DNA from: Rosistilla ulvae
GTDB lineage: Bacteria; Planctomycetota; Planctomycetia; Pirellulales; Pirellulaceae
Reading direction: 5' to 3'
Assembly (NCBI RefSeq): GCF_007741475.1
Contig: NZ_CP036261.1
Span: 5,271,798-5,335,797, forward strand
DNA length: 64,000 bases
Of the stretch, positions 1 to 64,000 are shown piece by piece (position 1 is the first letter of the stretch; each line of letters begins with the position of its first letter). The notes beneath the pieces were generated by a model. It did no database searches and was not told the DNA's origin. It saw nothing but the letters and a program-made list of their open reading frames with translations. The position numbers and the translations under genes are program-made.

Positions 1-886
1 TTCGGTCATGGACAATCATCTGCACGTGCTCTGCAGGCTCGATCCCGAGGATGCGGATCGCTGGAGTCCCCAAGAAGTCATGCGGCGATGGATCGCAGTC
101 TACCCGCCCAAAAAGCTCAAGTCGGATGACGAAAAGGTTGTCCGGCAATGGGTCGAGAACCTGGCAAGGGACGAGCGCCGAGTGGCTCTGCTGCGCGATC
201 GGCTCAAAAACCTCGGTTGGTTCATGAAGTCGCTCAAAGAACCGCTGGCAAGGCTGGCCAACAAAGCCGATGGCTGCCGTGGCACCTTTTGGGAATCGCG
301 TTACAAGAGCATCGCGATCTTGGATGACGACGCGCTGCTGGCCACGAGTACCTACATCGATCTCAACCCGCTGGCGGCGGGACTCACGTCAACTCCAGAG
401 CAGGGTTTGTACACATCGATACACCAACGTGTCGAGCATGTTTGCCAGAAGTGCGAAAAAGAAATCGAGCGGTTAAAGCCGGCCCGCCGGGGAAGTGTCG
501 CCGCGAGCGTTGCCGCCGGCGCAATGGAGCAAGATCATTGGCTCGTCCCGTTCGAAGACCGGCGAGCCGCACAGCGCGCGGGGCGGGGCGAGTCGAGTTG
601 CCGCGAGGGGATGTTGGAATCGTTTCCGCTGGGCAGCTATCTGCTATTACTAGACGCTACCGGCCGCATGTATCGCGATGGCAAAGCAAACATGGAAGCC
701 GGAATGAAAGAAGTTTTCGAGCGACTGTCATCGACGCAAAGAGATTGGCAAGCTAAGACCGACAAGATGCTCCACAGCAAAAGTCTCCGCGGCAGCTTTT
801 TTGCCACCAACAACGAGACCGTCGCCGCAGTCAAAACCGCAACCGGCCACCACTTCCGCAACCTATCGCCGCAGCCACCCGACTAG
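1..886 (+). CDS. REP-associated (Y1/HUH) transposase, 5'-truncated by window edge
   Basis: The reading frame is already open at the left edge. The first ATG (position 8) lies just before an NHLHVL stretch, which matches the HUH metal-binding motif normally found inside Y1 transposases, so the true start is upstream of the window. The C-terminal half has WESRYKS followed by a YIDLNPLAAGL segment, which in this family carries the catalytic tyrosine and the conserved NP..AG block. About 294 residues are visible with no internal stop. Known members (RAYT/TnpA-REP) are single-copy, domesticated nucleases that act on short REP hairpins. Candidate REP-like repeats occur between genes further along. 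The last ~100 residues beyond the NP motif are poorly conserved in the family and I cannot assign them. Confidence 0.85.
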   Translation, partial: SVMDNHLHVLCRLDPEDADRWSPQEVMRRWIAVYPPKKLKSDDEKVVRQWVENLARDERRVALLRDRLKNLGWFMKSLKEPLARLANKADGCRGTFWESRYKSIAILDDDALLATSTYIDLNPLAAGLTSTPEQGLYTSIHQRVEHVCQKCEKEIERLKPARRGSVAASVAAGAMEQDHWLVPFEDRRAAQRAGRGESSCREGMLESFPLGSYLLLLDATGRMYRDGKANMEAGMKEVFERLSSTQRDWQAKTDKMLHSKSLRGSFFATNNETVAAVKTATGHHFRNLSPQPPD

Positions 887-1349
887 CCCCCCTCCGTCGG
901 GCTACCCCAACTGCAACATTCGACGTCACAGCGCTACCGCTAGGCAAGGCCCCCACAAATCCCATCCACCAACCAGCCCAGACCACACAAAGAGCAACGC
1001 CACACCCCACCAAAACCGCCCCTCCCAACTACGACACGCCCCCACCCCGCAACCCTCCAGCAGGAACCCCAAACACCCGCCAGAATTACTCAGCACGAAA
1101 GGAACATGCGTGTCCTTTTGCCTCCTCCCCTCTTTTGCCATCTTTTGCCCTTTTCAACCGAAAGCAAAAGAATGTACCGCGACGCCAGAGTTTCTCGCTG
1201 CGCCGTATCTACGTCATTCGAGGGTAGCGTCCCTTGCGACGGCAAGCATTTTGTGGAGGCCCCCTGCCGGACTTCATCTGCTTGATGGATTCGCGAAAAA
1301 AACTAAAGCGAGAATCAAATCTACATGGATTGCCAACGCACAAGTATCG
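887..1349. other. 463-bp intergenic region, strongly C-rich on the top strand
   Basis: No convincing gene is present; the open frames here lack family resemblance and start signals. From about 887 to 1090 the top strand is rich in C and A and very poor in G and T, a clear strand asymmetry compared with flanking DNA. The rest separates the convergent ends of the transposase and the helicase gene. I see no T-tailed terminator hairpin. Confidence 0.5.
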
Positions 1350-4300
1350 CTACTGGTCGAGCCCTTCAAGCACTCGCCAGACGTTGCGATAGGTCATCCC
1401 TGTTTGTGTGCCGACGACTCTTTGCCAATCTTCAACTGACATTTCACGCAAAGCAGAACGTTTCACATCAATTGGTTTATCTATATCAGCTGTTCTAGAC
1501 GACGCGAAATGCATGGCCGCAGTTCGGGGAACACCTAGTAGACGATAAACGATTGCCGCGTCGGAATTTACCCCGTAGAAAACTCGAGAAGCGAGGTTCC
1601 GAAGTTCGGTTTGCCGTTCTTCAGGGAGCGAGCTTCCTGTGATTGAGAGCAATGCGCCCATTCCCCACGCTGCAGTTTGCGTCAATCGGCCAAACAAATT
1701 CCGCCCGCACTTTGTCATCGCATCCACCAAATCTCCTTCATCTTCAAGGAAGTAGCGTTTTGCGATGGACTTGACGGAATCCCCATTAACCCAGTCTTTC
1801 AGTATGTTGGCAAGACTATCGCCGTCAGGAACATCACCACCTGTTACAGCTTCAAGATTTTCACGCAACTCGGGAACTTTCAACAGAATGCCCATCATTG
1901 CCTGAAGATTCGAGTTACCCACACTAAACAACGTAGTGCCGTCCCACACATCGGAGGTCATTTTCTGTTCGCCGACTGCTTTAAGTACGGTAACGATACT
2001 CTGCAACGAGAATCCAGTGCTGTCAACGAGCTTGAGTGGTCTACCGGGCGTGCCGAGGTACTTCGTGTACTCATTGACTCCTCCTAGTAACTTCTCTGCC
2101 AACTCTGGATATTGCGCGCGCAGTTTGTCAAAACCAAACGTATTCCGCAGGACTTGCTCGACCTCCGCAGCGAACGTTTCTGGCTTCCCCATTTCTCGAT
2201 AAGTATGCGCTAAATATTGCACGAATGTTGACCATTCAGGATGCCGATATACAATCGCGCCAAGATCACTCATTTCGTCTCCCGCTGAAAAGGCGAGTGA
2301 CACCAGAGCAGAGTTCAGCGCACCAGACTGTCGGTTAATGAATTTTGCTAAATCTTGGGCCTTACTATCGTCCTTAGCAACTAACGCCACCACACCAAGT
2401 TGCCCTTGCGAGACGCGACCGGCTCGGCCTGCGATATTCCAAAAGTCCTCAGGAGACATATCCACCCAACGCTCATTAGTATTTGTTGGGTATTGGTGCG
2501 AGGCCATCACCACTGCGGAGACAGGGAAATTTACACCTTGTGCAATAGTAGTAGTAGCAACAAGAAAACTCAGCTCTTCTTCCTCAAACAGCCATTCCAT
2601 CAAACCACGCACATCATCTGAGAGTCCAGCATGGTGGACTCCTACGCCATAATCCATCAGATCAACTAACGGGAAATCGTCTCCGAATTCAAGTCGCAAG
2701 AAGTCTTTAACAAGCTTTCGTTTTGGACTCTCAGGCCTCAAATTCTCTTCCACCTTCAGTCGATCAGCTAACGACCAAACCCAATCTATCCGTGAGTGCA
2801 TCAATATGACAGGTCCGCGACGTTGCAGGGTTTGAGCTGTGGCCGCGGCCAGCGCACTTTGGTTTGAAACCTTGCGAAAGGTCTTCGCAATTGCTGGAGA
2901 ACTTGGGAGATGAAGTAACTCATCAACGGCAATAGTCTTTCGCGTCGTGTGAAGTGTTTTCATGCGAAGGCTGTAATCAAAACTTCGCTTATTGATTGCC
3001 TCACCTTTTAACGACTGAACTACTCCAATCACGCGATCATTTGGCTGCCAATCCATAGAAAGGCTGATGTCGTCGGAGTTTTGTCCACCTAGCCAGCGAG
3101 CAACTTCGCGAGCATTGTCAATAAAGGGCGTTAAAAGAAGGAATTGTGCGCGTTGACACTCCTTGTTGATGGTCGCCAGCAGAAGCTCCAGCTTCAAGCC
3201 TCGAGTGGAATCTTGAATGTTGTGAGCCTCATCGACTACAACAAGAGTTAACGGTCTTCCTATTTTGGCTTCCCAATCCTGACGTAGCATTAAATCGAGT
3301 TTCTCGGGCGTTGTCACAAGAACACGGAAGCGACTGCTCTGTGTAGCATCATTCAGCATTTCGGCTTCAATGCTATCGATTTCCAACGCAGGACTTACCT
3401 GCTCAACGGAGATACCTAGTGGCGAAAAGTCACGCCGCAATTGACGAGCAATTTGGTTTACTAGCGTTCGCGTCGGTGCAAGATAGGCAACCCAACCTTG
3501 CTCGGTTTCAAACTGGTTCAAAGCTTGAAGAATACGAAACTCAGCAATCAGTGTCTTTCCACTTGATGTTGGCAAGCTGACAACGACTGCGCGGCGACTG
3601 GAACCCAAAAGCCCGCGTTCTGCCAACGCTCGCCGTTGTGGCGGCAACACATCAAAAATTGCTTTGTCGCCCCGACCACGTTCAACTAAATTCTCCACGA
3701 AGCGTGTTACACGTGAATTAACTGCCCTCGTCACCGTCCAAATTGAGTTCTCGATCATTTGCGAGGCGCTGCGGGACAACAAGCGGCAGACGGGTTCTAG
3801 CTGCTCAAACCTAAAGTGTTTGCAGACACTTTGAACTCGGTCGAAGTGTGAATCGAGCAACTGCTGAACTTGGAAATTTCCATCAACGACACCATCAGTC
3901 ATGAATAGTGCGAATATCTCAGCCGCTTTCGCAAAATGGTATAGACCGATTAGTTCAATTGCCTTGGTTCTCGCGTCGGCTGGATCTTGCCGAAGTAGAT
4001 AGCGTTCCTCGAACTCTTTTTGTGCATCCCTGAGAATTGCGATGCGGCTCAAAACTTGGTCTCTGTCTTCCCAACCGTCCTTACGAAAGATTAGAAGCCA
4101 AACATCGAGAATATTTGCCCATGTTTGCTCAACCCAATCATCAGACCGGAGAGGAAGATCAGGAATTCCTCTAAGCTTAAGCCATCGTGATGCGTCAGCT
4201 CCTTTGTCGCCCAATACGCCAAAGCAGCAAGCGCGAAGAACGAACAGGCCTTCGTCCATCGCATTTGATGGACGCTTTATAACTCGAGCCAGCGTGAAGG

Positions 4301-4529
4301 CCTCGGCAGCTAGTTCTCGAAGTTGATGCGGAGTGTCTCCACTTTCCTCTAACGAGTCAGTCAAAAGATCGTGGATTGCAAGCTCTAGCATCATCAACGC
4401 ACGCTCAAGACAGTCGCCGTCTGGTACGGCAGCGTGTTGCATTAGTTCAGTTTGAAGCTGGATACGACTTGCAATCTGAGTCGCTTCTTTTCTTAGCTTG
4501 TCGTGATTGTCGAGAATCCAGTGACTCAT
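1350..4529 (-). CDS. hamB: Ski2-like DEAH-box helicase, HamB-like (Hachiman-type defence)
   Basis: This 1059-aa superfamily 2 helicase has a ~300-residue N-terminal helical region without recognised motifs. The helicase core follows: Walker A PTSSGKT at residues 320-326, motif Ia APTRTL near 351, TTPEKLD near 406, and a DEAH box at 433-436. Motif VI is AGRAGR in the second RecA domain, as in Ski2-type enzymes. It starts inside the stop codon of the upstream gene (ATGA overlap), so the two are translationally coupled. Known Hachiman (and the related AbpAB) systems pair a small DUF1837 nuclease, HamA, with such a helicase in this order; HamB is thought to sense abnormal DNA and release HamA. 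The assignment rests on gene order, motifs and partner size. A generic helicase/nuclease pair is the alternative. The DNA looks AT-richer than its neighbours, consistent with acquisition by transfer. Confidence 0.65.
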   Translation of the reverse strand: MSHWILDNHDKLRKEATQIASRIQLQTELMQHAAVPDGDCLERALMMLELAIHDLLTDSLEESGDTPHQLRELAAEAFTLARVIKRPSNAMDEGLFVLRACCFGVLGDKGADASRWLKLRGIPDLPLRSDDWVEQTWANILDVWLLIFRKDGWEDRDQVLSRIAILRDAQKEFEERYLLRQDPADARTKAIELIGLYHFAKAAEIFALFMTDGVVDGNFQVQQLLDSHFDRVQSVCKHFRFEQLEPVCRLLSRSASQMIENSIWTVTRAVNSRVTRFVENLVERGRGDKAIFDVLPPQRRALAERGLLGSSRRAVVVSLPTSSGKTLIAEFRILQALNQFETEQGWVAYLAPTRTLVNQIARQLRRDFSPLGISVEQVSPALEIDSIEAEMLNDATQSSRFRVLVTTPEKLDLMLRQDWEAKIGRPLTLVVVDEAHNIQDSTRGLKLELLLATINKECQRAQFLLLTPFIDNAREVARWLGGQNSDDISLSMDWQPNDRVIGVVQSLKGEAINKRSFDYSLRMKTLHTTRKTIAVDELLHLPSSPAIAKTFRKVSNQSALAAATAQTLQRRGPVILMHSRIDWVWSLADRLKVEENLRPESPKRKLVKDFLRLEFGDDFPLVDLMDYGVGVHHAGLSDDVRGLMEWLFEEEELSFLVATTTIAQGVNFPVSAVVMASHQYPTNTNERWVDMSPEDFWNIAGRAGRVSQGQLGVVALVAKDDSKAQDLAKFINRQSGALNSALVSLAFSAGDEMSDLGAIVYRHPEWSTFVQYLAHTYREMGKPETFAAEVEQVLRNTFGFDKLRAQYPELAEKLLGGVNEYTKYLGTPGRPLKLVDSTGFSLQSIVTVLKAVGEQKMTSDVWDGTTLFSVGNSNLQAMMGILLKVPELRENLEAVTGGDVPDGDSLANILKDWVNGDSVKSIAKRYFLEDEGDLVDAMTKCGRNLFGRLTQTAAWGMGALLSITGSSLPEERQTELRNLASRVFYGVNSDAAIVYRLLGVPRTAAMHFASSRTADIDKPIDVKRSALREMSVEDWQRVVGTQTGMTYRNVWRVLEGLDQ

Positions 4530-5314
4530 GCTGCACCTCCAACTCGCGAAGGTAGTTCCGCGATGCTGAACGGCAAATAGATTGCAACTAATCGACAGGA
4601 CGTTGGGCTAACAACGTTCTTCGATAGGGCGTCGCCACGCGCTTCAAGGTCGAGTACCGTCGGAGGAGTGTCTCGAATCAATACACCGTATAGAGAGATG
4701 GCCTGATTACCCGAATCAATTAGTAGGCGAACGGCGTCCTTGAATGCCTGTTCGTTCTCAGTCCCCTTGCATCTTGAATGAAGCCACTTTAGAAGTTGGC
4801 ACAACGTCCCCAAGTTCGTGACCAATTGCTCAAGCTGATGCCGCATTCCACTACGACCGTTCATAACACCCGGTGGATTGTTCGCGTCTGTCGATGCCTT
4901 TACTTCACCCAGTGCCAATCGTGTTGCCCCACCCTCGTCTACGAAGCCAACAAGATCTGCGCCCGGCAAGCTAGCGAAGGGATTGCGTTTGTCTCGTTCG
5001 TGATTCCAAGGCCACGAGACCGCATGCTCGGCCTCGAGATAAGCCTCCGCAAATGACTCACCAATCGCCCAATCTCGTTCCTCGGGCACGTCGGCCTGAA
5101 GAACAAGTTCAAGGCTATCACTGGCGAATTGAGTAGTAGCTAGTGCTCGCAGATCGTCCCGGAAGTCCAAAGTCGCCGTAGAGTCATGGAGGCGTTCGGT
5201 CACAGGACCTTTAAGGAAATCCGAAAGCGACGCGTCGTCGGTGCAACAGAATCCCTGCCACGAAGTCTGCCCTCGTGTGGCGTCAAAACAGTACGACCCA
5301 TTGACAAGGCTCAT
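4526..5314 (-). CDS. hamA: DUF1837/PD-(D/E)XK-like nuclease, HamA-like
   Basis: This 262-aa protein precedes the helicase gene and overlaps it by four bases. The middle contains PGADLVGF (Asp120) followed by a strand ending LALGEVKAS (Glu137, Lys139). This D...ExK layout matches the PD-(D/E)XK nuclease core and the ExK active-site pair described for HamA effectors. An upstream glutamate cluster at 94-96 could complete the site. In known Hachiman systems HamA is held inactive by HamB and degrades DNA non-specifically once released, causing abortive infection. No signal peptide or membrane segment is visible. Overall similarity to DUF1837 is judged by eye from size, context and motif spacing, so the family call is moderate. 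Confidence 0.6.
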   Translation of the reverse strand: MSLVNGSYCFDATRGQTSWQGFCCTDDASLSDFLKGPVTERLHDSTATLDFRDDLRALATTQFASDSLELVLQADVPEERDWAIGESFAEAYLEAEHAVSWPWNHERDKRNPFASLPGADLVGFVDEGGATRLALGEVKASTDANNPPGVMNGRSGMRHQLEQLVTNLGTLCQLLKWLHSRCKGTENEQAFKDAVRLLIDSGNQAISLYGVLIRDTPPTVLDLEARGDALSKNVVSPTSCRLVAIYLPFSIAELPSRVGGAA

Positions 5315-5898
5315 ATTTCAACTTGTTCGTGTCGAATTTTCCGTTCAGGCGTTCGATTGAGCCACAACCTCGGACTGTAAGAAGTGCCCCATTGCAGTCA
5401 AAATCCGCCTAGAATTGACCATATTGTTGATGACGGTGGCGGCATGGCTGCAGGAGTCAACCTTCAAGATTTCCTGCTCCTGGCCGGGACTTTGCCGCGT
5501 CAATATAGCACCTGATAGCTGAGTACGAAACCGTTTTGACGACAGCCAAACTTTGACATGGTTGGCTGCGCAAGCTTGCTGGCGGCAGTACGGATGACGA
5601 AGGACCTGCTGCGGGACGTTTGGCGACCAGAGCACTCGGTGTCGAGTCGTGTGTATTGCGATGCTGAGTGTGGGGATTTGGAGACAGCCACAAACTGGAT
5701 TACTTGCCCTGCGGACCACGGGTTGTGATGCACGCCCGCCTGGGCTTAGCAGTGTTGGAGTTTAGGCGAATCAGCTTGAAACACAGACTGGCCCTGGCAC
5801 GACGCGCGGGGCGATGCCCACGCGGTTAAACTGGAAAAATTCGTGCTGGCTGCTTCGTCCCCCTTTTCCCTACTCTGCTTCCCGAAGGATCGCCCCCA
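5315..5898. other. 584-bp intergenic region between hamA and the SWIM gene
   Basis: This stretch should hold the divergent promoters of the hamAB pair (reverse) and the SWIM-domain gene (forward). The overlapping short open frames show no recognisable family and no ribosome-binding sites. The only structured element I see is the REP-like repeat at 5805-5847. Confidence 0.45.
5805..5847 (+). repeat. REP-like 43-bp dispersed repeat, copy 1
   Basis: This 43-bp stretch recurs at 12019-12061 with two differences by eye. It contains CGCGGGGCGATG and then CCCACGCGGTTAA, so CGCG(G) arms face each other across GCGATGCCC. The same 12-base seed, in reverse complement, occurs at 10401-10412 (with C for T) and 33630-33641. 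Each copy is intergenic. This pattern fits a REP-type family mobilised by the Y1 transposase at the left edge, but that link is inferred. Confidence 0.7.
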
Positions 5899-7353
5899 AT
5901 GATTTCAATCGACCAAGCGTTTGTGGATTCGGAGGCTCCCAACAGCAATGCGATCAGCAACGGACGCGGGCTGTTGGTCAAAGGAAAATTCGTCGCGCTG
6001 CACAAGAGCGACGACGATACGATCCTGTTTGGCGAGTGTAGCGGCAGCGGGCGGACGAACTATCACTGCTCGTGCGACTTCATCACGCCGGGCAAAGTTA
6101 CCTACCGCTGCTCCTGTCCCAGCCGCCAGTTTCCGTGTAAGCATTGCATCGGGCTGATGTATGCCTTTACCGACGGCAACCCATTCACTGTGGCTTCGGT
6201 TCCCGAAGACCTTGCCGCCAAGCGGGAGAAGTTGGAACAGCGGGTAGAGAAAAAGAAGACGGACGCAACCAAACCGCGGAAGGTCAACAAGTCGGCTCTA
6301 AAAAAGAAGATCCAGGCCCAATTGGACGGTCTGACGCTGCTGGAGCAATTGACTCACGAGCTGATTCGGACCGGGATGGGGAACACCAACGCGAAGACCG
6401 CAAAGAACATCGAACAACAAGCCAAACAACTGGGGAACGCCTACCTGCCCGGAGCCCAGTCCGCGTTGCACTCTTACACGAAGCTGTTCACGGCCGACGA
6501 CGGCGACTTTGATTCCGCGGTCGCACCGCAGCAGCGGGAAGCGATCTACAGCCAGGCGCTTGACCAATTGACTCAATTGAACGCGCTGATCAAAAACGGC
6601 CGCAGCTATTTGAACGATCGTTTGGCCGATCCCGAACTCGCTACGGACACCCAGTCGACGATCGCTGCTTGGCTGGGGCACGCGTGGCAATTGCGTGAAT
6701 TGAAAGAGGCGGGGCTGGTTCAAGAGAATGCCGAATTGATTCAGCTCGCCTTCAATTCCTACGACGACATCGCGCGGCGGGAACTTGTCGACACCGGGAT
6801 CTGGATGAATCTAGGGGACGGCCGGATCGGGCTGACTCAAAATTTTCGTCCTTACAAAGCCTTGAAGTATGTCAAAGCGGAGGACAGCTTTTTTCGGATC
6901 GCTCAAGTTCCCGAACTCTGCCTATATCCGGGGGACATCAATCCGCGGATCCGCTGGGACGCGATCGCGCCACGCCCGGTCGAGGCTTCCGATTTGCAAG
7001 CCGTCCGCCAGCACGCCCACAGCAATTTCGCGGAGATCCTGAAGACGATTAAGACGCATTTGAAGTCGCCGTTGGCCGACCGGCGCCCCATCGTGGCGCT
7101 GAACTATGCCCAGATCGGCAAAGTGGGAGACGATCTGGTTGTCGAAGATGCCGCCAAGACGCGGATCGTTTTCACTGAAACGGGACAGGCCGAAGAGCCG
7201 GCCAGCTGTCATTTGTTGCAGTTGCTGCCGCCGGAGATGTTCCAAAACCAGACCTTGATCGGCCGCTTCCATCACGACCTGCAAGCCCGCACTCTGCGAG
7301 TCAAACCGCTGAGTATCGTGACCGCCAGCCAAGTCTTCCGTCTGACGTTTTAA
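5899..7353 (+). CDS. SWIM zinc-finger domain protein
   Basis: This 484-aa protein carries one SWIM motif, CxCxnCxH, at Cys71, Cys73, Cys80 and His82 (RCSCPSRQFPCKH). SWIM domains bind zinc and usually mediate DNA or protein contacts. Residues ~105-140 are a Lys-rich charged linker, and the remaining ~340 residues are predicted to be largely helical with no catalytic motif I recognise. In other bacteria SWIM proteins often accompany SNF2 helicases or VWA/MoxR genes; none is adjacent here. The nearest neighbours are the divergent hamAB pair and a REP-like repeat 52 bp upstream. The role is unknown; DNA maintenance or defence accessory are possible. Confidence 0.75.
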   Translation: MISIDQAFVDSEAPNSNAISNGRGLLVKGKFVALHKSDDDTILFGECSGSGRTNYHCSCDFITPGKVTYRCSCPSRQFPCKHCIGLMYAFTDGNPFTVASVPEDLAAKREKLEQRVEKKKTDATKPRKVNKSALKKKIQAQLDGLTLLEQLTHELIRTGMGNTNAKTAKNIEQQAKQLGNAYLPGAQSALHSYTKLFTADDGDFDSAVAPQQREAIYSQALDQLTQLNALIKNGRSYLNDRLADPELATDTQSTIAAWLGHAWQLRELKEAGLVQENAELIQLAFNSYDDIARRELVDTGIWMNLGDGRIGLTQNFRPYKALKYVKAEDSFFRIAQVPELCLYPGDINPRIRWDAIAPRPVEASDLQAVRQHAHSNFAEILKTIKTHLKSPLADRRPIVALNYAQIGKVGDDLVVEDAAKTRIVFTETGQAEEPASCHLLQLLPPEMFQNQTLIGRFHHDLQARTLRVKPLSIVTASQVFRLTF

Positions 7354-7562
7354 GAGGTATCATCCGGCACCCGTTAGCGTCCGGTTCGTCTGGATACCGC
7401 CGCGCTAGCTTGCACCGGCAATTCGCTCAAACACAAATGATCAATGCCCTACGCTGCCCGAGCGAATTCCAAGTAGAACCGAGCTTGGCGAGGCGTTATG
7501 ATAGATCCACCCTATCGGTGCCTCCGTACGCTCCCCACCTCCATCCTGCCAGCGTTCTCATT

Positions 7563-9767
7563 ATGTTTCGCCTTCCCGTTGCCCTGTTGCTGATCGTTGC
7601 TTCCGGCTCGCTGCCTGCTCAGTCGCCAGAATTTGCAGTCGACGTGATGTCGGTGCTCTCCAAAGCGGGCTGCAATCTGGGGACCTGTCACGGAAATCTC
7701 AATGGCAAAGGCGGCCTGAAGTTGTCGCTGCGGGGCCAGAATCCACGCGATGATTTCCGCACCTTGGTCGAAGAAGCGCGCGGTCGGCGCGTCAACGTGT
7801 TGGCTCCCGATGCCAGCTTGATCCTGCAGAAGGCGACGGGGGCTGCCGCGCATCGCGGCGGGATTCGCTTCGACGCCGATTCGCAAGAGTACCGCGTGAT
7901 CAAAGAGTGGTTGCAACAGGGAGCTCCGGCACCATCGCCCGATGCCGCGCATGTGATCCAGTTGGATGTGACGCCACCGGAAGCTGTCGTCGCCGCGCCG
8001 CAGACCGATCTGCAATTGAAGGTCATCGCTCAGCTGTCCGACGGCACTTCGCGCGATGTCACCGATCGCGCTTGTTACGAATTGTCGAACTTGATCGCGG
8101 AGATCAGCCCCGGCGGCCGAGTCACTCGACTCGCCCAAGGCGAAACCACGTTGATCGTTCGCTATTTGAACATGCAAGTTCCGGTATCGATCGCGTTCAT
8201 CGATGCCCGTCCCGAATTCGTCTGGGACGCGCCAGCCAGCAGCAACCCGATCGATCGCTTGGTCTGGGACAAACTGAAGCGACTGCGTATCAATCCGTCG
8301 CCACAGTGCGACGACAACGTCTTCATCCGCCGGGCCTTTTTGGATGCGATCGGACGAGCTCCAACGGCGACCGAAGCGCAACAGTTTGCAAGCGACACGC
8401 GTTTGGATAAACGCCAGCGTCTGATCGACGAACTTTTGTCGCGGACCGAGTTCGCGGACTACTGGGCACTGAAATGGGCCGACGTCTTGCGGACCGAAGA
8501 GAAGGTGCTCGATGTCAACGGTGTCGAAATTTTCCACGGCTGGATCCGCGACGCGATCGCTTCGGGACGTCCGTGGACTGAATTTGTCAGCGACCTAGTG
8601 ACGGGAGTCGGCAGCACGTACGACCAGCCCGCAGCGAACTACTACCGAGCCAATCGCGATCCCGCAACTCGTGGCGAGACGACGGCGAGGTTGTTCCTTG
8701 GGACGCGGTTGCAATGTGCCAAGTGCCACAATCATCCGTTTGATCACTGGACGCAGAGCGATTATTACCGGTGGTCGAGTCTGTTTTCGCAGCTCGATTA
8801 CGAACTGGGCGACAACAAACGCAAAGACAAGCTGGACAAAAACGAGTTCGTCGGCGAACAGGTCGTGCTGATCTCGAAGCAGGCGGAAGTCAAGAATCCG
8901 ACGACCGGGAAGATCGCGGCGCCGAAGTTCTTGGGCGGCCCGACCTTAGATGAAAAGGCCCGCGCCAATCGTTTGCAATCGGTCGCGGATTGGTTGACCA
9001 CCGAAGACAACCAGCTGTTCGCTCAATCCCAGGTCAATTTCATCTGGTATCACTTGATGGGGATCGGACTTGTCGATCCGATCGACGATTTCCGATTGAC
9101 CAATCCAGCCAGCAACCCGCCGTTGATGCGGTATCTTGCCGATCACTTCGTGCAACAGAAATTTGATCTCCGCGCGGTGGTCCGCGAGATAATGAACTCG
9201 CAGACATATCAGCTGTCGGCGCTCCCCAACGCGACCAACTCGCACGATCAAACAAGCTACTCCCACGCGATCGTGAGACGCTTGCCGGCGGAGGTGTTGC
9301 TCGATTTGCAGAGCGATGTGTTGGACGATCCGGCCGCGTTTGATGGGTATCCCAAAGGAATCCGTGCGACTCAGATTCCGGGAGTCCAGAAGCGACGCAA
9401 GCGGGACGCGAGGCTTCAGTTGGGTGATCGGTTCTTGAAGACGTTTGGCAAACCGGAGCGGATCTTGGCCTGTGATTGCGAGCGATCGAATGAAACGACA
9501 CTCAAACAAGTCTTCATGTTGATCGGCGAAGGACTCAACCAACGCCTGGCGTCACGCAGCAACCGAATCGCACGCCTGGCGGCATCGGACCTCAGCGGAG
9601 CGGAGATCGCCGATCAGCTCTACTGGGCCGCGCTGACGCGTCCACCGAGCGACGCCGAACGCCAACGGGCGGCGCAGTTGATCGATAGCGCCAGTGATCG
9701 TCGTACCGCCGTCGAAGACCTCACCTGGGCGCTGCTGAACGCTAAAGAGTTTTTGTTTCGACGTTAA
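7563..9767 (+). CDS. DUF1549/DUF1553 planctomycete protein with cytochrome-like motifs, exported
   Basis: An upstream GTG-less extension is open to 7410, but the ATG at 7563 gives a clean signal peptide (FRLPVALLLIVASG...PAQ), so I choose it (734 aa). The N-terminus has a Cx4CH motif (Cys37, Cys42-His43, CNLGTCH) and DUF1549 contains CAKCH (residues 385-389), both possible covalent heme sites. A bacterial-Ig2-like segment lies around 140-220. The C-terminal DUF1553 ends with the typical DCERSNE and LIGEGLNQRL blocks. These proteins are hugely expanded in planctomycetes and are usually followed by a DUF1501 gene, which is absent here: the next gene is reverse-strand bcp. A periplasmic role in polysaccharide or sulfatase-linked metabolism has been suggested for the family but is unproven. 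Confidence 0.88.
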   Translation: MFRLPVALLLIVASGSLPAQSPEFAVDVMSVLSKAGCNLGTCHGNLNGKGGLKLSLRGQNPRDDFRTLVEEARGRRVNVLAPDASLILQKATGAAAHRGGIRFDADSQEYRVIKEWLQQGAPAPSPDAAHVIQLDVTPPEAVVAAPQTDLQLKVIAQLSDGTSRDVTDRACYELSNLIAEISPGGRVTRLAQGETTLIVRYLNMQVPVSIAFIDARPEFVWDAPASSNPIDRLVWDKLKRLRINPSPQCDDNVFIRRAFLDAIGRAPTATEAQQFASDTRLDKRQRLIDELLSRTEFADYWALKWADVLRTEEKVLDVNGVEIFHGWIRDAIASGRPWTEFVSDLVTGVGSTYDQPAANYYRANRDPATRGETTARLFLGTRLQCAKCHNHPFDHWTQSDYYRWSSLFSQLDYELGDNKRKDKLDKNEFVGEQVVLISKQAEVKNPTTGKIAAPKFLGGPTLDEKARANRLQSVADWLTTEDNQLFAQSQVNFIWYHLMGIGLVDPIDDFRLTNPASNPPLMRYLADHFVQQKFDLRAVVREIMNSQTYQLSALPNATNSHDQTSYSHAIVRRLPAEVLLDLQSDVLDDPAAFDGYPKGIRATQIPGVQKRRKRDARLQLGDRFLKTFGKPERILACDCERSNETTLKQVFMLIGEGLNQRLASRSNRIARLAASDLSGAEIADQLYWAALTRPPSDAERQRAAQLIDSASDRRTAVEDLTWALLNAKEFLFRR

Positions 9768-9819
9768 CAATCCAGACGATTGGCGTAAAACAATCGGCAA
9801 GCTCAGCTCGCGTTGACGG

Positions 9820-10299
9820 CTAGGCTTCGGTCAACGCTTTGATCGCGTCGATCACGTGCTGATCGTGACCGTCGACTTTGACTCGCTTCCAAACTTTGGC
9901 GACTTTGCCTTCGGCATCGATCACGAAAGTCGAACGCTGGATCCCCATGCTCTTCTTGCCGTACATGTTCTTCTCACGCCATGCTCCATACGCTTCGGCG
10001 ACCTTGTGGTCGGGATCGGCTAGCAGCGGGAAGTTCAGTTCGTATTTGCTGCGGAACTTGGCGTGTGACGCGGTGTCGTCGGGGCTCACGCCCAACACGG
10101 TCGCTCCCAATGCTTTGATCTCTTCGCTGCGATCGCGGAAGGCGCATGCTTCTTTGGTGCAGCCGGGCGTATCGTCTTTGGGGTAGAAGTAGAGGACAAC
10201 GGGGCTGCCCTTCAAGCTGGACAAACGGACTTTGTCCCCTTCGTCGCTCGCCAAATAAAACGCGGGTGCCTTCTGGCCTGCTTCGATCCAGTCTGTCAT
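9820..10299 (-). CDS. bcp: Thioredoxin-dependent thiol peroxidase (Bcp/PrxQ)
   Basis: This 159-aa protein is full-length for the Bcp family. It reduces hydrogen peroxide and organic peroxides in the cytoplasm with electrons from thioredoxin. The peroxidatic cysteine is Cys47 in DDTPGCTKEAC, with a resolving Cys52 five residues later, the atypical two-cysteine PrxQ arrangement. The preceding YFYPKD and following VSPDD strands are typical. No signal peptide is present. It converges with the DUF1549 gene and is divergent from the cytochrome gene, so it is probably transcribed alone. Confidence 0.95.
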   Translation of the reverse strand: MTDWIEAGQKAPAFYLASDEGDKVRLSSLKGSPVVLYFYPKDDTPGCTKEACAFRDRSEEIKALGATVLGVSPDDTASHAKFRSKYELNFPLLADPDHKVAEAYGAWREKNMYGKKSMGIQRSTFVIDAEGKVAKVWKRVKVDGHDQHVIDAIKALTEA

Positions 10300-10724
10300 G
10301 AGTGATGTTCCTGTGTGTGTTTAACGATGCGGCGCTGTTGGACGCCTACGATCGTTGGCCGTGGTTGCATTCGGTTCGAGGGGAGAGGGGCGACGGGCTG
10401 CGTCGCCCCGCGTCTTTTGGCCCATGTTAGGCCCGTTCGATCGATTCGAAAAGAAGGAGCAGCGACGGGACCGCCACAGGGATGGCTCGCGATGCGCATG
10501 GGCGACTTTTCGAAATGCGGTCGCCGTCACGAACCGGACCGTCGGAATGAACGTCACAATCGGCGGGGAAAGCGTTGCGATCATCTTGTCGTCGACTGAA
10601 TTTGTCGGGAGGGAGACCGCAGTTTCCACTGAATTTTTAGCGGCTCGGTTTGTTCCCCCGACGCGTGTAACGTAGGGTTCCTTGGCGTTGTGCCATCTTA
10701 TGTGAACCCAATCACTGGGCGTCG
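10300..10724. other. Divergent promoter region with a GC-rich hairpin
   Basis: No gene is evident. A perfect 9-bp stem with a 5-base loop lies at 10387-10409 (GGGGCGACG / CGTCGCCCC). Its right arm plus the next three bases (10401-10412) is the reverse complement of the REP-like seed CGCGGGGCGAYG seen at 5805 and 12019. It is not positioned as a terminator for either flanking gene, since both are transcribed away from it. Confidence 0.55.
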
Positions 10725-11795
10725 TTGCGGGAGTCGGTCGTGTTGCTTGCCAGTTTGTGCCAAAAGCGAGTTGCGTTTGTTGGATTGATCGTGTTGTTTG
10801 TTGTTGTCGGAGCTGTCTTTGGCACAACACGCGGCGATCAAACCGGACACGTTCCCCCAGCGATCACTCCGATGGATCCGACGCTGGTGATCGGATACTC
10901 CACGTGTGCGAAGTGCCATCCAAACGAGATCGAGGTTTGGAAGGGAACTCCTCACTACGCAACGTTCGAAGAACTGCATCGTCGTCCCGAGGCGAAGCAG
11001 ATCGCGCAGAAGCTGGGCGTTACATCGATAAAATACGATGGCCGTTGCATTTCGTGTCACTACACACAGAAAACGGAAAACGGCGAGGTCTCGGCGATTT
11101 CTGGGATCTCTTGCGAATCGTGCCACGGTCCGGCAAAGAACTGGATCGACTTGCATTACGATTATGGCGGTGCGGGGATCACTCGCGAAAGTGAATCCAA
11201 AGAGCATCGCGAGAAGCGGATCGCTGACAGCATTGCCGCCGGGATGCGGAATCCGCACAACATCTACACGATGGCCCAAAGCTGCATGAAGTGCCACACA
11301 GTTCCGGACGAGGAATTGGTCAACGTCGGCGGACACAGCAGCGGCAGCCTCGATTTTGAAATGGTATCGTGGTCCGAAGGGATGGTTCGCCATCGCTTCT
11401 TGGCCGGCGGTGGAGCCCACAATGCTCCACACACCGCTGAGGAATTGAATCTGTTGTTTGTTAGCGGGATGATTGCCGATCTCGAATTCAGCCTGCGAGC
11501 GACAAGCAACGCGACCTCCAAGAGCACCTACGGTTACACGGTTGCAAAGCGTGCCTCGGCGGTCGCCAAACGCCTCGCCTCGGTCTACAAGAAGACGCAG
11601 ATTCCTCTGCTGCGAGAGATCATCGAAACCTACATGGCAGTGCCACTGAGTATCAACAATGCCGACGCGCTGAACGAGGCGGCTGACAAGATCGCGAAGC
11701 TTGGTTATCAGTTTGCCGAAGAACATACCGGCGCCGAACTGACGGCAATCCAGCCCTACGTGCCGGGCGAAGAACGTTGGCTGCAGCAGCAATAG
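10725..11795 (+). CDS. Four-heme c-type cytochrome (cytochrome c554-like), membrane-anchored
   Basis: This 356-aa protein starts with TTG at 10725 (an in-frame GTG at 10740 is also possible). Residues ~16-34 are a hydrophobic segment that could be an anchor or uncleaved signal. Four CxxCH heme-binding motifs follow: CAKCH (61-65), CISCH (108-112), CESCH (130-134) and CMKCH (187-191), with extra histidines (HYATFEELH, NPHNIY) suited to be distal ligands. This spacing resembles the cytochrome c554 / multiheme family. The C-terminal ~150 residues are heme-free and probably helical. It should work in periplasmic electron transfer. No oxidoreductase partner gene is adjacent, so the donor and acceptor are unknown. 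A hairpin terminator follows directly. Confidence 0.85.
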   Translation: MRESVVLLASLCQKRVAFVGLIVLFVVVGAVFGTTRGDQTGHVPPAITPMDPTLVIGYSTCAKCHPNEIEVWKGTPHYATFEELHRRPEAKQIAQKLGVTSIKYDGRCISCHYTQKTENGEVSAISGISCESCHGPAKNWIDLHYDYGGAGITRESESKEHREKRIADSIAAGMRNPHNIYTMAQSCMKCHTVPDEELVNVGGHSSGSLDFEMVSWSEGMVRHRFLAGGGAHNAPHTAEELNLLFVSGMIADLEFSLRATSNATSKSTYGYTVAKRASAVAKRLASVYKKTQIPLLREIIETYMAVPLSINNADALNEAADKIAKLGYQFAEEHTGAELTAIQPYVPGEERWLQQQ

Positions 11796-11824
11796 CCGCC
11801 GGCCACCAACCAAGTGTCGAACAG

Positions 11825-11866
11825 AGCACGGCCGTTGTCCCACCAAGGACTCCGCCGTGCTTTTTT
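11825..11866 (+). terminator. Rho-independent terminator after the cytochrome gene
   Basis: The stem AGCACGGC (11825-11832) pairs with GCCGTGCT (11854-11861). An inner GTCC/GGAC helix lies within the loop, and a run of six T residues follows. It begins 30 bases after the cytochrome stop codon. Confidence 0.8.
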
Positions 11867-11980
11867 CGTTGCAAGGTATCGCCTGATAGAATTGCACGTG
11901 CAAATTGCTGCTGCACGATATCTACCGTCACGTGGTATGATAGAAGAGGTCTCTAAGTAGGTCGTATTGCATTTTCTCGG

Positions 11981-12061
11981 TTAACCGCGAGCCCAACGGG
12001 CCGCGCAGCCCTCAAAAACGCGGGGCGATGCCCACGCGGTTAAACTAGAAAAATCCGTGCT
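11981..12061 (+). repeat. REP-like composite element, copy 2, in a 311-bp intergenic region
   Basis: The stretch 12019-12061 is the second copy of the 43-bp repeat found at 5805. Here it is part of a larger unit: TTAACCGCG at 11981-11989 is the exact reverse complement of CGCGGTTAA at 12035-12043, giving a 63-bp element with 9-bp inverted ends. A palindrome CGGTTAACCG (11978-11987) marks the left end. The rest of the gap (11796-12106) holds the upstream terminator and presumably the promoter of the toxin operon. Confidence 0.7.
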
Positions 12062-12106
12062 CTCAGCTTAGACACCAATTCGGAAACGCTGGTAGGATGA
12101 CGAACA

Positions 12107-12316
12107 ATGGGACAGACGTTAACAACGGTCGAAGAGCGGATTGCCAAGCTTGAGCAAGAAATGGTTCAGCTCCGCGAGATTATTGATCGCAAGCAACCGC
12201 GAGCGGGTTGGATGAAGAGGCTGGTTGGCTCGCACAAGAACGATGCTGCTTTTGATGAAATGGATCGCTTGGGGCGTGAGGCTCGGCAAGCTGAACAGAT
12301 GGAGTACGAAGAGTAG
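12107..12316 (+). CDS. Putative antitoxin partner of the PIN toxin, 69 aa
   Basis: This small acidic/basic protein is predicted to be a coiled coil at residues 5-30 (heptad-like VEERIAKLEQEMVQLREII) with a charged C-terminus. It shows none of the usual antitoxin DNA-binding folds I can recognise (AbrB, RHH, Phd, XRE). Its stop codon shares one base with the start of the PIN-domain gene, an arrangement typical of VapBC operons, so the antitoxin role is inferred from position and size. Very similar small proteins upstream of PIN genes are common in planctomycetes and cyanobacteria to my recollection, without a well-described family. Confidence 0.6.
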   Translation: MGQTLTTVEERIAKLEQEMVQLREIIDRKQPRAGWMKRLVGSHKNDAAFDEMDRLGREARQAEQMEYEE

Positions 12317-12744
12317 TGTTTCTTCTGGACACCGATCATGTGAGTGTCTTGCAGCGTGCCACAGGTCACTCGTTCGAGCAACTGATACGCCGCCTTCAAA
12401 GCGTGCCAGAAGAGGATCTCTTTCTCTCAATCGTTACATTTCACGAACGCTTTCGCGGTTGGACCGGCTTAATTGCAAAAGCAAAGTCAGATGCGAGCGT
12501 CGTCTTTGCGTATCAGCAATTGAGAGAAACGTTGCACGAATTCTCCGACGTGCAACTGGCCGATTTTGACGACGCAGCAGCGAATGTCTTTGCCTCATAT
12601 CGGTCCCAAAAGATTCGCATTGGAACGATGGACCTGCGAATCGCATCGATCGCGATCGCCAACGATTTGACTCTGCTGACTCGCAACACCGTCGATTTTG
12701 TTCGGGTCCCGAGCCTGCGATTCGCAGATTGGACGGCTGCCTGA
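12316..12744 (+). CDS. vapC: PIN-domain ribonuclease toxin, VapC-like
   Basis: This 142-aa protein starts with GTG overlapping the stop of the upstream gene by one base. It has the acidic PIN active-site set: Asp5 and Asp7 in LLDTDH, Glu44 in TFHER, Asp106 in GTMDLRIA, and a final Asp in NTVDF (127). VapC toxins are magnesium-dependent ribonucleases that cut tRNA or rRNA and are neutralised by the co-transcribed antitoxin. The length is usual for the family. Only six bases separate its end from the end of the convergent giant surface-protein gene, with no terminator visible. Confidence 0.88.
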   Translation: MFLLDTDHVSVLQRATGHSFEQLIRRLQSVPEEDLFLSIVTFHERFRGWTGLIAKAKSDASVVFAYQQLRETLHEFSDVQLADFDDAAANVFASYRSQKIRIGTMDLRIASIAIANDLTLLTRNTVDFVRVPSLRFADWTAA

Positions 12745-12750
12745 ATTCGC

Positions 12751-15700
12751 TTATTGCCAATCACCCGACAGACGTAAAATGAAGTCGAGTGCTTGGCGAT
12801 CGGCTTGGTCGCTTCCGCCGCTGGAGATCGCTTCGACAAACTCGTTCGCGATCGATTCGATCCGTAAGTTTGCCGTCTCCAAGATCGCTTGATCCGCCGC
12901 GGCGGAAAGTCGATCGTTGCCGGCGGTATCGCGGAAGATCACGTCATCGTCCCCACCGCCACCTTCGATCCGGATCACGCTGACATCGCTCGCATTGATC
13001 GATTGCGTTGCTCCATTGATCGTCAGGATGTGCTGCCCCGATGCGCTCGACGCTGGCGTGACCTCGATGATGTCGCGATCGTCGCTTCCCAGAATGGTCA
13101 AGGTCGCACCGGATCGCTGCAACTGAACGCCTTGGACTTCCGAGCTCGAGACGGTGTCGCGCTGGATCGGTCGCGAGAGGATACGTCCCGAGTTGACGTA
13201 TTGGGCTTTCTTTCCCGCTTCCATGAAGCTGTTGTTTTGCGAAACGCCAGCCGGTTCCAGAACGATACCGGCGATTTGGTTCTCCAAAACCGTCCCGCCC
13301 GTGCTGCCAGCAACCGCGTTGCCGTCGTGGTAATCGGTCGGTTGCTGTTGCGTGACGGTGTAGGTTCCCGCCGGTAGGTTGGTGAATTGATAACGTCCCA
13401 AAGCATCGGTAGCGGTCGCGGCGGTGATCGCTTGTCCTTGGAGATCGGTTCCCGACAGTCGGACAGTGATCCCGTGGAGCATCATCTCACCCGCGTCGGC
13501 AGACGTGTTCTGGTTCGCATCGACCCACACGCTGCCGGAAATCACGGCGGACCGGGGATCGTCTTGAATCTCGACGGTGTGCGTGCTGGGCGAACCGATG
13601 CTGACCGCGCCATCGACAGCATCACCGGCAACGGCGATCTGGAAGACCGCGGTTTCAAAAGGCTCTTGGAGATTGTCGTCGGTCAATTGCAACTGCACCG
13701 GCAACGTCGTGCCCGTTGTGCTTCCGGCGGGGAAGGTGATCGAGGTTGTCGTCAGCGTGTAGTCGGCGCTTGATGCCGTCCCCGTTCCGGTTGCAGTGAT
13801 ATTCACCGTGACCGCTTCGCCGATCGATCCGCCAGCCCCCGCATCCAAGCGGACGTTGAACGAATGCGAACCGGCAGCTTCCTGGACCGTGCTGGTGGCG
13901 GAGGTGAAAGCAAACTGAGCGGTATCGTCGTTGGTGATCGTCGCCGTGGCGGAAGTGTCGGCAAGCGTCACGCGATCGCCGATTCCGGCCGGCAGCCCCG
14001 CGAGCGCGTCGAGTATCAACTGGAACGTCTCATTGCGTTCGACTTTAGCATCACTGCCGATTTGCACGACGACGCTGCGTTGGGTGACGCCATCAAACGT
14101 GAGCGTTCCGTTGGTGTTGACGTAGTCGTTGTCGGCAAGGGTTGCGGTGCCATCGGACAACGAATATCCGATCGAGAATCCCCCTTGCACGATCGCACTG
14201 GCTGTCACATTAAAGGTCAACGCGCCGGCCGATTCGGAACCGCTGACATCGGCGACCGTGATCGTTGCGGTGTCGTCGTCGACGATCGACGCTGTGACGG
14301 AGGTAAAGTCGACGGTCACACGATCGGCCAATTCGTTGGGAACGCCGATCAGATTGCCAAACGCGACCGAAAACGACTCGTTCGCTTCGACGATGTTGTC
14401 CGCTGCAACGACGATCCGGACGTTCTGCGTTTCGCCAGCGGTGCCGACGAAGTCGAGCGTCGAATCGACTGCCGTGAAGTCACCGTCGGCCGCTCGCGCG
14501 GTGCCATCCACGGTTGCGTAAGGCAAGCTGAACGGCGTTTGAATCGGATTCGATAGCGTCACGGTATAAAGGAATTCGGTGCCGGTGGCCGAGGTCCCTT
14601 CGTTGTGCGTGACATTGGTTTGATCGATCGAAAGCGTGGTCGTATCGTCGTCGACGATCGTCACGATCGCGCGGCTGTCCGGAATGTCGACGCGTTGGCC
14701 CGAAGCGAGCTGCTGCAACTGGCCCAGGTTCAATTCGAACGTCTCGTCCCCTTCGACGCGGCTGTCCTTGACGATCGAGACGGTGATCACCTGTGTCTCA
14801 CCCGCGTCGCCGTTAAACGTGAGCGTTCCATCGTTGTCGATGTAGTCGCTTCCGGCGAACGCAGTCCCATCATCCGTCGTGTAGGGCAACACAAAACCGC
14901 CGGGAACGGCATCGGTCAACTGGACCATGAACGAGAGGACCGTCGCGTCGTCGCCGGTTCCTTCGGTCTCGCTGGGGGCCAGAGGCGAAAGGATCAGCCG
15001 CGGGAAGTCATCGTTCTGAATCGTTGCTGTGGCGGGCGATCCCTCGATGTTGAGGTCGGTGAGTATCGAAGCCGCGGGCCCCGTCGGCGTCCCCAGCGAA
15101 ACGGAGAAGGTCTCCGACGCTTCGACGCGATCGTCCTGGTTCACATCGATCGTGATCACCTTGGGCGTCGTCGAGCCGTCGAAAAAGACGAGCGTACCGG
15201 TTCGGGCGACGTAATCGTCGTCGGCAACGGTTGCCGTCCCATCGACTGTGCTAAATGGGATCCGTAATTCGCCTTGGACTGGCGCGGATAATTCGACAGT
15301 GAAATCGAACGGCGTGGTCGTCTGCGAGGATCCTTCGTCGGTCGCTGCCGGCGGAATCAAACGCAGCGTCGCCGAATCGTCGTTAACCAAGGTGGTCGTG
15401 ATCGACGGATCGACCAGCGTCAACTGGCTCAAGATCTCGGCGGACACGTCGGTGATCGGACCGATCGCCAACTGGAAGGTCTCATCGGTTTCGACCTTAT
15501 TGTCGCGTGTGATCTGCACGCTGATCGTTTTTGTCAGCTCGGTCTCGGAAAAAGTCAACGTTCCCGAATTGGCGACATAGTCGTCCCCGGCGGTCGCGGT
15601 GCCGTTGGAAGTTGCGTAGTCGAGAGAGAGTCCATCTTGAACGGGGTTGGAGAGCGTGACCGTATAGTCGATCGTGTCGTCTCCGCTGGCCGTTCCCTCG

Positions 15701-18700
15701 TTGCGGCTTGTCTGTCCCGTGAGCGTGACGGTTGCGGTATCGTCGTTTACGATCGTCAGCGTGATCGGGCTGCCGTTGGTCGTGATCCGCTCGCGAATCG
15801 AATCGGTCGTGGCGGTCAACGCGCCCAACGCGAACTGAAACTGTTCGTTCAGTTCGACGATGTTGTCATGATTGACCAACACGGTCACCTGATGCGTTTC
15901 CCCATCGGTGCCGACAAACGACAGCGAACCGTCGTTGTCGACGTAATCGCCGCTGGCCGCTGTCGCTGTTCCATCGTTGGTTGTGTAGTCGATATCAAAA
16001 CCGCCAGTGACATTGCCGGTCAGGGCGAGATCAAACGTGAACGCGGTGGTGCCGCCCACGGTCCCTTCGTCCTGAGACGCCGAAACCGCGGTTACCCGCA
16101 ACCTCGCCGTATCATTGTCGCGATTGATGATCGTTAGGTCGCGTGGGTTGAAGCCACTGAAGCGAACGTCATCGCTGACAACTGGCGACGTGACGATCGT
16201 GGTCGCGATGTCGCCGTCGACACTTGCGTCGTCGACGCCGATGGCCGTCACCCGTTGGGGAACGTCCCAGTTATCGGGAGTGAAGACCAGCTGGGTGTGC
16301 GAAATCGTGACTTCGCCGCTGTCGTTGGTCGCCAGATCGAAGCGAACCTCGCCCGTTGGTTGCTTAGTCAGGACGGCGTCAAAAAAGGTAGGCGTCCCGT
16401 TTTCGGAAGTTTCCAAATCGCCGGCGGGCGTGAAACGAACGCCCACTTCGTCGTCGATGTTCGATGCGGTGATCGCCGGAATCACAACGGCCGCATATTT
16501 CGCGTCGTCGCTGCTGATCGTTGCGTCGACGGTATAGTCGACTTGGTCATCTTCCAAGCTGTCGTCGACGCCGCTGACCGTGACCGTTTGTGCGATGTTC
16601 CAATTGGCGGGAGTGAAGGTCAACGTTTGCGGATCGACCGTTCCCTCGGAAGTGTCGGACGAGACAAGCGTCACCGTCACGTTGCTGGTCGGTTCGCTGT
16701 TTAAAACGACGACAAATTGGTCGGAGGTCCCGTCCTCGCCGGTCGTTAGATTCCCAGGAGGCGTGACCGTGACGCCCGCGGTGTCGTCGTTGAGGTTTTG
16801 AAACGATTGAGCCGGTAAAGCGAGAGCCGCATATTTTGCATCGTCGCTGCTGACACTGAACTGAATCTGGTAATCGATGTCGCCGTCGTCGATGTCGTCG
16901 TTCACTCCGCTGACGGTGACACTCTGAGCCACATTCCAATTGTTGGCGGTGAAAACCAACGAACTCGCGGAGACGGTGCCTTCGGTCGTGTCGGTCGATG
17001 TGATCGCGATCGTGACGTCCGATGTCGGTTGGCTATCGAGAACGAATTGCATCGTCGCAGCCGTTCCGGTCCCCGCTTCGCTCGTCTGCGTAGTCGTCGA
17101 TGGCGTGAACGTGATCCCGGCGGTATCGCCATCGTCTTGGTTGGTCAACAAAATGTCGCGGGGATCGAATCCGGAGAATAGCGGATCGTCGCTTTGCACG
17201 ACCGACGTGATCACTCGGAAATCGACATCGCCATCGTCGATGTCGTCGTCGACGCCGCGAACGGTGATCGTTTGCGGAACGTTCCAATTGGCCGAAGTGA
17301 AGAGGACCGAATCGATGTCGATCGTCGCTTCGGTCGTGTCGCTGGAGGATAGTCCGATCGTGACATCGCTGCTCGGCTGTTCGTCCAAGACAATCGTAAA
17401 TGTCACCTCGGTGCCGGTCTCGCTGGTGGCGGACGCCGACGGCGCTGAGATCGTGATCGGGACTTCGTCATCCTGATTGGTGACAGTAACCGATGCGATC
17501 GGGATCGCGTTATAGACCGAATCGGTCGACGTGGCGGTCAGTTGAATCGAGTAGTCGACGTCGCCATCCTTTTCCGCATCGTCGACGCCCGTGGCGGTGA
17601 CCGTTTGCGGCACGTTCCAGTTCAACGCGGTGAAGGTTAACGTTTGCGGAGCGACAGTTCCCTCGGCGGTGTTGTCCGACGCAAGGGCGATCGTGACGTC
17701 GGCTGTCGGTTGCGAATCCAACTGCACCGTGAAGATCGCCACGCCGCCATCTTCGCTTGTCGACAACGGGCCATCGGATTCGATACGAACGCCGGCGACA
17801 TCGTCGTCCAAATTCGAAACGACAAGGTCTGCAGTCTCGATCGCGTTGTATTTCGGATCGGCACTCAGGGCATTAAAACGGATCGAATAATCGACCGGAC
17901 CGTCGTCGATGAAATCATCGACTCCCGTCAGCGTGACGGTCTGTGGTGTGTCCCAGTTGCTGGCGTCGAAGATCAATTGAGTCGGAGCAACGGTTCCTTC
18001 GCCGGTATCGCTCGAGATCAGCTCGATAATCACCGACGCTGTCGGTTCAGAGTTCAGCGTGACGGTAACCTCTGTCGAACCGTCGGCCGCCGTTTCGCTG
18101 GTGGTAACGTCGACGCGTGGGCTGACGTTGATCCCCGCAACGTCGCCGTTGTCGTTGTTGGTCAGTAACACATCGGCCGGCTTGAGCCCTGAAAAATCGG
18201 GGTCGTTGCTGACGACAGGCGAAGTGATGATGCGGTAGTCGACGTTGCCATCGTCGATGAAATCGTCGACTCCCGTAACGGTGACCGTTTGCAGAGTGTC
18301 CCAATTTTGGCTCGTGAAAGTTAACGAAGTCAGGTCGATCGTCGCTTCGCCAAGGTCGTTCGACGAGAGGTCGATCGTGACGTTGTCGGCCGGTTGTTGA
18401 TCCAAGACGACGGTGAACGTGACGCTGGTTCCGTCCTCGCTGGTCGCACTCGACGACGGTGCGGAGATCGTGACGGGGATCTCATTGTCTTCGTTGGTGA
18501 TTTGGACGGTTCCGACTGCCAAGTCGTTGTATTTGGGATCGGTCGAGGTCAGCGCGAAGCCAACGGTATAGTCGACGCTGCCATCTTTCACGTCGTCGTT
18601 CTGGCCGACGACGGTGACGGTTTGCGGTTGGTTCCAATTGGTCGATGTGAATGTCAGCGGTTGAGACGTGACGAGCCCTTCGCTGCTGTCGCCGGATTGT

Positions 18701-21700
18701 GGAGTGACGGTCACGTTTTGTAACGGTTGAGAAGTCAATTGAACGGTGAAGGTTGCCACCGCTGCGTCTTCGCTGGTGACAAGCCCCGTGGCAGGCGTTA
18801 GGGTCAGCCCGGCAACATCGTTGTTGGTATTCCGTATCGCTTGATCGCTGACTGGCAGATCGTTGTATTTTCCGTCGGCGCTCAGCACGTCAAACCGGAT
18901 CGAATACGATGCGTCGCCATCATCGACGAGATCATCGACTCCGGTCACCGTGACGGTCCGAGGCGTATTCCAGTTGCTTGTCGTAAACGTCAACTGAATT
19001 GGACTGACCGTTCCCTCGGCGGTGTTGCTGGATGTCAGATCGATCGTCACCGGTGCGACGGGCTGTGTCGCCAACGCGACGGTAAAGGTCGCGGTGCCTC
19101 CCGCTTCGGTCGTGGTTAAGTTGGGATCGGCGTTAACGACAACGGCGGCTTGATCGCCGGCACTTTGGTTGACAACGGTCACATCGGCAGGGTTGACGCC
19201 ACTGTAGTTTGGATCGCTGCTTTGAATCGCCGACGTAATGATCGTGTAGCTGACGTCGCCGTCGTCGATGTTGTCGTCGACACCGGTCACCGTGAAGGTC
19301 TTCGGCTGGTTCCAGTTCTGTGGCGTGAAGACGACCGACGCGGGCGATACCGTTCCCTCGGTGAGATCGCTCGACGAGAGTGCGATCGTCACGTTGGAGG
19401 TCGGTTCTTTGTCGATGCTGACGCTGAAGGTCGCCTGTCGTCCCGTTTCGTCGGTGATCGCGTCGCCGACCGGTTGGATCGAAACGTTGACTTCGTTATC
19501 GGCATTGGTCGCCGAGATCGATGGAGCTTGCAGGCCATCGTAAGCGGGATCGTTCGACGCGAGCGAGAGGCTGATCGTGTAACCGATATCGCCGTCCTGG
19601 ACCGGATCGTCGACGCCGGTGAGCGTCACGGTCTGGGCGACATTCCAGTTGGTTGTCGAAAACGTAATCGGGCTCGGCGCGACGGTTCCCTCGGTGGTGT
19701 CGCTCGATGTGAAGCTGACGACCACATTGCCGGTCGGTTGCGAATCCAAACGGATATTAAAGCTGTCGGTCCCGCCGCCTTCGGTCGTTCGCAGCCCCGA
19801 GGTGCGGCTGATCGTCACCCCGGCCGGATCGTCATCGACATTCGTGACGGGAAGGCTTTGGTTCAGCACGTACTTGGGATCGGTCGATGTCGATGAAACC
19901 TGGACTGCGTAGTCGATGTTGCCATCGGAGAGCGCATCGTTGACGCCGCTGATCGTGATCGTTCGCGGCGAGTTCCAGTTACTGGTCGTAAAGGTCTGGC
20001 TCGCGGGTGATACCGTCCCTTCGCTCGAATCGGACGAAGCAAACGAGACGACGACCGTCGCTGTCGGCTGGCTGCTCAACCGAATCGTGAAGCTCGTATT
20101 CTGTTGGGCTCCACTCTCCGCAGTCGTCAGTCCCGTTGCTGGCGAAATCGTAAAACCTGCCGTATCGGCATCGTCGGCGTTGGTGAGCGAGACGTTGGGG
20201 ACTTCGCTGGCACTCAGTTGATAATTTGGATCGGCCGAAGACGTTGCCGTCGTGATCACGCTGTAAACGATGTCGCCATCGTCAACGTTGTCGTTCAGGC
20301 CGGTAACGGTCACGGTTTGGGGCGTGTTCCAATTGGTGACGTTGAAGCTGAGCGACGATGTCGACAACGTTCCTTCGGTCGTGTCGGACGACACCAAACC
20401 GACAGTCACATTGCCCAACGGCCGCGATTGCAATCGGACGGTAAAGGTTGCGGTGCGGCCATCCTCGCCGGTGACGAGCCCACTTGTCGGCGTAACGACA
20501 ACGCCCGCAGTGTCGTCGTCGACGTTGGTTACCGTGACCTCGTTGGCGCTGAGCGCTGTGTAGGCCGGGTCGGCTCCCGTCGGCTTGGCCAAGATGATCT
20601 TGTAAGATTGATCGCCATCCTCGACATCGTCGTTCTGTCCTGTGACTGTGACAGTCTGTGGGACGTTCCAGTTGCTAGTCGTGAAGACCAACTGGCTCGG
20701 CGAAACCGTCCCCTCCAACGCGTTGTTGCTGGACAATGGGATCGTCACCGTCCCGGTCGACTGGCTGTTCAGCACGACGCGGAACGTATCGGAACGCGTT
20801 CCCGATTCACGCGTTGTCAAACCGGTCGCATCGAGGATCGTGATCCCAGCGGTATCGCTATCGTCGAGATTGGTGACCGAAACGTCCGGCGGATCGACGC
20901 CATTGAACCGGTCGTCGCTGCTGGTAAGCGCAGCGGTGATGATTTGAAACGGAATGTTCCCGTCGGCGATGCTGTCGTTGACGCCGGTCACGGTGACGGT
21001 TTGCGGCGTATTCCAGTTTGCCGACGTGAAGCTCAAGCTGCTCTTGTCGATCGTCCCTTCGGTTGGGTCGCTGGAGGACAGATTAAACGACACGCTGCCC
21101 TCGGGCTGTTCGCTCAGTCGAACCGAAAAGCTGGAACTGCCGCCCGCTTCACTCGTCTGCAGTCCGGTGGTCGGCGTGATGATGATGTTCGAAGCGATTT
21201 CGATCGAACCGCCAACGACCGACACTTCCGACGCGGGTATCTGCCGCAGATCCCACATCTGAATGGAACGCGTTGGTCCGTCGGCGTCGTCGATCGAAAG
21301 GTTTAATGTGCCGGGAGCCGACGGGGTGATCGTCGTCGAGAACAACAGGTATTCGGCCGTTCGCTGCGTGTCGTTCGATGGAGGAGCCGAATCGGAGTCG
21401 CTTCCCCCGACCTCATCGATCACGCCCGCGGTGTTCGTGTTGCCGTCGGTCGACATGGTGTAGCCGGGGCCGTGGGTGATCGATCCCGATGCCGTGGCCA
21501 AGCTGCTGTTGTAGTTTACGTCGAGGTAGGCGCGGAAGATCCCGTCGGGATCTTCCGCCTGCACGTCGCGGACATACGCGCGCAGCGTGTAGTCCTCCCC
21601 CACCGATAGCGACGTCACGGCACTCTGCGCCGCATCGACGAACTCAAACCGCAACTGCACGTCACCGGCAAGCAGTTGCCGCTGCTCGAGCCGTTCGGAC

Positions 21701-21786
21701 TGCAATACCCGCCTCCGCAGCGCGCGCCGCCGCGAAGATGTCGATTTTCGTAACAGATTTCGCAGGGAAAGTGGGGTTCGCATCAA
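12751..21786 (-). CDS. Giant secreted repeat protein (3011 aa), LEPRxLLA-type, Calx-beta-rich
   Basis: The N-terminus is Arg-rich and contains LEQRQLLAGD (about residues 33-42), the planctomycete sorting-type motif. Residues ~45-195 form a cohesin-like first domain. Fifteen tandem ~110-aa repeats follow (~200-1890), each with a TSE.G/E.. start, an NWN.PQTVTVTGVDD core and D-rich (Ca2+-binding-like) turns. Next come seven Calx-beta-like repeats (~1895-2740; NEGT, DGTA, DYV and VE.DETF signatures). One SdrD-B/Cna-B-like domain starts at ISGSVWVDANQN, and a ~150-aa C-terminal domain ends the protein. It is probably a cell-surface or extracellular adhesin/matrix protein stabilised by calcium. It has no dockerin, LPxTG or membrane anchor that I can see. 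No good ribosome-binding site precedes the ATG, so the start is provisional. Confidence 0.85.
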   Translation of the reverse strand: MMRTPLSLRNLLRKSTSSRRRALRRRVLQSERLEQRQLLAGDVQLRFEFVDAAQSAVTSLSVGEDYTLRAYVRDVQAEDPDGIFRAYLDVNYNSSLATASGSITHGPGYTMSTDGNTNTAGVIDEVGGSDSDSAPPSNDTQRTAEYLLFSTTITPSAPGTLNLSIDDADGPTRSIQMWDLRQIPASEVSVVGGSIEIASNIIITPTTGLQTSEAGGSSSFSVRLSEQPEGSVSFNLSSSDPTEGTIDKSSLSFTSANWNTPQTVTVTGVNDSIADGNIPFQIITAALTSSDDRFNGVDPPDVSVTNLDDSDTAGITILDATGLTTRESGTRSDTFRVVLNSQSTGTVTIPLSSNNALEGTVSPSQLVFTTSNWNVPQTVTVTGQNDDVEDGDQSYKIILAKPTGADPAYTALSANEVTVTNVDDDTAGVVVTPTSGLVTGEDGRTATFTVRLQSRPLGNVTVGLVSSDTTEGTLSTSSLSFNVTNWNTPQTVTVTGLNDNVDDGDIVYSVITTATSSADPNYQLSASEVPNVSLTNADDADTAGFTISPATGLTTAESGAQQNTSFTIRLSSQPTATVVVSFASSDSSEGTVSPASQTFTTSNWNSPRTITISGVNDALSDGNIDYAVQVSSTSTDPKYVLNQSLPVTNVDDDPAGVTISRTSGLRTTEGGGTDSFNIRLDSQPTGNVVVSFTSSDTTEGTVAPSPITFSTTNWNVAQTVTLTGVDDPVQDGDIGYTISLSLASNDPAYDGLQAPSISATNADNEVNVSIQPVGDAITDETGRQATFSVSIDKEPTSNVTIALSSSDLTEGTVSPASVVFTPQNWNQPKTFTVTGVDDNIDDGDVSYTIITSAIQSSDPNYSGVNPADVTVVNQSAGDQAAVVVNADPNLTTTEAGGTATFTVALATQPVAPVTIDLTSSNTAEGTVSPIQLTFTTSNWNTPRTVTVTGVDDLVDDGDASYSIRFDVLSADGKYNDLPVSDQAIRNTNNDVAGLTLTPATGLVTSEDAAVATFTVQLTSQPLQNVTVTPQSGDSSEGLVTSQPLTFTSTNWNQPQTVTVVGQNDDVKDGSVDYTVGFALTSTDPKYNDLAVGTVQITNEDNEIPVTISAPSSSATSEDGTSVTFTVVLDQQPADNVTIDLSSNDLGEATIDLTSLTFTSQNWDTLQTVTVTGVDDFIDDGNVDYRIITSPVVSNDPDFSGLKPADVLLTNNDNGDVAGINVSPRVDVTTSETAADGSTEVTVTLNSEPTASVIIELISSDTGEGTVAPTQLIFDASNWDTPQTVTLTGVDDFIDDGPVDYSIRFNALSADPKYNAIETADLVVSNLDDDVAGVRIESDGPLSTSEDGGVAIFTVQLDSQPTADVTIALASDNTAEGTVAPQTLTFTALNWNVPQTVTATGVDDAEKDGDVDYSIQLTATSTDSVYNAIPIASVTVTNQDDEVPITISAPSASATSETGTEVTFTIVLDEQPSSDVTIGLSSSDTTEATIDIDSVLFTSANWNVPQTITVRGVDDDIDDGDVDFRVITSVVQSDDPLFSGFDPRDILLTNQDDGDTAGITFTPSTTTQTSEAGTGTAATMQFVLDSQPTSDVTIAITSTDTTEGTVSASSLVFTANNWNVAQSVTVSGVNDDIDDGDIDYQIQFSVSSDDAKYAALALPAQSFQNLNDDTAGVTVTPPGNLTTGEDGTSDQFVVVLNSEPTSNVTVTLVSSDTSEGTVDPQTLTFTPANWNIAQTVTVSGVDDSLEDDQVDYTVDATISSDDAKYAAVVIPAITASNIDDEVGVRFTPAGDLETSENGTPTFFDAVLTKQPTGEVRFDLATNDSGEVTISHTQLVFTPDNWDVPQRVTAIGVDDASVDGDIATTIVTSPVVSDDVRFSGFNPRDLTIINRDNDTARLRVTAVSASQDEGTVGGTTAFTFDLALTGNVTGGFDIDYTTNDGTATAASGDYVDNDGSLSFVGTDGETHQVTVLVNHDNIVELNEQFQFALGALTATTDSIRERITTNGSPITLTIVNDDTATVTLTGQTSRNEGTASGDDTIDYTVTLSNPVQDGLSLDYATSNGTATAGDDYVANSGTLTFSETELTKTISVQITRDNKVETDETFQLAIGPITDVSAEILSQLTLVDPSITTTLVNDDSATLRLIPPAATDEGSSQTTTPFDFTVELSAPVQGELRIPFSTVDGTATVADDDYVARTGTLVFFDGSTTPKVITIDVNQDDRVEASETFSVSLGTPTGPAASILTDLNIEGSPATATIQNDDFPRLILSPLAPSETEGTGDDATVLSFMVQLTDAVPGGFVLPYTTDDGTAFAGSDYIDNDGTLTFNGDAGETQVITVSIVKDSRVEGDETFELNLGQLQQLASGQRVDIPDSRAIVTIVDDDTTTLSIDQTNVTHNEGTSATGTEFLYTVTLSNPIQTPFSLPYATVDGTARAADGDFTAVDSTLDFVGTAGETQNVRIVVAADNIVEANESFSVAFGNLIGVPNELADRVTVDFTSVTASIVDDDTATITVADVSGSESAGALTFNVTASAIVQGGFSIGYSLSDGTATLADNDYVNTNGTLTFDGVTQRSVVVQIGSDAKVERNETFQLILDALAGLPAGIGDRVTLADTSATATITNDDTAQFAFTSATSTVQEAAGSHSFNVRLDAGAGGSIGEAVTVNITATGTGTASSADYTLTTTSITFPAGSTTGTTLPVQLQLTDDNLQEPFETAVFQIAVAGDAVDGAVSIGSPSTHTVEIQDDPRSAVISGSVWVDANQNTSADAGEMMLHGITVRLSGTDLQGQAITAATATDALGRYQFTNLPAGTYTVTQQQPTDYHDGNAVAGSTGGTVLENQIAGIVLEPAGVSQNNSFMEAGKKAQYVNSGRILSRPIQRDTVSSSEVQGVQLQRSGATLTILGSDDRDIIEVTPASSASGQHILTINGATQSINASDVSVIRIEGGGGDDDVIFRDTAGNDRLSAAADQAILETANLRIESIANEFVEAISSGGSDQADRQALDFILRLSGDWQ
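16115..21190 (-). repeat. Tandem array of 15 diverged ~330-bp coding repeats
   Basis: Within the giant gene, 15 copies of an ~110-aa unit can be counted by the NW[ND]-x-PQTVTVTG core. They are diverged rather than identical, which suggests old duplications. Boundaries are approximate. The adjacent stretch ~13560-16110 encodes seven Calx-beta-like units with a similar period. Confidence 0.8.
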
Positions 21787-22065
21787 ATCTGGCGCGGGTA
21801 ATGAGAGGGGGCATGGAAGCGTTGGAAGACGCAGCGACGGACCGTTGGATACTACTTGGGGCCAAAAAATTCCGCAATTTATTCAGCAGCCGGTTCGGTT
21901 TGTGTTGCAGCAGTGCCAACGAATGTCACGATTGTGCCGATTGCACTGCTGAAATTGTAACCTTCGAGGCAGCAGCACCGCGCGCACCCCGATTGCCTCG
22001 GGTGATTTCGCGAGACGATGTTTCATTCCTTTTTTAGCACGCATCCGCTCAATTTGCTCGCCAAC

Positions 22066-22096
22066 AAAAAAGCGTGTGACGAGACGCCACACGCTT
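22066..22096 (-). terminator. Rho-independent terminator for the 22130-23749 gene
   Basis: Read on the reverse strand, the 9-bp stem AAGCGTGTG/CACACGCTT (22070-22078 with 22088-22096, 9-base loop) is followed by a run of T. It lies ~34 bases past the stop codon. The rest of the 21787-22129 gap should contain the promoter of the giant gene; nothing else is evident there. Confidence 0.75.
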
Positions 22097-22129
22097 TGCA
22101 AATCGTTCGAAGGGGCAACTGCTTGGTCA

Positions 22130-23749
22130 CTACGGAATGAAGATGTCGAAGTTGATGAATGGGATCAACACGTTGTCGACATGATAGAAGTCGGCACCGG
22201 CACCGCCGTCCAAAAGGATCGTGCCGAGCAGCCCACCAGGGAAGTCGACGTCGGTGCGCAGTTCCAGCGTATCGACGCCTGTCCCGAAGAGGACGTTGAC
22301 CATCGATTTGACTTCAGCGTTCTCCATAAACAGCATGTCATCGCCGCCGTCAAAATCGATGTCGAGCATGTCGATTTCGATTTGGCTGGTGGCTCCCATG
22401 AACTGAACGGAGTCCTCTCCACTGCCAAAGGCTAGCATTACCATTCCGTCGAATGCCGATCCCCCGCCGGCATCGCTGACGTTAAACACGTTGTCGCCAT
22501 CGTCGCCGATAAAGATGATCGCCACATCGGGGCCCAACGATCCGGTGTCGCGTCCGCCGATCTCGCTGTCGCGAATGTCGGTGTGGCTACCCCAGCTGCC
22601 CGTTCCGTTGTCGACGCTCAAGCCGTATTGCATCGTCGAATTCTGCGACAGGAAGAGGTCGAAGCCATCGCCGTTGGCGATTTCAACAGCATCGCCGTAA
22701 CCACCATCGGTCGGAACAACGGTGTCGCGGGCTTTGGTGTCGGTTCCGATGTTGCTATCGACGATTACGGTTTCGGTGTGACCATCGAAGTTTTCGATGT
22801 CCAAGTGGCCCAAGACATCCGCCTGATTGAAGACGACGATATCGACAGCCACACTCAGACTCGTTGGAGTCGAACCGCCAGCGGTTGGCGGAGCGACGAT
22901 CAGTCCGGGTGGCAGTTGATCGCCATTGACGATGTTAATGCCGCCGAAAATCGTTGGCCGCGCGAGTGTTCCCGTCGGCAAGAAGCCCGTTGTATCGGGA
23001 TCGTTAGCCGAGGTGAACGATGTCAAACTGCTGCCATCGCCGTTGGTGATGCTGACAACGGGATCAGCTGGCGCACCAGGCCCGCCGGGACGGAAGAACT
23101 GTTCGGCACCTATCGAAGTCGCATCGACAACCACGACATCATCACCGTCGCCATTGGAAATAAACAACGTCCCTTCGATCTCGCTGTTGCTGATCTCAGT
23201 CTTGGTGTCACCGTCATTGTTGTCGATATCGACGTTGTGACGGATGATCGAACCGTCGATCTGCAGTTCGCTGTAGGCGATATCGGGACGCGAAATTAAG
23301 AGATCTTCACCGATATCCACGCTCGTGAGGATATTGGTGTCGTCGTCGCGATTGGCGATGATCAGATTTTCGCCAATCTCGGTCGGGTTGGAGTTGTCAC
23401 CCAGGGTAAAGATGTCATCGCCATGACCAAGCTCGACGATGATATCGTCGGTGATCCCATTGACGGTCAGCGAGGCAAATGTCTGAAGTCCGCCATCGAG
23501 CGTCAGCAGGGTGCCACTTTCGCCCTCAATAACAAACTGCCCGGGAACCGCGGTCCCATGCACTGCGATCCGATTGCTCGAAACATCGCCATCGAGCGTT
23601 AGATCGCCGACGACCGTCGTGTCGACGTTGACGACACCGGCCAACAAGCGACGGTCTTCCAAACATTCAGCCCTCAGACGCCGACGCGCCTGCTGTTTTC
23701 GACGCAGCGCTGGAGCAGGCTTTTTCGACTTTCGAAATAGCGACAACAT
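22130..23749 (-). CDS. LEPRxLLA-type secreted protein, beta-repeat-like (539 aa)
   Basis: The frame is open to 23977, but the ATG at 23749 has GGGAG about 10 bases upstream and gives the expected start MLSLFRKSKK. The Arg/Lys-rich leader then reaches CLEDRRLLAG, the planctomycete export-type motif. The rest is Asp/Gly-rich with many short repeated strands (NGDGDD, DVDIDNNDGDT and similar) and no cysteine-based or catalytic motif. The periodic G-D-D-x-x turns suggest a calcium-binding beta-solenoid-like structure. It lies head-to-tail upstream of the giant gene and divergent from the SdrD-B protein. Function unknown; probably extracellular. Confidence 0.75.
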   Translation of the reverse strand: MLSLFRKSKKPAPALRRKQQARRRLRAECLEDRRLLAGVVNVDTTVVGDLTLDGDVSSNRIAVHGTAVPGQFVIEGESGTLLTLDGGLQTFASLTVNGITDDIIVELGHGDDIFTLGDNSNPTEIGENLIIANRDDDTNILTSVDIGEDLLISRPDIAYSELQIDGSIIRHNVDIDNNDGDTKTEISNSEIEGTLFISNGDGDDVVVVDATSIGAEQFFRPGGPGAPADPVVSITNGDGSSLTSFTSANDPDTTGFLPTGTLARPTIFGGINIVNGDQLPPGLIVAPPTAGGSTPTSLSVAVDIVVFNQADVLGHLDIENFDGHTETVIVDSNIGTDTKARDTVVPTDGGYGDAVEIANGDGFDLFLSQNSTMQYGLSVDNGTGSWGSHTDIRDSEIGGRDTGSLGPDVAIIFIGDDGDNVFNVSDAGGGSAFDGMVMLAFGSGEDSVQFMGATSQIEIDMLDIDFDGGDDMLFMENAEVKSMVNVLFGTGVDTLELRTDVDFPGGLLGTILLDGGAGADFYHVDNVLIPFINFDIFIP

Positions 23750-24267
23750 TCTAGATCTCCCCGTAAGTAGCACTTGATGGCAACTTGGAATTAAAGAAAG
23801 AGACTTTGCCATCCCTGGCCGCACGCCAATCCACCTAGATCGGGTGCCGCACCGACCGCGCCTAATTTTGGCGATTGAAAGGATTCTTCCAATGCCACGG
23901 TTTGACAGGTTCGTGCCACTTATCTCACTTATACTCACGGTACCGATTAGCGACAAGCAAATCGTTTTCGAATGCACAAATCTTTAACTAAGTATTTGAT
24001 ATCGAGGCGGCACAGATTAAGTGTCCGGTAAACTCGCAGCCACCGCGAAGCTCTTGTCAATCGGCAAAGTTTGCCGTTTCCCACCCTCAACCAAACAATT
24101 CGTGTGACGAACACGAGAATCTTGGCTAGAACACGCGTGAGGGTCGGAATATAGTAGATCCACTGATTGCAACGTATTTCCAGGCGGTAGCATGTTGGTC
24201 CAACCGGGGCGTTGGCACGGTGTAATCTTCACGGCAGGGAGCCCAGGCAAGGTCAGGAGCTTCACGC
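23750..24267. other. 518-bp divergent promoter region
   Basis: The region separates the reverse 539-aa and forward 1660-aa surface-protein genes, so it should hold both promoters. I found no RNA gene, no convincing sigma-54 site and no hairpin of note. AGGAG at about 24255-24259 is the ribosome-binding site of the forward gene. Confidence 0.4.
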
Positions 24268-27200
24268 GTGTTTGGTTCTCAGCTTTTTCGTTCCCATCCA
24301 AAAACCGCTCCAGCGGGGCAGAGCGAACTGTCCGGGCAGAGTTCGCGTCGGAAACGCAAATGCGATGCAAATCGCCGTCGCCGCAACGGTTTGCGGCGAC
24401 AGATCGAACGACTCGAACAACGCCAACTGTTGGCTGCGGATATCGGCGTCGCCTACGGCGGCGTCGCCGACGCTTCGATCAGCGATACCAATAGCGGTCT
24501 GATCCTCGCCCTGGACACTTCCGCTGCGATCGCCGCACCGCTGCACAACGACAACCTGACCAACGACAGCGGTATCAGTGGAGCGGCGTTTACAGCCGAC
24601 GGACGCCTGTTTGTCGCGATCAACGATGCCGCCGGTGGCCTTTCCGCGTTGCAACAGATCGATCCACGGGGAGGAACCGCGATCGGAACGCCGATCGATT
24701 TGGCGATCCGCATCGACGACCTCGCGACCGATCTGACTAGCGACACGATTTATGCACTGGGCAGCAGCGGAGGAGCGATCGCCAGTCAAATGTCGCTGTA
24801 TAGCGTCGATATTACCAGCGGAGCGATCACACTTGCTGGACACGTGGATGCTTTCATGCCCGGCGGACTGGCCATCGACGCGTCGGGCAAAGCCTTTGTT
24901 TCCGCAAGAAACGCGACGACGGGAGCAGCGATCCTGCTGGAGATCGACCCGAGCGATGGCAGCATCCTGGCGTCGACAACTCTCGGCGCCGCCGCAGAAT
25001 TTTCTGGCGACTTTGCCGGCCTCGGCTATCGCGACGATGGCGTTCTGGTTGGCAGCGATGCGGCAAACGGCAAGCTGTTCCAAATCGAATCGACAACCGG
25101 TGCGCTGACGCCCGTTTCGCTGCAAGATCCGGTTCACGGGGTGTTGGGCGATCTTGCCTTTTCACCTCAGAAGCGTGTGATCGATCAGGTCTATAGTGAA
25201 AACTTCAATCTCGACGATGGTGATTTCACGATCGACAACACCGGCCGTACGATCGACGGGCTATGGCATCGATCCCCCGGGCGACGCTTCGATGGCTTGT
25301 TGAACCACACGCCGATTCAATCCTTCTACTACGGCGCGTTTGAAACCGCTTTTGGCGACGGCCATTATGTTTTGACCGAGTCGCACCGCGGCACGATCAC
25401 CTCGCCGCTGATCTCGCTTCCCGGCAAAGGGACGACGATCGTTAGCTTCTCGTATCTGTTGGACACCCGCCCCGAATTAGACACCGATTTCGTCAGCGTC
25501 TCGATTCTTGTCGATGGCGTGGCGACGCAGATCCTGTCGCGACAAGACGGCTCGTTGCCCGAGACGCCTGTCAATCAATGGTTGTCTGCGACGCATGACA
25601 TCAGTCAATTCAACGGCCAAGAGATTCAGATCGAGTTTCTGTTCGACACAGGTGAGATTCCTAAGATCGATCCCGAGGGTTGGTACGTCGACGACATCGA
25701 AATCATCAACACGCCGCCGCCCGCGCTCTCCGGATACAAATGGAACGATCTGAACGCCGATGGCATCTGGGACGACAACGAACCGGGGCTCAACGGTTGG
25801 CAGATCTATCTGGATGCCAACGCCAACGGTCGCTACGACGTGGGCACGGAAAAGCTGTTCGAAACCCGCAACGACGGCACGCATGATGGCGCCTATTGGT
25901 TCGACGATTTGGATGCGGGAACCTACATCGTTCGTGAGCTTGTGCCCGAGGGATGGAAGCAGAGTTTTCCCGGCACCTCAAAGAACTACCAACATTTGGT
26001 GACGATCGATCCGGCCGGGGGAATTTGTGTCAACGGCGCGTTTGGCGAAGAACAGCAGCCCAATTTTGGCAACTATCAGACCGACATCTCGGGCTACAAA
26101 TGGAATGACACCAATTTTGATGGTGTCTGGGATACGGGCGAACTCGGGCTCAACGGTTGGGAAATCTATCTCGATCTCAATAACGACGGAGATTTTGATC
26201 AGGGCGTCGACCAAAAAACGACAACGGCGTTTGATGGAACGCATGATGGCGCGTACAGCTTCACCGGCTTGGCTGCGGGAACCTATACAATTCGCGAAAT
26301 CGTCCCCGAGGGTTGGAAGCAGCGCTACCCCGGTGCGGCATTCAATTTTCAACACGTCGTCCCGATCGATCCGCCCAATGGCCTGCGACATGTCAGTCGT
26401 TTTGAAGTTGCCGAGTCGGCGAACTTCGGAAATTGGCGACCGCAGGTGATCGGATACAAGTGGGACGACATCGATGGCGACGGCGTTTGGGACGACAACG
26501 AACCAGGACTCAACGACTGGATAATCTACGTCGATCACAACAACGACGGTTTATTGAACGCCGATGAACCTCGGTTCACAACGCAAAACGATGGCGAGCA
26601 TGACGGCGCGTTCTGGTTGGATGGACTGGGGCCCGGCCAATACATGTTGCGCGAAGTGCTGCCGAGCAATTCGCTGCAAACCTATCCCGGCGTCGCGACC
26701 GATTGGGGCCATGAGATCACGATCTCGTCCGATCCAAACGCACAGATCATCGGCCGTTTTGGTGAAGAAGAAATTCCCAATTTTGGCAATAGCCAGATCG
26801 ACATCTTGGGGCATAAATGGAACGACGTCGATGGCGATGGCGTTTGGGACGATGATGAATCGGGGCTCAACGGCTGGACGATTTATCTGGACCTTAATAA
26901 TGACGGCGACTTCGATCCCGACGGTCCGACCCCCGAACCAAGCTTTGTGACGACCAACTATCGCGGCCAAGATGGCGTCTATTATTTCAGCGGCCTTGAG
27001 CCGGGCGAATACACGGTGCGAGAAGTCGATCGCGACGGCTGGCAACAGACCTATCCCGTGCCAATCGATTCGGTAGCCCCAGGACATGTGGTCACGATCG
27101 ATCCGCCCGCGGGAATCCGCGTGATCAGCGATGCGGGCGTTGCGGCGGTCGCCAATTTTGGCAACACCCAGGTCGCTGATCTAAAGATCACGAAGACCGC

Positions 27201-29250
27201 GTTGGAGACGATGGTCACCGAAGGGGACTTTGTGATCTTTGAAGTCACCGCGGAGAACGTGGTTCCAGAAGGGGCCAACCCCGACGATTACGCGACGGCG
27301 TCCGGAATTGTGGTGACCGATCAATTGCCCGATGGGCTCGAGCCAGTCCGCGATAGCACTGGCGCGATCGTTCAGCCATCGACAAGCATTGGCAACGCAA
27401 CGATCCCGCCGGATGCCGTAAACTCGACGGTCACCTGGAGCGGCTTCGATCTCGCCCCTGGCGAATCGGCGACGATGCAATTTGCTGTTCGCGTAGGGAG
27501 CGACGTCGGATCGACGCAAATCGAAAACGTTGCCACGGGCACTTCGGATCAACGCGATCCCGATCCAACAAACAACGACGACACCAACCCGGAAGGCAAG
27601 GCGACCCTCGATGTCGCCGCCTTGGTGCAGTTTATTTTGCCGATCGGAACGCTACGCGAGGGAACGCTGACGCACATTCCGCCGGTTGCCAATGCGGGGC
27701 CGACGATCAGCGGATTCCAGTGGAACGATCTCAATAGCGATGGCATCTGGGATGCCCAGGAACCGGGCGTCAGCGGATTTGGGATTTTTCTGGATCTCAA
27801 TGGCAACGGTGTTCTCGATCCCGAAGCGAATGAACCATTGGCGGTCACCGATGCCGACGGTCGATATACGTTTACGGAGTTGGCGGACGGAACGTTGTTG
27901 AGCGATGGGACATATATTGTCCGACGCTTGGCCGCCTCGCGTTCCGAAGGGACGCTTGAGATCGCGTCGTTCCCGGAAGCTTCCGATTTCCATGAAGTCG
28001 AAATCAGTGGAGGCGTTTCGGTAGCGGGTACGGAACAAACGACGGAGTCGCCGAATTTTGGTAGCTTTGAATATGTCCCCTATCTGCGTCCCGCCGATGA
28101 TCTTGCGGGCCATTTGACCGCCTGGGCAACCAATCCCCAATTGGCGGGCTCCGCTAACGCAGATCGGATGGTCGCCGCGGTTCAGCCTTGGCAACATTTT
28201 GGCGTTACCAATACCACCGACGCCACGATGACTCTCGATGGGTTGAATGTCTCGGGGATCGATCCTGGCATCACAGTGGTTCTCTATGAAGCCGATGCCA
28301 GCGGAAACCTACTGCGCGATATCGACGGACTTCCCGTCCTTCCCGCGTTTCTCTCCGGTAGCAGCGAACAGCTTTCAGTCGGCGAAACGAAATATTACAT
28401 CGCCTTTTATGATCCAGCAGTACGAGTATCCGACGGTGCGCAGGTCACCCAACAGTCGCCCGATTGGTTGGCGGGAAATCAAACCCCAACTCACGATTTC
28501 GCCGCCGATGCCGAGATCGCGTTGAGTTCTTCCGGGACCGATCTGTTCCGCGTCCGATTGGTGGGTGGATCGACCTTCGACAGCGATATTTTTCATTCGG
28601 GGACTGTCAGTGGTGATGATTTCGCTAGATTTCAACAGGCGCAGGCAGAGGCCGCGCAATCGACGCCGGAAGATCCAATCTTCGACTTCACATCGGACAT
28701 CAATACACGTTGTCCCAACGGAGCAGAGCAAACGATCAACACATGCACTTGGAGCGTGGCGGGGACTCCCACGCGTGAGCTTGCGTTGGGCGATTATGGC
28801 CCATTAAACGTCGAGTTCAGATATGTGCGACCGATCTGGATGGATCTGCAGCCCGATGTAAACCAAAATGGCCTGGGGACGGGGAACCAAGTCGTATTTA
28901 CAGGCGATGCAATCAATCTTGCGGGCAACGCGGTGCTTGTAACTCCCGATAACCTTCCGCTGCAATCGCTGACGATTCAGATCGTTGGACCGACTGAAGC
29001 AAGTGACACACTGACTTCCGGCAGCAACACGGGCCAATTGTTGACATTCAACAATCTAACTACCGGCGCTGCCCAAAATATTTTGCGGCAATTGCAGTTT
29101 AGCACCGCTGCGTCTGATGTCGTGCGACAATTGTCGGTTTCGATTACGGCTGTCATCGAAGACAACCCCGCTTTGGAGTTTATCGATTCGAGCGAAGCCT
29201 ACCGGTCCACGATTGTCACGGGCAAAGTATTGGTTTTACCAACTCCTTAA
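24268..29250 (+). CDS. Secreted SdrD-B/DUF11 repeat protein with LEPRxLLA motif (1660 aa)
   Basis: It starts with GTG nine bases after AGGAG. A basic leader is followed by LEQRQLLAAD (~48-57). Residues ~60-300 look like a beta-propeller of repeated 'GLAIDASGK' and 'DDGVLVGSD' blades. Residues ~305-485 resemble a jelly-roll/MAM-like domain ending WYVDDIEI. Four SdrD-B domains follow (GYKWND.N.DG.WD..E.GLNGW.IYLD..., ~487-970), each with two EF-hand-like DxDxDG calcium loops. Then come a DUF11 domain (~970-1110), a fifth SdrD-B domain (~1150-1275) and a ~380-aa C-terminal region with two cysteines that could pair. The probable role is a calcium-stabilised surface stalk or adhesin. No dockerin or anchor is seen at the C-terminus. 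Confidence 0.85.
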   Translation: MFGSQLFRSHPKTAPAGQSELSGQSSRRKRKCDANRRRRNGLRRQIERLEQRQLLAADIGVAYGGVADASISDTNSGLILALDTSAAIAAPLHNDNLTNDSGISGAAFTADGRLFVAINDAAGGLSALQQIDPRGGTAIGTPIDLAIRIDDLATDLTSDTIYALGSSGGAIASQMSLYSVDITSGAITLAGHVDAFMPGGLAIDASGKAFVSARNATTGAAILLEIDPSDGSILASTTLGAAAEFSGDFAGLGYRDDGVLVGSDAANGKLFQIESTTGALTPVSLQDPVHGVLGDLAFSPQKRVIDQVYSENFNLDDGDFTIDNTGRTIDGLWHRSPGRRFDGLLNHTPIQSFYYGAFETAFGDGHYVLTESHRGTITSPLISLPGKGTTIVSFSYLLDTRPELDTDFVSVSILVDGVATQILSRQDGSLPETPVNQWLSATHDISQFNGQEIQIEFLFDTGEIPKIDPEGWYVDDIEIINTPPPALSGYKWNDLNADGIWDDNEPGLNGWQIYLDANANGRYDVGTEKLFETRNDGTHDGAYWFDDLDAGTYIVRELVPEGWKQSFPGTSKNYQHLVTIDPAGGICVNGAFGEEQQPNFGNYQTDISGYKWNDTNFDGVWDTGELGLNGWEIYLDLNNDGDFDQGVDQKTTTAFDGTHDGAYSFTGLAAGTYTIREIVPEGWKQRYPGAAFNFQHVVPIDPPNGLRHVSRFEVAESANFGNWRPQVIGYKWDDIDGDGVWDDNEPGLNDWIIYVDHNNDGLLNADEPRFTTQNDGEHDGAFWLDGLGPGQYMLREVLPSNSLQTYPGVATDWGHEITISSDPNAQIIGRFGEEEIPNFGNSQIDILGHKWNDVDGDGVWDDDESGLNGWTIYLDLNNDGDFDPDGPTPEPSFVTTNYRGQDGVYYFSGLEPGEYTVREVDRDGWQQTYPVPIDSVAPGHVVTIDPPAGIRVISDAGVAAVANFGNTQVADLKITKTALETMVTEGDFVIFEVTAENVVPEGANPDDYATASGIVVTDQLPDGLEPVRDSTGAIVQPSTSIGNATIPPDAVNSTVTWSGFDLAPGESATMQFAVRVGSDVGSTQIENVATGTSDQRDPDPTNNDDTNPEGKATLDVAALVQFILPIGTLREGTLTHIPPVANAGPTISGFQWNDLNSDGIWDAQEPGVSGFGIFLDLNGNGVLDPEANEPLAVTDADGRYTFTELADGTLLSDGTYIVRRLAASRSEGTLEIASFPEASDFHEVEISGGVSVAGTEQTTESPNFGSFEYVPYLRPADDLAGHLTAWATNPQLAGSANADRMVAAVQPWQHFGVTNTTDATMTLDGLNVSGIDPGITVVLYEADASGNLLRDIDGLPVLPAFLSGSSEQLSVGETKYYIAFYDPAVRVSDGAQVTQQSPDWLAGNQTPTHDFAADAEIALSSSGTDLFRVRLVGGSTFDSDIFHSGTVSGDDFARFQQAQAEAAQSTPEDPIFDFTSDINTRCPNGAEQTINTCTWSVAGTPTRELALGDYGPLNVEFRYVRPIWMDLQPDVNQNGLGTGNQVVFTGDAINLAGNAVLVTPDNLPLQSLTIQIVGPTEASDTLTSGSNTGQLLTFNNLTTGAAQNILRQLQFSTAASDVVRQLSVSITAVIEDNPALEFIDSSEAYRSTIVTGKVLVLPTP
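25726..27177 (+). repeat. Four tandem SdrD-B-encoding repeats (~360 bp each)
   Basis: Four consecutive units start with G(Y/H)KW(N/D)D and end in AxFGN(x). They keep clear DNA similarity, for example the repeated GGGCTCAACGG and the 'ggatacaaatgg' starts. A fifth, more distant unit lies at ~27705-28065 after the DUF11 domain. Confidence 0.8.
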
Positions 29251-29513
29251 CGTCCTGCCTTGTCGTCTTCGTAACAGTTTGTTTGTCGACACTTTGCTCG
29301 CGTCGCAGCGGCAAACGCTGTGATAGCAGGCTGATCGTGCTAGCAATGGAAAACCTGCAGGTATTTTTCTGGTTTGGCTCAAGTCATGGACTTGACGCGC
29401 TCCGCTTGGATTTCTGACACTCCGCTGGCCGCGCAGATTCCTGCAGCGACGAGCGCAAGGGAACGACGGAACGTTCCTTCACTGCAGCGGCGGATTCTTT
29501 ACGACGTCATTGG

Positions 29514-31442
29514 ATGACAGAAGAAATGCTAGGAAACACGCGACGCAGACGGCTTCGGACCGAACGACTGGAGCCCCGCAATCTGATGGCACTCGTGGCA
29601 TTCGATATGCAAATCCTCGATGATGTTGAGGGGCAACCGGGGGCACCTTTGACCGCCCCGCTCCAGGCGGGCGACAGCTTTTTCCTTGAAATCACAGCGA
29701 TGGAACGGGGCCAACAAATCGATGGTTTCGTGGGGCTTGCGTTAGACATCATGTGGGATCCCGCCTTTGTCCAGCCGCTTGATTCCCCTGCCGATCTGCT
29801 AAACACCATCACGACTGATTTGCCGATGTTCCGTGATGGGACTCTGCAGCCTGAGCTAGGACGCATTCTCAATCTTTCGGGTTATTCCGATGAGGCCGGA
29901 GGTGTCGGGCAACGAATTAGTGATGGTGAATTTGAACATTTTGCGTTGCTGCACTTCGAAGCGGTCACGGCGACCTCCAATACGGAATTCTCGTTGCTCG
30001 AAGGGTTTTCACAAACAGCAACGTACCCGCCATTGGGATTGCGCCACGAAGATCATGATTTCGATGTGGAGATGATCGAAATCGTTGCTGCAGATTCGCA
30101 GACGACGCTGCCCGAACAGGGCACCGATACTTCGAATGCGTTGCCCGACGTTGAAGTTGCATCGCCGGAGACGAATGAACCGACGAAGCCGGACGTGGCA
30201 GATCCATCGCCAACGATTGAAGCTACCGACGAGATAACGTTCCCGACCACTGAGGAGTCGAACACGACGGACGATGTCGCAGCGTCAACGAATGGGACCT
30301 CCGATGTCACGCTGTCGCTAGTTTCCGTCGCGAACGGAGATGTGCAGATTGGTGATTTGATCACGATCGACGTCCAGGTTTCGGAATCCGATCCCGATGC
30401 CGCGGGTGTCGGTGGGATTTCGATCGATGTCGACTGGGATCCTAGTGAGTTGCAGTTGGTGAATTCGGGTTCGATTACCGACGCGATCACCGAGAACTTT
30501 CCTGGCTTTCAGGGCGGAAGCATCGACACGGTGGCTGGTTTTATCGATGAACTGACCGGTGCGTCGTTTGAATCGGCGGGGATCGGGCGGGCGATCGGCG
30601 ATGGAGTCGCCGAGACGTTTGTCACGTTGACTTTTGTCGCTCTTAAGCCGACCGACGGTTCTGCGATTACTGTCTCCTTGGGAGATGGCGGCGTCGGTCT
30701 GGTCGGCGACACCTCGGGCGCACCGATCGACGTCGCGGATGCCGAAACAAATGTAGAAATCGCCACCGCGGCATTGCCTCCGTTGATCCAAATTTCCACG
30801 TCGGGAACCGGCGGCGGTTTGGAGTTTGTTGCGCCGGGGAACAACGGCGTTCAATCGACGCTGCTGCGTCCGGGGAGCGTCGATTCATTGCAGTACATCG
30901 AGATTGCCAATGTCGGTGAAACGGTACTGGAAGTCTATGAGATTCAGTTCGGAGTCGCAGGGCTGTCGATCGCCGCCAGCGATTTGGCACTGGCCGATGG
31001 GTTTACTGTAGCACCGGGCCAGTCGCAGCGGATCGCCGTGGAGTTCACCGCAACACAGGCGGGAAGCGTTAACGAATCCGAAGGGATCGTTGTCGTCAGC
31101 AACGCTGGCAACCGCGGCCGCTATGCGATCAGCGCTACAGCGGAAACAACGTATGCTGCCGATCTGAATCTCGATGGTCGCGTGAATATCGCCGACGTCG
31201 TACTGTTGGACAGCGTGTTTGGACAAACGCGCGGCGACGGAATGTACAGTGAAAACCACGACCCGAACCTCGACGGCAGCATCGATTTGGGAGACTTTGG
31301 GCTGTTGAACGCTCAGTTCGGAATGCAGCAGAGTAGCGAGTCATTTGCTGTCGACATCGACGAGGAGGACGACGATCCATTCGATTCGACACTCGATCTA
31401 CTCGCCCTGGATGCGTTGGCCAACACGAATGGCATCCACTGA
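29514..31442 (+). CDS. Cohesin-like plus dockerin protein, LEPRxLLA-type (642 aa)
   Basis: The leader ends in LEPRNLMAL (~19-27). Two cohesin-like (carbohydrate-binding-fold) domains follow, at ~28-200 and ~265-420, separated by an Asp/Thr/Pro/Glu-rich linker. An Ig/ASH-like domain (~440-545) precedes a type I dockerin at ~548-605. The dockerin has two calcium-loop repeats, DLNLDGRVNIADV and DPNLDGSIDLGDF, the classical duplicated F-hand arrangement. Dockerins bind cohesins in cellulosomes; planctomycetes carry many secreted dockerin proteins with unknown partners. Having both cohesin-like and dockerin modules on one chain suggests self-assembly or attachment to the neighbouring surface proteins, which is inference. 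Confidence 0.82.
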   Translation: MTEEMLGNTRRRRLRTERLEPRNLMALVAFDMQILDDVEGQPGAPLTAPLQAGDSFFLEITAMERGQQIDGFVGLALDIMWDPAFVQPLDSPADLLNTITTDLPMFRDGTLQPELGRILNLSGYSDEAGGVGQRISDGEFEHFALLHFEAVTATSNTEFSLLEGFSQTATYPPLGLRHEDHDFDVEMIEIVAADSQTTLPEQGTDTSNALPDVEVASPETNEPTKPDVADPSPTIEATDEITFPTTEESNTTDDVAASTNGTSDVTLSLVSVANGDVQIGDLITIDVQVSESDPDAAGVGGISIDVDWDPSELQLVNSGSITDAITENFPGFQGGSIDTVAGFIDELTGASFESAGIGRAIGDGVAETFVTLTFVALKPTDGSAITVSLGDGGVGLVGDTSGAPIDVADAETNVEIATAALPPLIQISTSGTGGGLEFVAPGNNGVQSTLLRPGSVDSLQYIEIANVGETVLEVYEIQFGVAGLSIAASDLALADGFTVAPGQSQRIAVEFTATQAGSVNESEGIVVVSNAGNRGRYAISATAETTYAADLNLDGRVNIADVVLLDSVFGQTRGDGMYSENHDPNLDGSIDLGDFGLLNAQFGMQQSSESFAVDIDEEDDDPFDSTLDLLALDALANTNGIH

Positions 31443-31657
31443 ACCTCCGCGTTCCTCATACCAAATTAGGGGCAAAGCGTACCAAACTTTCGTTCGCTTG
31501 ATCCCGTTCGAACGCGTTTAGGGATCCGAAGTTGCCTAAATGTGACGCGGCAAACGGTTGGTGATATTGTCAAAGCGGGTTTTCCAAGAGAGTATGGTGA
31601 ACCGACGAATTGTCGTCTTTTCCCACCTCCCTACCTCGCAAGACAAAGTCCTTCCCG

Positions 31658-32749
31658 ATGCGAACGATAATCGATGGCCATCTCGACTTGGCCTGGAATG
31701 CAACTTCTTTTGATCGCGATCTACGACTCTCCCAGGATGAGATCCGGACGCGTGAGCAGTTGATGACCGATCTGAAGTCGCGAACGCGCGGCACCACCTG
31801 CTTTCCCGAACTCCAAGCCGGCAAGATCCAAGTCTGTATCGCAACCCTGCTGGCTCGCAGCGGACCCGCGACCGATCGACAAACAGGATATGCGCGGACC
31901 GACCTCGATTTTGCACATCATATCGGCGCCTATGCTGCCGCGCATGCGCAACTGGCTTGTTATCACTTATGGGAACAACAGGGAGCGATCCGGTGGATCC
32001 GGACGCTGGCGGATCTGGAGGATCATTGGACCAAGTGCAACGGTGAATCCGAACCGCCGCTGGGAATGATTCTATCGATGGAAGGTGCCGATCCGATTTC
32101 GGATCCCGATGAATTGCCCTACTGGTTCGGCGCTGGCCTGCGGGCGATCGGATTGTCTCACTATGGACACGGCCAATATGCGGCGGGAACTGCTGTCGAA
32201 GGTGGACTGACCGAAAAGGGAGAACAGCTGTTAGACGCGATGGCGAAACTCGGCATGGGGTTGGATGTAACACACCTGGCCGACCAGGCGATGGAACAAG
32301 CGTTCGATCGATTCACAGGAGTCCTGTGGGCGAGTCATCACAATTCACGAACGTTGGTTCCGGGGCAGCGTCAATTGTCGGACCAACAGATGAAAAGCGT
32401 CATCGAGCACGACGGAGTGGTCGGCGTGGCGTTTGATGCTTGGATGATGTACCCCGGTTGGGCGCGTGGTGAAACCGATCCCAACGTGGTGAGTATCGAA
32501 GCGGCGGCCGACCACATCGACTACGTATGTCAGATGGCAGGCAATACAAAACATAGCGCGATCGGCAGCGATCTGGACGGCGGATTTGGAACCGAACAGA
32601 CGCCCGGCGATTTGAATTCCATCGCCGACATGCAGCGATTGGATGGAATCCTCTCGCGCCGCGGCTACAGCGATGATGATCTCAACGCAATCTTCCACGG
32701 CAATTGGATGCGAACCTTCCGGAAGTTGTTTGGCGGTTGCGCCCAATAG
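31658..32749 (+). CDS. Membrane dipeptidase family hydrolase (peptidase M19)
   Basis: The frame is open from a TTG at 31610, but the ATG at 31658 starts directly before the first metal motif and is preferred (363 aa). Zinc-binding features of renal dipeptidase-like TIM barrels are present: DGHLDLAW (His-x-Asp), SMEGADP (bridging Glu), THLADQ, SHHNSR (two His) and SDLDGGFG. The family hydrolyses dipeptides, including those with a D-residue at the C-terminus, and some beta-lactams. No signal peptide or lipobox is seen, so it is probably cytoplasmic. It stands alone between the surface cluster and a hairpin-rich gap. Confidence 0.9.
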   Translation: MRTIIDGHLDLAWNATSFDRDLRLSQDEIRTREQLMTDLKSRTRGTTCFPELQAGKIQVCIATLLARSGPATDRQTGYARTDLDFAHHIGAYAAAHAQLACYHLWEQQGAIRWIRTLADLEDHWTKCNGESEPPLGMILSMEGADPISDPDELPYWFGAGLRAIGLSHYGHGQYAAGTAVEGGLTEKGEQLLDAMAKLGMGLDVTHLADQAMEQAFDRFTGVLWASHHNSRTLVPGQRQLSDQQMKSVIEHDGVVGVAFDAWMMYPGWARGETDPNVVSIEAAADHIDYVCQMAGNTKHSAIGSDLDGGFGTEQTPGDLNSIADMQRLDGILSRRGYSDDDLNAIFHGNWMRTFRKLFGGCAQ

Positions 32750-32761
32750 TGTCGATGGCTC

Positions 32762-32849
32762 GATTCGCGGTTAGCTCCCGCGAATCTCCACAGCGTGGCG
32801 ACACCTCTTCATCATGTTGCTCCGGCCGGCGATCGTTCGATCGGCCGGA
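32762..32849 (+). terminator. Pair of hairpins after the dipeptidase gene
   Basis: The first hairpin (32762-32786) has a perfect 9-bp stem, GATTCGCGG/CCGCGAATC, with a 7-base loop, starting 13 bases after the stop codon. The second (32821-32849) pairs TCCGGCC plus GATC with GATC plus GGCCGGA around a small bulge, and is followed by a pyrimidine stretch with several T. Either could terminate the dipeptidase transcript. Confidence 0.55.
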
Positions 32850-33017
32850 ACTTTCTCTCTAACATGACGCATCACTCATCGCCATCGCTCTGCTTCCATG
32901 CTCTCGCCGCGTGTCGGTTATCCGATTCGCGGTTCCTCGTGATTCGTAAACGGGGGGGATGCGACCGACTTAAGCTTCCTAACCGCCACTCAGCAGCCCC
33001 CCATGTTGGGACTTGAC

Positions 33018-33068
33018 CGTTTTCTATACTCACACGTCGCGATTGGTGGTGTATAAGTATAGAAAACG
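33018..33068. repeat. Perfect 13-bp inverted repeat in a 504-bp intergenic region
   Basis: CGTTTTCTATACT (33018-33030) and AGTATAGAAAACG (33056-33068) are exact reverse complements separated by 25 bases. The AT-rich arms contrast with the surroundings. It may be an operator, a mobile-element remnant or a structured leader about 190 bases upstream of the histone-like gene. The rest of the gap (32750-33253) contains the hairpins above and, near 33239-33245, the AGAGGA ribosome-binding site of the next gene. Confidence 0.7.
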
Positions 33069-33253
33069 CATCGAGGTGGAAATCAACTGATTGGACCGAT
33101 GCACTCTACAGTCAGTCGCCTAGCAGTGATAAGATTTTACGGAGAAGAAAGAGTTCTCTAGTGGCCTATTTATCACATTGCAGGCTTTCTGAATTGCGTA
33201 AACTAGCTAGAATGTGGCCGGGCGTTACATTAAAACTTGAGAGGAATTGAACA

Positions 33254-33607
33254 GTGGCAAAACGAGCGAATTCGATGGCCAGCACCATCACCGAATATTT
33301 GGTAGAGAATCCAGAGATCACTTGGAAGGATGCAGCGGCTACGCTGGAACCTAAGGGGATCAGCGAGAGCTACTTCAGCAACCAGAAGTCGAAGCTGCGT
33401 AAGGAAGGCGTTTTGCCAAGCTCGGGACGCAAGAAGGCTGGCCGCAAGCCAGCTGCTGCCAAGTCGACCGCCGCGAAGAAGAGCACGGCGAAGAAGCCAG
33501 CCGTCGCGGGTGGCGAACTGGCCTCGGCAGCTGAATTTGCCCGGACCGCGGGTGGATTGAGCGAAGCACGACGCTTGTTGGACCAATTGGGCGACGTCCA
33601 AATCTAA
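33254..33607 (+). CDS. Histone-like basic DNA-binding protein (117 aa)
   Basis: It begins with GTG eight bases after AGAGGA. Residues ~8-52 form a small helical domain (ITEYLVENPEITWKDAAATL...SYFSNQKSKLRKEG) that looks like a winged-helix or HTH fold. Residues ~57-86 are an Ala/Lys/Pro-rich tail with repeated AAK/KKS/KKP units like eukaryotic histone H1 or bacterial HU tails. The C-terminus is a short amphipathic helix (SEARRLLDQLG). It probably binds and compacts nucleoid DNA or regulates genes; planctomycetes have unusually condensed nucleoids. No close named family is recognised. Confidence 0.75.
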   Translation: MAKRANSMASTITEYLVENPEITWKDAAATLEPKGISESYFSNQKSKLRKEGVLPSSGRKKAGRKPAAAKSTAAKKSTAKKPAVAGGELASAAEFARTAGGLSEARRLLDQLGDVQI

Positions 33608-33629
33608 GCTGTTCCTCTGTTCTAGTGGA

Positions 33630-33649
33630 CATCGCCCCGCGTGGGCGAT
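33630..33649. repeat. REP-like seed with short hairpin, copy 4
   Basis: CATCGCCCCGCG (33630-33641) is the exact reverse complement of the seed at 5805 and 12019. It forms a local hairpin, ATCGCCC/GGGCGAT, with a 5-base loop. It sits 23 bases after the histone-like gene and lacks a T-run. Confidence 0.55.
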
Positions 33650-33872
33650 CGCTTGGATCGAGCCCCCCCTCTCGTCTATCGGGATGTTTGGGGGCTTCGT
33701 ATTTCGGGGAAGGCCAGCGATTCCGATGAGATCGTTGGCTTGGGAAAAGGTGAAAAGGCGACCTTTTCTGATGATCGTCCTCGAAATCGCTCTTCCCAAT
33801 ACCTGGGGAACTTCGATACGCTAGGGGAATCGATTTCGTAATTCGATTCACGCCCCCTTCGGACTGAAGTCA

Positions 33873-34931
33873 ATGCACCGGCAGCACCTGCTAATCGCGA
33901 CCTGCATTTTGGGCTGGGCAGGCACAGCTGTGGCTCAGCAAACCTCGACAGCGGCGTCTCTAAAGACCGCCTATTCGATCTCCAAAAACGCCACGTCCGA
34001 GTCCGACTACACGCAGATCATCGATCAGATTCAACAGTCCGATCTGGCTGCGGCGGATCAAGAGGTTCGAGACTACGGAAACCAGTTGCTCGCCTGGGCG
34101 CTGAACCGACGTGGCGAAATGCGCTGGGACCGGATGCAGGATCCCGATGACGAAGTTGCAATGGCGGCGATCGAAGACTTCCGTGAATCGTTGCGTCTAG
34201 ATCCCAAGCGCTGGCGCGCGAAGCAGAACATGGCGTTTGTCTACGCCACGCGCGGTCAGATGAAAGAGGCTGAGGCGCTGTTCGACGATGTGATCCAAAC
34301 CAAACCCGATCACGCCAACGCCTATTTCAATCGCGGTGAGCTCCGTTACGAGATGGGAAAATTGCCGGCAGCGATTTCCGACTACGATCGCGCGATCGCG
34401 CTTCAGCCAAGCGAAGCCGACTTTTACACGGGCCGTGCCCACGCTCGGTTCCAACATGGCGATGTAGGACCCGCGATCGATGACTATCGCCGCGCGTTCC
34501 AGTTGGACAAAGCGAACGCCACCCGCGCGATCGATCTAGCCGACGCATTGCAGAACGCGGGCCAGTGGCGAGCGGCTGCGGAAAACTACCGAAACGCGTT
34601 GCAGTTGGACGCTCAGAATCTTCGCACCCAATTGAACCTCGCCTGGTTATTGGCGACATGTCCCGATGGCAGCCTACGCGACGGACAGCAGGCCCTTGAG
34701 ATCACCCAGGGGCTGCGCGATATTCCCGCCAACGAAGAGTTCCGTTATATCGATACCTACGCTGCGGCGTTGGCCGAAACGGGGCAGTTCGAAAAAGCGA
34801 CCCGTGTTGCCCAGACAGGGCTGAACCTGGTCCCCGCGTCGGAGCGGAGTGGATTCGAGGCGCGGGTGGCGAACTACAAATCGAATCAACGTTATCGCCA
34901 ATCTCCGATCCGACAGGTCGGCGGGCAATAA
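33873..34931 (+). CDS. Exported TPR-repeat protein (352 aa)
   Basis: A signal peptide (HLLIATCILGWAGTAVAQQ) targets it to the periplasm. Tetratricopeptide repeats run from ~85 to ~260, with typical A..YFNRGELRYEMGKLPAAISDYDRAI blocks and the conserved W/G/A/P positions. The C-terminal part (270-325) is TPR-like and more diverged. TPRs form superhelical protein-binding surfaces. It heads a same-strand group with the thioredoxin-like lipoprotein and two DUF4332-type genes at gaps of 64, 27 and 90 bases, so co-transcription is likely. The partner protein is unknown. Confidence 0.85.
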   Translation: MHRQHLLIATCILGWAGTAVAQQTSTAASLKTAYSISKNATSESDYTQIIDQIQQSDLAAADQEVRDYGNQLLAWALNRRGEMRWDRMQDPDDEVAMAAIEDFRESLRLDPKRWRAKQNMAFVYATRGQMKEAEALFDDVIQTKPDHANAYFNRGELRYEMGKLPAAISDYDRAIALQPSEADFYTGRAHARFQHGDVGPAIDDYRRAFQLDKANATRAIDLADALQNAGQWRAAAENYRNALQLDAQNLRTQLNLAWLLATCPDGSLRDGQQALEITQGLRDIPANEEFRYIDTYAAALAETGQFEKATRVAQTGLNLVPASERSGFEARVANYKSNQRYRQSPIRQVGGQ

Positions 34932-34995
34932 AGACAAGACTTGTGGTGCTACCAGGAAGGGAGTGCCGCATTACCAACCGAGCAAGGAAGCTCTC

Positions 34996-35502
34996 ATGTC
35001 CGCCAATCGATCCCGCCCCGCGCTGGCTCTCGCCGCAACCACCGCATTACTATTCTCGCTGAGCGGTTGCAATTCAAAGCCTCAGTTGTCGAATCTGATG
35101 GATTCGTTTGGCAAAGCTGAGGTGCAAGCCAGCCCCGAAGTCTGGGACGAACATACGGTCGGGCTGCCGTTCGTTTTCGGATACGACGAAGGCTTGGCGA
35201 AGGCCAAGGCGGAAGGGCGACCGGCGATGGTTTTCTTGACGACGACATGGTGCAAGTGGTGTAAACGGATGTCGGCCACGTGTCTGCAAGATCCCGAGAT
35301 CCGCACGCTTCTGGAACAGAACTTTGTTTTGGTCCTTGTCGATGGCGATCAAGAGTCGGCAGTCAAACGGAAGCTGAAGAACACCGGATATCCACACATC
35401 GTTTTCATCTCGCCCGACGAACAGATCCTTGCTTCGCAGAACGGCTTTGCCGAACCGGATGCCTTCAAGCAGGTGATCGCTCAGGCGCTTAGCACTTCAT
35501 AA
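34996..35502 (+). CDS. Thioredoxin-like lipoprotein
   Basis: The ATG at 34996 has AAGGAAG upstream and gives a lipoprotein signal with lipobox LSGC (Cys about residue 25), so the upstream in-frame extension is not used. The 168-aa protein has a thioredoxin fold with WCKWCK (CxxC) preceded by VFLTTT, a thioredoxin_7/DUF255-like active site. A cis-proline-like GYPHIVF follows. It probably acts in thiol-disulfide exchange or in protecting exported proteins in the periplasm, anchored to a membrane. It lies between the TPR protein and the DUF4332 genes. Confidence 0.85.
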   Translation: MSANRSRPALALAATTALLFSLSGCNSKPQLSNLMDSFGKAEVQASPEVWDEHTVGLPFVFGYDEGLAKAKAEGRPAMVFLTTTWCKWCKRMSATCLQDPEIRTLLEQNFVLVLVDGDQESAVKRKLKNTGYPHIVFISPDEQILASQNGFAEPDAFKQVIAQALSTS

Positions 35503-35529
35503 TTTCTAATCTGTTGGGAGCGAACGTCG

Positions 35530-36123
35530 ATGCGCAACTTCATTGCCAAATGGTTTCGAAAGCCCGATCAATCCGTTGCTCCGCAGCGAGCCGAGGCTGC
35601 ACCGATCCAACGCTCCAAACCGCGAACCGCGCGGCAGCGCCGGATGGAGGCTTCGCTTGCGTCGCTGCGTTTGCTGCCGCCATCGCTGGTGCGGCAACTG
35701 GAATCCCACGGCTTGGTCAGCGTCAAAGATCTACTGAACTTGAACCTGACCGAGTGGGCGTCGGAGCGAGGATTAAGCAAATCGCATCAGAGTCAATTAC
35801 GGACCGTTCGGCGAGCAATTCGGATGGCGATGTCACTGCGAGTGATGCATCCGCGCGACGCCTACCTGTTGATCGCGATCCATCGTCGCAGTCCCGAAGA
35901 CGTTGCCTCCGATTCGCCCAGGCATCTGTTCCGCGATCTCGAGCGGTTCGCATTGTCCAGTCGCGGCCGAGCGCTGATGCGACGGATCGATTTCCCGTCA
36001 ATCGATCGCGTGTCGACTTGGATCACAGCGGCTCAAGACCATCAGTTCTCGCATCTCGCGACGTCTCAATCTGGCGGCTCCTCGGATCTGCAAACGACAT
36101 CGCACGGGACATTGTCTCGCTAG
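35530..36123 (+). CDS. DUF4332-like helix-hairpin-helix protein (197 aa)
   Basis: After a basic N-terminus (~1-40), residues ~45-170 contain a LPPSLVRQLESHGLVSVKDLL segment that looks like a DUF4332 helix-hairpin-helix module, followed by WASERGLSKSHQSQL, an LRVMHPRDAYLLIAI strand and a terminal VSTWITAAQ helix. The same order of blocks appears in the C-terminal domain of the next gene. GGGAG lies just upstream of the ATG. DUF4332 is usually regarded as nucleic-acid-binding-like, but its function is unknown. No signal peptide is seen. Confidence 0.65.
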   Translation: MRNFIAKWFRKPDQSVAPQRAEAAPIQRSKPRTARQRRMEASLASLRLLPPSLVRQLESHGLVSVKDLLNLNLTEWASERGLSKSHQSQLRTVRRAIRMAMSLRVMHPRDAYLLIAIHRRSPEDVASDSPRHLFRDLERFALSSRGRALMRRIDFPSIDRVSTWITAAQDHQFSHLATSQSGGSSDLQTTSHGTLSR

Positions 36124-36213
36124 TCGCAAACCTGGCTCGCGCTGTGCGGCTGACGACGATCGTCGCCCAAGCACTTTGGTCGAGCCGCAAACAACAAAAT
36201 CACGGAGAGACGC

Positions 36214-37869
36214 ATGTCGCAGATTATGACGATCCTGCGAGCTGCACACTGTCGTAGCACGCACCATTATTTCGCACTCGATGCATTGCGGTGCATCAAC
36301 ACCGAACGTGGTGGCCGCTTGGCCGACCTGCTGCTGAAGCACTACGACCAATATCTCAAAGGGGCCAAAGATCCCGACAGCAAGTTCCGCGACTTCCAGA
36401 ATCACGTGCTACACGTCGGCGATGGCAACTGGGGCGGTGCGCCGCGCGCGTGCGAAAAGTGGTTGAAGACCGCCATCAATCATCTCGATAGCGAGGAATG
36501 GGAATACGCCGCGTACGACCTGGGCGTGCTGAGCCATTACTTCACCGATCCGATCATGCCGCTGCATACCGCGTCGAGCGATCCCGAAGGGATCGTGCAC
36601 CGGCCGCTGGAATGGAGCGTCTGCCAGAGTTACGAAGAGATCTACGAACGCTGGGCCCGCGGCAAAGTGCGAGTCACGTTTCAGCTGCCCGATGGGAATA
36701 ACTGGATCACGCAAGCGGTCACGGCGGGGGCCGAACGTTCCCACGCCTATTACCATCGGATCATCGAGATCTACGATCTGGAACGAGGCGTCAAGCGACC
36801 GCCCGAGGGACTCAACGGAGAGTCGCGGGATATCCTGGCCGAAATGTTTGGGATCGCGATCACCGGCTGGGCGAGGATCTTGGAACGGGTCGCCGAACAA
36901 TCGATCTGCAAGATGCCCAACGCCGGTCTGACAGCGGCAACACTGGTCGCGGCGATCGACATGCCGGTCACATGGATCTTGAAAAAGATCTCCTCGGCAA
37001 AAGAGAAGTCGGCGGTCGCGGCGATCTTCAACGAATACAAAACGACCGGCACCGTGCGAGTCAATTTGCCGCCGGAGGTGCGCAGCGTGCGAACCGAGAT
37101 GGCGATGACCGTCAATCGAAACACGCCGATCAATCCTCCCGTATCGCCCACGCCAGCACCACGTCCGGTCTCAAGCAACGCAACCGCGGCGCCCGCTTGG
37201 GCCCCAACGCCGATTGCGACATCACAAGAAACGCAACCACAGCCTGCCACACCAACACCGTCAAGCGAACCGTCGGCACCAGCTTGGTTGCCAGCGGCAG
37301 CGAGTGTCACCGAACCGGTCGCCCAAGAACCTGTCGATTCATTCGAGCCAGCCGCAATAGCAGACCAACAATCGGCGGTCGAGTCGGTTCCATTTACGAG
37401 CGGTCGTGTCGCCGATTCGAGGTATACGGAAAGGGAGCCAAGCGTTTCGGAGCAGAGCGATTTGGTCGACGCTCCATCGATCGGACCCAAGACAGCTCAG
37501 CGGTTTACCAAGATCGGGATCGATACGATCGGTCAATTCCTGGCGGCTCAGCCCGAAGTGCTGGCGGTCAAACTGGAGACGCGTTGGATCAACGCCGATC
37601 TGCTGTCCGACTGGCAGGCTCAGGCCCGTTTGGTCTGCGGCGTCGCGTCGCTGTGCGGATACAAATCGCAATTGTTGGTCGCCGTCGATTGCCGATCGGT
37701 CGATCAACTGGCTGCTCAAGAGGCAGCTGCGCTAGCGAGCCGAATCTCCGACTACTGCGACACCAAAGCGGGAGAGCGGATTTTGCGAAGCAGTTCGCGT
37801 CCCGATGCCGAAGACGTCGCCCAGTGGATCGCCGACGCACAACGCGGCGCAGCGAGTCGGGCAGCGTAA
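36214..37869 (+). CDS. Zinc-dependent phospholipase C-like protein fused to DUF4332 (551 aa)
   Basis: The N-terminal ~260 residues resemble the zinc-dependent phospholipase C / S1-P1 nuclease fold, with a conserved HHYFALDAL near the start and DLGVLSHYFTDPIMPLHT around 100-120 supplying His/Asp metal ligands. A Pro/Ala/Thr-rich low-complexity linker covers ~300-410. The C-terminal ~130 residues (SIGPKTAQRF...IADAQ) match the DUF4332 layout of the preceding gene. No signal peptide is evident, unlike secreted bacterial phospholipases C. It may be an intracellular phosphoesterase guided by the HhH-like domain, which is inference. Confidence 0.72.
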   Translation: MSQIMTILRAAHCRSTHHYFALDALRCINTERGGRLADLLLKHYDQYLKGAKDPDSKFRDFQNHVLHVGDGNWGGAPRACEKWLKTAINHLDSEEWEYAAYDLGVLSHYFTDPIMPLHTASSDPEGIVHRPLEWSVCQSYEEIYERWARGKVRVTFQLPDGNNWITQAVTAGAERSHAYYHRIIEIYDLERGVKRPPEGLNGESRDILAEMFGIAITGWARILERVAEQSICKMPNAGLTAATLVAAIDMPVTWILKKISSAKEKSAVAAIFNEYKTTGTVRVNLPPEVRSVRTEMAMTVNRNTPINPPVSPTPAPRPVSSNATAAPAWAPTPIATSQETQPQPATPTPSSEPSAPAWLPAAASVTEPVAQEPVDSFEPAAIADQQSAVESVPFTSGRVADSRYTEREPSVSEQSDLVDAPSIGPKTAQRFTKIGIDTIGQFLAAQPEVLAVKLETRWINADLLSDWQAQARLVCGVASLCGYKSQLLVAVDCRSVDQLAAQEAAALASRISDYCDTKAGERILRSSSRPDAEDVAQWIADAQRGAASRAA

Positions 37870-37906
37870 ACGAAACCGATCAGATCGATCCGGCGTTTGC
37901 CGAGCG

Positions 37907-39727
37907 TTACTTTTCGATATCGAAGTCGGCAATCTTGCGATAGGCTGTCGCTCGGCTGATCCCCAACCGCTTAGCCGCTTCGGGAATGTTGCCGCCGCAG
38001 CGGTCCAACGCTTCGCGGATCAGTTTCTCTTCCCAGACATCCAACCGCAGCGTATCGGTCACCTCGACACCAGCGTCACGCAAACCGAGGTCATCCGCTT
38101 CGATCGTGTTGCCATCGAACATCACGATCGCGCTGTCGATCACGTTTCTCAGCTGCCGCACGTTGCCGGGCCAAGCATACGAGAGCATCCGTTTTCTGGC
38201 CGCTTCGGAGAACTGGATCGAGGGACGAGCATGCTGCCGGGAAAAGTGTTCCAGGAAGTGATCCATCAACAGTTCGATATCTTTGCCGCGGTCGCGTAGT
38301 GGCGGAACGTGTAATTCAAAAACGCTCAGGCGGTAATAAAGATCTTCGCGGAAGCGTTTCTCGCGGACAAATTCGGCGAGATCGCGATTGGTCGCGGCGA
38401 TGATCCGCACATCGACGCGGATTTCATCGACACCGCCGACCGGTAGGAAGGGATGTCCTTCCATGATCCGCAACAGCTTGGCTTGGCCTTCGAGTGTCAG
38501 TTCGCCGATCTCGTCGAGGAACAGCGTTCCGGTGTGGGCCTGTTGGAACCAACCGATGTGATCGCGATCGGCTCCGGTGAACGAGCCCTTCTTGTGACCA
38601 AACAACTGGCTCTCGATCAAGTCGCGAGGGATCGCCGCGCAGTTGACGCTCAACAGCGGTCGTTCCCGCCGCCCGCTGTGGAAGTGGACATCGCGAGCGA
38701 CCAGCTCTTTTCCGGCACCGCTCTCGCCACGGATCAGCACGCAACCATTTGCTCTGCCGACACGTTCGATCTTCGATTTCAAACGCATCATCGGTGGACT
38801 CTCACCGATCAGGTCGTTTGTCTCCGCATTCCGCGAGAACAATCGGTCGCGTTCGACTTGCAACGCCGCCGTTCGTCGAGCGCTCGCCAACGCGACGCCC
38901 AACAACTGCCCCGAGTTCAGAGCCAATTCGAAGTGTCGTTCGGTGAAGCGATGGTCGTTGCGATACAGATGCAGCACGCCAGCCACGTCTTCGCCATGCT
39001 GCAACGGGACACAGATCGCATCGGTCCACTGGGTCTTCTGTCCCGGCGAGGTCGATTCTTCCTTGAACCAAAACGCTTCGCCATCGTTGGTGACGCGGCG
39101 GGTCAGGTCGGCGCTCAGCTTGATCTTTTCAGCAGCTTCGGACGGGAAGACGTATTCGGGTTGCAGCTTGCCATCTTCGCCCAACCACATGAAACCAATC
39201 ACATCGGCTTGCGTGCGATCCTTCAATAGTTCGGTGGCGATCTGGATGATCGATTCGGGATCGCCGCTGCCGATCAACTGTAGACTCAATTGATAAAGAT
39301 CGACCAGGTAGCCGACGTCGGCGATTTTGCGGAGCGGATCCAACGGCCCAAAATTGCTCGACGATAGACCGCCTGAGATCGGCCGATCCAGCACAATCGT
39401 CTGCTCGCGGTTGTTGGCATCCCCCGATTCGCCGTTGCCATCAAAGAACTGCAGTTCCGACGTTCCAACCAGAATCGTGTTGCTGTCTTGCAGAGTGGCA
39501 TGGTCGGTCTTTTGCCCATTAACCAACAGACCGTTGCGGCTGTTGGTGTCGCGGACCTGCCAGTGCGAATCCTCGTGAAACAGCACCGCGTGATACCGCG
39601 AACTGACCGGATCGGTTAACATGATTTCGCAATTAGCATCGCGTCCGACGTGCAATGTATGCAGCGGATCGAGTCGAAATCGGCGTCCGGTATCGGGACC
39701 AGAACAAACTTTGAGATACGCCACCAT
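37907..39727 (-). CDS. Sigma-54-dependent activator with FHA and GAF domains
   Basis: This 606-aa regulator has an N-terminal FHA phosphothreonine-binding domain (~1-95; GRD, SSRYH, NSRNG), a GAF-like sensor (~135-285), an AAA+ core and a Fis-type HTH (570-602; AAKRLGISRATAYRKI). The AAA+ core shows Walker A GESGAGKE (334-341), Walker B LFLDEIGE (402-409) and a sigma-54 contact loop that reads GSFTGA (381-386) in place of the usual GAFTGA. Such proteins open sigma-54 promoters in response to kinase signals. It is divergent from cysC across ~170 bases. The target genes cannot be deduced. Confidence 0.93.
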   Translation of the reverse strand: MVAYLKVCSGPDTGRRFRLDPLHTLHVGRDANCEIMLTDPVSSRYHAVLFHEDSHWQVRDTNSRNGLLVNGQKTDHATLQDSNTILVGTSELQFFDGNGESGDANNREQTIVLDRPISGGLSSSNFGPLDPLRKIADVGYLVDLYQLSLQLIGSGDPESIIQIATELLKDRTQADVIGFMWLGEDGKLQPEYVFPSEAAEKIKLSADLTRRVTNDGEAFWFKEESTSPGQKTQWTDAICVPLQHGEDVAGVLHLYRNDHRFTERHFELALNSGQLLGVALASARRTAALQVERDRLFSRNAETNDLIGESPPMMRLKSKIERVGRANGCVLIRGESGAGKELVARDVHFHSGRRERPLLSVNCAAIPRDLIESQLFGHKKGSFTGADRDHIGWFQQAHTGTLFLDEIGELTLEGQAKLLRIMEGHPFLPVGGVDEIRVDVRIIAATNRDLAEFVREKRFREDLYYRLSVFELHVPPLRDRGKDIELLMDHFLEHFSRQHARPSIQFSEAARKRMLSYAWPGNVRQLRNVIDSAIVMFDGNTIEADDLGLRDAGVEVTDTLRLDVWEEKLIREALDRCGGNIPEAAKRLGISRATAYRKIADFDIEK

Positions 39728-39901
39728 AGAAATCGCGAATGGGTTCTGAACGGGGAAAACTATCGTTAATTGTACCGCGATTGCCCGACGACGGGGACGC
39801 CATGTTAAAACTCATCCAAATACAAACCCCGCAGTGGGGTGCGTTATCTGCCCGAACGCCTCAACAAAACAGCATCCGCCAACAAGGCTTTGGTATCCTT
39901 C

Positions 39902-40588
39902 ATGAACGAATCGTCCTCCAATCAACGTCCCGAAGTCGTCTGGCACGACCAATCGGTCAGCCGTGAAGATCGCGAACGCCAGCTGGCACAGCGTGGTTGT
40001 GTCGTCTGGTTTACGGGGTTGAGTGGTTGCGGCAAAAGCACGATCGCCAACGCCGTCGACCGCAAGTTAAGCGAACTGGGGGCGGTCACGACGCTGTTGG
40101 ATGGCGATAACATCCGACATCATCTGTGCGCAGGTCCGGATCGCTTGACCGCGGAACATGGCCCCGAGTTTGCCGAACGCTTCGGACTGGGGTTTGGAGC
40201 GATCGATCGCGAGGAAAACATTCGCCGAATCGGCGCCGTTGCCGAGCTGTTCGCATCGACGGGAATCATCACGCTGACCGCGTTTGTCAGTCCCTACGCA
40301 CGCGACCGGCAAAGGGTTCGTCAGCTGATCGAATCGGTCGGCCGCGGCGGCGACTTTGTCGAGGTCTTCGTCGACACGCCGCTGGAAACGTGTGAACAAC
40401 GCGATCCCAAGGGACTCTACAAAAAGGCCCGCGCCGGTGAGATCCAGAACTTCACCGGAATCAGCGATCCCTACGAAGCGCCCCCCTCGCCCGAAATCCA
40501 TCTGCAGACAGCCGACAAGTCTCCCGAAGCACTGGCCGACGAGATCGTGAACTATCTGAAGCAGAACGGGATGCTGATCCGTACCTAG
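39902..40588 (+). CDS. cysC: Adenylylsulfate (APS) kinase
   Basis: This 228-aa enzyme phosphorylates APS to PAPS in sulfate activation. Walker A is GLSGCGKST (about 39-47). [31 protein letters not shown] and [10 protein letters not shown] match APS-binding motifs, and [19 protein letters not shown] is the family's C-terminal signature. The ATG at 39902 gives a normal length. Sulfate adenylyltransferase (cysND/sat) genes are not in the window. The stop codon TAG is formed by the CTAG end of the MITE-like palindrome that follows, so the last codons may have been altered by its insertion. Confidence 0.95.
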
Positions 40589-40717
40589 TGCTTCATCCAC
40601 ATTTGACTTTAGGGTGGTGGACGAGGTCACGAGTCCAGTCGCGCCAAAGATTAGTAGGGGACTCGTAACCTCGTCCACTACCATCAGTCCTAAAATCAAA
40701 GTTTGACAAACCACTAG
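40585..40717. mobile_element. MITE-like 133-bp imperfect palindrome with CTAG ends
   Basis: The left arm (40585-40636) and right arm (40659-40717) are imperfect inverted repeats around a ~22-base loop. The inner 24 bases (GGTGGTGGACGAGGTCACGAGTCC-type) match with two differences, and the outer CTAGTG...TTTGAYTTTAGG parts align with small gaps. Both ends are CTAG. No protein is encoded, as in a miniature inverted-repeat element. It supplies the cysC stop codon on the left and abuts the AGGAG ribosome-binding site of the next gene on the right. The element type and transposase are not identified. Confidence 0.75.
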
Positions 40718-40728
40718 GAGAGCAAACG

Positions 40729-41577
40729 ATGAAAATTGACAGCCACCACCACCTGTGGAACTACGATCCCGCACAATACGGTTGGATCAGCGAGCATATG
40801 TCGGTCCTGCGACGCGATTTCACGCCCGCCAATTTGCAGACCGAACTGACCGGGGCGGGGATCGATGCAGCCGTCGCCGTTCAAGCGCAGCAGACGGTTG
40901 CCGAAACGCAATGGCTGATCGAACAAGCCGAACAGAATCGATCGATCGTGGGAGTTGTCGGTTGGGTGCCGCTGGCCGACGACCGGGTCGATAGCGAACT
41001 GGATCGCTTGCATCAGCACGAGGTGCTCAAGGGAATCCGCCACGTCGTCCAAGACGAACCGCAGGACGATTTTATCCTCGGCGATGCCTTCAACCGTGGC
41101 GTGGCAAAGCTGCAGGGATTTGGGCTGGTCTACGACATCTTGATCTACGGCAAACACCTGGGACCGACGATCGAGTTTGTCGACCGGCATCCGAGCCAGC
41201 CGTTTGTGCTGGACCATATCGCCAAGCCGACGATCCGCGGCGAGCAGTTCGATAAAGACTGGGCGACGCAGTTGCGAGAACTGGGGCGACGCCGGAACGT
41301 CGTCTGCAAGTTCTCCGGCGTCGCGACCGAAGTCAGCGACGAGGGAGCGGCGATCGAGACGATTCGCCCGTACTGGGAGGCCGCGTTGGAAGCGTTTGGC
41401 CCCAATCGACTGATGTTTGGCAGCGATTGGCCCGTCTGCCTGCTGAAAATCTCCTATCGCCAATGGGTCGACATGGTCGCCGAATTAGCGAGCGGCCTGA
41501 CCGCCGCGGAGCAGAAGCAATTCTGGGGGCTGACCGCGGCCACAACGTATGGGTTGAGCTTTCCCAGCCGCCGATAG
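40729..41577 (+). CDS. Amidohydrolase_2 family TIM-barrel hydrolase
   Basis: This 282-aa protein starts 10 bases after AGGAG. The N-terminal DSHHHLWNY (HxH metal ligands), VLDHIAKP (His) and C-terminal FGSDWPVC (Asp) motifs place it in the amidohydrolase-related family (L-fuconolactonase / 2-pyrone-4,6-dicarboxylate lactonase-like). Members hydrolyse sugar lactones or decarboxylate aromatic acids. Planctomycete members often sit in carbohydrate clusters, but here the neighbours are sulfur-metabolism genes. The substrate is unknown. Confidence 0.88.
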   Translation: MKIDSHHHLWNYDPAQYGWISEHMSVLRRDFTPANLQTELTGAGIDAAVAVQAQQTVAETQWLIEQAEQNRSIVGVVGWVPLADDRVDSELDRLHQHEVLKGIRHVVQDEPQDDFILGDAFNRGVAKLQGFGLVYDILIYGKHLGPTIEFVDRHPSQPFVLDHIAKPTIRGEQFDKDWATQLRELGRRRNVVCKFSGVATEVSDEGAAIETIRPYWEAALEAFGPNRLMFGSDWPVCLLKISYRQWVDMVAELASGLTAAEQKQFWGLTAATTYGLSFPSRR

Positions 41578-41740
41578 CATAAGCTGCGTAAACCAGGCGA
41601 GATATTCATCGGAGGAGTTCTCCGTCTTGGTTCGGTTTTGACGATTCTTTCAATCTCATCGCTAACGCGGGTCGATCCCTGAGAGCAAGGAATACGGTTT
41701 GCTGAATAACCGTCTGCGTTTGATCAGGGAAGGATTCGCG

Positions 41741-42166
41741 ATGAAACAGCTATTGGTCGTTGCCGGTTTGTTATGCTTGTTGTCGAGTACCGGCGGATGC
41801 GCGAAAGCGTGGACTCGCGGTGGCTGCAGTTCGGCCTCCTGCGAATGTGGACAAGGACAATGTAACAATGGCGGATGCCAAAGTTGCCAGGGCCAGGGAC
41901 AATGCTCCAGTGGCCAATGTGGCAACGGAGCCCGCGGAATGGGATCTTGCTGCCGCGGCGGAGTCAGCACCGGCTGCCGTCCCGCTAACCTCTCTTGGCA
42001 GCAGGGGGGAACCGATTACGGTCACAACCTGACTTACCCCCAAGTGAAGAATGGCCAGATGCAGCAGAACCCGGGACCACCGGCTGCTTCGACTGCTTAC
42101 CCGTACTACACGACTCGCGGCCCGCGTGACTTCCTGAACGCCAATCCGCCGTCGATCGGGTACTAA
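41741..42166 (+). CDS. Cys/Gly/Gln-rich small lipoprotein (141 aa)
   Basis: The ATG at 41741 follows AAGGA. The signal (LLVVAGLLCLLSS) ends in TGGC, a weak lipobox. The mature part begins with ~55 residues holding over a dozen cysteines in CxxC, CxC and CGQGQC-type patterns. A Pro/Tyr-rich tail (PYYTTRGPRDFL) ends the protein. The cysteines could bind metal or cross-link the cell envelope. The porin at 62387 carries a comparable Cys/Gly stretch. No family recognised. Confidence 0.7.
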   Translation: MKQLLVVAGLLCLLSSTGGCAKAWTRGGCSSASCECGQGQCNNGGCQSCQGQGQCSSGQCGNGARGMGSCCRGGVSTGCRPANLSWQQGGTDYGHNLTYPQVKNGQMQQNPGPPAASTAYPYYTTRGPRDFLNANPPSIGY

Positions 42167-42363
42167 TCAAACGCTCGGCTATCGCGCCGATCGCATGGAA
42201 CAAAGGGGAGCCGTTTGCTCAAACATCTCCCTATGTTCCCTAAAAAGCCCGAACCCCGATACAATAAGGGTTCCGCTGTCATTGCCGCGAAACGCATCTC
42301 GCCGCAAGGCGGATGCCCCGAACGCGGATTTCGCAGTCCGCTGATCTGAACAGGAAGATCTCG

Positions 42364-43332
42364 ATGGCTTCTGACTTTCGCCTCAAAGAACAACTGCCCG
42401 AACTGACCGATCAGATCGTCGCGACTTACACCGCCGACGACAAAATCAATCATCTGGGACACTGCCCGCTGCCCAGCTATGACGCGGTCCTCTCGATCGT
42501 CGAAGACATTAAAGAGATCATCTATCCGGGCTACCGTCGCCGCACCGGGCTACACCGCGGCAACATCGGGTATCACGTCGGCAGCCTTGTCGACCGTTTG
42601 CACGACACGATGACCACTCAGATCGGTCGCGCACTGCAGCACGAAGATCGCGTGCGGCACAACCACGGCGATTGCGAATCGCAAGTCGATTACGAAGCCA
42701 AAGGACAAGCGATGGCGGTGGAGATGCTGAAACGCATTCCCGACCTGCGAAGGATTCTCGCTACCGATGCCCAAGCCGCCTTCGATGGCGATCCGGCTTG
42801 CCAAACCACCGACGAGATCATCTTCTGCTATCCAGGGCTCGAAGCGGTGTCGGTCTTTCGCATTGCGAACCAGTTGCTGCAATTGGGCGTTCCATTCATC
42901 CCACGGATGATGACCGAACAGGCTCACATGAACACCGGTATCGACATCCATCCGGGTGCAACGATCGGCGATCACTTTTTCATCGACCACGGCACCGGCG
43001 TGGTGATTGGCGAGACCTGCAACATCGGCAATCATGTAAAGCTGTACCAGGGCGTGACGCTGGGTGCATTAAGCTTCCCGACCGACGCAGATGGCCATCT
43101 GATTCGCGGCCAGAAACGCCACCCAACGATCGAGGATCGCGTTGTCGTTTATGCCAACGCGACGATCTTAGGTGGCAAGACGGTGATTGGTCACGATACC
43201 GTGATCGGTTCGAGCGTCTGGGTGACCAGCAGCGTTGCTCCTCGCAGCACGGTCGTGCTCGAAAAACCGAAGCTACGGGTGCGAGCCGAGATGCCCGACG
43301 ACATGGCCCCCGAACTGAACTACCAAATTTAG
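42364..43332 (+). CDS. cysE: Serine O-acetyltransferase
   Basis: This 322-aa cytoplasmic enzyme makes O-acetylserine for cysteine synthesis. The ATG at 42364 has AGGAAG upstream. An N-terminal helical domain (~1-185) precedes the left-handed beta-helix with hexapeptide repeats ([24 protein letters not shown]...). Catalytic His and Asp residues are present in DIHPGA and FIDHGTG, and [22 protein letters not shown] matches CysE/SrpH-type enzymes. The long N-terminal domain resembles the plant/EpsC-like class. It follows cysC and the small lipoprotein on the same strand. A sulfur-assimilation grouping is suggested but not proven. Confidence 0.95.
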
Positions 43333-43391
43333 TCGTCCCGTTCGGAATCGAGACTTGGCGCCGAAGTCGGCTGCCGCGTGAGCTCACAGAT

Positions 43392-43922
43392 TCAGTCGGC
43401 GAGGGCATCGCTGCTAACGCCATCGAGCGAGATCGGTTGCTGACCGATCCGGCCAAGTTCATCTTGAGAGCGACGGCTGCCCATGCTCGGCCAACCGGTG
43501 ACTTCGGTCAGCTCGGGCATCAGTTCCAGCATTTGCTCGCGGAGCATCGTGACCAGCCGCTGCGTCCGCAGGTCACCGCCGTGCTCGCACAACGTCAGAA
43601 TCGTCTTCATCATTCGGACCAGCTTGGCCCGATGAGCGATCGACTGGCTGAGCCGCATATCGGGCTCGATCAGCAGTTCGGCCAGCGGCACCTCCAACGC
43701 GTCGCGCCAACACATCAGCACCGACATCGGCACGTCGGTCGATGGCTTCTCCTGTTCGCGGAGATCGCGCATCGGAACTCCGCTGCGTCGCGAGATGGTC
43801 CGGATCGTAACGTTTTGCTGCTCGCGAACCTTACGAATACGGTGGAATGGCCCCGTCGGGCGGCTTGGCGTTGGGCCCGAGCCACAATAGCCTTCTTCGT
43901 CGCTCCACGGAGCGCTGCCCAT
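43392..43922 (-). CDS. XRE-family transcriptional regulator (176 aa)
   Basis: A helix-turn-helix of the Cro/C1 type lies at ~28-80 (IRKVREQQNVTIRTISRRSGVPMRDLREQE). A helical C-terminal half (SQSIAHRAKLVRMMKTI...) may mediate dimerisation. The last ~35 residues are low complexity. It is transcribed opposite to cysE and away from the ligase gene. No ligand domain is recognised. The regulated genes are unknown; being convergent with cysE is weak evidence for a link. Confidence 0.8.
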   Translation of the reverse strand: MGSAPWSDEEGYCGSGPTPSRPTGPFHRIRKVREQQNVTIRTISRRSGVPMRDLREQEKPSTDVPMSVLMCWRDALEVPLAELLIEPDMRLSQSIAHRAKLVRMMKTILTLCEHGGDLRTQRLVTMLREQMLELMPELTEVTGWPSMGSRRSQDELGRIGQQPISLDGVSSDALAD

Positions 43923-44066
43923 ATCGATGTGCCCGAGAGTGAAAATCGTGAAGGATCAACGCCACGAGGGATGATATCGACCATGCCACGTGCTGGCTAA
44001 AAGACGTTAGCCTGTCTTTGGATGGTCGCGGCGGGCAAAGAGTTCCCCCCGGCCGCGATTTTTTCC

Positions 44067-44090
44067 CAGCCCAAGGAATCGCTTGGGCTG
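44067..44090. other. Perfect hairpin between the XRE gene and the ligase-ACP-synthase gene
   Basis: CAGCCCAAG (44067-44075) pairs exactly with CTTGGGCTG (44082-44090) across a 6-base loop. It lies ~45 bases past the end of the reverse-strand 1117-aa gene. On that strand it is followed by A rather than T, so it is not a standard Rho-independent terminator. Confidence 0.45.
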
Positions 44091-44135
44091 CCATCCCGAT
44101 TTGCTATCGCAGCGGCGGGCAGGACTGCCGCTTTG

Positions 44136-47100
44136 CTAAGCTTGAGGAGCGTGAGCTGGCTGCAACAACTGGCCGCCGACAGCGACATATTGCTTGGCCA
44201 CCTCTTCGACCGTGTCGTGGATCTGTTGCTCGGTGTGCTCCGACGTGATGAAGAATCGCAGCCGCGCCGCAGCTTCTTCGACCGCAGGATAGAGAATCGG
44301 TTGCACATTGATCCCCGCTTCGAACAACGCGTGCGACAGCTTGAGTGCCAACAGCGAATTGCCGGTGATCACCGGGACGACTGGCGTGCCACAGCTTTGA
44401 CCGGTGTTCAATCCATGAGCCTGAGCCTCGCGGACGAACTGGTTGCTGCGTTCCTTCAGCCTTGCAACCCGCTGCGGTTCGGCTTTCAGCACTCGCAGCG
44501 AAGCCAGCGCCGCCGCTGTCGATGCCGGTGGCAGACCGACGCTGTAGACAAAACCGGGAGCTGTGTACTGCAGGTATTCGACCAATTCAGCACAGCCGGC
44601 GATGTAGCCGCCGCAGCTGCCAAACGATTTGCTGAGCGTTCCCATCCAGATGTCGACCGATTTTGGATCGACACCAAAATGTTCAGCCATCCCGCGACCG
44701 GTCGCTCCCATCGTGCCGATACTGTGCGCTTCGTCGACCATCAACAGACACTTATGTCGCTGTTTGATTTCGACAAACTTGGGCAGGTCGGGGAAGTCGC
44801 CGTCCATGCTGTAGACGCCCTCGATGACCACCAACACGCGGCGATATTGGCCGCGGACCTCGGTCAGTGCTCGATCGAGCGCTTCGAAATCATTGTGCTC
44901 AAACGGACGCCGGCGGGCTCCCGACAGGAGCGCTCCCTGGATGATACTGTTGTGCGACAGAGCGTCGTGCAAAATCAGATCGCCCGGCCCGACCAGGTGT
45001 CCGATCGTCGTCTCGTTAGTGCTATGACCGCCGACAAAAACGACCGAAGCTTCGACGCCAACCCAGTCGGCAATTTCGCGTTCCAGTTCGCCGTGGATCG
45101 TCTTGTTTCCCGAAACCAGTCGGCTGGCGCTGACGCTGGTTCCGAACCGCTCCACCGCCTCAGTCGATGCCCGCGTGACCTCAGGATCGCCCGACATGCC
45201 CAGATAGTTGTAACTGGCGAAGCTGATCAGATCGCGACCGTCGATTCGCGTCGTATCGCGAGTCAGCCCTTCGTGGACGGTGAAATACGGGTTGGGCAAC
45301 CCTGTGATCATCAACGTCTGCTCGGTCTGCTTCAACCGTTTGTATTCGGGGAACAGAGCAAACGTGTAGTCTTCGGGTTTGACCTCCCGCAACGGAAGAT
45401 CGGCTTGCTCCGAAGCCGCCGCGAGGATGTCGATCGGATTGCAATCCAGGTGCTCGCGAATCGCAAGAGCCACCTCGGCAATCGTCTCCATTTCCTGGAG
45501 CGCTTCGTCGGGGAAACGCCCGCCGAAAATCTTCTCCAGCGAATGCGCGATCTCGAGCCGTTCGAGGCTATCGAGTCCCAGATCGATCGCGATGTTGGTA
45601 TCTTCGGACAGCTCGCCCGCTCGCTCTCGCGCGATCGCTTTGACTTCGCGAATCACAACCGAGACGATCTCTGGCGAAACCTGTTCGCTAGCCAATCGTG
45701 GACGCTTGGGCTGAGCGTGGCTCGTGCTACCTTGCAGCGGTTCGTGCGATTCCCATCGCGACCAACTGCCGACGATCTTCAGTTCGTTCGCCCGGATCAT
45801 GTCGAGACATGCGTGTCGCTGGATCTTGCCGCTACTGGTCTTGGGAACCGAACCGGCGCGGACCATATAGATCGCGTCCGGCGGCAACTCGTGTTCGGCC
45901 GTAACCGCTTTGCGGATGCGATCGATCTCGGCGTTCCAATCGTGGTTTCGGATCCGCACGGTTTCGGCAACGATCATCAACTGCTCGCGGCCCATGAAGT
46001 CCATCGCCATCGCCGCAACCGCACCGCTCTGCACGACATCCGATGCCTGCTCGCAGGTCAGTTCGATATCTTGCGGGTAGCGATTGACGCCTCGCACGAT
46101 GATCATGTCTTTCAGCCGGCCGGTGACATACAGTTGGCCTTCGTGCATGAAACCGAGATCGCCCGTTCGCAGGAAGGGCCCCTGCCCATCAGCGGTCGAG
46201 GCACCGAAGACAGCTCGCGTCTTGGCGTCGTCGTTCCAATAACCTTTGCCCACACTGGGGCTCTGCACCCAGACCTCGCCAATTTTCGCCGGTTCCAGAA
46301 GTTGGAAGGAATCGGGATCGACGATCTCGACGCGTTCCCCTGGGATCACCTCGCCGCATCCGACCAGCGCTCGCGCGTCGTCATCCTCGGCAGTGACCTG
46401 CTTGACTTGTAAGTTGTTCAATCCATCGGCCGAGAAATGGCTGACGACCGGCTGCCCCTTCGGGCCTCCGGTGACGATCAACGTCGTTTCGGCCATTCCA
46501 TAACAGGGCAGAAACGCATCGCGGCGGAAGCCAGCGCTGGCAAACTTCTCTGCAAACGCATCGATCGTGGTCGGACGGACTGGTTCGGCACCGTTGAAGG
46601 CGACTTCCCAACCCGACAGATCCAAGGTGGCGATCTCTTCGGGCGTCACTTTTTCAACGCACAACTGATAGGCAAAGTTGGGGCCGCCCGAGATGGAGAC
46701 CTTGTATTTGCTGATCATCTGCAACCAGCGAACTGGTTTTTGCAGGAACGCCATCGGGCTCATCAAGACGTTCGGGCGACCGTAGAACAGCGGCTTCAGC
46801 ACGCCGCCGACCAAGCCCATGTCGTGATAGGTCGGCAGCCACGATGCACCCGATCCGGCGCGGGTCGGGGTGAAGGCGTGAACGATGTATTCGCAGTTGG
46901 CGATCAGGTTGCCATGCGTCAGCATCACACCCTTGGGATCACCGGTCGACCCCGATGTGTATTGCAGCATCGCGATGTCGTTTGCCGCGATCGTCGGCAT
47001 CTTCCAAGCATCGATGGCGGCATTGGAAGGATCGTCGCTGGCGATCATCTCGATCGCCGAAAGGTCGGCGGCTTGATCTTTGTTGCTGTAGATCTGTTCG

Positions 47101-47489
47101 ATCACCGAAGCTATCGATAGCGCAAACCCGGCTCCAGAATCTTTGGAGATCGAATGGATTCGCGTCGCCTTGCGGTTGCGACGCGGCGGATAGGCGGGAA
47201 CCGCGGTCGCACCGGCTGCGTGGCAGGCGAAAAATCCGACGACAAATTCCAGCCCAGGAGGATACAACAGCAGCACGCGGCCACCCGTCGCACCTCGCTG
47301 TTGCAGGTGACCGGCCAGCGCGCGGACCCGCTCCCACAACTGGGCATAGGTCAACATCGCATCGTCATCTTCACCGTCGGTGTAATAGAAGGCCGGCGCA
47401 TCGGGTTGCTGCTCGGTCCAATAGCGAAGGATCTCGACAAAATTCGAACGGGGCGGATTGTAGGGGGCGAAAAAGCTTTCCAGATTCAC
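44136..47489 (-). CDS. Fatty acyl-AMP ligase - ACP - alpha-oxoamine synthase fusion (1117 aa)
   Basis: Residues ~1-570 are an acyl-AMP ligase: YTSGSTGDPKG at 177-187, RTGDLGF at ~441, GRLKDMIIVRG, and the catalytic Lys555 in PKTSSGKIQR. Residues ~605-680 are an acyl carrier domain with phosphopantetheine Ser641 in DLGLDSLERL. Residues ~705-1110 are a PLP-dependent alpha-oxoamine synthase: LVSGN near 791, DEAHS at 919, and the PLP lysine Lys954 in TLSKSFG. The expected chemistry is activation of a fatty acid, transfer to the carrier, then decarboxylative condensation with an amino acid to a 3-keto-amine, as serine palmitoyltransferase does in sphingolipid synthesis. The amino acid and product are unknown. 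No reductase or acyltransferase gene is adjacent. Confidence 0.9.
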   Translation of the reverse strand: MNLESFFAPYNPPRSNFVEILRYWTEQQPDAPAFYYTDGEDDDAMLTYAQLWERVRALAGHLQQRGATGGRVLLLYPPGLEFVVGFFACHAAGATAVPAYPPRRNRKATRIHSISKDSGAGFALSIASVIEQIYSNKDQAADLSAIEMIASDDPSNAAIDAWKMPTIAANDIAMLQYTSGSTGDPKGVMLTHGNLIANCEYIVHAFTPTRAGSGASWLPTYHDMGLVGGVLKPLFYGRPNVLMSPMAFLQKPVRWLQMISKYKVSISGGPNFAYQLCVEKVTPEEIATLDLSGWEVAFNGAEPVRPTTIDAFAEKFASAGFRRDAFLPCYGMAETTLIVTGGPKGQPVVSHFSADGLNNLQVKQVTAEDDDARALVGCGEVIPGERVEIVDPDSFQLLEPAKIGEVWVQSPSVGKGYWNDDAKTRAVFGASTADGQGPFLRTGDLGFMHEGQLYVTGRLKDMIIVRGVNRYPQDIELTCEQASDVVQSGAVAAMAMDFMGREQLMIVAETVRIRNHDWNAEIDRIRKAVTAEHELPPDAIYMVRAGSVPKTSSGKIQRHACLDMIRANELKIVGSWSRWESHEPLQGSTSHAQPKRPRLASEQVSPEIVSVVIREVKAIARERAGELSEDTNIAIDLGLDSLERLEIAHSLEKIFGGRFPDEALQEMETIAEVALAIREHLDCNPIDILAAASEQADLPLREVKPEDYTFALFPEYKRLKQTEQTLMITGLPNPYFTVHEGLTRDTTRIDGRDLISFASYNYLGMSGDPEVTRASTEAVERFGTSVSASRLVSGNKTIHGELEREIADWVGVEASVVFVGGHSTNETTIGHLVGPGDLILHDALSHNSIIQGALLSGARRRPFEHNDFEALDRALTEVRGQYRRVLVVIEGVYSMDGDFPDLPKFVEIKQRHKCLLMVDEAHSIGTMGATGRGMAEHFGVDPKSVDIWMGTLSKSFGSCGGYIAGCAELVEYLQYTAPGFVYSVGLPPASTAAALASLRVLKAEPQRVARLKERSNQFVREAQAHGLNTGQSCGTPVVPVITGNSLLALKLSHALFEAGINVQPILYPAVEEAAARLRFFITSEHTEQQIHDTVEEVAKQYVAVGGQLLQPAHAPQA

Positions 47490-47893
47490 AGTGCAGGATT
47501 CCGTTACGCTTTGATGTTCATTGGGAGCAGCCGCGTGCTGACCTCGAGGTCAGCAAATTAACGTCTCAGACGCGTGGGGCTGTGCTGCGTAAAAAGGGGT
47601 CGTGTTTTGGGATAATGACAATTATGTCTCGCAATCCAAAACCACGGGAGGGCAGTGAATTCAATTCAATTCGCGTGGCAGCACGTTTGGGGGTGCCAAC
47701 GCACCGCAGTTGCCGTATGGGGAGATTCGTTCGGTCGGCAAAAATCGACCGACACGAACCACCTAAAGATACACCATTTATCGGCAGCGAGGCGCAGTTT
47801 CTGCGGGCTGTAACCCGTTTCTACCCCCTGCAGTGCGAAACGTTGCCCCGCCAAGTCGTCTCAACTGCCTATTTCATCGCCACGATTCAGGAT
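47490..47893. other. 404-bp region upstream of the ligase fusion gene
   Basis: No gene is evident. It should contain the promoter of the reverse-strand ligase fusion and the 3' flank of rarA. A short palindrome ATAAT-GACA-ATTAT lies at 47612-47625, loosely similar to a Fur box. Confidence 0.4.
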
Positions 47894-49210
47894 CTATTTT
47901 GCCTGTTTCAGCTTTTCGCGAATCTTCACCAACCGCTCAGCCAATTCCTGCTCAAATCCTCGCCCCGAGGGTTCATAAAATTCGCGATCGATCCCCAAAT
48001 AGTCCATCGCGGCAACACCATCGTCATGATTATGGGCGTACAAATAGCCCTCGCCATGCCCCAAATCTTTTGCTCCCTGGTAGTGTTTGTCGCGCAGCGC
48101 AACCGGGACGGGAACCAAGTCTCCCTGCCGAACCTCGGTTCGAGCGTTGCCGATCGCCGTGGTTGCCGAGTTACTCTTGGGAGCCAACGCGAGATAGATC
48201 ACGGTTTGGCTGAGCGTTAGTTGACACTCGGGCAGCCCGATGAATTCGCACGCCTGCATCGCAGCGACCGCAAGCGGCAGCGCCTGCGGATCGGCATTGC
48301 CGATGTCTTCGCTGGCCAAGATGACCAACCGCCGGCATAAAAAGCGAACGTCTTCGCCCCCTTCGAGCATCCGAGCCAACCAATACAGCGACGCATTGGG
48401 ATCGCTGCCACGGAGGCTTTTGATCAGCGCGCTCGCCATATCGTAGTGCTCGTCTCCGGTGCCATCGTACCGAATCGATTTCTGTTGCAGCGATTCGCTC
48501 GCCAACTTCAGATCGAACCGGACCGGCCGATCGGCACTGCTCAGCACCCCGATCTCCAAAGCCCCCAGCGCTTTCCGAGCGTCCCCTTCGACCATCGTGG
48601 CGATATATTGCAACGCCTCGTCGTCCGCCTCGATCGGAATATCCCCTAGGCCCCGCTGTGGCGTTCGGATCGCCCGCTGCAGCAGATCGACGATCTCCGC
48701 ATTGCTTAACGGTTCGAACTGGAAGACTTGCGAACGGCTGATCAACGCCGCGTTGATCGCAAAATAGGGATTACTGGTCGTCGCCCCAACCAGCGTCACA
48801 ATCCCCGCCTCGACGTCGGGCAACAGCGCGTCCTGCTGCGATTTATTGAAGCGATGGATCTCATCGATAAACAGAATCGGCCGCGGCGCACCTGCCGATA
48901 CGTCGTCGCGAGCCTGCGACAGGACCTCGCGGAGCTCTTTCACACCCGACAAAACAGCGCTCAACGAATGGAAGCGACCACCGGTTTCGTGAGCCAACAG
49001 TTCGGCAAGCGTCGTCTTCCCCGTACCCGGCGGGCCAAAGAACAAGATCGAACCGAGCTGCCGCGCGTCGATCATCCGACGCAGCAACTTACCTTCTCCA
49101 AGCAACTGCTCCTGGCCAGCGAATTCGGTCAGCTGACGCGGACGCATCCGCGCCGCAAGCGGTTTATTGGCTTCCAAGTGGTCCGCTTCGGCTTCATCAA
49201 ACAGCGACAT
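47894..49210 (-). CDS. rarA: Replication-associated recombination protein A
   Basis: This AAA+ ATPase (438 aa from the ATG at 49210) acts at stalled replication forks. Walker A is GPPGTGKT (59-66), Walker B LFIDEIHRF, and sensor 1 GATTSNPYF follows. The tetramerising C-terminal domain with GDEHYDMASALIKSLRGSDPNA and YLYAHNH..G is typical. The frame is open to 49315, but the MSLFDEAEADHLEANKPLA start matches the family N-terminus. There is no strong Shine-Dalgarno sequence. Confidence 0.95.
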   Translation of the reverse strand: MSLFDEAEADHLEANKPLAARMRPRQLTEFAGQEQLLGEGKLLRRMIDARQLGSILFFGPPGTGKTTLAELLAHETGGRFHSLSAVLSGVKELREVLSQARDDVSAGAPRPILFIDEIHRFNKSQQDALLPDVEAGIVTLVGATTSNPYFAINAALISRSQVFQFEPLSNAEIVDLLQRAIRTPQRGLGDIPIEADDEALQYIATMVEGDARKALGALEIGVLSSADRPVRFDLKLASESLQQKSIRYDGTGDEHYDMASALIKSLRGSDPNASLYWLARMLEGGEDVRFLCRRLVILASEDIGNADPQALPLAVAAMQACEFIGLPECQLTLSQTVIYLALAPKSNSATTAIGNARTEVRQGDLVPVPVALRDKHYQGAKDLGHGEGYLYAHNHDDGVAAMDYLGIDREFYEPSGRGFEQELAERLVKIREKLKQAK

Positions 49211-49610
49211 CAGATCGTTTTGTGGGGTTCGAGAAAACGCGATGCGGCTGCGGCCAGTCGGTGAGGCCCCGGGCCCAACGGCGATCCGGATCACCGTGGC
49301 GCAGCACCCAGCCATCGCAAATCCCAGTATCTCAAATGTTGGCCAGCAAAGTAACAGGACGCCGCGGGCAATCCGTGGTTGTGTGAAGCTAGGCCTGAAG
49401 AGAGGCTTTGATCGAGTCGCTTTGGCTTCTGCTCACGTTCCTTCTGCCGCCGCGACTTGGAGGCCCGCGCATTCGGAACGATCCACCGAATGGAATTCTC
49501 GATTTGCCCTGTTCGGAAAGGGGCGTTGTTGACCCAATTCCGACTTCTCGGTACGCTACGGCATTGTTTTTAACCACCAACCACATTTTGTGTACCAGGG
49601 ATTTCCGAGA
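49211..49610. other. 400-bp divergent region between rarA and a small basic protein
   Basis: The region should hold the divergent promoters. Open frames here (for example on the top strand at 49408-49680) have no family resemblance. I see no RNA gene or terminator. Confidence 0.35.
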
Positions 49611-49793
49611 ATGTCAGGATCCGAAAGAAGACGCGAACTGCGTCGTCGTCGCCATCGCAGAAAGCAAGTTGCCAAGCTGACGGTTAAGGCTGGAAAGTCG
49701 GGCCCCGCTGAAAAGCTGGAAATCGCTCGCAAACTGCGTCGCCTGACACCTGGTGCCGAAATTTTGATCGAACGTTTGAGCCTGGTCTCCTAG
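49611..49793 (+). CDS. Small basic conserved planctomycete protein (60 aa, DUF6800-like)
   Basis: The ATG at 49611 begins SGSERRRELRRRRHRRKQ, a strongly Arg-rich helix, followed by KLTVKAGKSGPAEKLEIARKLRRLTPGAEILIE. The second half looks like a small conserved fold and the first could contact RNA or DNA. I recall similar short proteins in many Pirellulaceae, but not a characterised function. It is forward-strand and followed by the dehydrogenase gene 164 bases later. Confidence 0.7.
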   Translation: MSGSERRRELRRRRHRRKQVAKLTVKAGKSGPAEKLEIARKLRRLTPGAEILIERLSLVS

Positions 49794-49957
49794 TACCTGG
49801 GCAACGCTCCAATATTTGCTTGGGGTTGGGTGGTCAGCACCGTCTGACCGCTTGGTTCCGTAGATCGGCTGGAGCTTCCATTGCGACAGCTTTCGATCGC
49901 GCGAGCTGGTCGTTCTGAATTACCAACGTGGTAACGCTAACGCTATCGGAACTCAGC

Positions 49958-50929
49958 ATGCTCGCCGGTGAAATCTACCAACCCAATTCGATTCGTTTGA
50001 TCGATGTGCCCGCTGCCGCGACAGCTTCGGATGTCCCAGCGGGTCAAATTCTGTTTGAGCCTCAGTTGGCCTGCCTGTGTGGCAGCGACCTTCTGTATTA
50101 CGAGGCCGACAATCCCGGCTACATGCCTCACGTCGGCCAATCGCTGCACGAGATGATCGGCCGCGTTGTCGAGACGACGGGCGACAAGTTTGCCGTCGGC
50201 GATCGGGTGCTCGCTGTGCCGATCGAACACTACGGTTTCTATGGCCGCTACTGGGTCGATCAAGCCCGCGCGGTTGCCGTCGATCCGCGTTGCAGCGATG
50301 CCGCTGCCGTGCTGGCTCAGCCGTTGGGAACGGTTCTGTTTGCGCTCCGCCGGATTCCGTCGGTGCTCGCGCGCCGCGTGATGCTGTTTGGCGCCGGACC
50401 GATGGGCCAGTTGTTCATTCGCGTTTTGAAGTTGTTTGGTGCCGCGGAGATCATCGTTGTCGATCCGGTACGCGATCGCTTGGATCTCGCGTTGGCCGGC
50501 GGTGCGACTCAGGTGATCCATGGCACCGCGGCCCAAGCGGCTGCCGAAGCTGCCTCGATGCCCGGTGGCGGTCCCGATCTGGTGATCGAAGCGGTTGGGC
50601 ATCGTCAACAAGTACTCAACGAATGTATCGCCGCATGCCGCCCCGAAGGGGAGATCCTGTTTTTTGGCGTGCCGCCGATCGAAGCGAACGGGATCAAGCT
50701 GAAGGAGATGTTCTGGAAGAATCTGCGGATGTACACCAGCGTCGGCCCCAGCTTTGAGATCGATTTCTCGCTGGCGATGAAAATGGTCGCCGAGCGGACG
50801 ATCGATGTCGAACCGTTGGTATCGCATCGGATGCCGATCGATCAGATCCAAGAAGCGTACGACATGTTTGCCACGCGACGCGAGGGAGCGATGAAGGTCT
50901 TCCTCGATTTCCCCGCGTACCAAGCATGA
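49958..50929 (+). CDS. Zinc-type medium-chain dehydrogenase lacking the structural-zinc lobe
   Basis: From ATG 49958 (an in-frame GTG at 49928 is possible) it encodes 323 aa. The catalytic-zinc residues are likely Cys41 (CLCGSD) and His64-Glu65 (LHEMIG). The NAD(P)-binding Rossmann motif is GAGPMG, with VVDP at the end of beta-2. The CxxCxxCx7C structural-zinc loop expected around 85-115 is absent. The enzyme should oxidise or reduce an alcohol or sugar alcohol. Its stop overlaps the next start (ATGA), so the two are probably co-translated. Confidence 0.85.
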   Translation: MLAGEIYQPNSIRLIDVPAAATASDVPAGQILFEPQLACLCGSDLLYYEADNPGYMPHVGQSLHEMIGRVVETTGDKFAVGDRVLAVPIEHYGFYGRYWVDQARAVAVDPRCSDAAAVLAQPLGTVLFALRRIPSVLARRVMLFGAGPMGQLFIRVLKLFGAAEIIVVDPVRDRLDLALAGGATQVIHGTAAQAAAEAASMPGGGPDLVIEAVGHRQQVLNECIAACRPEGEILFFGVPPIEANGIKLKEMFWKNLRMYTSVGPSFEIDFSLAMKMVAERTIDVEPLVSHRMPIDQIQEAYDMFATRREGAMKVFLDFPAYQA

Positions 50930-51408
50930 CCCAAGCCGTCTTCTCCCACGTTCCGCAACGCATCGTTTCGGGAGGCCAAACGGGAGTGGACCGCGGAGCG
51001 TTGGATGCGGCGATCGCGCTCGGAATCCCGCATGGCGGATGGTGTCCGCGCGGCCGGTTGTCAGAGGACGGCCAGATCCCCGCTCGCTACGATCTGACCG
51101 AACACGCGTCCCCGCGTTACAAAGACCGCACGCTGCAGAACGTCCTCGACAGCGATGCCACTCTGATCCTCTACTGCGACACGCTGCGCGGTGGCACGCG
51201 ATTGACGCAGCGGTACGCAGTCGATGCGGGCAAGCCGCAGCTAGCGGTCGCAATCGACGACGAATGGTCGGTCGAAAGCCTCCACCGTTGGCTGTACCAG
51301 TATCAACCTCTGACGCTGAATATCGCCGGTCCGCGAGAGAGCAATTTTCCTGGCGTGCAGGTGCTCAGCTGCGAAGCCGTCTTGCGGATTTTCGCCTCCA
51401 GCCACTGA
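50926..51408 (+). CDS. Putative molybdenum-carrier / YpsA-like Rossmann protein (160 aa)
   Basis: The motif SGGQTGVDRGALDAA near the N-terminus, PRGRLSEDG, and the C-terminal GGTRLTQRYA...KPQLAV match the putative molybdenum carrier family (DprA/Rossmann-like). The family is named from structure; few members have been tested. It overlaps the dehydrogenase by four bases. No molybdenum-cofactor synthesis genes are in the window, so the metal role is only by family name. Confidence 0.78.
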   Translation: MTQAVFSHVPQRIVSGGQTGVDRGALDAAIALGIPHGGWCPRGRLSEDGQIPARYDLTEHASPRYKDRTLQNVLDSDATLILYCDTLRGGTRLTQRYAVDAGKPQLAVAIDDEWSVESLHRWLYQYQPLTLNIAGPRESNFPGVQVLSCEAVLRIFASSH

Positions 51409-51420
51409 CGCCGATCGCTC

Positions 51421-52839
51421 TTACGACAGCATCAACCAACAAAAGGTTGTGATGACACAGACGGCGATCAAGTTCAGCACCAATCCCGTGCGAGCCATCA
51501 CGCCAGTCGAAAGCCCACCGGCACCGTAGACGATCGTATTGGGAGCGGTTGCGACCGGCAGCATGAAGGCGCAACTGGCGCTAATCGTTCCCGGGATCAT
51601 GATCATTTCCGCTGGCACATCGGCGGCGATCGCCGTGCTCGCGAGGATCGGTAACAGCAATGCGGTCGTTGCCGTGCCGCTGGTGATCTCGGTTAGGAAG
51701 GTGACCAACAAACAGACGCCGCCGATCACCAGGATCGGTGGCATCGAGGCGAGTACCGCCAGCGAGTCGCCGATCACTGTGGAAAGTCCCGAGGCGTCGA
51801 AGCCTTTGGCCAACGCAAGCCCGCCGCCGAACAACAGCAGGATGCCCCAAGGGATCCGCTCCGCCGTCTCCCAATCCAACAGCGGGCCCTTCACCTCGCC
51901 GCCTGAAGGGATGATGAACAGAGCGAGCGTCGCCGCCAATGCGACGGTCGAATCGCCGACCAGCGATGTGATTCCACCGGCGTCGTTGGGCGTCGTCGCT
52001 CCGATCCAATACGACCAACCGTCAAACGGCGTCGTCCGCGTGATCCAAGCCAAGGCGGTCAGGCCGAAGACGATCAGGACGCGGACCTCCGCACTTCGCC
52101 AAGCGCCGACGTCGGGCATCTCGAAGATGGCGTCGGACTTCAGATTGCGGGTCAGCCACAGCCAGATGATCGGCAACAAAATCGCGACGATCGGCACCGC
52201 GATGACCATCCAGTCAACAAAGGCCAGCGAGCGGCCGAGCTTCTCTTCATAGAAGCCCATGAACATCGCGTTGGGCGGAGTCCCGACGGGCGTTCCCATG
52301 CCGCCGACCGATGCGGAATAAGCGATTCCCAACAGCAGGGGAACTCGCAAACCGTTGCAGGCGTGACGTTCCAGCACCGCCATCGCGATTGGCAGCATCA
52401 TCAGCGTCGTGGCGGTGTTGCTGATCCACATCGACAGCATCGCCGTGGCCAGCATGAAGCCCAGCACGATCCGCCGCTCGCCGCGGCCTCCCACCGCGCG
52501 GACCATAATCATCGCCAGCCGCCGGTGAGCTCCGCTGCGTTCCATCGCCGCCGACAGCAGAAACCCGCCCATCAGCAACAGGATCATCGTATGCCCATAC
52601 GCTGTCGCGACGGTCCGATGGTCTAGAACGCCGGTCATAGGAAAGACGATAAACGGCAGCAGTGCTGTCGCGGCGATCGGCAGGACTTCAAAGATCCACC
52701 ACATAGCGCACAGCGTTGCCGTCGCGGCACACCAGCATGCCGGGGCTTCAAGACCGGCAAAAGAACAGCCGGCACCCACCAGAGCCGCAACGATCACGCC
52801 GCCAGGCAGCATGATCGATTTCGGGCAAGAGAACATCAT
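51421..52839 (-). CDS. SLC13/DASS-family sodium-coupled anion transporter
   Basis: This 472-aa membrane protein has ~11 hydrophobic segments. The first DASS signature contains SNTATTLMMLPIA (Ser140-Asn141-Thr142). The second repeat has TSGTATTALLLPI with Ser387-Gly388-Thr389 where SNT is usual. Family members import dicarboxylates, sulfate or phosphate with sodium. A sulfate or carboxylate substrate is plausible; cysC and a sulfatase are elsewhere in the window but are not adjacent. It is the last gene of a reverse-strand run. Confidence 0.9.
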   Translation of the reverse strand: MMFSCPKSIMLPGGVIVAALVGAGCSFAGLEAPACWCAATATLCAMWWIFEVLPIAATALLPFIVFPMTGVLDHRTVATAYGHTMILLLMGGFLLSAAMERSGAHRRLAMIMVRAVGGRGERRIVLGFMLATAMLSMWISNTATTLMMLPIAMAVLERHACNGLRVPLLLGIAYSASVGGMGTPVGTPPNAMFMGFYEEKLGRSLAFVDWMVIAVPIVAILLPIIWLWLTRNLKSDAIFEMPDVGAWRSAEVRVLIVFGLTALAWITRTTPFDGWSYWIGATTPNDAGGITSLVGDSTVALAATLALFIIPSGGEVKGPLLDWETAERIPWGILLLFGGGLALAKGFDASGLSTVIGDSLAVLASMPPILVIGGVCLLVTFLTEITSGTATTALLLPILASTAIAADVPAEMIMIPGTISASCAFMLPVATAPNTIVYGAGGLSTGVMARTGLVLNLIAVCVITTFCWLMLS

Positions 52840-52970
52840 CGAGAGATCGGGGGTTGAATAGGATATAACGCCCGATCAATCGGCGGTCGCGGTCGCAGCG
52901 GTCTTGCTGCGATCGGCCGACATCGCGCGCCGGGCGATCAGTTCGCTGGCGGCGACGTTCCCGCATCGCT

Positions 52971-54149
52971 TCACTGCAATGCGTTCAATTGAACCAGTTC
53001 CTTCGGGCCAAGGTCGCCATTGGCCTCAATAGCCCGGCGTTCCAACTCTGGATCGACAAGATTGTAGTGCACATCGCGTTGGCGTGCCTGGTACCCAATC
53101 TCTTCGATCGATTCGCGAATCCGACGCAGCGATTGGTAGTGAACCGTCCCCGCTTCGGCGACAACATTCTCTTCGATCATCAAGCTGCCCATGTCGTTGG
53201 CGCCGTACAGCAACGCCAGCTGGCCGATCTTTGAGCCCTGCGTCACCCAGCTGCTTTGAATGTTGGGAATGTTGTCTAAGAACAGCCGCGCGACAGCTTG
53301 CATCTTCAGATATTCAAACGATCCCGCCGGCGCGACGTGATCCATCTCGGTATGTTCGGGTTGGAAAGTCCAGCAGATGAAGGCTGTGAAGCCGCCGGTT
53401 TCATCCTGCAGCTGACGCAAGCGGTCGAGGTGTTCGATCCGTTCGGCGAGCGTTTCGACATGCCCAAACATCATCGTGGCCGAACTGATACCGCCCAGTT
53501 CGTGCCACACTCGCATCACGTTCAACCAGTCGTCGGTCATCACTTTGCCACGCGTGATCTCCGACCGCACGCGGTCGACAAGAATCTCGGCACCGCCGCC
53601 GGGCAAGCTTCCCAAACCGGCTGCCTTCAGGCGACTCAAGACCTCTCGCAACGACAGGTTGTTGATCTTCGTGAAGTGATGGATCTCGGGAGGGCTGAAG
53701 CCGTGGACGTTGATGCTGGGGTAGTTCGAGACGATGTCCTGCAGCAGTTCCTCGTACCAATCGAGCTTGTACTTCGGGTGCAGGCCGCCTTGCATCAGAA
53801 TCTGATTACCGCCCAGTTGCACCGTCTCGGCCACTTTTTGCAGCAGTTCCTCACGCGGCAAGACATAGCCTTCGTCGCTCTTCGGTCCCCGATAGAACGC
53901 GCAGAAATCGCAGACCGCGGTGCAGACGTTTGTGTAGTTGATGTTGCGATCGATGTTGTAGGTTCGATACGGCTCGGGATGCAGACGCCGCGTGATCGCG
54001 TCGGCCGCCGCACCCAATTTGGCCAGCGACAGGTCGTCGGTCTGCAACAGATGCAATCCTTCCTCGAAACTGATCCGCTCGCCCGCGACCGCTTTGTCGA
54101 GTATCGCTTGCGTATTGGTTTGAGGTTGCGTCGTCGATCCGCTGGACAT
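52971..54149 (-). CDS. mqnC: Cyclic dehypoxanthinyl futalosine synthase
   Basis: This 392-aa radical-SAM enzyme cyclises dehypoxanthine futalosine in the futalosine menaquinone pathway. The 4Fe-4S motif is Cys76-x3-Cys80-x2-Cys83 (VCTAVCDFCAFYR). GGNQILMQGGLHP and LPGGGAEILVDRVR are MqnC/CofH-type signatures, and the mqnA neighbour favours MqnC. An AAAGG ribosome-binding site precedes the ATG. Confidence 0.94.
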   Translation of the reverse strand: MSSGSTTQPQTNTQAILDKAVAGERISFEEGLHLLQTDDLSLAKLGAAADAITRRLHPEPYRTYNIDRNINYTNVCTAVCDFCAFYRGPKSDEGYVLPREELLQKVAETVQLGGNQILMQGGLHPKYKLDWYEELLQDIVSNYPSINVHGFSPPEIHHFTKINNLSLREVLSRLKAAGLGSLPGGGAEILVDRVRSEITRGKVMTDDWLNVMRVWHELGGISSATMMFGHVETLAERIEHLDRLRQLQDETGGFTAFICWTFQPEHTEMDHVAPAGSFEYLKMQAVARLFLDNIPNIQSSWVTQGSKIGQLALLYGANDMGSLMIEENVVAEAGTVHYQSLRRIRESIEEIGYQARQRDVHYNLVDPELERRAIEANGDLGPKELVQLNALQ

Positions 54150-54245
54150 GGGAACCTTTCTTCTGCGTTGGTCGTTGCGTTGAAGGAGATGGATTTTTAT
54201 GAAGGGAATCGTTCATTTCGGCCGAGCCATCGGCTGGACGATCGT

Positions 54246-55016
54246 CTAAGAAGCGATCAGCCCCAGTTTGGTCGCTTCGCTGCGGTACAGTTCCAGCCCT
54301 TGGCGTTCTTCGTCGCCGAGGGTGAAGTGGAGATAACGGGAAAGATACGCGAAACAGTCGCTGACTGTCAGCCCATGCGTCCCCGCGTGTTCGGTCGCCA
54401 GTTGTTGCAAGTGCTCCATCCCCGCGTCGCGGCAGTGCTGCAACGCGTCGGCGAGTTCGCGATGGTCGACGCCGCGGCGGCCGATCCACATCGCAAACAC
54501 AAACGGCAGCTTGCTCCAACTGCACCAGCGATCCCCAAGGTCCCAGATCTCTTGATACAGTCCCGTCGTCGGGTGCATCGCCCGATCGCCGATCAATAAC
54601 ACGGCGTCGGTCGAAAGGGTATCGGGGCTGGCATCGATCGGCAGCGGATGCAGTTCGGGGGTCAGACCGTACTGTTGCTTCAGCAGCACTTGGACCAGCG
54701 CCGCACTGGTGCGGCTCCCTTCATCCAACGCGAGCGTCTTGATCTCGGGGACCGGCACGCGGCTCAACAGTCGCACGCTCCAAACCGGTCCGCGACAGGC
54801 GATGCAGGCGTCCGAAACGATTTCGTAATCGTCGGCGTGACGGAAATATTCGACCGAAGGAATCAGGGCGACATCCAATTGTCCGGCGTGCAATTGATCG
54901 GCCAATCGGCTGGGAAGATCGAAGACAACCTCCGCTCCCGGCAACCGCTGCTGGATTCCATAGACCAACGGCTTGGTGTTCAGATAAGAGACCGCACCGA
55001 TGCGAAGTTTGTCCAT
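54246..55016 (-). CDS. mqnA: Chorismate dehydratase
   Basis: From ATG 55016 it encodes 256 aa. It dehydrates chorismate to 3-enolpyruvoylbenzoate, the first futalosine step. IGAVSYLNTKPL, DVALIPSVEYF, LDEGSRTSAALVQVLL, LLIGDRAM and KLPFVFAMW are the conserved MqnA blocks of this periplasmic-binding-protein-like fold. It lies 96 bases upstream of mqnC on the same strand. Other mqn genes (B, D, E) are not in the window. Confidence 0.94.
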   Translation of the reverse strand: MDKLRIGAVSYLNTKPLVYGIQQRLPGAEVVFDLPSRLADQLHAGQLDVALIPSVEYFRHADDYEIVSDACIACRGPVWSVRLLSRVPVPEIKTLALDEGSRTSAALVQVLLKQQYGLTPELHPLPIDASPDTLSTDAVLLIGDRAMHPTTGLYQEIWDLGDRWCSWSKLPFVFAMWIGRRGVDHRELADALQHCRDAGMEHLQQLATEHAGTHGLTVSDCFAYLSRYLHFTLGDEERQGLELYRSEATKLGLIAS

Positions 55017-55116
55017 GGAAGCGTCAGTTTTGGGTAAGGCAAGCGTGGGGATGGGATCGTGACGGCGGCGGATCGCGCGGCCGCAAGCCGCTGCAATGCT
55101 CCAGCCCGACGTCACA

Positions 55117-55827
55117 TTAACCGCACAGCTCGCCTTCCTTTAACACCTCGTGGAAGCCGAGCGTCCGCCAGACTTCGGGAACGTCGACCAGCACCGACGT
55201 GGCTTTGCCATTCTTGGGGTGGCGGAAGACGATTCGGCGGGCATGCAAAGCGATCGGGCGTTTGCGTGGCTCCGTTGATTGTGGCCCAAAATCGATTTGA
55301 CTGCCATACAGGCTATCGCCGACGATCGGAAATCCACGGTGCGCCGCCTGCAGTCGAATCTGGTGGGTGCGACCGGTTTCCAGCCCGATCCGCAAGCAGG
55401 AGAGTTCGCCCACGCTGGCCAGCAGCTCATAATTTAAGATCGCTTGCTTCGCCTCGGGGTGCTCCGCGTCGACGATCTCCGCCTCGGCGCGGTCCGAAAT
55501 TTTCCGCATCCAGTCGCGCCAAGTCCCCGTCGGTTCGGTGGGCGTTCCGGAGACGATCGCGACGTAGGTCTTTTCGATCTTCCGCGATTGGAATTGAGCG
55601 CAGAACTGCTTCGTCGCCGATCGCGTCTTGCCGATCAGGACCGCTCCGCTGACCGGGCGGTCGATGCGATGAGGCATCCCCACGTAAGGCGATTCTTCGC
55701 CGCTCCGCTGTTTGAAAAACTCCAGCAGCTGGATCTCCAGCGATTCGACGCCTCGAGCGGCGGTCGTCAGCAGCCCATTGGGCTTGTTCACCACCAGCGC
55801 GTAATTGTCTTCCCAGATAACGTCCAT
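55117..55827 (-). CDS. RluA-family RNA pseudouridine synthase (236 aa)
   Basis: It has the catalytic motif HRIDRPVSGAVLIGKT with Asp56, the nucleophile of the RluA family; HRLD..TSG is commoner. LEVEGRTHQIRLQ is represented as ETGRTHQIRLQAAH, and a GDSLYG block follows. There is no S4 domain. It should modify rRNA or tRNA uridines, but the target cannot be told. It lies 21 bases after the symporter gene, so it may be co-transcribed with it. Confidence 0.9.
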   Translation of the reverse strand: MDVIWEDNYALVVNKPNGLLTTAARGVESLEIQLLEFFKQRSGEESPYVGMPHRIDRPVSGAVLIGKTRSATKQFCAQFQSRKIEKTYVAIVSGTPTEPTGTWRDWMRKISDRAEAEIVDAEHPEAKQAILNYELLASVGELSCLRIGLETGRTHQIRLQAAHRGFPIVGDSLYGSQIDFGPQSTEPRKRPIALHARRIVFRHPKNGKATSVLVDVPEVWRTLGFHEVLKEGELCG

Positions 55828-55848
55828 CGTCGCTCCACCGGTCTCTTT

Positions 55849-57477
55849 CTAAGGTACAAGCACCGAGAAGTCGGCGAAGCGTTGATAGATCAGCAGCACG
55901 ATCGCGATCAGCACCAAGCCGGCGGGGACCGCAAAACGCCATGGGGTCATGTCGACGGCCCCCACATCCTCTTGCACAAACTCCGTTTCACGCGGCCAGA
56001 TTTCGCCGATCACCAGCATCAGGATCACCAACCAAGCGAAGACGCATCCCAGGAAATGGAACTCGTGCATCGACGCGACGATCTTGTCGAACGGTTCGAC
56101 AAAGTAGCCGACCGCGATGATGCCGAAGCCCGCCAGCAGAGCGATCTTCGCGGCCGACGCGGGGACGCGGCGGGAGAGCATTCCCACCAACACGACGGCA
56201 AAGATCGGAATGAAATACATCCCGTTCATCTTCTGGAGGAAGCCGAAGATGCTGTCCGTTTGAGCCAACAGCGGTGCGATCGCCATCGCAATCACAGCCA
56301 CGATCCAGCCGAAGATCTTGCCCGAACGAACGACCTGGGCTTCGGTGGCATCCTTGCGAAGCACGCTCTTGTAAAGTCCCAGGCTGAACAGCGTGCAGGA
56401 ACTGTTGAGCGCCGAATTAAAGCTCGACAAGATCGCGCCGATCATCGCCGCAGCAAAAAATCCGGTCAGGTGCGCGGGCAACACGCGGTTGACCAACATC
56501 CCGTACGCTTGGTCGGCTTTGATGTCCTCGCCGCTGAAAATGTGGTAGGCGATCATGCCGGGGATGACCAAATAGAGCGGGCCGAGCAACTTCAGGGCAC
56601 CGGTCAACAGCACACCTTTTTGTCCTTCGGCGAGGCTGCTGGCACCAAACGTTCGCTGGATGATCTGTTGGTTGGTGGTCCAGTAGAACAGATTCAGCAG
56701 GAAGATCCCCGAGAAGATCGTGCTGAAGGGGACCGAGGATTCGGGGCCGCCGACCGAATTGAAACGCTCGCGCTGTTGATCCATCAGCAATTCCGCCCCT
56801 TTGGCGATCCCATCGCCATCGCCGATCTGAGCCAACGCGTATCCGGTGATCATAAAACCGCCGACCAGCAATCCGATGCCGTTGATCGTGTCGGAGACCG
56901 CGACGGTTCGCAGCCCGCCGAACAGTGCGTAGATCGAACCGATGATTCCGACTGCCCAAACGATCAACCACAACGCAAACGAATCGGTCGACATCCCGAC
57001 CCGCTCGGGCAGATCGCCTAACATCGACGGAACGTCCAGGATCCCAATCATCCCAGTCGCTCCGCTGTACAAAATGATCGGCAACAAGATCCCGACGTAA
57101 GCGACCAAGAAGATCAGGTTCGTGATCACCTGGGTCGTGTGGTCGAAGCGGATCTCGAGGTACTGCGGCACCGTGGCGACGCCGCTCTTCAAAAAGCGAG
57201 GCAGGAAAAACCAAGCCATGAAGACAAGTGCCACCACGCAGACGACTTCCCAAACCATCACGCACAAGCCGTCGTTAAAAGCGGCTCCATTGAGTCCCAC
57301 CATCTGCTCGGTCGACAGGTTGGTCAGCAGCAACGAACCGGCGATCAAGGGGAACGTCAGCGAGCGGCCACCTAAAAAGTAGCCGCTGCTGGTGGCGTGG
57401 TCATCTTTGTGCGTGATCCACCAAGTGATCAGACCGACAAGTCCAGTGAAGAACAAAAACGAAAGGATCGTGACCAT
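55849..57477 (-). CDS. Sodium:solute symporter (SSS family)
   Basis: This 542-aa protein has ~13-14 predicted membrane helices. Its start region ([30 protein letters not shown]) and [17 protein letters not shown] match SglT/SSS transporters for sugars or related solutes. It lies 59 bases downstream of the sulfatase gene on the same strand. Uptake of a desulfated sugar is a reasonable inference. Confidence 0.9.
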
Positions 57478-57536
57478 GGATGGAACGCGGGTTGTGGAGG
57501 CGAAGCAGTCGTTGGGAGCCCAAGTGGGGCTGAATT

Positions 57537-59114
57537 CTAACGCTTCTTCGCTTTCCGTGCAGGGGCGTCCAACGGGATCAAGGGGAAGATCTTCGAAGGC
57601 GTTCGGACCGCTTCCATCTGCTGCGCTAATTGGGCAACCAATTCGGGATGCTCCGCGGCGATGTTGTTCTGTTCGCCGCTGTCCTCGCGAATATTGTACA
57701 GCTCGATCTCCAAATTCCCTTTACTCATGTTCTGCCGAACCGCTTTAAAGTCGCCGACGCGGATCGTCTGCTGGCCGCCATAGCTAGGGAATTCGCGATA
57801 CAAATAGGGACGTTCTTCCTGCGATTTTCCCAACAGCGTCGGGGCGATGCTGATCCCATCCAAGCCCTCTGGAACGTCTTCCGGTTTGCCGATCAGCTCC
57901 ATCAGCGTCGGGATCCAGTCTTCGAATCCGCTGACATAATCGCTCTGCGATCCCGCCGGGATCTTGCCGGGCCAACGGACAAGCGTCGGCACGCGAACGC
58001 CTCCTTCGTACAGCGAGCCCTTCAAGCCGCGCAGTTCACCAACGCTGCGGAAGAACGTGTAATCGACCTCTTTGCCCAGATGTGTCGTGCCGTTGTCGCT
58101 GCTGAAGATGACGATCGTGTTGTCGCTCAGCTGCAGTTCGTCCAACAGGTTCAAGATGTTGCCGATGTAGCGATCCATCCGAGTGATCATCGCCGCATAT
58201 GCCGCTCGCGGCGTGAAGTGAGGCGTGTACCCATATCCGCCATCGCGGACAAACGGCGGATCCTGCCAGCCCAAATCGTGATACTGTTTCAGCTCTTCAT
58301 CGGGAACGTGCAACGCGACGTGCGGAATCACTGTCGGGTAATACAAGAAGAACGGTTTATCTTTGTTGTCCTTCACAAACTGTAACGCCTGCGCGTTGAT
58401 GCGGTCGGGCGCGTAATCCTGTCCCTTGAAACGAGCGTAGCTGGCCGGATCGCTGGGGTCGTCGCCATCGGCAAACCCGATGTGGCCGGAGACCGGAGGA
58501 TGGTTGTTCAGTTTGACATGTTGGTCGTCGTCCCAAAGGTAAGACGGATAGTAACTGTGGGCGTGCGATTGGCAGTTGTATCCGAAGAAGCGTTGAACTC
58601 CCTGACGCAGCGGCTCTCCAGAGGAATCGGGACCGCCGAGTCCCCATTTCCCAAACGCTCCGGTGGCGTAGCCTTCGCCCGAAAGCAATTCAGCGAGCGT
58701 GATGTCGCTGTCGGGGATCGGCCATTGCCCTTCGGGCGGCGTCGATTTGTTGCTCCGCACCACGGCATGGCCGGGATGTTTTCCGGTCATCAACACGCAT
58801 CGCGACGGGGCGCAGACGGCGTTGCCCGAGTAGTGCTGAGTCAGTCGCATCCCTTGCTTCGCGAGTTTGTCCAGATGCGGCGTCTTGATTAATTGCTGCC
58901 CAAAGCTGCCGAGTTCGCGATAGCCGAGGTCGTCGGCAAGGATAAAGACAACGTTCGGTGGCGTTGGCGAATCGGCTGCGGCAAGCGAAGTCGTCACCCA
59001 CAGCATCGCCACTGCGGCCAACAGACTCTTGCAAGACATCAGCGTGCACAGCTGCGATTTAGTCGCGCGGGAGCGGGTGTCGCGCGAGAATCCTGGATCG
59101 ACGATCGAAGGCAT
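57537..59114 (-). CDS. Exported type I sulfatase
   Basis: This 525-aa arylsulfatase-type enzyme has the formylglycine site CAPSR (Cys101) and metal ligands DDLGY and DNG. The start at 59114 has AGGAA upstream; an alternative ATG at 59039 gives a shorter leader. A signal peptide ([22 protein letters not shown]) exports it. Planctomycetes have very many sulfatases, used on sulfated algal polysaccharides. Maturation needs an anaerobic sulfatase-maturing enzyme or FGE, neither of which is here. The symporter gene follows. Confidence 0.94.
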
Positions 59115-59315
59115 GGGGAGTTCCTGAACAGAGGTCGCGGGCGGGATGCCTTACATTGTCTTTCTTCGTATTGGCAAGGTCAACACGATCGTCTCGTTTT
59201 TGACTACACTACCTGAAACCCCAGGACGCGCAGGAAATTGATCTTCGATCGAACCTGCGCCCCTAGAATACGCGGACCAGACCATTCCCATTTTCTCTCT
59301 AGGAACCCTCCTTCC

Positions 59316-60236
59316 ATGATTCAAGCACAAGATCGACGCGGATTTCTGCGCACCGGTATCGCCGCTGGCGCTGCAGCGCTTTCGCTGGGCAGCCTCGGGC
59401 GGACAGCTTTGGCCCAGGCGGCGACGAAGCCTAAGTTTAAGATCTCGCTGGCCGAATGGTCGCTGCATCGCACGATCCGCGGCGGCAAGCTGGACAACTT
59501 GCAATTCGCTGAGACTGCCAAAAACGAATTTGGCATCGAGGGGATCGAATATGTAAACCAGTTCTTCAAGGACAAAGCGAAAGACGCGGCGTATCTTGCC
59601 GAATTGAACAAGCGAGCGGCGGACAATGGCGTCACGCAACTGTTGATCATGATCGACGGCGAAGGCCGATTGGGCGATCCCGACGAAAAGAAGCGAACGC
59701 AAGCTGTCGAGAACCATTACAAGTGGGTCGAAGCTGCCAAGGAACTCGGCTGCCACAGCGTTCGCGTCAACGCCGGCAGTTCGGGCGAATACAAAGAACA
59801 GCAGAAATTGGCATCCGATGGTCTTCGCCGTTTGAGCGAATTTGCCAAGCCGCACGGCTTGAACGTGATCGTGGAAAACCACGGTGGCCTGTCGTCCAAC
59901 GGCAAATGGCTCGCGGGCACGATCGAGATGGTCGGCTTGGATAACTGCGGCACCCTGCCCGACTTCGGCAACTTCTATATCAATCGCGGAACCGGCGAAA
60001 AATACGACAACTACCTTGGGACCGAGGAGTTGATGCCTTTCGCAAAGGCTGTCAGCGCCAAGGCACACAAGTTCGACGACCAGGGGAACGAAGCCAATCT
60101 GGACTACGCTCGCTTGATGAAGATCGTCTTGGACACCGGTTACGACGGATGGGTCGGAATCGAATGGGAAGGCGGAACGCCGGATGAATACGAAGGTATT
60201 CGATTGACCAAGAAGCTGCTGGAACGCTTCCAATAA
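59316..60236 (+). CDS. Tat-exported sugar-phosphate isomerase/epimerase-like TIM-barrel protein
   Basis: The ATG at 59316 follows AGGAA. The leader [21 protein letters not shown] is a twin-arginine signal. The mature part is a xylose-isomerase-like TIM barrel with [18 protein letters not shown] (Glu/His ligands), PDFGNF and VGIEWEGG (Glu) metal-binding blocks. Such exported epimerases are typical of planctomycetes; the substrate is probably a sugar or inositol. A shared terminator follows. Confidence 0.9.
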
Positions 60237-60287
60237 GAAAGGCCGTCGGCCCGCCGTATTAGGCGACGGCAGACACGCCACCATCGA

Positions 60288-60313
60288 CTCTGGCAGGGAT
60301 TCGCCTGCCAGAG
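60288..60313. terminator. Shared hairpin between convergent genes
   Basis: CTCTGGCAGG (60288-60297) pairs perfectly with CCTGCCAGAG (60304-60313) across a 6-base loop. It lies between the ends of the isomerase-like and kinase genes, fitting a bidirectional terminator, although no long T-run follows on either strand. Confidence 0.65.
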
Positions 60314-60338
60314 CATTGGTTGGGCAACAGCGTGGCGA

Positions 60339-61331
60339 TTAGGCCATCAGTTGCTTGATCTCTTCGGGGCTGAACTTCTTTTCCATGCGGGCGCCCAACT
60401 GCGACACGATTCGGCTGGCCGCATGCGACCCCAAGTGGCCGGCTTGTTTCCACGACATGCCGTTGGTGATGCCGTACAACACGCCGCCGGCATACATGTC
60501 GCCAGCTCCCGTGGTGTCGATCGCCTCGGTCGCGACACCTTCGATCGGGAACGATTCACCGCCGTGCATGATGATCGATCCGTTGGCCCCTAAGGTCATC
60601 GCAACGTTTTCGCAGTGCTTGTGAATCTCTGCGGCACAGGCGATTGGATCGGTTAGCTTGGTCAGGCTCTTCGCTTCTTCTTCGTTGCAGAAGAACAGGT
60701 CGACGGGACCTTCGATCAGGCTCCAGATCTCGTCTCGCATCGTGTTTACCAAAAAAGGATCCGATGCGGTGAAGGCAACTTTGACGTTGTTCCGCTTGGC
60801 ACAATCGATCGCCTTGTAAGCAGCCGCCTTGGTCGATTCGCCGGTCAATAGATAACCTTCGACGTACAGGTACTTGGCCTGTGCGATTTCGGCTTCATCG
60901 ATATCAGCTTCGCTGAGCGTGATCGAGACGCCGAGATTGGTCAGCATCGTTCGCTGTGCGTCTTCGCTGATCAAGACCGCACAGGTTCCGGTCGGTCCCG
61001 ATGCCGCAGGGGCAACTTCGATCGAAATTCCCAGATCACGCATGTCCTTCAAAAAGAAGTCGCCGACCTCATCGCCGCTGACCTTTCCCGCGTAGGCGAC
61101 CTTGCCGCCAAAGTCGGCGATTCCGACGATCGTGTTTGCTGCCGATCCGCCGGCACAGCGGTTCAACGAAACGTCGCCCAAACTCGACAGCACGCTTTGC
61201 TGTTGGATGTCGTCGACTAGCGTCATGATCCCTTTGTCAAATCCTGTCGCGGCCAAGACTTGGTCGCTGACGCGGGCTTGAATATCTACCAAGGCGTTTC
61301 CAACGCCGTATACGTCGTACTTCATTGTCAT
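60339..61331 (-). CDS. PfkB-family carbohydrate/adenosine kinase
   Basis: This 330-aa kinase has the N-terminal GNALVDI block, GGSAANT (substrate binding), and the C-terminal [12 protein letters not shown] signature with the catalytic Asp. The overall sequence resembles bacterial adenosine kinases more than fructokinases. It is cytoplasmic and phosphorylates a nucleoside or sugar with ATP. It appears to be transcribed alone. Confidence 0.92.
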
Positions 61332-61570
61332 TTGTTTGGGTTGAAAGGATGCGAAGAAAGCCGGTTCGCGGGTGGGCGATCATCGCGAGCGCAACAAACC
61401 GGGCGACCGCCGAACGGGTGTCCGGAGAGGTTTGTTTATAACGCTTGAGGCCGACTAGCGGCACCTGTCCAACGCAAACCGGCGGCAGTGGGAGAGCTTG
61501 CTGCGGTTGAGAGAATGAAAATTTCGACTTCGCGGCCAGCGATCCACCGCGTGCGAATAGCGCAAGCCGT

Positions 61571-61741
61571 TCAGGACTTTTGCATTGCCGAGGCGATGCT
61601 TTGCGGTTTGCAGAGCAGCTTTTTATCGTTCGCCGCGCGACCACATTTCAGGCAGACGTGCGTCGGTTGATCGATCAAACGTACGTACATCCCGATCTCA
61701 CCACGCAATGATTTTTTTAGTTTGCAGAGTTCTTTGGCCAT
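61571..61741 (-). CDS. 56-aa CxxC small protein downstream of hemP
   Basis: This short frame begins ATG at 61741, ten bases after the hemP stop, and ends TGA at 61571. The product starts MAKELCKLKKSLRG and contains VCLKCGRAANDKKLLCKPQ, a Cys pair plus a third Cys (positions 30, 33, 44) with a Lys-rich N-terminus holding another Cys (6). The CxKCGRxA...LCKP pattern, coding bias and tight spacing argue for a real gene, and I recall similar small proteins in other planctomycetes. It may bind zinc or iron as a zinc-ribbon-like module. It is probably co-transcribed with hemP. The function is unknown. Confidence 0.75.
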   Translation of the reverse strand: MAKELCKLKKSLRGEIGMYVRLIDQPTHVCLKCGRAANDKKLLCKPQSIASAMQKS

Positions 61742-61751
61742 CGACAGGATC

Positions 61752-62012
61752 TCATTTCGTAAGGATTAGTTTGCCTTGGCGGGTCTTGCGCAAGCGGTAT
61801 GTGATCCCGTCCAGCTCGATCCAAACCTCCTGCCGATCACCCGATAGCGTGGAAAACTCAAATACTTTGGGCAGGATCGCCGCTCCGCCGAGATTGGCGA
61901 GGTCGACGGGATCGGTAGGCGAGTCCATTGCGTAGGGTCCGATTGACGGCGGGAAGTCTCGATTCTTGGAAACCGTTGCAACCGCACTGCTGCGGGTGGC
62001 TACAAAAATCAT
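61752..62012 (-). CDS. hemP: Hemin uptake protein HemP
   Basis: The C-terminus WIELDGITYRLRKTRQGKLILTK is the HemP signature (YRLR.TR.GKLILTK). The frame runs 86 aa from ATG 62012; an inner ATG at 61928 would give 58 aa, closer to the usual family length. HemP is a small protein of heme/iron acquisition operons, often Fur-controlled. A Fur-box candidate lies 48 bases upstream of 62012. The 56-aa gene follows it directly. Confidence 0.88.
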   Translation of the reverse strand: MIFVATRSSAVATVSKNRDFPPSIGPYAMDSPTDPVDLANLGGAAILPKVFEFSTLSGDRQEVWIELDGITYRLRKTRQGKLILTK

Positions 62013-62386
62013 TTACGCTGCCATTGTTGTGAAAAATCACATCCCACGCAAGACAGTAATGATACTGATTCTCATTAAATTCATTTTTGGGGCGTTGCTT
62101 TTCAGAGCGATGGGATCGCTACTGGGCAGGATAGGTAAGCGGTGCACGCCATTCGACTCGCTGGCTCTGGGCAACGGGCTGCGTGGGTGGGTGGGATTAA
62201 GGAGACTTGGCAATTGATTCCGAATTGTCGCAATGGGAGATCGCGTTTTAACAATTTCAACGCCAAGCCTAGGCATTGCGTGTTCCCGTGGAGCGGCCCG
62301 AGACGATTCCGAGACATACGCTTTTGTAGATAACAAAGGTGTTCACTGTTTCACGTACGTTCTTCCAAGGATGGGAAACTATAACG
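62013..62386. other. 374-bp divergent control region between hemP and the porin gene
   Basis: It contains the Fur-box candidate at 62060-62074. No further gene is supported; open frames on both strands overlap the region without family resemblance. AAGGA near 62367 lies upstream of the porin ATG. Confidence 0.5.
62060..62074. promoter_or_regulatory. Candidate Fur box upstream of hemP
   Basis: The 7-1-7 sequence TGATACT-G-ATTCTCA differs from the ideal TGATAAT-N-ATTATCA at two positions. It is 48 bases from the hemP ATG at 62012 and ~310 from the porin start, in AT-rich DNA where a promoter is expected. Iron-repressed expression of hemP is therefore likely, and the porin may share control. 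Confidence 0.7.
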
Positions 62387-63835
62387 ATGCGGAAAAGTAT
62401 TTTGGGTGCGCTGTCGATCGCCCTGGCGATTGCCACACAACACAGCGCCTTGTTAGCTGACAACCCCGCCAGCTGGTCTGGTTCCGGTTGCGATGCCGGA
62501 ATGATTTGTGGTGATGGTTGCAACGGCAGCCAAAGCGCAGGTTGCGACGGATGCGGTGCCGGCTGCAATGGTGGCCTCGGTGCAGGTTGCGATGGATGTG
62601 GTTCCGGTTGCAACGGTGGCCTCGGTGCCGGCTGTGATGGATGTGGTTCCGGTTGCGGCATGGGCGGACTGTTTTGCGACAGTGCTGGCGGCGACAGTTG
62701 CTGTGCCGACGGCCTGTTCGGGCTGGGATTGCTGGGAGGAAATCACAGCGGTTGGAACATTTCGGGTTGGGTCGATGCCGGCTTCATCGGAAACACGTCG
62801 AGCCCTGACAGCAAGTTCAACGGGCCCTACAACGCTGTCGACCGTAGCAACGAAGGGATGTTGAACCAGCTGTACATGATCGTCGAGAAACGCCTGCCCC
62901 GTTACGGCGCTGGCATCGGCGGCCGCGTTGATATTCTCTACGGCGAAGATTACCTGTTGGCTCAGTCCAACGGTTTGGAACGCCGCGACGATGGATCGGC
63001 GCGCTGGAACGGCGAATATTATGGCCTGGCATTGCCACAAGCCTATGTCTCGATGGGAAACGAGGACGTCTCGCTGCAGGTCGGTCACTTCTATTCGGTC
63101 GTCGGTTATGAAGGAGTCATGGCCCCCGATAACTTCTTCTACAGCAAATCCTACAGCTACCAATTCGCTGGCCCGTTCACTCACTGGGGGGCCCAGCTGA
63201 ACGTCCGTCCAACCGACGCGTTGAGCTTTAACCTGGGTATTCACAACGGCTGGGATTCGTTGGACCGCGAAAGCGACAAACCTGGCTTCATTGGGAAGGT
63301 CCGCTACGATTCGCAGTCGAGCAAGGCGTGGACTTCGTTTGCCATCACGACGGGCGATTCAAACAACGACTTGGCGGGCGTCGCGCTGAATCCCGACTTC
63401 ACCAATCGCACCCGCTACAGCTGGTTGGTGGCGTTGCCAGTAACCAAACGCTTGGACTACGTCTTCCATCACTGGTTGGGCTTCCAAGAGGAAGGCGCCC
63501 CCGACGGCGGTCGCGCCGATTGGTACGGCATCGACCAATACCTAACCTACAGCTTCAGCGACTGTGTGAAGGGTGCGTTGCGGTTCGAATGGTTCCGCGA
63601 CGAAGAGGGAACACGCGTCGGTTTGAACCGATCCAGCAACCCCAACAATCCGCCATTTGTGGGCGATTTCTACAGCCTGTCGGCCGGTTTGAATCTGGCC
63701 GTTTCCAAGAGCCTGACGATTCGCCCCGAACTGCGCGCCGATTGGTTCGATGGCACTGCCGTCCGCCAACCGTTTGACGATGGCAACGACGACAACCAGT
63801 TCATGCTGGGAATCGACGCCATCTTGCGAATCTAA
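62387..63835 (+). CDS. BBP2-type outer-membrane porin with Cys/Gly-rich N-terminal repeats (482 aa)
   Basis: The ATG at 62387 gives a signal peptide (SILGALSIALAIATQHSALLA). The mature N-terminus (~30-95) is rich in Cys and Gly with tandem AGCDGCGSGCNGGLG units. A beta-barrel porin domain fills ~120-482: GWVDAGFIGNT start, alternating strands such as GGRVDILYGEDYLLAQ and SLQVGHFYSVVGYEG, and C-terminal MLGIDAILRI ending in a hydrophobic residue. This matches the planctomycete putative beta-barrel porin-2 family (DUF1597/BBP2). It is divergent from hemP. A metal- or heme-related transport role is inferred from the neighbours only. Confidence 0.83.
   Translation: MRKSILGALSIALAIATQHSALLADNPASWSGSGCDAGMICGDGCNGSQSAGCDGCGAGCNGGLGAGCDGCGSGCNGGLGAGCDGCGSGCGMGGLFCDSAGGDSCCADGLFGLGLLGGNHSGWNISGWVDAGFIGNTSSPDSKFNGPYNAVDRSNEGMLNQLYMIVEKRLPRYGAGIGGRVDILYGEDYLLAQSNGLERRDDGSARWNGEYYGLALPQAYVSMGNEDVSLQVGHFYSVVGYEGVMAPDNFFYSKSYSYQFAGPFTHWGAQLNVRPTDALSFNLGIHNGWDSLDRESDKPGFIGKVRYDSQSSKAWTSFAITTGDSNNDLAGVALNPDFTNRTRYSWLVALPVTKRLDYVFHHWLGFQEEGAPDGGRADWYGIDQYLTYSFSDCVKGALRFEWFRDEEGTRVGLNRSSNPNNPPFVGDFYSLSAGLNLAVSKSLTIRPELRADWFDGTAVRQPFDDGNDDNQFMLGIDAILRI
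62540..62656 (+). repeat. 45-bp tandem repeat coding for a Cys/Gly-rich unit
   Basis: About 2.6 copies (62540-62584, 62585-62629, 62630-62656) encode GCDGCG(A/S)GCNGGLGA-like units. Copies 1 and 2 differ at a few bases. Such repeats can vary in number by slippage between strains. Confidence 0.85.
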
Positions 63836-63843
63836 GACGAATC

Positions 63844-64000
63844 TCACTCGGATTCGTAAAACGCGCGAGCCGCAGGATGTAGGGCCAAGCCTTGCCATTC
63901 TGCGGCTTGTTGACGTGTGATCATTCGCGGCACGGAGATTTCGCTCCGGTAGAGTGCTTCGAGCGTTGCGGTCACCAGCACCGCTGGCGAGTTGCGACGC
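63844..64000 (-). CDS. C-terminal fragment of a TAXI-like TRAP transporter solute-binding protein
   Basis: The gene enters from the right edge and ends at TGA 63844-63846. The visible 51 residues run SPAVLVTATLEALYRSE...TRQQAAEWQGLALHPAARAFYES, and the LxxHPxAxxFYE ending resembles the C-terminus of TAXI-type solute receptors. Only the tail is visible, so the family is tentative. Confidence 0.5.
   Translation of the reverse strand, partial: RRNSPAVLVTATLEALYRSEISVPRMITRQQAAEWQGLALHPAARAFYESE

Follow-up and report, generated by a model that had tools for sequence, protein, structure and literature searches.

The 56-aa open reading frame lying directly behind hemP in the planctomycete Rosistilla ulvae is a real gene, and we think it somewhat probable that it specifies a cytosolic mini-protein with four cysteines, controlled as part of the iron-starvation (Fur) regulon: a metal-folded small adaptor or regulator acting alongside HemP. 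The gene was studied within a 64,000-nucleotide stretch of the R. ulvae genome, hereafter called the window, and positions given without further label are those of the window. Judged from sequence comparisons, the family to which the mini-protein belongs is unnamed and widespread, with no Pfam or NCBIfam model, which agrees with the description of the protein as new in an earlier note on this DNA. A small-protein family that occurs in more than 10 phyla and has no such model is a ready target for functional work.

The small gene and its product

The pair is encoded on the minus strand. Its first gene is hemP (61752..62012; 86 aa), recognised by Pfam PF10636 over residues 56-86 with an E of 7.2e-14; the second is the small gene (61571..61741), which begins with ATG and is supported by homologues, by alignment and by signs of purifying selection. 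The gap between the hemP stop and the small gene start (61742..61751, minus strand) is operon-like and, just as the earlier note had counted, exactly ten bases long. The short operon proposed there fits this gap, and the same order is found in two further lineages (G049 and G070); we infer that both genes are read from one transcript. The Fur-type palindromic box TGAGAATCAGTATCA (62060..62074, no strand assigned) is located 47 nt before the hemP ATG, while a consensus scan of the minus strand found no promoter-like or terminator-like site in 61300-62400. According to Pfam, a PfkB-type sugar kinase follows the pair on the same strand and a BBP2-type porin lies upstream, divergent from hemP. This porin (62387-63835) carries Cys/Gly-rich repeats (CDGCGSGCNGG) after a signal-like start.

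That the 56-aa frame is a real gene follows from the great excess of synonymous over amino-acid-changing differences in comparison to congeners. There were 16 synonymous codon differences and 1 nonsynonymous one against L005 (dN 0.008, dS 0.67), and 12 and 3, respectively, against L006; the L007-L008 pair was omitted from the dN/dS results, its alignment being off by one codon. Conservation and purifying selection against both congeners thus bear out the coding frame proposed earlier.

The mini-protein, MAKELCKLKKSLRGEIGMYVRLIDQPTHVCLKCGRAANDKKLLCKPQSIASAMQKS, has a net charge of +8 and contains the motif CLKCGRAA...LCKP as it had been described; the hallmark, however, is a set of four invariant cysteines, of which the CxxC emphasised in the earlier note makes up only half. 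An alignment of 69 sequences shows no variation at C6, C30, C33, G34, R35 and C44 and hardly any at K32, A37 and L43; the features by which membership is judged, cysteines at 6, 30, 33 and 44 together with the Arg after CxKCG, are thus common to all 69. The search pattern CxKCGR[ASV]AN favours K32, G34, A37 and N38, whereas C6 and C44 lie outside it and, for loci found with this pattern, are the only two unbiased as conserved cysteines. The spacing in the window protein is C-x23-C-x2-C-x10-C, with the distance from C6 to C30 differing by a few residues in relatives, and the net charge is positive in 69/69 members (mean +7.8, minimum +1).

An AlphaFold model (pLDDT 85.1, pTM 0.64) has helices at 16-23 and 49-55 and short strands. 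Fold searches against the PDB and against viral models returned best E values of 1.5 and 1.1 and no Z of 2 or more; the top PDB names from Foldseek, all with E above 1, included ribosomal proteins and the cytoplasmic domain of LapB. The window mini-protein falls into no Pfam or NCBIfam family, and among the 69 members the matches are weak, many of them being to zinc-ribbon or zinc-finger models (best E 0.0086 for LapB, 0.0095 for RCKP and 0.0041 for FmdB, with none of these for the window protein). The NCBIfam model rubredox_RCKP (NF045720, curated cut-off 45 bits) was considered and rejected: it matched 5/69 members at E <=0.1 (best 0.0095), the window protein not among them, and its profile matched none of 20 genomes, the R. 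ulvae genome included, at E 0.001. A search of solved structures with profile A1 gave one ribosomal protein at E 0.51 and also PRDM9/zinc-finger chains, two PRDM9 sequences reaching whole-sequence E values of 6e-9 and 1.2e-8; these were rejected as a repeated chance likeness to CxxCGR, because every single finger had an E of 3 or worse. In PHROGs, phrog_14303 was matched by 5/19 members (window protein E 0.029) and phrog_4188 by 2/19 (best E 0.004), both families being of unknown function.

By its cysteine pattern, the mini-protein is of a zinc-ribbon or rubredoxin-like type, in which C6 would supply the fourth ligand. Metal binding, as suggested earlier, is probable on the same grounds, and the metal is probably zinc rather than iron. 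Heme binding, the other suggestion of the earlier note, did not fare so well: a Cys-Pro dipeptide is the mark of heme motifs, the window protein has none (its sequence reads C-K-P), and no His or Met is invariant in the 69 sequences. Tandem relatives occur in another lineage of the phylum (L110-L114, L116-L118, L120-L122): their roughly 100-140 aa comprise three CxxC...LCxP-like modules in a row and a Lys-rich tail, and units 1 and 2, unlike unit 3, have a His two positions ahead of their final Cys.

Homologues were found in 19/98 genomes, the own genome included, by a single-sequence search. A profile search, in which the window's LCxxKK type is pooled with sister types (ICKW and others), found the family in 42/149 genomes of the host's family, sister subfamilies also being caught, and in 46/392 genomes of the phylum, some of which matched via the C-terminal half only. 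The conservation in other genomes that the earlier note had proposed to look for is therefore present. Together, the single-sequence search and the profile search of the host's family matched 47 genomes, of which 40 were read with long flanks and 7 were left out. A scan of named genomes with two search patterns, one of them CxKCGR[ASV]AN, yielded at least 80 loci, of which two were dropped (L202, no profile match; L160, 4 nt of upstream sequence). These loci span Planctomycetota, Chloroflexota, Pseudomonadota, Bacillota, Verrucomicrobiota, Spirochaetota, Thermodesulfobacteriota and others, and the scan and the tree together place relatives in more than 10 phyla. Phyla were assigned by record title; L200, whose title names no phylum, resembled Verrucomicrobiota members and was grouped with them, and the group of other loci includes L176, a planctomycete (Sedimentisphaerales). 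In the Aeromonas caviae record NZ_AP026896.1 (4.9 Mb, filed as a plasmid, its size suggesting a chromosome) a 56-aa homologue at 76775-76921 (L023:3992-4162) coincides with no listed feature, the gene table being incomplete. The literature matches listed held no description of the mini-protein, and five motif strings of the family matched no paper in the literature searched.

The Fur-type box in R. ulvae and its relatives

The palindrome at 62060-62074 resembles TGAGAATNATTCTCA-like Fur boxes, and we read it as Fur-type because of this form and because of its hemP and TonB-receptor targets. The E. coli consensus Fur box scored weaker than the TGAGACT form and was hence replaced. Within the window alone, TGAGAATCAGTATCA occurs only once at <=3 mismatches, which is not telling, as shuffles average 1.19. 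Across the whole 7.48 Mb genome (G000), only two sites match TGAGAMTNAKTNTCA, the degenerate form, perfectly, and both of them lie upstream of hemP genes. The candidate Fur box pointed out earlier holds up in this respect, being one of the two, while the other precedes the second hemP. With one mismatch allowed there were 17 matches, as opposed to 2 when the pattern was reversed as a control; since three places had been counted on both strands, the matches amount to 14 places, several of them inside genes. The genome has three hemP genes, at genome positions 3518550 (L001), 5333552 (L002) and 5605789 (L003), two of them boxed and one not: the second (L003) has a box of 15/16 and the third (L001) reaches 10/16 and has no box. 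There are two Fur-family genes in this genome.

A box is also associated with the small gene in part of the relatives. At a level of at least 13/16 within 400 nt upstream, it was found at 10/40 loci of the order vs 6/1143 background windows, a partly circular count since these 40 loci had themselves supplied the boxes behind the consensus, and one in which the three boxed loci from the window's genus are not independent; one of the ten precedes a hemP-small gene pair. At the same level, 8/30 named Planctomycetota loci were boxed vs 13/592 background windows, with L126, L133, L147, L150 and L179 being the same places as order loci, so that fresh boxed loci amount to 6/25. Among Verrucomicrobiota/Lentisphaerota-type named loci the count was 6/9 (background 4/184). 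It was 0/13 at Chloroflexota loci, 0/12 at loci of the ICKW type in the host's family and 1/26 at other named loci. When a matrix built from planctomycete boxes only was applied to a fresh Verrucomicrobiota sample, from which 2/30 loci had been removed as duplicates, 2/28 loci scored >=10 vs 7/294 background windows; both boxed loci are among the 4 LCxW-type members, many of the others being of the LCVLAS type.

As an independent test, 15 small-gene boxes from outside the window's genus were used to train a matrix, which was applied to hemP genes of the host's family. A score >=8 was reached by 14/28 hemP upstream regions vs 8/107 background windows (Mann-Whitney p 0.002), with a threshold chosen post hoc (14/28 vs 17/107 at 6, 14 vs 8 at 8, 11 vs 7 at 10) and several loci sharing a genus and thus not independent; one of 29 loci (L236) was omitted. 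The strict 13-of-16 consensus gave no enrichment before hemP (2/22 vs 3/88, with 7/29 hemP loci not located). The small gene also stands under its own box in four genomes with no detected hemP (G004, G016, G102 and G108; completeness 99, 96, 82 and 91%). In the Verrucomicrobia genome G567 the sole perfect TGMGACTNAGTCTCA is the small gene's own box, and of the one-mismatch boxes, one precedes the called start of a TonB-dependent receptor by about 16 nt while another falls inside a called gene.

The upstream box is thus common to the small gene and other iron genes, with one hemP copy and many family members having none. Boxes occur in two well separated branches, the planctomycete LCxxKK and the verrucomicrobial ICDW types; the tree has too few columns to settle whether control by the box arose once or repeatedly. 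From the boxes, the small gene appears to be induced by iron shortage in the host group and in some relatives. None of the literature matches listed described a Fur box in Planctomycetota or Verrucomicrobiota, and a box common to hemP, a TonB receptor and the mini-protein offers a testable regulon motif.

On our preferred reading, Fur charged with iron would occupy the palindrome at 62060-62074 and repress the hemP-small gene transcript, and iron shortage would lift this repression, so that both small proteins would be made. C6, C30, C33 and C44 would hold one metal ion, around which the mini-protein would fold, leaving exposed a basic face with the invariant R35 and the near-invariant K32. 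The mini-protein would then most likely work through a partner that it binds, either protein or RNA, its role in iron homeostasis being that of a small adaptor or regulator that stands beside HemP and does not act through it.

Gene neighbours and rival explanations

Direct same-strand order of hemP and the small gene was seen in 5/40 loci read, in three lineages (the own genus, G049 and G070). The position next to hemP, where the earlier note proposed to look for the motif in other genomes, is the exception, most loci being arranged otherwise. At L129, L172 and L069 (a place also listed as L179), hemP lies on the opposite strand, 1.4-1.7 kb off. In our impression, which is not a calculation, this recurrent linkage looks like more than chance. 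Nevertheless, the presence of the small gene is independent of that of hemP: there is no excess of co-occurrence, because hemP was found in 32/42 genomes of the family with the small gene vs 76/107 without it, a count in which sister subfamilies are taken together with that of the window and some assemblies are incomplete. Several of the 10/42 small-gene genomes with no detected hemP are such assemblies.

A ferritin-domain gene recurs near the small gene outside the window's order; within the order, the neighbours called at the 40 loci include none. It is a convergent neighbour in L185, L187, L198 and L200 (Verrucomicrobiota-type; L200 by Pfam). In L256, L257, L258 and L263, that is 4/28 fresh Verrucomicrobiota loci, all of the LCxW type, it is on the opposite strand and reaches as far as 553-685 nt upstream, and in Spirochaetales L181 it lies just upstream of the small gene. 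L123 (Chloroflexota) and L125 (no phylum named) have, all in one direction, the small gene, then an orphan and then a ferritin-domain gene; these two loci are the tree rows nearest the window protein outside its genus, in a poorly resolved tree. The orphans themselves (L123:3159-3509, 117 aa; L125:3156-3533, 126 aa) have no Pfam match. The ELCDWS-like branch is placed differently: in six loci (L163, L166, L175, L182, L072 and L076) the small gene is co-directional before hslV-hslU, L178 being a seventh of this type with hslU alone matched, and the hslVU-linked loci have a divergent isochorismatase-family gene. In Bacillota-type records, a Ppx/GppA gene adjoins the mini-protein in L170 and a NIF3/DUF34 gene precedes it in L173.

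The main rival to our reading is a Bfd-like role at ferritin-type stores, in which the four cysteines would hold an iron centre and the mini-protein would dock on a Dps-type or other ferritin during starvation to release iron. The ferritin-domain neighbours in Verrucomicrobiota-type loci, L123, L125 and L181, together with the Fur-type box and the basic character of the protein, speak for such a role, and yet we hold it to be rather unlikely. The window protein has no Pfam match, no Bfd or ferredoxin stands in the best 25 of 26 families for the 69 members, ferritin genes are missing from the called neighbours in the 40 order loci, and the cysteine spacing is unlike that of Bfd. Moreover, the ferritin-domain neighbours look Dps-like by our own reading, and Bfd is not known to serve Dps. 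Slightly less credible still is a general zinc-ribbon housekeeping mini-protein, for example an accessory of proteases or translation, which would have come under Fur incidentally in some lineages. It would account for the absence of the box in 13/13 Chloroflexota and most other loci, for the small gene before hslV-hslU in six loci, for the Ppx-GppA (L170) and NIF3 (L173) neighbours and for the weak profile and fold likeness to LapB, but not easily for boxes in two well separated branches, nor for the repeated finding of hemP, TonB-receptor and ferritin genes close by, a pattern that linkage by chance should seldom yield (our estimate, not a calculation).

A dedicated HemP partner or a heme-binding protein is far less probable than either. 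The 10-nt spacing, the box shared in the own genus, the same order in G049 and G070, and hemP at 1.4-1.7 kb on the other strand in L069, L172 and L129 would suit a partner of HemP; the lack of co-occurrence excess, the boxed copies in four genomes with no detected hemP and the lack of a heme motif do not, and the idea that the protein helps HemP, raised in the earlier note, is thus disfavoured. We prefer the iron-regulon mini-protein to it because of the boxed solo copies and the missing co-occurrence excess. This preferred reading is itself weakened, in its Fur part, because 22/30 Planctomycetota, 13/13 Chloroflexota and 25/26 other loci have no box, and, in its iron part, because the hslV-hslU-linked subfamily is not iron-specific; a protease adaptor is possible for that branch. 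As a broader and rather doubtful idea, the C4 family might be a second, non-Bfd class of small factors coupling iron shortage to Dps/ferritin stores or, in the hslVU branch, to targeted proteolysis, with HemP being just a co-regulated neighbour in the own genus.

Comparison with known systems

Two papers describe HemP/HmuP as small regulators of heme-receptor genes, acting at the transcriptional or post-transcriptional level (PMC9131926, PMC9241770). In R. ulvae, the HemP/HmuP gene (PF10636) is the co-directional neighbour of the small gene and shares its box, whereas the mini-protein itself matches 0 Pfam families and does not belong to PF10636. Bfd, with about 60 aa and four cysteines, resembles the mini-protein in size, in cysteine number and in its iron-starvation context, to which the ferritin-type neighbours in some mini-protein lineages may be added; it differs in that its cysteine spacing is not C-x23-C-x2-C-x10-C, and the mini-protein is no member of its Pfam family. 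This ferredoxin is described as freeing iron by docking on bacterioferritin (PMC7760384). The rubredoxin-like domain of LapB, rubredox_RCKP and FmdB-type zinc ribbons have, like the mini-protein, a CxxCG knuckle and a later Cys, and they differ from it in that the profile matches among the 69 members are only weak and the best Foldseek E is 1.5. Finally, FbpA, FbpB and FbpC of Bacillus subtilis, set apart by having no known four-Cys site, are small, basic and Fur-regulated, as the mini-protein would be, and are thought to aid an iron-sparing RNA.
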